A stretch of DNA of 21,735 bases from a virus: IMG/VR virus record IMGVR_UViG_3300009180_000251, positions 1-21,735 of that record; one strand, written 5' to 3'. A program made the translations under genes and the position numbers. The notes beneath the pieces are model-generated. The model did not search any database and had not been told where the DNA came from. It saw nothing but the letters and a program-made list of their open reading frames with translations. Position 1 is the first letter of the stretch. Each line of letters begins with the position of its first letter. Positions 1-21,735 of this stretch are shown here, piece by piece.

Positions 1-759
1 CACAAATATAAAAGAGGAAACAAAATTAATAAAGTTTTGGACAAATTACCGGCATGTATTCGATTTGGATTCACAGGAACCCTTCCAGATGAAAAAGAAG
101 ATGTTTTGTGTATTGAAGGTAAACTAGGTCCGGTGATTTATAAAAAAACATCAGTGGATTTGAAAGAATATCTAACACAAGCTCAATGCACAGTGATTGA
201 ATTGGATTATCAAAATCAGCCAGAATGGTTAGATCCAGATGATTTGAAAAGATATCGTCAAGAATATGAATTTGTAATAAACAATTCTTCCAGAAACAAT
301 ATTATTAGCAAATTGAGTTGTAATTTACAAAATAATACATTGGTGTTGATTGATAGAATTCAACATGGGTTGGATCTTCAAAATGTTTTGGAAAAAATAT
401 GTGAAAATAAAAAAGTCTTTTTTATACGAGGAGATGTTGAAGTGGAATCTCGGAATGAAATTAGAAAAATAATGGAAAACGCTAACAATGTCGTTTGCAT
501 TGCCATAAGCAGTATTTTTGCAACAGGTGTTGATATTAAAAATCTTCACAATATTATTTTGGCAAATGCAGGAAAAGCTAAGATTCGTCTATTGCAAAGC
601 ATAGGTCGTGGGTTAAGATTACATCCCACCAAAGAAAAACTTATGCTTATTGATTTAGCCGACCAACTTTATTATGGAAAAAAACACTTTGAAAAAAGAT
701 TTGAAATTTACAATCGAGAACAAATAGAAACCAAGAAAACACAATATAAAATAATATGA
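1..759 (+). CDS. uvsW: UvsW-type SF2 DNA/RNA helicase, C-terminal part (5' end outside window)
   Basis: The frame is open from base 1 and has no convincing start inside the window, so this is the C-terminal ~250 residues of a longer protein. Visible superfamily 2 helicase motifs are the motif III-like FGFTGTL (around base 65-90), motif V FATGVDIKNLHNIILA, and motif VI QSIGRGLR (around 595-620). The order and spacing, including LHNIILANAGKAKIRLLQ, match T4 UvsW, which unwinds branched DNA and R-loops and shifts replication from origin-primed to recombination-primed. The Walker A/DEAD part lies upstream of the window. The stop codon overlaps the next start (ATGA), indicating coupled translation with the sigma factor gene. 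The family call is firm; the UvsW subfamily assignment rests on recalled similarity and on the neighbouring T4-type genes. Confidence 0.85.
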   Translation, partial: HKYKRGNKINKVLDKLPACIRFGFTGTLPDEKEDVLCIEGKLGPVIYKKTSVDLKEYLTQAQCTVIELDYQNQPEWLDPDDLKRYRQEYEFVINNSSRNNIISKLSCNLQNNTLVLIDRIQHGLDLQNVLEKICENKKVFFIRGDVEVESRNEIRKIMENANNVVCIAISSIFATGVDIKNLHNIILANAGKAKIRLLQSIGRGLRLHPTKEKLMLIDLADQLYYGKKHFEKRFEIYNREQIETKKTQYKII

Positions 760-1277
760 AAAAGAAAAGAGGACGTAAACCAAAGAATCAAAATGCGGAT
801 ATAGATATATCCGAAGATCAGGAAAAAATCAAAAAAATTGCTGCAAAAGTAAAAAAAGAAAAGATTCACTATGTAAATGCAAAAGAATTTGAGGAAGGCA
901 TTCGATCATTTTATGCATCTGAAATTCTTACCCAATATTTGGGTGAAAGTGTCAGTAAGATTGCCAATGGTCTGAGCTATGCTCCAAACTTCATAAATTA
1001 TAGCTATCGGGATGAAATGGTGGGTGATGCTATTGTTAAAATGATGACAGCATTGAAACATAAGAAATTCAATCTGGATTCTGGTTATAGTCCGTTCAGT
1101 TATTTCACAACCATAGCATTCCATGCTTTTATTAATCGAATTAAAAAAGAAAAGAAGCATCACGAAACATTAGAACAGTATCGTGAAAAAATGTATACAG
1201 ATAAAATGATTGAAGGTACTGCTAACACAGGTGCTCATGTTTATATAGATCCAGATAATAATGACGACAACGATTGA
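756..1277 (+). CDS. 55: Late-transcription sigma factor, gp55-like
   Basis: This 173-residue protein resembles T4 gp55 (185 residues), the small sigma factor that directs host RNA polymerase to late promoters. A lysine-rich N-terminus is followed by YVNAKEF (T4: YVNNKE) near residue 39. A sigma region 2-like helical block spans about residues 85-134 and ends with AFHAFINRIKKEKK, very close to T4 FNAFVQRIKKERK. The C-terminus is acidic (IDPDNNDDND) and lacks the hydrophobic clamp-binding tail of T4 gp55. The ATG overlaps the uvsW stop as ATGA, and the gene overlaps gp47 at its 3' end. No Shine-Dalgarno site is visible; the upstream sequence is TATAAAATAATATG. Its presence supports reading TATAAATA-like sites elsewhere in the window as late promoters. 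Confidence 0.85.
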   Translation: MKKKRGRKPKNQNADIDISEDQEKIKKIAAKVKKEKIHYVNAKEFEEGIRSFYASEILTQYLGESVSKIANGLSYAPNFINYSYRDEMVGDAIVKMMTALKHKKFNLDSGYSPFSYFTTIAFHAFINRIKKEKKHHETLEQYREKMYTDKMIEGTANTGAHVYIDPDNNDDND

Positions 1278-2284
1278 AAACATTAACTCAAAAATCTCTT
1301 CTTTTTGCAGATTTACATCTAGGAGTTCATCAGAATAGTCCTAGATGGCATCAGCTTGCCTTAGATTGGGCAAAATGGAGCAAGGAAATAGCTGTAAAGG
1401 AAGGTGCAGAGTCGGTCATTTGTTTGGGTGATTACTTTCATGATCGGGATCAGATTGATGTTTCGACTCTTGATATAGCAAGAAAAGTTTTGGATATATT
1501 TTCTGATTTCAAAGTTTATTTGATAACCGGAAATCACGACATTTATTTTAAGGAAAAGAATGACGTAACGTCCCTTCACATTTTCAAAGGATATCCTTAT
1601 GTTAATGTTGTCAATAATACGACATTGTTCAAATACCAAGACAAACAAATTAATATGGTTCCTTGGACAGATTCTAATGAAGCAAAGAACTTTGAAGGAG
1701 ATGTCATATTAACACATGCCGAATTTAAAAATTTTAGAATGAATAACAGCAAATTCTGTGAAGAAGGTGTTGATTTGGAAAAATACCAAAATAATGAAAG
1801 GTTTATATTGGCAGGACATTTTCATATAAGCGATATCCGTAATCATGGAAAACTAAAAGCAGGATATCTAGGAAATCCATTCCAACATAGTTTTGCAGAC
1901 ATCAACAATAACAAATATGTTTATATTCTGGATTTGGAAAACATGGGATTGAAAAGTTTTGAAAATGAATTTTCGCCCCGGCATGAAATAATAAGATATT
2001 CAAAAAAAGAAGAACCTAAAAGAAAAAATTCAATTGTACGGGTCATTTTTGATGTTTCTGATACAACCGAGAAATACACAAGCTTTGCAAGCCAAATTCA
2101 AGAAGAGCACAAACCTTTCACTCTTTTGACGCAAACAGATTTTGAATTGAAAAGCGATGATATCAAAACCGACACAAACATATCATTTGAGCAAATGCTG
2201 GAACAATTCATTGATGGAATGGATATTGAAAATAAAAAAGAAACCCAGGAATATTGCTCCAATCTTTATAAAAGGTGCAACTGA
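1274..2284 (+). CDS. 47: Recombination endonuclease subunit gp47 (SbcD/Mre11-type)
   Basis: A 336-residue calcineurin-like metallophosphoesterase, the nuclease half of the gp46/gp47 complex that resects DNA ends for recombination-dependent replication. The metal-binding motifs are in order: FADLHLG (D13, H15), GDYFHDRD (D53, H56), TGNHD (N87, H88, D89), LTHAEF (H148) and AGHFHISD (H182, H184). Length matches T4 gp47 (about 339). The only usable start is TTG at 1274, because an in-frame stop lies at 1262; it overlaps the preceding stop as TTGA. The gene is immediately followed by its ATPase partner, the usual operon pairing. Confidence 0.95.
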   Translation: MKTLTQKSLLFADLHLGVHQNSPRWHQLALDWAKWSKEIAVKEGAESVICLGDYFHDRDQIDVSTLDIARKVLDIFSDFKVYLITGNHDIYFKEKNDVTSLHIFKGYPYVNVVNNTTLFKYQDKQINMVPWTDSNEAKNFEGDVILTHAEFKNFRMNNSKFCEEGVDLEKYQNNERFILAGHFHISDIRNHGKLKAGYLGNPFQHSFADINNNKYVYILDLENMGLKSFENEFSPRHEIIRYSKKEEPKRKNSIVRVIFDVSDTTEKYTSFASQIQEEHKPFTLLTQTDFELKSDDIKTDTNISFEQMLEQFIDGMDIENKKETQEYCSNLYKRCN

Positions 2285-4062
2285 TGCATACTATAAACTT
2301 TAAAACTGTTTATATAAAAAATTTTCTATCAGTGGGTGAGAAACCTATTACAGTTAATTTTGAAAAGGGAATGTGTTTAATTACAGGTCAGAATCTGGAT
2401 AAACCAGAAAGATCGAATGGTGTGGGAAAAAGCACAATTGCCGATGCTATTCATTTTGCTTTGTTTGGAGAAACTATCCGAGAAATCAAAAAAGATCTGA
2501 TTCCAAATTATTACACAAATGGGAAAACATTGGTTCAAATAACTTTTGATATAGGAAATGATAGCTATGAAATAGCTAGAACGGTGAATCCTACCACAAC
2601 AAAATTGATAAAAAACACAGTGGATGAAACAAAAGATACTATAGCCAATACAAATGAGACCATAGAAAACCTTGTTCGTTGTACTAGTAAAATATTCAAC
2701 AATTGCATATCATTGGGTATAAATTCCAGCAACTGTTTCATGAACATGAAAAAGTCAGAAAAGCGGGAATATATTGAATCTATTTTGGATTTGGACATTT
2801 TCTCCGAAATGACTGATATTTGTAAAACTGAATTGTCCGAAGAACGTAAACTAAGGGAAGGATTGTCTGCCAAAAAAGAAACCTATGAATCCATTCTAGA
2901 GGATTATAAAAAACAAAAAGAAGAATTTGAGAATAAGAAAAAGAAAAACATATCTGAACTTGAACAAAAAATAAAAGTATTAAAAGAAAAAATCTATATT
3001 TTAAACCAAGAAATCGAATCATTAATGGAACATTTATCTGTTGATCATTCTGAAAAGATAAACCAGGCTAAATCTGTTTTAAAAATCATTGAAGCAAAAA
3101 TAAGCGAAACAGAAAAACTTATAGCTTCCAAGCAATCGGAAATACGCTCTATTCAAAAAAATCTTAATGAAATTAAAGAGAATATTGATACATGTCCATC
3201 TTGTTTGAGGGAAATAGATGAATCCTGTAAAGATCATGTTGAAAATCGTAAAAAAGAAATGCTTCAACAGATAACAAATATTGAAAATGAAATTAAAAAG
3301 GAAAAGGACAAAAGAGAAAAATTTTTGGATAAGAAGTCAGAAGCTGAAAAAATAATAGATAATTTACAAAAAAAAGAAAAGCAATCCGAAAGGGACAATT
3401 CCAAGAAAGAACAAAACAAAAAACTCATAGAACAAATCAATTCTTCAATTGATGATATTGAAAAACAAATAGAAAAAGAAACAAATCGAACAGAGAATTT
3501 TGACAAATTGATTGAAGAAAATGAAAAGAAAAAGCAAGATTTGGAAAAAAAGATCACCGAATCTGATAAAAATATATATATTTTAAATAACAGTAAATTT
3601 ATATTAAGTGATGAAGGATTAAAAAGTGTCTTTATTTCAAAAATTATAAATCTTTTAAACAGTAAAATAAACCATTATTTGAATAAATTAGATGCCAATT
3701 CGCGAATAAATTTTGATAGTTATTTTGAAGATACCTTAACAGATTCGGTGGGTAAGGTTGCTAGTTATGCGAATCTTTCTGGTGCTGAAAAGAAGGCGGT
3801 TGATCTTGCCTGCATGTTTTCATTCATGGAAATGCGAGAGCTTCAGAACTTTCCAGTATTCAATTTTGTGCTTTTTGATGAGATTTTTGATAGTAGTTTC
3901 GATAAAAAGAGCGTTCAACTTATAACTGATATTTGTGAAGAAATATCCCTGAATAAGTGTGTATTCATTATAAGTCACCGAAAAGATGCAATTTATTCAA
4001 ATAATTTTAAAACATTAAGCTTACAAAAGAAAAATGGCATAACAACAGTGCTTGAAAATTAA
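2284..4062 (+). CDS. 46: Recombination endonuclease subunit gp46 (SbcC/Rad50-type ATPase)
   Basis: A 592-residue SMC-like ATPase that powers the gp47 nuclease. Walker A is SNGVGKST (residues 44-51). Two long lysine/glutamate-rich coiled-coil arms (about 180-300 and 310-435) flank a zinc-hook motif CPSC (304-307). The ABC signature is LSGAEKK (498-504), Walker B FVLFDEIFD (528-536) and the H-loop IISHRK (H565). T4 gp46 is 560 residues. The chosen ATG at 2284 overlaps the gp47 stop (TGATG) and sits 8 bases after AAAAGG, one of the few good ribosome-binding sites here; a GTG at 2275 is the alternative. The complete motif set indicates an active enzyme. Confidence 0.95.
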   Translation: MHTINFKTVYIKNFLSVGEKPITVNFEKGMCLITGQNLDKPERSNGVGKSTIADAIHFALFGETIREIKKDLIPNYYTNGKTLVQITFDIGNDSYEIARTVNPTTTKLIKNTVDETKDTIANTNETIENLVRCTSKIFNNCISLGINSSNCFMNMKKSEKREYIESILDLDIFSEMTDICKTELSEERKLREGLSAKKETYESILEDYKKQKEEFENKKKKNISELEQKIKVLKEKIYILNQEIESLMEHLSVDHSEKINQAKSVLKIIEAKISETEKLIASKQSEIRSIQKNLNEIKENIDTCPSCLREIDESCKDHVENRKKEMLQQITNIENEIKKEKDKREKFLDKKSEAEKIIDNLQKKEKQSERDNSKKEQNKKLIEQINSSIDDIEKQIEKETNRTENFDKLIEENEKKKQDLEKKITESDKNIYILNNSKFILSDEGLKSVFISKIINLLNSKINHYLNKLDANSRINFDSYFEDTLTDSVGKVASYANLSGAEKKAVDLACMFSFMEMRELQNFPVFNFVLFDEIFDSSFDKKSVQLITDICEEISLNKCVFIISHRKDAIYSNNFKTLSLQKKNGITTVLEN

Positions 4063-4070
4063 AATAATAT

Positions 4071-4078
4071 ATTAATTA
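4071..4078 (+). promoter_or_regulatory. AT-rich octamer ATTAATTA, 5 bases before ATG of the GT4 gene (possible late-type promoter)
   Basis: It lies in the 21-base gap between gp46 and the glycosyltransferase gene. The octamer, the GATTT spacer and the ATG keep the same spacing as at four other gap-preceded genes in this window. It differs from ATTAAATA at one position. No Shine-Dalgarno sequence is present. Promoter function is inferred. Confidence 0.3.
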
Positions 4079-4083
4079 GATTT

Positions 4084-5307
4084 ATGTTTAATACTGGTAA
4101 TCCATTTGCTGCAAATCCTCTTCTTCAAGCAGTAGGTCAATATTCTAATACTATAGCACCAAGACCTGCGTTGGCACCCACAGCACCACAGCCTGACAAT
4201 ATGCCAGATCGTGGAATCAATTATCTTGCAGATTATAGCGGTTGCGGTCATTGGCGTTTGATTTGGCCCGAAATGATTCTTAATGCCCATAATAAAATGA
4301 CCATGCATAGCACAACAGTCATGTGCCTTGATCCTCGTTATTATATCAATACCAAGGCAGTTCGTGTTCAACGTCAGGCAACAGAACATCAATTAAAGTT
4401 TGTTCAGTTTTTAAAGCAATTGGGACAACAGAATGGTTTTCGTCTTCTTTACGAGATTGACGATCTTGTGTTTCATGAAGATATTCCGGATTATAACAAA
4501 TTTAAAACTGCATTTATTGATCCTAATATCCGAAAACAAGCTCAAGCTATCATGAATGAATGTGATGAAATCACAGTGACATGTAAATTCATGAAAGATT
4601 ATTATGCGGAAAAGACAGGTCATAAAAAAATCACAGTTATTCCTAACTATCCTCCAAAGTTTTGGATGGGTAATTACTATAATCTTAAAAAAATTAGTGA
4701 AAATTATGATACCTGTGAAAAGAAACCAAGAATTTTATATGCAGGAAGCGGTGCACATTTTGATGTGGAGAATCGTGTAGGACAAAATGATGATTTTGCA
4801 CACGTTTTACAGGCAATTGCAGATACAAAAGACAAATATCAGTGGGTTTTCTTTGGTGCATTTCCTATGATGTTCCGACCTCTCGTTGAAAAAGGCATAT
4901 TTGAATATCATCCTTGGCAAGATCTTTATCATTATCCAGGCAAGATCAATGATTTGAGAATCAATATGATGATTGCACCATTACAAAATAATAATTTCAA
5001 TAAAAGCAAGAGTGATTTGAAGTATATTGAAGCTTGCTGTTATGGTCTTCCTATTGCTTGCCAAAATCTTTGCACATATGAAGATGCCCCATTCAAATTT
5101 GATACCGGAGATGAAATGATTAAGGTAATTAATGAAGTTTTAGGTAAAAAATCAAAATATATGACTCATTGTGAACGGGCCAGATCTGCTTCAGAAAAGC
5201 GTTGGCTTGAAAATGAGGATAATATTAACAAATATGTTGAATTGTACAAATATCCTTATGGGGATGAACGCCGGGTGTTGCTAAACAAAGTGAATGGGTT
5301 AACATAG
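4084..5307 (+). CDS. Glycosyltransferase, GT-B fold (GT4/GT1-like)
   Basis: A 407-residue protein with a proline/alanine-rich start and an acceptor-side domain that includes GCGHWRLIWPE and LLYEIDDLV. A second Rossmann domain begins near residue 218 with KPRILYAGSG and carries the donor-sugar signature SDLKYIEACCYGLPIAC (about 308-325), the E-x6-GxP pattern typical of GT4 enzymes. The expected role is transfer of a nucleotide-activated sugar; the acceptor (modified DNA base, virion protein or host glycan) is unknown. It lies between gp46 and DNA polymerase, an unusual place for a virion-modifying enzyme and compatible with DNA modification. No DNA-base-modifying enzyme is visible nearby. The start is the first ATG after a 21-base gap. 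Confidence 0.75.
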   Translation: MFNTGNPFAANPLLQAVGQYSNTIAPRPALAPTAPQPDNMPDRGINYLADYSGCGHWRLIWPEMILNAHNKMTMHSTTVMCLDPRYYINTKAVRVQRQATEHQLKFVQFLKQLGQQNGFRLLYEIDDLVFHEDIPDYNKFKTAFIDPNIRKQAQAIMNECDEITVTCKFMKDYYAEKTGHKKITVIPNYPPKFWMGNYYNLKKISENYDTCEKKPRILYAGSGAHFDVENRVGQNDDFAHVLQAIADTKDKYQWVFFGAFPMMFRPLVEKGIFEYHPWQDLYHYPGKINDLRINMMIAPLQNNNFNKSKSDLKYIEACCYGLPIACQNLCTYEDAPFKFDTGDEMIKVINEVLGKKSKYMTHCERARSASEKRWLENEDNINKYVELYKYPYGDERRVLLNKVNGLT

Positions 5308-5312
5308 TTGGC

Positions 5313-7892
5313 GTGTATAGGCATGCCACATACGATCCTTTAAATCACGCTATTCGTCTGGCCACATGGTCAGAAACCGGTGAGCGAGTAACAGTAAGTC
5401 GCACCTATTATCCGTATTTGTATGTAGAAACAAGTGGTCAGCACGACGAAATATCATTATATAATACAAAATTAAAGAAAAAAACATTTAGTTCATCAAA
5501 AGAACGGCGTATTTTCTCTGAAAAAGATGAAAACAAACGCATTTATCATAATTTCACTTGTTCCCAACAGTTTTTAATCGATGAATTTTCATCAGAAATA
5601 GATAGTCCAGATTTTGTTAAGCATCCTTTAAAAATATTTTATTTGGATATTGAAACTTACAGTCCAGATGAGTTTCCAGAACCATCTTTGGCAAAAGCAC
5701 CTGTCAATATGATAACCATATATGACAATCTTTCAGAAAAGTTTCATAGTTTCGGATTGGGTGAATATGATTCCCATGACAATATAATCTATCATAATTG
5801 TAAAACTGAAATAGTTTTATTGGAAAGGTTTTTGGATTTCTTTCAAAAAGATTATCCTGATATTGTGGCAACCTGGAACGGAGAAGTTTTCGATATTCCT
5901 TATCTTGTGCATCGTATAGGAAGAGTTTTGGGAGAGGATCAGGCAAAAAGACTTAGTCCATATAATAATATTATTTCAAAAGAGATATTCACCAAATTCG
6001 GAAAGAAAGCAGAAAAGTTTTATATTGAAGGAATCGCCAATTTGGATTACATGAATGTTTATAAAAAGTTTTGTCCGGTGCAGCGGGAAAGCTATTCTTT
6101 GGGTTCCATAACTTCACTAGAACTGGGAGAAAGCAAAATAGAATATGAGGAAAGCAATCTGTCCTCATTGGCGGAGAAAAATTGGAAGCAATTCGTGGAT
6201 TATAACATTCAAGACGTTAATCTTCTGGTTAAGCTAGAGGAAAAATTGCATTATTTGAGCATTCTTCGTTCTCTTTCTCATGTAGGATTGACCAATCTTG
6301 AAACTGCCATGAGCACAATCAGTATTGTGGCGGGTGCAGTGGCTATTCAAGCCAAGAAAAACAAGAAAATTATACCCACCTTCCCACATAAAGAAGATGA
6401 TGGAGTTACAATTGAAGGTGCATTTGTTAGTGAACCACAAAGAGGTTTTCATGATGCGGTTATCAGCTTTGATGCTAATTCACTCTATCCCAATTTGATT
6501 CGAACATGTAATATGAGTCCAGAAACAAAGGTGGGAAACCTTGAAAAACTAGACGACAAGACATTTTTACATCATGTAAATGGTAAAAAATACACGTTAA
6601 CGGATGAAAAACTTAAAGTATTGATGGAAAAGGAAAATCTTGCTGTAACAAAGATAGGAACTTTGTTTAGTCAAAAAGAAACAGGTCTTGTTCCTCAAAT
6701 TATTGAAGAAAATTATAAAAAACGGGTGGATATAAAAAAGGAATTAAAGAAAATAAAGCGAGAACTGCTTAATTCTGAAAAAGATTCAGAAGATTATAAG
6801 GAAAAAAAGAAACGGGAATCCATCCTAAACAACAAACAATATGCCCTTAAGATTCTCATGAACAGTATCTATGGGGCATTTGCAAACAATTTCTTTTTTT
6901 TAAGTGATAGAGATGTGGCTAGAAGCATTACAGTCACAGGTCAAAGTGTAATCAAAAAAGGAAGTGAAATTATTGAAGAATTCTTTGTTAAAAATGGCAT
7001 AGAAAAGGAATCATTAGAAAAGAACTCTCCAATGGTTTATGGAGATACGGATAGTTGTCACGTTTCAGTCAAACGGCTTCTTGAAAAAAATAATATAAAA
7101 TTATTAAAGAAGGACAAAACTTTAAATTCCGACGCAGAAAAGGTTATAGACAATCTAGAAAAATACATCAATGAACAAATAACCTTTTGGGCTAAAAAGG
7201 AACTTAATAGCAGTTCACCAAATCTGGAATTTAAACGGGAATCCATATGTGACGTGGCCATTTATATACAAAAGAAACGATATGTGCTTCATGTTATTGA
7301 TGAAGAGGGTGTTCCTTGTGATAAAACAAAATATACAGGAATTGAGGTGGTTCGAAGCACCATGACCAAGCAAGTAAAAGAATTTAATAAAAAAATTATT
7401 GAAACCATGATACAAACTCGGGATCCATCTCAGACAAATATAATCCTGGAAAAGATTTATGAGGATTTTCAAACCAAAGATGAAAAAAATCTTTCATTTG
7501 TGGTGGGTATTAAGAATTATGAAAAGTATTCTGACTCATGTAATGAACTGATGACAGTAAAAGGAATGCCTGTACATGTTAAGGCAGCTTATTATTATAA
7601 TTATTTTCTTAAAAAACAGTCTTTGTTAAAAAAACATGAAACCATAACAAGCGGAGACAAGATTCAATATTATTATGTGCAACAACCGAATCAATTTGCC
7701 ATTTCAGTTATGGCATTCAAAAATCGTCTTCCAGATGAAATCAAAGAATTGTTCCCCATGGACAAAGAAAAGCAATTTGAAAAGCTTGTTTTGGAAACAA
7801 TGAGAAAAATCTTTGAACCGGTAGGATGGGAAATACGAGAACCAGGAAAAATGAACTATGCTAATCTCGAATTACTTTTTTCTGACGACTAA
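5313..7892 (+). CDS. 43: DNA polymerase, family B (gp43-like) with 3'-5' exonuclease
   Basis: An 859-residue replicative polymerase (T4 gp43: 898). The proofreading domain has Exo I DIE (112-114), Exo II NGEVFD (189-194) and Exo III YNIQD (297-301). The polymerase domain has motif A FDANSLYP (catalytic D387), motif B with KILMNSIYG (513-521) and motif C YGDTDS (576-581, catalytic D578 and D580), followed by KKRY in YIQKKRYVLHV. All catalytic acids are present, so it should be active. No intein or intron interrupts it. The first usable start is GTG at 5313, five bases after the glycosyltransferase stop, with no good ribosome-binding site. Its last 21 bases overlap the 3' end of the convergent minus-strand gene. 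Confidence 0.97.
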   Translation: MYRHATYDPLNHAIRLATWSETGERVTVSRTYYPYLYVETSGQHDEISLYNTKLKKKTFSSSKERRIFSEKDENKRIYHNFTCSQQFLIDEFSSEIDSPDFVKHPLKIFYLDIETYSPDEFPEPSLAKAPVNMITIYDNLSEKFHSFGLGEYDSHDNIIYHNCKTEIVLLERFLDFFQKDYPDIVATWNGEVFDIPYLVHRIGRVLGEDQAKRLSPYNNIISKEIFTKFGKKAEKFYIEGIANLDYMNVYKKFCPVQRESYSLGSITSLELGESKIEYEESNLSSLAEKNWKQFVDYNIQDVNLLVKLEEKLHYLSILRSLSHVGLTNLETAMSTISIVAGAVAIQAKKNKKIIPTFPHKEDDGVTIEGAFVSEPQRGFHDAVISFDANSLYPNLIRTCNMSPETKVGNLEKLDDKTFLHHVNGKKYTLTDEKLKVLMEKENLAVTKIGTLFSQKETGLVPQIIEENYKKRVDIKKELKKIKRELLNSEKDSEDYKEKKKRESILNNKQYALKILMNSIYGAFANNFFFLSDRDVARSITVTGQSVIKKGSEIIEEFFVKNGIEKESLEKNSPMVYGDTDSCHVSVKRLLEKNNIKLLKKDKTLNSDAEKVIDNLEKYINEQITFWAKKELNSSSPNLEFKRESICDVAIYIQKKRYVLHVIDEEGVPCDKTKYTGIEVVRSTMTKQVKEFNKKIIETMIQTRDPSQTNIILEKIYEDFQTKDEKNLSFVVGIKNYEKYSDSCNELMTVKGMPVHVKAAYYYNYFLKKQSLLKKHETITSGDKIQYYYVQQPNQFAISVMAFKNRLPDEIKELFPMDKEKQFEKLVLETMRKIFEPVGWEIREPGKMNYANLELLFSDD

Positions 7893-8654
7893 TTGACTGG
7901 GTTTTGTTACATTTCTTCCTAATTTTTTACTAATAGCTTTGGACCAAGTTTTGTTTAAATTTTTCAATCTTGTTATTTCAGCTTTTAATTTGTAAGGATC
8001 TTGAGGAAGTTCTTCTGTAGATGGTTCAGCAGGAGTTTCATCTGCTACAGGTTCTGGAGTAGGAGCAACGGTTTCTTTTTTGGCATAAACATCACCATGA
8101 AGTTTTTGCTTTTCTTCAGGAGAAAGTTTTGCATATTCCGCAGGATTCATGGTTTTTAATTCAGGTTCAGCTTTGGCTTGTTCTACAGAATCAGCAGGCT
8201 TTGATGATGTTACAGAAGCAGGTGTTTCAGAAGGAGTTTCAGAAGGGGTTTCCTCTTTAGCAGGTGTATATAATGATGTTTGACCATACAAAAGAGTTTC
8301 CAGTGCACCTTTTTCAGCATCTTCATATTTCTGAGCAGTATGATTAGTTTTGAAGTATTCCAAAGCTTTAGCTTTGTTTTCTTGCATGTTTGCATCTGCC
8401 CATGCACGACTGTTTAAGAACTTATTAAAGGTATCTACAGCTTTTTCTTTGTTTGTTTTGATATCGCCCTTCTTGGCAAATCGAGGATACCAAAAACGTG
8501 TCCACAAATCTTTATATGTTTCATATCTTTTTTTATCTTCACTTCTTTTAGGAATGCCTTTTAAGAAATCCATAATCCCTTCGTTAAGTGGTTTTCTTTC
8601 AACACTTTTCGCAAGAACATAGGCTTCAAATATTTTATGGCTTTCCAAGTGCAT
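7872..8654 (-). CDS. Unknown protein with capsid-targeting-like N-terminus and proline/glutamate-rich middle
   Basis: This is the only minus-strand gene in the window, 260 residues from ATG 8654. The frame extends upstream to 8747, but that would overlap the divergent gene's start; ATG 8654 also has a promoter-like octamer. The first 26 residues (IFEAYVLAKS..KPLNEG) recall the T4 capsid-targeting sequence (MKTYQEFIAEA) and end in LNE-G, which fits the L/I-x-E cleavage rule of the T4 prohead protease. A helical charged region follows to about residue 120. Then comes a low-complexity P/E/T/S/A stretch with SETPSETP, and a basic C-terminal helix (KLKAEITRLKNLNKTWSKAISKK). It could be an internal head protein; no family was recognised. 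Its opposite strand and convergent overlap with the polymerase gene suggest separate regulation. Confidence 0.8.
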   Translation of the reverse strand: MHLESHKIFEAYVLAKSVERKPLNEGIMDFLKGIPKRSEDKKRYETYKDLWTRFWYPRFAKKGDIKTNKEKAVDTFNKFLNSRAWADANMQENKAKALEYFKTNHTAQKYEDAEKGALETLLYGQTSLYTPAKEETPSETPSETPASVTSSKPADSVEQAKAEPELKTMNPAEYAKLSPEEKQKLHGDVYAKKETVAPTPEPVADETPAEPSTEELPQDPYKLKAEITRLKNLNKTWSKAISKKLGRNVTKPSQLVVRKK

Positions 8655-8659
8655 ATTAT

Positions 8660-8667
8660 TATTTAAT
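8660..8667 (-). promoter_or_regulatory. Octamer ATTAAATA 5 bases before the minus-strand ATG (possible late-type promoter)
   Basis: Read on the minus strand the sequence is TATATTAAATA-ATAAT-ATG. It shares 13 identical bases (AAATAATAATATG) with the start region of the gene at 17805, which carries a perfect TATAAATA. Promoter function is inferred from similarity to the T4 late promoter and the conserved spacing. Confidence 0.4.
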
Positions 8668-8691
8668 ATAGTTGCTTTTCTAAATCGTATG

Positions 8692-8699
8692 ATTAAATG
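8692..8699 (+). promoter_or_regulatory. Octamer ATTAAATG 5 bases before ATG 8705 (possible promoter)
   Basis: It lies in the 50-base divergent gap, back to back with the minus-strand octamer at 8660-8667. The sequence is ATTAAATG-GTGGT-ATG, so the spacing to the start codon is again five. It is weaker than the others (final G). A divergent gene pair needs at least one promoter each in or near this gap. Confidence 0.3.
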
Positions 8700-8704
8700 G
8701 TGGT

Positions 8705-9052
8705 ATGAGTTCAATTCAACCATTCGTAGATCATGTAGGACGTACAATCATAGGCGAAGTTCTTGGCGAGGAGAACGGAAACCTAAAGGTAAAAAACCCC
8801 GCTATTCTGCTGGTTCAGCCGAATCAAGCCACTGGACAACTGAGCATCCAGACGATTCCCTTGTTTTTCAAGGAATTCATCAGCCCTGCTCTTCGTGAAA
8901 CAGTTGGCACCTGGCTTTTCCCAAAGGATAAGCTGGTTTTGACCACTGACGTTCAATTAGAAGAGCGTATTATTGAGCAGTACAAGCGTATTTTTACGTC
9001 TGCTCCTGTTGCTGATTCTAATCCTGAAGTAGTCAAGCTGTTCGAAGACTAA
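8705..9052 (+). CDS. Small conserved-looking protein, possible Sm-like (LSm) beta-barrel
   Basis: A 115-residue protein. Residues about 8-60 (DHVGRTIIGEVLGEENGNLK, then VKNPAILLVQPNQ and IPLFFKEFI) show alternating hydrophobic strands with a Gly-x-hydrophobic pattern and an asparagine-containing turn, reminiscent of Sm/Hfq-type small barrels. The C-terminal part is helical (LEERIIEQYKRIF). I do not recognise a named family, and the Sm-like suggestion comes from pattern only. The ATG at 8705 follows the divergent gap, and the stop overlaps the uvsX start as TAATG, so it is probably co-translated with the recombinase and may belong to nucleic-acid metabolism. Confidence 0.8.
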   Translation: MSSIQPFVDHVGRTIIGEVLGEENGNLKVKNPAILLVQPNQATGQLSIQTIPLFFKEFISPALRETVGTWLFPKDKLVLTTDVQLEERIIEQYKRIFTSAPVADSNPEVVKLFED

Positions 9053-10134
9053 TGAGCGATCTGGATAAAATTCTAGGTTGTCTGGATGATATCAATCCAG
9101 AAGCTGCTTTTCTATCAGATAACACTCTAAGCAACGTTGATACTTGGTATGATACTGGTTGTTATGCTCTAAACGCCATTATTAGCGGAAAAATCCGTGA
9201 AGGTGGTGTTCCAAAAGGACGAATCATCGTCTTTACAGGAGAATCACAAACAGGTAAAACACTTCTTATCAATAAAATCTTGGGTCTTGCTCAAAAACAA
9301 GGAATGTATCCTGTGATTTTTGATAGTGAGATGAGTGTTGATGCAGATAGCGGTAAAACCGTAGGACTTGATCCGGAAAAGACCAAGTATTGCCCTGTTT
9401 ATACTGTTGATGAAACCAAAAACCAGATATCTAAATTTTTGGATCAAGTCATTGAGAAAAAAGCTCAAGGTAAATTCATTATCAGCATAGACAGTCTTGG
9501 CAATCTTGCAGGTGCAAAAGAAGTTGCTGACATTGAAAAGGACAAATCTGTTGCAGATATGGGTCTTCGTGCCAAAAGCTTGAAGAGCATGTTGCGTATT
9601 TTGACTTATAAAGCAGCAAAAGCAGGTGTGACTGTTCTTTGCAGTAACCATACATATGCAGATCCTGCCAGCATGTATCCAAGTTTGGTTAAAAACCAAA
9701 GTGGAGGAAGTGGTCCTTTGTATATGAGCAGTGTCATCGTTCAATTGGCTCGCAGAAATGAAAAGCAAGATGATAAAAATGAAGAGGACAAAATGCTTCC
9801 CGAAGCAAAACAATATTCGGGTGTAACTCTTCGTGCCATGACAACCAAGAACAGGTTTTTACCACCTTTTCTGGAAGTTCCAATTTATTTGAATTACAGA
9901 ACAGGATTGGACAAATATAGTGGACTTTTGGAAATGGCAGTAAATCATGGAATTATTATCCAAAACGGACCAACCTATACTAAAGCAGACGGAACAAAAT
10001 TAGGTTATGCAAAAAGTTTTAAAAATGATATATCTTTTTGGGAAGAGTATGTTATACCTAATCTCCAGGAGAAATTAAATGTCGCCTACAAATACGCAGA
10101 CTCAGATACAGACGCAGACGCAGCAAAAGAATGA
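9052..10134 (+). CDS. uvsX: RecA-like recombinase UvsX
   Basis: A 360-residue strand-exchange recombinase (T4 UvsX: 391). Walker A is GESQTGKT (63-70), followed by FDSE (90-93, with the likely catalytic glutamate) and Walker B IISIDS (143-148). CSNHTYADP near 197-205 and the glycine-rich NQSGGSGPLYMSS near 215-227 match the DNA-binding loop L2 region of RecA/UvsX. The C-terminus is acidic (ADSDTDADAAKE). The protein should form filaments on single-stranded DNA with gp32 and a mediator and drive recombination-dependent replication. The start overlaps the upstream stop (TAATG). The last 56 bases also encode the start of the next gene in another frame. Confidence 0.95.
   Translation: MSDLDKILGCLDDINPEAAFLSDNTLSNVDTWYDTGCYALNAIISGKIREGGVPKGRIIVFTGESQTGKTLLINKILGLAQKQGMYPVIFDSEMSVDADSGKTVGLDPEKTKYCPVYTVDETKNQISKFLDQVIEKKAQGKFIISIDSLGNLAGAKEVADIEKDKSVADMGLRAKSLKSMLRILTYKAAKAGVTVLCSNHTYADPASMYPSLVKNQSGGSGPLYMSSVIVQLARRNEKQDDKNEEDKMLPEAKQYSGVTLRAMTTKNRFLPPFLEVPIYLNYRTGLDKYSGLLEMAVNHGIIIQNGPTYTKADGTKLGYAKSFKNDISFWEEYVIPNLQEKLNVAYKYADSDTDADAAKE
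10067..10072 (+). promoter_or_regulatory. Strong ribosome-binding site (AGGAGA) inside the uvsX 3' end
   Basis: AGGAGA lies six bases before ATG 10079, within uvsX. It is the best Shine-Dalgarno match noticed in the window and fixes the start of the GT2 gene there, making the 56-base overlap real rather than a start-calling artefact. Confidence 0.7.
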
Positions 10135-10801
10135 AAAGATTCTTTTCATTAGTGCAACTCGTGGTGACAAATCAAACATATCGTTTCTAAAAAGTATCAC
10201 CAAAGTTCCGGGTGCTGAATACGAAATAATCGAAAATAACACCGAAAAACTTTCGGTAGTTTATAATCGTGCCATTGAAAAACATATGGATGATTATGAT
10301 ATTATATGTTTTATTCATGATGATGTGTTTATTGATGATCTTCGTATTGCAAAAAAGCTGGAAAAAGCAGTTCGAGAAAACAATTATGATGTGATTGGAT
10401 TGGCTGGAGGAATCAATCCCATAATCAAATCTCCGGCACTTTGGCATCTGATGTGTGATCGACACAACTTAAGAGGTGCTGTAGCTCATCCATTTGATAA
10501 AGGTAGTATTTTCATGACTAGCTTTGGAAATACGCCTTGTGAAGTTGATTTGATTGACAATTTGTTCATGGCGTTTAGAACCAAGCTATTCAAAATAAAC
10601 AAAAATTTTCGTTTTGATGAAACCAATCCTTGTCATACACATTTCACGGATTTGGATATCAGTTTACAGGCTAAAAAGTATTCTTATAAAATTGGTATTT
10701 GGCCGATTTGGGTAATTCATGCAAGTCCCGGATTAAGGAACTATGAAGATATTGTTTTTCAGAATGGTCAAAAATGGTTTCTTGAAAAATGGTCAAAATA
10801 A
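10079..10801 (+). CDS. Glycosyltransferase family 2-like (StrF-type, GT-A fold)
   Basis: A 240-residue protein. After a low-complexity N-terminus (TNTQTQIQTQTQQ), a GT-A core begins at ILFISATRGD. It has the conserved LSVVYNRAIE, the metal/sugar-binding CFIHDDVFI (D81, D82), a middle VIGLAGG, and a C-terminal TDLDISLQAKKYSYKIG followed by VIHASPG (H214). The layout is that of the StrF-like GT2 branch (Pfam Glyco_tranf_2_5, from memory). The donor and acceptor are unknown. It is wedged between uvsX and the gp41 helicase gene, overlapping both (56 and 13 bases), so it is part of the replication operon. Confidence 0.75.
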   Translation: MSPTNTQTQIQTQTQQKNEKILFISATRGDKSNISFLKSITKVPGAEYEIIENNTEKLSVVYNRAIEKHMDDYDIICFIHDDVFIDDLRIAKKLEKAVRENNYDVIGLAGGINPIIKSPALWHLMCDRHNLRGAVAHPFDKGSIFMTSFGNTPCEVDLIDNLFMAFRTKLFKINKNFRFDETNPCHTHFTDLDISLQAKKYSYKIGIWPIWVIHASPGLRNYEDIVFQNGQKWFLEKWSK

Positions 10802-12135
10802 ACAAAATCGATAACGATACATTCGAGACACTTATAATATACAAGTGTCTTATGGATGGTGCCTATTTGGGTACCATTGCAGAGTATTTAAAACCTGAAT
10901 ATTTTACCAATGAGGATATTAAAAATGTTATTGGCATTATAACTGATTTTTATCAAAAAAATAATGTTCCTCCAACCATAACCGAGATTAAGAATTATCT
11001 TATTAATGATAAGCTTAAACAATCATTAAAAAATATTGTAACAACGTTTGAAACAATTGATAAAAATCTTAATACAAAAGAACTATATGAAAACACTGAA
11101 AAGTTCCTAAAAGAAAAAGCGGTTATTAAAACCATGATCGATATCATGGAAAAGACTGAAAAAACCAGTGTTGATACAAACGAAATTTTAGAGAAATTCC
11201 AACAGGCATGCAGCATAAGTTTGACGCATGATTTGGGAATGGATTATTTTGAGGATATTGAAAAACTTGCAACGGAAATTACAAAGACAGAAAATTACAT
11301 TTCTACCGGTTATAGATGGATAGATGAGAAACTTCAGGGTGGATTTTTACAAGAAGGAAAAGCCCTTTATGTTTTCAGCGGTCAAACCAACGTTGGTAAG
11401 AGTATTGTTTTGGCCAATATTGCCAGTAATATTTGCGCACAAGGCAAAACCGTTTTGTTGATTAGTCTGGAAATGAGTGAAGTTGTATATGCAAAACGGC
11501 TTTGTGGAAACTTTGCCAACATTCCAATCTTTTCCTTAAAGCATAAATTGGATGATTTACGGGATGAAATTGCAAAATATAAAAGGGAAAATCCAAAATC
11601 TAAACTTGTGATCAAGGAATTTCCCCCTAGCACAATCAGTGTTGGTCAATTAAATGCATATATCAAGAAACTCATACAGAGTGGAATCAAACCGGATGCC
11701 ATCATTGTGGATTATGTAAACCTTTTAACCACATCATTTGGAACCAATTCCTATGAAAGGGTCAAGCATATTACTGAAAATCTCCGAGCTGTAAGTTATA
11801 TTTTTAATGTTCCTGTGATTACAGCAACCCAATTGAATCGAAGTGCCATGAATCAAAGCAATCCTCAATTGGAAACTGTGAGTGAAAGTCTGGGATTGGC
11901 CATGACTGCCGATTGTATTATTGGTTTGTGGCGGGAACCTGAAGATATAGAATTAGGTCGTATTAATATGAATATTCAGAAAAACCGTATGGGTCCTGCT
12001 TTTGGTACTGCGACTTTTGCATTGGATCAAGCAACTATGCGAATTCGAGAAGAAGCAAAAATTGAAACAAATGATGCTATTTCCAGTACAGAAAATACTT
12101 TGAATAATCTAGCAGTCAATGATTTGATGGAATGA
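10789..12135 (+). CDS. 41: Replicative DNA helicase, DnaB-like (gp41)
   Basis: A 448-residue hexameric 5'-3' helicase (T4 gp41: 475). An N-terminal helical domain (about 1-150) precedes the RecA-fold motor. Walker A is GQTNVGKS (198-205), SLEMS (226-230) carries the catalytic glutamate, Walker B is IIVDYVNLL (305-313), the H3/sensor motif is TQLNRSA (347-353), and the arginine-finger region is QKNRMGPA (397-404). All core residues are present. The ATG overlaps the preceding gene by 13 bases and the stop overlaps the next gene as ATGA. No Shine-Dalgarno site is visible, so translation is probably coupled. Confidence 0.95.
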   Translation: MVKINKIDNDTFETLIIYKCLMDGAYLGTIAEYLKPEYFTNEDIKNVIGIITDFYQKNNVPPTITEIKNYLINDKLKQSLKNIVTTFETIDKNLNTKELYENTEKFLKEKAVIKTMIDIMEKTEKTSVDTNEILEKFQQACSISLTHDLGMDYFEDIEKLATEITKTENYISTGYRWIDEKLQGGFLQEGKALYVFSGQTNVGKSIVLANIASNICAQGKTVLLISLEMSEVVYAKRLCGNFANIPIFSLKHKLDDLRDEIAKYKRENPKSKLVIKEFPPSTISVGQLNAYIKKLIQSGIKPDAIIVDYVNLLTTSFGTNSYERVKHITENLRAVSYIFNVPVITATQLNRSAMNQSNPQLETVSESLGLAMTADCIIGLWREPEDIELGRINMNIQKNRMGPAFGTATFALDQATMRIREEAKIETNDAISSTENTLNNLAVNDLME

Positions 12136-12983
12136 AAAAGACAGTCATTCTTTGTGATTTTGATTTGGATGGAGCAGGATGCTGTCTTGTAGCCAAATGG
12201 TCTTCACCCAATCAACAATATGATATTATACCTACAAATGAAGATGAATTGTCTCAACATTTAAAGAACAGCGATCCCAGAATTCCTTTGATTGTTTGTG
12301 ATATGACATTTAATCAAAAACATGTGGATATAGCAGATAGACCGAATGTGCTTTTTGTTCATCATCATGATTTACCTGAACAGATAACTTCAAAAAATTG
12401 TAAGATAATTTCCAAGCAGGAAACATCCTGTACAAAATTATTTGCCGATCTTTTAAAAACACCATTATCGGATGAAAAGAAAAAATTGATAGAGTATATT
12501 GATGATTACGACAGTTATAATTTAAAATATAAAAAATCTTTATTCCTAAACATGGTATTCTGGTCTTTTACAGGAAACAAATTGGAAAAATTTATCACTG
12601 CTTTTGAGCAAGGAGATAGAGATTTTAACGATACAGAAAAAAATATGGTGCGAATTTATGCATCAAAAATGGCTGAAGCTGTTCAAAATTCCGAACCACA
12701 CGTTCTTAAAACAAAAAATTTTAATATAATAATTTTTTATGCTGATTTTGCAGTAAATGAACTTTGTGCAGAATTTTGCAAAAAATATGACTCTGATGCA
12801 GCCATAAGCATAAACAAAAATACACTTTCAGCTTGCATAAGAATCAATCGAAAGAAAGAAACCAATTTCGATTGTGGTGTTTTTGCAAAAATATTCATGG
12901 ATGGCCATGGATATAAAAACTTTGCTTCTGGTAAAATTATAGATAAATTTGTTGATTTATCAATCAAATTCACTAAGATCTGA
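12132..12983 (+). CDS. DHH-family phosphoesterase (NrnA/RecJ-like)
   Basis: A 283-residue protein with the DHH catalytic motifs: CDFDLDG (D9, D11, D13), VCDMT (D57), VHHHD (H77-H79, with HHH in place of the classic DHH) and DDYD (124-127). A C-terminal DHHA1-like substrate-binding part ends in DGHGYKNFASG (257-267), a variant of the GGGH..A.G loop. Members remove nucleotides from the 5' end of DNA or degrade short RNA or cyclic dinucleotides using Mn2+. It lies between gp41 and a gp59/gp32-like block, roughly where T4 has RNase H, so primer removal is an attractive guess. Degrading nanoRNA or signalling dinucleotides are alternatives. The start is an ATGA overlap with gp41. Confidence 0.8.
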   Translation: MKKTVILCDFDLDGAGCCLVAKWSSPNQQYDIIPTNEDELSQHLKNSDPRIPLIVCDMTFNQKHVDIADRPNVLFVHHHDLPEQITSKNCKIISKQETSCTKLFADLLKTPLSDEKKKLIEYIDDYDSYNLKYKKSLFLNMVFWSFTGNKLEKFITAFEQGDRDFNDTEKNMVRIYASKMAEAVQNSEPHVLKTKNFNIIIFYADFAVNELCAEFCKKYDSDAAISINKNTLSACIRINRKKETNFDCGVFAKIFMDGHGYKNFASGKIIDKFVDLSIKFTKI

Positions 12984-12984
12984 T

Positions 12985-13257
12985 ATGGAAAAGACTATTA
13001 CAGATAAAGAGACCGAATATTACTTTCTTTGTTTCTGTAGTCTAATGTGTATTTTGGCAGAAAAGAAGCTGAATCTTCCCAATGTCTTCATAGCATTTTT
13101 AAAAAATAAAAATTATCGCCAGCTTTTTAAACAAATGTTGAATGTTGAAACCGATCATGAATGTGTTAAAATTTTTATAAATTTTGATCCAAATTTACAC
13201 AAATCAAAATATATAACCAAGTTTTTAAATAAAAATAAAAAATTGAAGCTTTCGTGA
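12985..13257 (+). CDS. Small unknown protein in the helicase-SSB block
   Basis: A 90-residue protein starting at the ATG one base after the DHH gene's stop; a TTG at 12949 would add 12 residues. It begins acidic and becomes hydrophobic and helical (EYYFLCFCSLMCILAEKK) and ends lysine-rich (KFLNKNKKLKLS). By position it could correspond to T4 gp33 (late-transcription co-activator) or DsbA, which sit before genes 59 and 32 in T4. I see no convincing sequence match, and the C-terminus lacks the clamp-binding hydrophobic tail of gp33. Its stop overlaps the next start (GTGA). Confidence 0.75.
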   Translation: MEKTITDKETEYYFLCFCSLMCILAEKKLNLPNVFIAFLKNKNYRQLFKQMLNVETDHECVKIFINFDPNLHKSKYITKFLNKNKKLKLS

Positions 13258-13883
13258 AACACGATTTGTTGGATATTTACAATTCCTTTATCAAGGCATA
13301 TCGGACTGCAAATTCTGCACCATTCCGGTACAGAAAAACATATGAAACTCTTCCACAAGAGGTAAAAAACAAGGTTGAAAGAATCAAGCTGTTTTTTGAT
13401 TCTTATGAAATAAATGTGGATGATTTTTTTGAAGCTCCTTATTTTTTATACAACGACACAAAATATTTTGCATTTGATTATTATCTTTCAAGAAAAGCAG
13501 TAAAAAGTTACAGTGATTTTGAAAAGGAAATATTAATGATGGGTCCAGATCATATCCGCAATCTTGTTAAAATAAAAAATTCTGCATTGTTTTTAAAGAA
13601 ATTTTTAAAAACTGAAGGAATATCTTTTGCAGAATACCTAAACAATAAAAAAGAAAAAGTTCCTTCATTTGTAACACATTTAAAAAATAGAAATGTTTCA
13701 ATTTATTTTTTGATGGGTTTGGAAGGTTTTGAAAAAGCTTTTTTTGCTTTTGATTCCAATCTTTTAAAATTCATAATACCAGACATTTATGAAAATTATG
13801 AATTATATAATAAAAAGTTTCTTACTAGCCAAAATGCCAGAATTTTGGTAAAAAGTATTTTAAATAAAAAGATTCTGAGTTGA
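13254..13883 (+). CDS. Candidate helicase-loading protein, gp59-like
   Basis: A 209-residue, mostly helical, basic protein starting at GTG 13254 (GTGA overlap). Length and position immediately before the gp32 gene match T4 gp59 (217 residues), which loads gp41 helicase onto gp32-coated forks. The N-terminus has the pattern DIYNSFIKAYRT, then a region that could align to the gp59 RYRK-type segment. The C-terminal half (VPSFVTHLKNRNVSIYFLMG, then NYELYNKKFLTSQ) resembles in spacing the gp59 C-terminal helices (T4 VQSSYIFKLLQSNIISFETF and NYSIKLKAYRKIL). This is distant similarity judged by eye. It could also be an unrelated helical protein. Confidence 0.5.
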   Translation: MKHDLLDIYNSFIKAYRTANSAPFRYRKTYETLPQEVKNKVERIKLFFDSYEINVDDFFEAPYFLYNDTKYFAFDYYLSRKAVKSYSDFEKEILMMGPDHIRNLVKIKNSALFLKKFLKTEGISFAEYLNNKKEKVPSFVTHLKNRNVSIYFLMGLEGFEKAFFAFDSNLLKFIIPDIYENYELYNKKFLTSQNARILVKSILNKKILS

Positions 13884-13884
13884 C

Positions 13885-13906
13885 ATCTTAATTTGTATGT
13901 TAAGAT
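13885..13906 (+). promoter_or_regulatory. Inverted repeat just upstream of the gp32 start
   Basis: Perfect 7-base arms ATCTTAA (13885-13891) and TTAAGAT (13900-13906) enclose an 8-base loop and end six bases before ATG 13913, in the 29-base gap. In read-through mRNA a hairpin here would sit on the ribosome-binding region. T4 gp32 represses its own translation through an upstream RNA structure, so a similar role is possible. The same bases contain TTGACA (13880-13885) and TTAAGATA (13900-13907), so the signal could instead be a promoter. Confidence 0.45.
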
Positions 13907-13912
13907 AAGTTC

Positions 13913-14791
13913 ATGAGTAAATTCACATCATCTATGTTTGAAACGCTGAAGGAATCCCTTACAAAGAAGGGTGAAAATAACAGCGGACTATATAAAAATA
14001 TTCTGAAACTGGAACCAGGAAACACATATAGTGTTCGTTTGATTCCTAATTTGAAGGATGCCAAAAAGACATTCTTTCATCATGTTCAACATGGTTGGAC
14101 CAGTTTCGCAACAGGTCAATATGTCAGTGCCCTTTCTCCGACTACATGGGGCGAAGTTGATCCTATTGGCCAAACCCGTTATAAGCTTCTTTACAAGAGC
14201 AATAATGATGCTGACAAGGTAAAGGGAGCAGAAATCAAGCGTACTGAAAGATGGCTTGCAAATGTTTTGGTTGTTGATGATCCTATTAACAAAAGCAACA
14301 ATGGAAAAGTAATGATTTTGAAGTTTGGAAAACAGCTTCATAAGATCGTTATGGATGCAATGTCCGGTGAAGAAAGTGAAGATTTTGGTGACAAAATTTT
14401 TGATCTTTCTGAAAAAGGTTGCAATCTAAAGATCAAAGTAGAAAAGCAGGGTGATTTCCCGAATTATAGTAGCAGCAGATTCACCTCTCCAAAAGAAATT
14501 GAAGGATTGGATGAAAAGGCTCAAGAAAAAATCTATGAAAGTGGTTTTGACTTGGAAAGTGTTTATCAAAAGAAAACACAAGATGAGCTTCAGAAACTTT
14601 TGGAAGAACATTTCTTCTGTAACGTTTCTGTAACTCCTCCTTCATCTAAAAAGGCGGTTGCTGCTGAAAAGAGCAGCGATCTTGTGGAGCAGAAAACACA
14701 GTTGAAATCCAGCATTGGTGGTAAAAAAGCCGATGATAAAGAGGAAGATTTGATCAAGGATCTTCTTGAAGGTCTGGAAACATCTGAATGA
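13913..14791 (+). CDS. 32: Single-stranded DNA-binding protein, gp32-like
   Basis: A 292-residue protein (T4 gp32: 301). Its N-terminus would be the cooperative-binding segment. The core begins with the hallmark YSVRLIPNL (39-47) and FFHHVQHGW (54-62). The C-terminus is strongly acidic (KEEDLIKDLLEGLETSE), as expected for the tail that recruits replication proteins. The segment matching the T4 zinc ribbon (about 55-95) contains no cysteine, so the T4 zinc site is apparently missing. The gene is followed with an ATGA overlap by an unknown gene and then the clamp. The call rests on the core motif, tail, length and position beside replication genes. Confidence 0.85.
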   Translation: MSKFTSSMFETLKESLTKKGENNSGLYKNILKLEPGNTYSVRLIPNLKDAKKTFFHHVQHGWTSFATGQYVSALSPTTWGEVDPIGQTRYKLLYKSNNDADKVKGAEIKRTERWLANVLVVDDPINKSNNGKVMILKFGKQLHKIVMDAMSGEESEDFGDKIFDLSEKGCNLKIKVEKQGDFPNYSSSRFTSPKEIEGLDEKAQEKIYESGFDLESVYQKKTQDELQKLLEEHFFCNVSVTPPSSKKAVAAEKSSDLVEQKTQLKSSIGGKKADDKEEDLIKDLLEGLETSE

Positions 14792-15231
14792 GCCACATTC
14801 AAGATCCACAAATAGCTAATATTGTTTATAATTTTTTGGGCAATACACTTGCTCAATTAAATGAAATAGACAAGCATAATGTAGGAGGAAGTAGTTTAAA
14901 GGCTTTAAAAACAGATCCTAAGAATGTTTTTAGGGTAAATTCTGACCAAGGCATGAGTTTATTGCCAACAGAACCTTTTAATTCTACACCACCTGTAATT
15001 CAACAACCACAGGCCCTAGTTATTCCTCAAGCTACAGTTCCGGCAGCTCCTGCTGTCAATGTAGTAAATGCAGGATTGAATGTTTCGGCACCAGTTCCTG
15101 TTCAAGAAACAATTCAACAAGTTATCCATTTTACAAATGGACCCAAACTGATTCCTGAGTTTGATAAGATTATATCAGCTTTAACAAATATTAAGAATAT
15201 ATTAAATGAATCGGTTCACGATAGAAAATAA
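14788..15231 (+). CDS. Unknown protein with proline/alanine/valine-rich linker
   Basis: A 147-residue protein, start coupled to gp32 (ATGA). A short helical N-terminus (IANIVYNFLGNTLAQLNEID) is followed by a low-complexity middle rich in P, V, A and Q (about 65-110). The C-terminal helix is FDKIISALTNIKNILNE. It resembles an adaptor: two structured ends joined by a flexible linker. No family was recognised. Lying between the single-strand-binding protein and the clamp, it may act in replication, but this is position only. Its last 26 bases overlap the clamp gene. Confidence 0.75.
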   Translation: MSHIQDPQIANIVYNFLGNTLAQLNEIDKHNVGGSSLKALKTDPKNVFRVNSDQGMSLLPTEPFNSTPPVIQQPQALVIPQATVPAAPAVNVVNAGLNVSAPVPVQETIQQVIHFTNGPKLIPEFDKIISALTNIKNILNESVHDRK

Positions 15232-15940
15232 GAACAAATTCTGTCGATATTTTCTTGAACCGCTTCTGAAGCTGAATCCGAAGTGTGTTCTTAAAATAGA
15301 ACCAGACAAGGTTCAGGCAAAAAGCAGTTATCCAGATGGTTCACTTTTTTTGGAAGCATCATCCAGTATTGATACTGATATTAAAGATCAGAAAGAACTG
15401 GCATTTATTGATCTTTCTAGATTCATTAAGACTCTTGATTTTGTGCAAAAAGATGTGGTCAGTTTTAAACTGGATCAGAATTATCTTTCATACAAGGACA
15501 CAACAAATCATTTTACAATGCAAATGTATGATACCAAGGTTGTGCCAAAACCCCGTTTAAGTTTTGAAAAAATAAATGCCCTTCCTTTTAATTTGGATAT
15601 TGTTTTAAATACTGATGTTTTTTTTGAAATAATTAAGGCGAGTGGAATATATCCAGATTTAAATAAATTATATTTTGTTTTTGCAAATAATACCCTAAAG
15701 ATTGAACTTTCAGACAAAACAAAAAATCAGTGTGATGGATTTACCCGTACTATTGAGAATATCGCATCAGTGGATGGTGGTTTGGATTTTATTCTTCCGC
15801 TTGAACCCTTAAGAATTATTTTGGCAAATAAGATGGAAAAATTACAATTTCGCTTCCATAAAGCAAGCAGCCTAGTAAATCTAATATATGAAAATGATGG
15901 AATCAAAATGTCTTATGTCATACCATGCCTAATCAAATGA
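15206..15940 (+). CDS. 45: Sliding clamp, gp45-like
   Basis: A 244-residue protein resembling the T4 clamp (228 residues), a ring-forming processivity factor for the polymerase and, in T4, an activator of late transcription. Recognisable features are the central ELAFIDLSRFIKTLDFVQKD (compare T4 YDLNGFLGILSLV), the strand-rich repeat SFKLDQNYLSYKDTTNHFTM, the inter-domain VVPKP segment (T4 VVAPNKP), and a second half beginning NLDIVLNTDVFFEIIKASG that ends in beta-strands. Similarity is weak but consistent in order and length. The ATG lies inside the previous gene (26-base overlap), with no ribosome-binding site seen. No clamp-loader genes (44, 62) are in the window. Confidence 0.75.
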   Translation: MNRFTIENKNKFCRYFLEPLLKLNPKCVLKIEPDKVQAKSSYPDGSLFLEASSSIDTDIKDQKELAFIDLSRFIKTLDFVQKDVVSFKLDQNYLSYKDTTNHFTMQMYDTKVVPKPRLSFEKINALPFNLDIVLNTDVFFEIIKASGIYPDLNKLYFVFANNTLKIELSDKTKNQCDGFTRTIENIASVDGGLDFILPLEPLRIILANKMEKLQFRFHKASSLVNLIYENDGIKMSYVIPCLIK

Positions 15941-16350
15941 ATACATCAAACAAAAAAAGAATAAGCAAAAACAAAGTTCGTACACCCAGTTATTTCATCA
16001 AGCGTCTCCGTGACAACGGATTCATTGTATGGAAACTGTTCCAGGAATATGCAAAAACAGATCCTCGTCTTTGGACCATCATTGTTGATCCTTCCAACAG
16101 CAGTATTTTTATCACCTGTTATCAGAACAAGGATTTCAACGGAGATATCATGTTTGAAATAAATGATGGCGGAATTCGTTTCGTGAAGAACTTCAGCCTG
16201 AGAACAGACAGCATTGAAAGTGTAATTCTTTTGCTTCTTGAAAAGAACATTGGCAATAATGCTAAAAATAGTAGATTTTTCAAAAAGATGGTAAATAGTT
16301 CAAGTGAAAAGCCCTCGGAAGAAAAACAACAAGAACTCAACCTCGTCTAA
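15937..16350 (+). CDS. Conserved-looking unknown protein
   Basis: A 137-residue protein from ATG 15937, chosen because it overlaps the clamp stop as ATGA, the common junction here; ATG 15925 is an in-frame alternative adding four residues. A basic N-terminus (NKKRISKNKVRTP) leads to a compact alpha/beta domain: YFIKRLRDNGFIVWKLF, RLWTIIVDPSNSSIFITC and FNGDIMFEINDGGIRF. The C-terminal tail is polar. It has the look of the many unknown proteins shared among marine T4-like phages, but I cannot name a family. The last 47 bases overlap the next gene. Confidence 0.75.
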   Translation: MNTSNKKRISKNKVRTPSYFIKRLRDNGFIVWKLFQEYAKTDPRLWTIIVDPSNSSIFITCYQNKDFNGDIMFEINDGGIRFVKNFSLRTDSIESVILLLLEKNIGNNAKNSRFFKKMVNSSSEKPSEEKQQELNLV

Positions 16351-16666
16351 TTCTCTTTCTGCAAAACAGCCGACGAAATCAGTATCGGCAGAGAATATCG
16401 AAGGATTGATCAAAAGCACGTTGCACAATTATCTGCAACAAAAGATTAATTTAAAAACAGAAAGATCTGCTGATCTTACACATCTGGACAGCATCATCAG
16501 CGAATATCTTGATTGTTTTATTATTATCGGATATGACATGGCAAATAGTCAGGTGAATTTCATCCATGCAAAAGATCAAAAAGATGCGGATGCATTAAGC
16601 GCAGCAATCAATCGTTTCTTTTATCAGTCACAAAACAATATCAAACCAAAAAACAACGATGATTAA
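16304..16666 (+). CDS. Small unknown protein with basic disordered N-terminus
   Basis: A 120-residue protein whose first ~25 residues are a K/N/S-rich disordered segment. A helical and beta C-terminal domain follows (IEGLIKSTLHNYLQQ, then LDCFIIIGYDMANSQVNFIH and DADALSAAINRFFYQ). The start is GTG 16304, inside the previous gene; no ATG precedes the conserved-looking domain, so the exact start is uncertain. It overlaps the next gene by eight bases. The function is not known. It could be a small regulator or structural factor. Confidence 0.7.
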   Translation: MKSPRKKNNKNSTSSNSLSAKQPTKSVSAENIEGLIKSTLHNYLQQKINLKTERSADLTHLDSIISEYLDCFIIIGYDMANSQVNFIHAKDQKDADALSAAINRFFYQSQNNIKPKNNDD

Positions 16667-17549
16667 TAATGCTCTTATCCTCGGAGGAGGATTTGTAGGA
16701 AAAAATATGGCAGCCAAACTGAAAAGTTTGGGTAATGTAAAAACCGTGGACATGGTTCGCCGGGAATTCTTGGATTATACACAACCAGAAAAACTCCGGG
16801 AATATCTGGAAAAAGGAAAGCCTGATTATTTGATCAATGCAGCAGGTTATACTGGATCACCAAACGTGGAAGGTTGTGAAACCAATTGGCAGGATTGTTA
16901 TTTTTGGAATGTGGTTGTTCCTGTTCGTATTGCTAACATATGCAAAGAAATAGAAATCCCTTTTATTAATGTAGGAAGCGGATGCATTTACGACAGCCAG
17001 GATAAAATTTACAGTGAATATGATATGCCTAATTTTGGAATTTTCAGCAATCGCAGCAGCTTTTACAGCAAAACCAAACATCTTTGTGAAGAAAAATTGG
17101 AAGATTATCCTGTTTACACCTTTCGTATTCGTATTCCTTACAATGACAGTTATGCAAGCAAAAACTATCTTTATAAACTTTTGAAATATGACAACTTGAT
17201 CAGCATGAAAAACAGTATCACCAGTATGAACCTTTTGAGTGAATTTACAGACTTCTTTATCAATTTGAAAGAAAAGCCCCGATATGGTGTTTATAATGTG
17301 GTGAATAATGATAGTATTCGAGGTGAAGACGTTATTCAATTGATGCGAGAAGAAGGGTTAGAAAACAAAAATTGGAAAATTCTAAGCTATGAAGAGATGA
17401 ATTTCAAAGTTAACCGAAGCAATTGCATGCTTTCGCCCATGAAAATTGAAAGTCTGGGTTATACGCCTAAAAATGTTATCGAGGATTTGAAGGAAAATAT
17501 CAAAGGATTTAGTCATGCTGTCAAAGCTCTTCAAAAAGATAAGGTTTAA
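16659..17549 (+). CDS. NAD(P)-dependent sugar reductase/epimerase (extended SDR, RmlD-like)
   Basis: A 296-residue Rossmann-fold protein. The dinucleotide-binding motif is ALILGGGFVG (5-14). The catalytic set is S107 in NVGSGCIYD and YxxxK (Y136, K140) in SFYSKTK. PDYLINAAGYTG (55-66) matches the NAAxYT element of RmlD/dTDP-4-dehydrorhamnose reductase and related enzymes. The C-terminal part (YGVYNVVNNDSIRGEDVI) is typical of nucleotide-sugar modifiers. It probably makes or alters an activated deoxysugar for one of the two glycosyltransferases encoded in the same window. All catalytic residues are intact. Phage SDR enzymes of this type often support capsule-like or virion glycosylation; the substrate is unknown. 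Confidence 0.85.
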   Translation: MINNALILGGGFVGKNMAAKLKSLGNVKTVDMVRREFLDYTQPEKLREYLEKGKPDYLINAAGYTGSPNVEGCETNWQDCYFWNVVVPVRIANICKEIEIPFINVGSGCIYDSQDKIYSEYDMPNFGIFSNRSSFYSKTKHLCEEKLEDYPVYTFRIRIPYNDSYASKNYLYKLLKYDNLISMKNSITSMNLLSEFTDFFINLKEKPRYGVYNVVNNDSIRGEDVIQLMREEGLENKNWKILSYEEMNFKVNRSNCMLSPMKIESLGYTPKNVIEDLKENIKGFSHAVKALQKDKV

Positions 17550-17790
17550 AACTTATAAAAAAGGTGCCTTTTTTGCAATATTAAAAGGCAAATATGCAGG
17601 TGAATTTTGGGTGGTTATAGACAGTGATGATAATGAATATCGTTTTTTAAGTTTGCCTAATCTTATTAAAAGAAATGCTCCTCTTGGAAAAGTTGATATT
17701 GGAATTAATGCTAAAATAATCGATTTTATTCAAAATCTTCCAAATAAGGTGTTTAAAGTTTGCGAATTACAGTATAAAAATATAAAATAA
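17515..17790 (+). CDS. Small unknown basic protein
   Basis: A 91-residue protein starting at ATG 17515 inside the sugar-reductase gene (35-base overlap). AAAGGA (17502-17507) lies seven bases upstream and supports this start. A basic N-terminus (MLSKLFKKIRFKTYKK) precedes a small beta-rich domain: GAFFAILKGKYAGEFWVVID, YRFLSLPNL, and a helix DFIQNLPNKVFKV. The compact strand pattern resembles SH3/KOW-like barrels, but no family is recognised. It ends 14 bases before the next start, where a late-promoter-like sequence lies. Confidence 0.75.
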   Translation: MLSKLFKKIRFKTYKKGAFFAILKGKYAGEFWVVIDSDDNEYRFLSLPNLIKRNAPLGKVDIGINAKIIDFIQNLPNKVFKVCELQYKNIK

Positions 17791-17791
17791 T

Positions 17792-17799
17792 TATAAATA
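17792..17799 (+). promoter_or_regulatory. Perfect T4-type late promoter sequence TATAAATA before the virion module
   Basis: TATAAATA occupies 17792-17799 and ATG follows after ATAAT. In T4 the octamer lies at about -13 to -6, which would put the transcription start on or next to the A of this ATG. It precedes the tail-fibre-like gene block, where late expression is expected, and the window encodes a gp55-type sigma factor. Use as a promoter is inferred. Confidence 0.6.
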
Positions 17800-17804
17800 A
17801 TAAT

Positions 17805-17990
17805 ATGATCAAAAACGTACCATTTGTGCAGCCCAAACCTCAAGTAAGTCCTATTTCAGGACAATTGACAAGACCTATTATTGTGGAACGTCAAGTAGGC
17901 AAAAATGTTATGAAAGAAGCACAATGGATTGATCCTGCTTCTGGAACACTCTTTCTGCGCGGTATTGTGAGTGTAGAAGAGAAAAAATAA
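17805..17990 (+). CDS. Small unknown protein heading the virion module
   Basis: A 61-residue protein with a polar, proline-rich first half (VQPKPQVSPISGQLTRP) and a second half with VERQVGKNVMKEAQWIDPASGTLF, which looks like a short beta-hairpin domain. No family is recognised. It follows a perfect late-promoter octamer and is separated by nine bases from the first propeller gene, so it is probably expressed late with it. It may be a minor virion protein or a connector to the fibre. Confidence 0.65.
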   Translation: MIKNVPFVQPKPQVSPISGQLTRPIIVERQVGKNVMKEAQWIDPASGTLFLRGIVSVEEKK

Positions 17991-17999
17991 CCTTTTACC

Positions 18000-19358
18000 G
18001 TGAGTCGTGCAAGCATACTTGGAACATTGGGCTTATCTGGATTTAACATCCAGGGAACAGTTCTTGTAAGCCGAGGAAGCACAGCCCAGCCAACATTCAG
18101 CGCGGCTCCAGTTACATCAGGTGTTTCTAATTTAAATTTTGACAGAAGCGGTCCTTTAACAAGAATAGCATCAAATGCCAGCACAGGCGTAGTTACACTT
18201 TCAGCAGTACCAAGTCTTACAGATCTTCAGGCAGCTGATTGGACTGATGGAAGTAACATATCAAACTGGGGTACATTGCAATCCTTTCTGAGTGCAGTTG
18301 CTTATAGTAATCGAAACATTTCAGCCAGTGCTGTGACCATGCGCCTTTTTGGAACCACAAGGGGATATAGCGTTTCAATGCAAGTGCATCCCAATGGAAA
18401 AATATACATGTTTCCCGCAGATATCACACAAACCACACATGGTTATGTGATTGATCCTGAAGGTGAACGTATCATAACAACATTTTTTTACACGACAGGT
18501 GTAAGCAGAGCAATGCTGGCACCCAATGGAAAATTCTACATGAATACTGGGGCAACTCTTCTTGTTGTTCTGGATCCCAGCACCGATACGGTTAATCAAA
18601 CTATAAACACTTCACCAGTTACTTTCGGTTATCCGACCTTGGCCAGAAATGGTAAATTTTATGAAGCTGGAACTTCAATTATTGGAATTTTTGATCCTGC
18701 AAATAATACAACCACAACTATTGCAGCACCAGCTTTTAATACACTCCCTAACGTTAATGGAAGCCAACTTGCTCCCAACGGAAAAATATACTATGCTCCT
18801 TATTTTGGTACAGTTTTTTCAGTAATTGATCCAGAAGCAGGAACAGGTGCAACTTTTGGCTTTCGCGGGGGATTTTCATATGCTGGACTGCCTGCTTTTA
18901 GCATGAATTTCGAAGGAATGGTACTTGCTCCTAACGGGAAACTATATTGTATTCCTCATAATGTTCCCAGTACTAGTGGAGCTGTTACAGCAGGACCAAT
19001 TGGAATTATAAATCCAGATGATAACACCACCACAACAATAGCAAGTTGGATAGGAAGTGGAACAAGCGGAGTAAACAGTCAAACAGCATTTCTTGCTCCG
19101 AATGGAAAAATATATACAGCGCCCAATCAAGACACTTTTGTGGTTTGTATAGATCCTGAAACAAATACCACTACAAAATTAATTGAAAATACATTTGGAT
19201 TTTCTTCTTTACAATCTCAAGGAGGTGTGATGCATCCGAATGGAAAAGCATTTTTTGTTCCTTATTATACTACAGCAATAGGGGTTATGGATTTCAAATT
19301 AAACAATAATTGGAATATAAATGTTTGTACCAATCCAATGTTTAACAAACAAATTTAA
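18000..19358 (+). CDS. Seven-bladed beta-propeller tail-fibre-like protein, copy 1
   Basis: A 452-residue protein. The N-terminal ~125 residues share with the two later paralogues the elements STGVVTLSA and ISNWGTLQSFLSAVAYSNR, probably the attachment or oligomerisation part. From about residue 128 seven repeats of 42-56 residues follow, each with a variant of LAPNGKIY and then an (I/V)(D/N)P turn followed by polar residues (T-T-T). They begin near 18383, 18514, 18641, 18769, 18925, 19093 and 19230. Seven such units suit a YncE/kelch-like seven-bladed propeller. The C-terminus is NVCTNPMFNKQI. The GTG start is supported because the product MSRASILGTLGLSGF aligns with MSNA..L starts of the other copies. 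Function as a receptor-binding or virion-decorating protein is inferred from context. Confidence 0.8.
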   Translation: MSRASILGTLGLSGFNIQGTVLVSRGSTAQPTFSAAPVTSGVSNLNFDRSGPLTRIASNASTGVVTLSAVPSLTDLQAADWTDGSNISNWGTLQSFLSAVAYSNRNISASAVTMRLFGTTRGYSVSMQVHPNGKIYMFPADITQTTHGYVIDPEGERIITTFFYTTGVSRAMLAPNGKFYMNTGATLLVVLDPSTDTVNQTINTSPVTFGYPTLARNGKFYEAGTSIIGIFDPANNTTTTIAAPAFNTLPNVNGSQLAPNGKIYYAPYFGTVFSVIDPEAGTGATFGFRGGFSYAGLPAFSMNFEGMVLAPNGKLYCIPHNVPSTSGAVTAGPIGIINPDDNTTTTIASWIGSGTSGVNSQTAFLAPNGKIYTAPNQDTFVVCIDPETNTTTKLIENTFGFSSLQSQGGVMHPNGKAFFVPYYTTAIGVMDFKLNNNWNINVCTNPMFNKQI

Positions 19359-19364
19359 TAAATA
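19357..19364 (+). promoter_or_regulatory. Octamer AATAAATA upstream of the chaperone-like gene
   Basis: TAATAAATA ends six bases before ATG 19371, one more than at the other sites. It overlaps the stop region of copy 1. Weak evidence for a late-type promoter. Confidence 0.25.
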
Positions 19365-19370
19365 TATTAT

Positions 19371-19745
19371 ATGACAATTTACGTTGATTGCGGAACATAT
19401 TACGAAACAGGCGATGCAGTGATTTGCCGCATGCGCAAAGATCAACCTTATTATCCTTTTAGTGGAGGTAGCATTACATGGGAACAATATGTAAACCAAC
19501 AAGTTGCACAAGGATTGGCTCAAGTTGTTCAACTAATCAATGATCCCACTCGTCTGGCCGCTTACTGGAATGATGTGTTAAGCAAACGGAACGGTCTTCT
19601 TGTGGAAAGTGATTGGACACAGCTTCGGGACGTTTCCCTTGGTGATAATCCTGAATGGGTAAGTTATCGTCAGCAATTGCGTGATATTCCTCAGACATAT
19701 GCCAGTGATCCTCGTCTTATCGTTTGGCCTGTTAAACCTAGCTAA
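19371..19745 (+). CDS. Tail-fibre assembly/tail chaperone-like protein
   Basis: A 124-residue protein. The C-terminal half RNGLLVESDWTQLRDVS, WVSYRQQLRDIPQTY and VIWPVKP-type ending (LIVWPVKPS) is the familiar phage domain RN..L..TDW...D....W..YRQ.LRD.P......VWP..P (Pfam Phage_tail_APC_4, from memory), found in tail assembly chaperones and tail-fibre assembly proteins. The N-terminal half (MTIYVDCGTYYETGDAVICR) is unfamiliar. It lies between two propeller paralogues, which fits a role in folding or assembling those fibres. The ATG is the first in the frame after a 12-base gap. Confidence 0.75.
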   Translation: MTIYVDCGTYYETGDAVICRMRKDQPYYPFSGGSITWEQYVNQQVAQGLAQVVQLINDPTRLAAYWNDVLSKRNGLLVESDWTQLRDVSLGDNPEWVSYRQQLRDIPQTYASDPRLIVWPVKPS

Positions 19746-19751
19746 ATCATA

Positions 19752-19759
19752 TATAAATT
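19752..19759 (+). promoter_or_regulatory. Late-promoter-like TATAAATT upstream of propeller copy 2
   Basis: It matches TATAAATA at seven of eight positions in the 55-base gap before ATG 19801. A T4-like start would lie near 19765, giving a leader of about 36 bases that contains the hairpin at 19771-19798. Inferred. Confidence 0.35.
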
Positions 19760-19770
19760 TTGATGTTTTT

Positions 19771-19798
19771 CGTTAAATAATATTATATTATTTTAACG
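19771..19798 (+). promoter_or_regulatory. AT-rich hairpin immediately before the start of propeller copy 2
   Basis: Arms CGTTAAATAAT and ATTATTTTAACG pair over 11 base pairs with one bulged T (19791) and a small loop (19782-19786). The structure ends two bases before ATG 19801, so it would cover the ribosome-binding region. It is not a canonical terminator: it has few GC pairs and is followed by the start codon rather than a U-run. Confidence 0.5.
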
Positions 19799-19800
19799 AT

Positions 19801-21126
19801 ATGAGCAACGCATATAATCTAAGTCTTTTAGCATCAAGAAACAATCTGGGAAATGCTGGGGATGCATTCATCAGTCAAGGAAATGATATTGCTCCATCTT
19901 TGGGTCCGTTAAGTGCCGGTGTTTTGAGTTTAAGTGGAATAAACCAGCTTACTAGTCAAATAGGTGTAAACAAATCAACAGGGGTTGTTACCATATCTGC
20001 AGAACCTCATTTGTGTGAATTGGATGTGCCAGGATGGGATAAAGGGCAGCACATAACACAATGGAGCACATTGCAAAAATATCTGAGTGCAACAGCATTT
20101 ACAAACAGAAAAATTCCAGTCAGTGCAGTTTATTATGAAAATTTTGGGAGTGCACCTGGATCAAATGGACTTTTAGGTGCTTGTTTAGCACCAAATGGTG
20201 TTGTTTATTTCATAGCACACGATAGTACAATAGGATATAAAATTAACCCAGCAAGTAATAGTGTCGGAACCTATAGTTTAGGTCCAGCTGGATTTACAGC
20301 AGGTGCTGGTAAAAATTGTGGTGGGGTATTGGCACCTAACGGAAGAATATATTTCATACCTGGTGCAGCCACACCTTCTCCAGGTTATCTAAATCCAGAA
20401 AATGATGTTTGCACAACATTTGGAAATCTGAGTCTTCCAGCAGGAACAAGAAAATGGTATGGAGGCGCTTTGGCTCCGAATGGTTTGATTTATTGCGCAC
20501 CCCATAATTCTTCACAATTGCTTATTATTAATCCTAACAACAACACATTGACCACACTTAACAATTATCCGGGAGCTGGAACTTGGCCCGGTTCAACATC
20601 TTTTAGCGGAGCAGTTTTGGCTCCCAATGGTAGAATTTATATGATGGGAATAGGTTCACCAATTGTTAATTTGAATCCAAATAATAATACTGTTACCACA
20701 TATGCTTCAAACGGATCATATGCAGGGGGTGTGGTGGCTCCCAACGGAAAAATATATTTCATGCCGTATACAGCAACAAGTTTTCTCGTGCTGGATCCTT
20801 CAGATGATTCTCGAACTCATTTTGGAACTTGTACAGGAAGCCTTCAATATGAAGGAGGTGTTTTGGCTCCCAACGGATGTATTTATGCAATAAGTTTAAA
20901 TGCAACAATAGGTCGAATAATTGATCCTTCAAATAATACAGTCACAACAATCACAGGCGGCGGATTTATAGGAGGATCTTTAGGTTATACTGGAGCAGTG
21001 ATTGCTCCGAATAATAAAATATATTTCACACCTTACAATGCAACTAGTTTTTTGTGTTTGAATGTACCTGCAAATAATAATTTCAACCTAAACGTTTGCA
21101 CCAACCCTTTCTTTAACAAATATTAA
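19801..21126 (+). CDS. Seven-bladed beta-propeller tail-fibre-like protein, copy 2
   Basis: A 441-residue paralogue of the protein at 18000. The N-terminal domain (1-120) contains VNKSTGVVTISAEP and HITQWSTLQKYLSATAFTNR. The propeller (about 125-441) has seven blades marked by LAPNGVVYFI, LAPNGRIYFI, LAPNGLIYCA, LAPNGRIYMM, VAPNGKIYFM, LAPNGCIYAI and IAPNNKIYFT, each followed by an NP or DP turn and a T-rich strand. The C-terminus NVCTNPFFNKY matches copy 1. Blade length is about 35-50 residues. The gene has its own upstream gap with a promoter-like site and a hairpin, so it may be regulated separately from copy 1. A receptor-binding role is inferred. Confidence 0.8.
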   Translation: MSNAYNLSLLASRNNLGNAGDAFISQGNDIAPSLGPLSAGVLSLSGINQLTSQIGVNKSTGVVTISAEPHLCELDVPGWDKGQHITQWSTLQKYLSATAFTNRKIPVSAVYYENFGSAPGSNGLLGACLAPNGVVYFIAHDSTIGYKINPASNSVGTYSLGPAGFTAGAGKNCGGVLAPNGRIYFIPGAATPSPGYLNPENDVCTTFGNLSLPAGTRKWYGGALAPNGLIYCAPHNSSQLLIINPNNNTLTTLNNYPGAGTWPGSTSFSGAVLAPNGRIYMMGIGSPIVNLNPNNNTVTTYASNGSYAGGVVAPNGKIYFMPYTATSFLVLDPSDDSRTHFGTCTGSLQYEGGVLAPNGCIYAISLNATIGRIIDPSNNTVTTITGGGFIGGSLGYTGAVIAPNNKIYFTPYNATSFLCLNVPANNNFNLNVCTNPFFNKY

Positions 21127-21129
21127 ATA
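21122..21129 (+). promoter_or_regulatory. Octamer ATTAAATA 5 bases before ATG of propeller copy 3
   Basis: TATTAAATA overlaps the stop of copy 2 and is followed by AACCT-ATG, the same five-base spacing seen at the starts at 4084, 8654 (minus), 8705 and 17805. Promoter function is inferred. Confidence 0.4.
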
Positions 21130-21134
21130 AACCT

Positions 21135-21735
21135 ATGAGTAATGCAACAAATCTAGCACTTCTGGGATTGAGCGGTTTCGGCAATGCCGGAAATGTTTTG
21201 ACCAGCACAGGCGCAACCACTGCTCCAACATTCAGTGCAAGCGGTGTGGGTGTACGAGAAATCCGTGTGGTAAATCAGGTATTGAGTCGGTTGGGCGTTA
21301 ATAGAAGCACAGGAAATGTTAGTGTCAGTGCTCTTCCTGATATTAGCGAAATTGATGTTCCAAGCTGGGTGAACGGTGGTCACATCAGTGATTGGAGCAC
21401 GTTGCAATATTATCTGAGTGCAGTTGCTGCTACGAATACAAGTCCGGCTAGTTCAGCATATGTTGAAGTTTTTGGAACTGTTTCCGGTAGTGTTCCTTTA
21501 GGACCGGCAAATGAATCTGGAGTATTGGCTCCGAATGGAAAAATTTATCTTGCTCCTAGAAATGGAAGTCTACTCAGTGTAATAGATCCAAGTACAAACA
21601 CTGTGAGTGTAATTAACAGTACATTTCCAGGGGGTGCTGCATTTTATACAGGAGGTGTTCTGGCTCCGAATGGAAAAATTTACCTTAATCAGGCAGGAAT
21701 ATCAGTGGGAAGAGTGATTGATCCTGCCACAAATA
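21135..21735 (+). CDS. Beta-propeller tail-fibre-like protein, copy 3 (3' end outside window)
   Basis: The frame from ATG 21135 is open to the window end (200 codons). It starts MSNATNLALLGLSGFGNAGN, closest to copy 1 (LGLSGF) and copy 2 (MSNA), and contains VNRSTGNVSVSALPDISEID and HISDWSTLQYYLSAVAATN. Two blade motifs LAPNGKIY begin near 21521 and 21658 with VIDPSTNTV between them. It is therefore a third tandem paralogue. If full length it would end about 720-750 bases past the window edge. It is read as a virion adhesin by context. Confidence 0.8.
   Translation, partial: MSNATNLALLGLSGFGNAGNVLTSTGATTAPTFSASGVGVREIRVVNQVLSRLGVNRSTGNVSVSALPDISEIDVPSWVNGGHISDWSTLQYYLSAVAATNTSPASSAYVEVFGTVSGSVPLGPANESGVLAPNGKIYLAPRNGSLLSVIDPSTNTVSVINSTFPGGAAFYTGGVLAPNGKIYLNQAGISVGRVIDPATN

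Follow-up and report, generated by a model that had tools for sequence, protein, structure and literature searches.

Three paralogous genes at the right end of a viral record appear to form a rack of tail-fibre adhesins, in which slot-specific docking domains would carry exchangeable seven-bladed beta-propellers that present a hypervariable face (probability about 0.73). Sequence comparison of related viruses supports the swapping of whole propellers, not only from phage to phage but also from one slot to another, and this swapping looks like a means of repeatedly altering what the virus grips. The stretch analysed here, called the window, is the entire IMG/VR record IMGVR_UViG_3300009180_000251 with its 21,735 bases, and its right end falls inside the third gene.

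Three paralogous genes in a T4-superfamily phage

The window encodes homologues of several T4-superfamily core genes, namely gp43 (E 3e-196), UvsX (E 2e-57), the gp41 helicase (E 9e-82), gp32 (E 2e-41) and a gp55-like late sigma factor (E 8e-28), and these bear out the T4-like setting that an earlier note on this DNA had assumed. The gp43 protein shows only about 32% identity to the nearest isolates among the matches listed. As judged from its genes, the source phage is a T4-superfamily myovirus that is distant from phage T4 and known from metagenomes only. Amid the replication genes, ORFs at 16659-17549 and 4084-5307 resemble, when read by eye, a sugar-nucleotide reductase/epimerase and a glycosyltransferase.

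The earlier note described three tandem paralogues with a common N-terminal WSTLQ..LSA block. The three ORFs are indeed found where it had placed them (Table 1), and all of them share the N-terminal domain (N-domain) with the motif W(S/G)TLQ..LSA. Overall identity to copy 2 amounts to 36-37% for copy 1 and to about 50% for copy 3. The word tandem needs a correction, as copies 1 and 2 are not strictly contiguous: a tail-fibre-chaperone-like gene intervenes. This gene, which is kept at the equivalent position in related loci, matches Pfam Phage_tail_APC (E 2.6e-16) and the PHROG tail fiber assembly (E 9.5e-16). The 61-aa ORF that precedes the row has a nearly identical counterpart at the equivalent place in L018, L019 and L020, and the slot-3 N-domain of the window is 92-94% identical to the nearest slot-3 N-domains on other contigs.

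Table 1. Position and properties of the features at the right end of the window. Fold and function terms are predictions.
Feature	Position	Strand	Remarks
Conserved 61-aa ORF	17805..17990	+	directly 5' of slot 1
Slot-1 adhesin-like protein (copy 1)	18000..19358	+	ORF, 452 aa, GTG start; N-domain about aa 1-111, seven-bladed propeller aa 112-432, short C-terminal tail
Slot-1 hinge block WGTLQSFLSA	18267..18296	+	inside predicted helix aa 87-103, N-terminal of propeller
AGTGC, slot 1	18327..18331	+	position equivalent to 5' joint of two whole-propeller exchanges (L009 slot 1, L021 slot 1)
Copy-1 propeller	18333..19295	+	7 blades; closing strand aa 112-117, then remaining strands (DSSP of model)
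Tail-fibre chaperone-like protein	19371..19745	+	124 aa; between slots 1 and 2
Slot-2 adhesin-like protein (copy 2)	19801..21126	+	ORF, 441 aa; N-domain, seven-bladed propeller aa 111-421, tail
Slot-2 hinge block WSTLQKYLSA	20062..20091	+	
AGTGC, slot 2	20122..20126	+	N-domain/propeller border
Copy-2 propeller	20131..21063	+	28 strands = 7 x 4; last blade completed by aa 111-117
Slot-3 adhesin-like protein (copy 3)	21135 to record end	+	ORF open at contig end, 200 aa, two blades present
Slot-3 hinge block WSTLQYYLSA	21393..21422	+	

Predicted fold and number of blades

Copies 1 and 2 are predicted to be closed seven-bladed beta-propellers. In AlphaFold2 models, which were made with family alignments, copy 2 reached a pTM of 0.74 with pLDDT values mostly between 80 and 94 in the propeller, and copy 1 a pTM of 0.76 with the same layout. 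The model of copy 2 comprises 28 strands between aa 111 and 421, which make up seven four-stranded blades; the ring is closed by the strand aa 111-117, located right after the N-domain, which joins the last blade, itself only three-stranded. This model aligns end to end with closed propellers. According to Foldseek and VIA-align the best PDB match is virginiamycin B lyase for both proteins: 2z2o for copy 2 (Z 30.4, rmsd 2.7, 293 residues) and 2z2n for copy 1 (Z 26.7, rmsd 2.6, 283 residues). Because the sequence identity to the virginiamycin B lyase structures is only 11-15%, these matches show the fold and not the function. The closed seven-bladed ring, which the earlier note had proposed from the repeats, is thus backed by two models and by structural matches to seven-bladed propellers. 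The N-domain was modelled poorly, with pLDDT values under 50 at residues 1-86 in copy 2 and 1-75 in copy 1. The earlier note called the tips monomeric-looking, but by analogy with the propeller-bearing receptor-binding protein (RBP) of phage phi11 (PMC4901313) the N-domain may trimerise.

At the sequence level, a PDB search with copy 2 gave chance matches only. Pfam DUF5074 is matched by copy 1 with E 3.5e-9 and 36.6 bits, above the gathering cut-off of 27.2, and by copy 2 with 18.5 bits, below this cut-off; several relatives pass the cut-off of DUF6923. The best viral structural match in BFVD is A0A1V0SG21 from Hokovirus HKV1, a protein of a giant virus that combines collagen repeats with a propeller (28% identity), which suggests that this type of propeller is spread more widely.

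When the proteins are split at the NGKIY-type motif, copy 1 contains 7 units, copy 2 also 7 and the cut copy 3 contains 2, exactly as the earlier note had counted, and a blade HMM built from the family agrees with the motif split for all three. Relatives of the window propellers were collected from IMG/VR and their blades counted with the same HMM, the sample being about 97 complete ORFs with at least five blades. Seven blades were found in 80 of the 97 ORFs, six in ten (several of these counts may miss a weak last blade), five in two, eight in three (each of the three counts depends on an extra match of 3-6 bits N-terminal of the first blade) and fourteen in two. The seven units of the window proteins are therefore not a matter of chance, since relatives on other contigs likewise have seven. 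In 92 of the 97 ORFs the propeller ends at most 45 aa from the C-terminus, while the preceding N-terminal regions range from 26 to 2942 residues. One 699-aa ORF each in L082 (10718-12814) and L083 (2708-4804) has fourteen blade matches and apparently contains two full propellers per protein. Propeller relatives also occur in bacterial assemblies (L152-L193, found in a scan with a 3-sequence alignment), many of them from Spirochaetes/Leptospirales, with several per genome.

Two unlike faces of the propeller

In beta-propellers the BC and DA loops share one face, which is commonly the ligand-binding one. An alignment of 46 relatives reveals a clear asymmetry: the BC and DA loops have an entropy of 2.60 bits versus 1.13 bits for the AB and CD turns (permutation p 5e-5), and the lengths of the AB and CD turns are nearly constant, whereas DA loops vary from 4 to 18 residues. 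Between close pairs pN/pS, determined by simple counts rather than by a codon model, is 0.70 for BC/DA loops, 0.27 for strands and 0.13 for AB/CD turns. The earlier note had expected divergent loops, and the result is sharper than this, as only the BC/DA loops of one face vary and the AB/CD turns are frozen. In the most recent comparisons pN/pS of the BC/DA loops lies near 1 (0.86 in a slot-1 cluster, 1.08-1.19 in three others), a value not clearly above 1, so that relaxed constraint may also account for it. Tight structural turns on one face could explain part of the loop asymmetry.

All invariant or near-invariant propeller columns among the 46 relatives are located in or beside the PNG (AB) turn, strand B or the DP (CD) turn, and none in the BC or DA loops. 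This distribution bears on a possible enzymatic function: with virginiamycin B lyase and galactose oxidase as the nearest structural matches, the propellers could be supposed to act as a lyase, an oxidase or a glycan-cleaving enzyme. Because the conserved columns sit in or beside the AB/CD turns and strand B, the variable face shows no active site common to the relatives, and the identity to the matched enzymes is, as stated, only 11-15%. An enzymatic role is therefore very improbable in our view.

Slots and exchange of whole propellers

About a dozen close contigs have the same gene order as the window, and a second group of contigs carries a similar row with other N-domains; this sample of phages is small, as additional N-domain scans returned essentially the same dozen contigs. 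In both groups the N-domains cluster by their position in the row, giving six clusters. At a threshold of 62% identity the 45 propellers are grouped in 21 clusters, and four of these include propellers from two N-domain types; an apparent fifth cross-type cluster was discounted, because one of its N-domains is truncated by the contig end and forms a cluster of its own. For 43 pairs the identity of the N-domains is 85% or higher and that of the propellers below 52%. By these clusters the N-domain is slot-specific and the propeller is not.

Only two moves between slots are clean at the DNA level. In slot 1 of L009 the N-domain is 99% identical to that of window slot 1 and the propeller is 89% identical to the propeller of window slot 2, with flanks on both sides that show 91-100% DNA identity to slot-1 flanks. 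The slot-1 propeller of L021 and the slot-3 propeller of L020 share 96% identity. In both L009 and L021 the upstream switch lies at the AGT GC codons of an ASA motif, directly before the closing strand, and in L009 the downstream switch is at about the stop codon.

The earlier note had suggested that the copies exchange blades by recombination. Recombination is supported for whole propellers, between phages as well as between slots, but not for single blades: a comparison of blades among 41 propellers gave 496 close matches in register versus 5 off-register, and single-blade shuffling as the main process was rejected. All five off-register matches are between two neighbouring genes of L022. 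A more complex row is found in L029 (1924-12296), where six propeller genes have two kinds of N-domain, three long and three short, and one propeller of the long type shares 69-72% identity with a slot propeller of the short type in L039.

Since every locus is a metagenomic contig and short conserved stretches are common to the slots, the moves between slots might be assembly chimeras, with the slots merely diverging; this would concern the exchange only, and neither the fold nor the adhesin role. We assign very little probability to this explanation. Slots 1 and 2 of the window share no 14-mer at the joint, a length below the usual assembly words, and their only shared 14-mers are inside the propeller, which makes a chimera unlikely. 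In addition, two contigs from different samples switch at identical codons, each moved propeller shows differences of 4-11% to its counterpart, and replacement within a slot is seen in the 43 pairs mentioned above.

At the hinge block WSTLQ..LSA the codon identity between slots is 1.82 times the expectation from codon usage versus 0.94-1.47 elsewhere (permutation p 0.008, without correction for codon usage), a modest signal from a block of only ten codons. This conservation fits a segment that is held alike through recombination. The slot-1 N-domain of L020 (8185-9555) is a mosaic with window-like flanks and an L021-like part at about aa 70-105; therefore the hinge region recombines too.

A putative rack of adhesins

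The three copies are most likely tail-fibre adhesins with interchangeable tips. The slot-specific N-terminal domain would dock each protein at its own tail-fibre position, and the closed C-terminal propeller would show its hypervariable BC/DA face to the host surface, where it probably binds a glycan or a surface protein. Homologous recombination at short conserved joints, upstream in the WSTLQ..LSA / ASA region and downstream at the gene end, would exchange the propeller as a single cassette, from phage to phage or from slot to slot; binding tips would be reassorted in this way and docking sites stay constant. Assembly may be helped by the product of the chaperone-like gene that separates slots 1 and 2. 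The predicted fold, the number of blades, the slot specificity, the exchange of cassettes with its 5' joint and the variability of one face are results of the analysis, whereas we infer the virion location, receptor binding, the influence on host range, the mechanism of homologous recombination and the chaperone role. More tentatively, and at somewhat less than even odds, the three fibre positions would stay constant while a common pool of propeller tips circulates among slots and phages via the hinge that is conserved in the DNA. If this is true, a single cassette move would change the set of binding tips of a phage, comparable to cassette-based antigenic variation, which reassorts surface modules.

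Indirect support for an adhesin role comes from the fibre-chaperone-like neighbour and from relatives in which this propeller forms the C-terminal part of proteins with BppU_N, tail-fibre, minor-tail or virion-structural domains. In L050 (6415-8670) the propeller is C-terminal to BppU_N, the domain of the lactococcal-type phage baseplate upper protein, and has a weak Tachylectin match. In L025 (6518-8401) and L031 (3762-5639) it is fused C-terminally to a Phage_HCP / head closure (head-completion) domain, and these fusions would put propellers at the head-tail connector. Because two relatives carry the propeller on a head-completion protein, it may have a more general surface role. Downstream of the locus, relatives have cell-wall-hydrolase genes, a Collar/Mtd_N fibre protein and a baseplate hub protein; since another fibre gene (Collar/Mtd_N) is present, the propeller proteins may be accessory and not the sole or primary adhesins.

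These observations lead to a different view of the propellers, as general decorations of the virion surface that bind glycans or mucus weakly and aid encounter, with a face that diversifies under relaxed constraint. The head-completion fusions and the additional fibre-like gene downstream speak for it, as does the pN/pS of the variable face, near 1 and not clearly above. We nevertheless regard it as unlikely: the fibre-chaperone neighbour and the slot-specific N-domains point to fibres, whole-cassette exchange is typically seen in host-range determinants, and the bottom face and the strands are strongly constrained.

Comparison with known systems

Tip swapping in phages is known mostly for trimeric fibre ends and gp38-type adhesins. 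In T-even phages, recombination at conserved motifs swaps the distal-fibre adhesins gp37/gp38 (Tetart 1998; Trojet 2011; both as cited in PMC3797505). As described there, such motifs lie on both sides of a hypervariable module, which T4-superfamily phages exchange as a whole, and the window row resembles this arrangement; we infer that the propeller is the counterpart of the module swapped in gp37/gp38 in host recognition. What sets the row apart from gp37/gp38, as far as that source describes them, is that a seven-bladed propeller with an N-domain of its own serves as the module, that there are three slots in parallel and that the module also moves between them. The gp37/gp38 family is absent among the Pfam and PHROGs matches of the copies, and the N-domain has no convincing match in these two databases.

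The earlier note held that a set of monomeric-looking propeller tips would be unusual compared with most T4-like fibres, which overstates the case: according to PMC4901313, propellers of the adsorption apparatus occur in phiKZ (gp131C), phi11 (Gp45) and PRD1 (P2). Like the window proteins, phiKZ gp131 (PDB 4GBF) has a C-terminal seven-bladed propeller, which is located at the periphery of the myovirus baseplate and is a proposed receptor binder; in contrast to the window row, its description in PMC4901313 mentions neither tandem slots nor cassette exchange. The absence of gp131C among the structure matches listed is not evidence against a relation. In the phi11 RBP Gp45 the propeller is likewise closed by an N-terminal strand that joins the last blade, but this protein, from a Staphylococcus siphovirus, is described as trimeric, with a five-bladed propeller in mid-protein and a tower after it (PMC4901313).

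By sequence, the closest known families are Pfam DUF5074 and DUF6923 and propeller repeats of the YVTN type, which Pfam describes as of unknown function and does not define as phage adhesins. The only phage records with a sequence match in the searched collection are the Cylindrospermopsis phages CrV-01T (gp012) and Cr-LKS4 (g13), with 33-36% identity over 55-66% of the query. As in the window, their propeller is near the C-terminal end and the gene is close to structural genes, but each has a single protein of more than 1100 aa. The same propeller module is found in many environmental phage contigs, and in the two matching isolated phages it is annotated only as 'hypothetical protein'.

In the literature searched, the coverage of which is incomplete, we found no report of parallel propeller slots with exchange between slots and nothing relevant on paralogous receptor-binding proteins with domain swapping. 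What is exchanged here seems to be an entire propeller, closed in itself, of which one face is frozen and the other variable, and which is placed in three parallel slots. This would be a compact natural example of modular host recognition in which the unit of exchange becomes directly testable, and it predicts which face and which loops (BC/DA) should contact the receptor. Adhesin swapping and propellers are each already known in phages; what appears to be new is the multi-slot rack with exchange of propellers between its slots.
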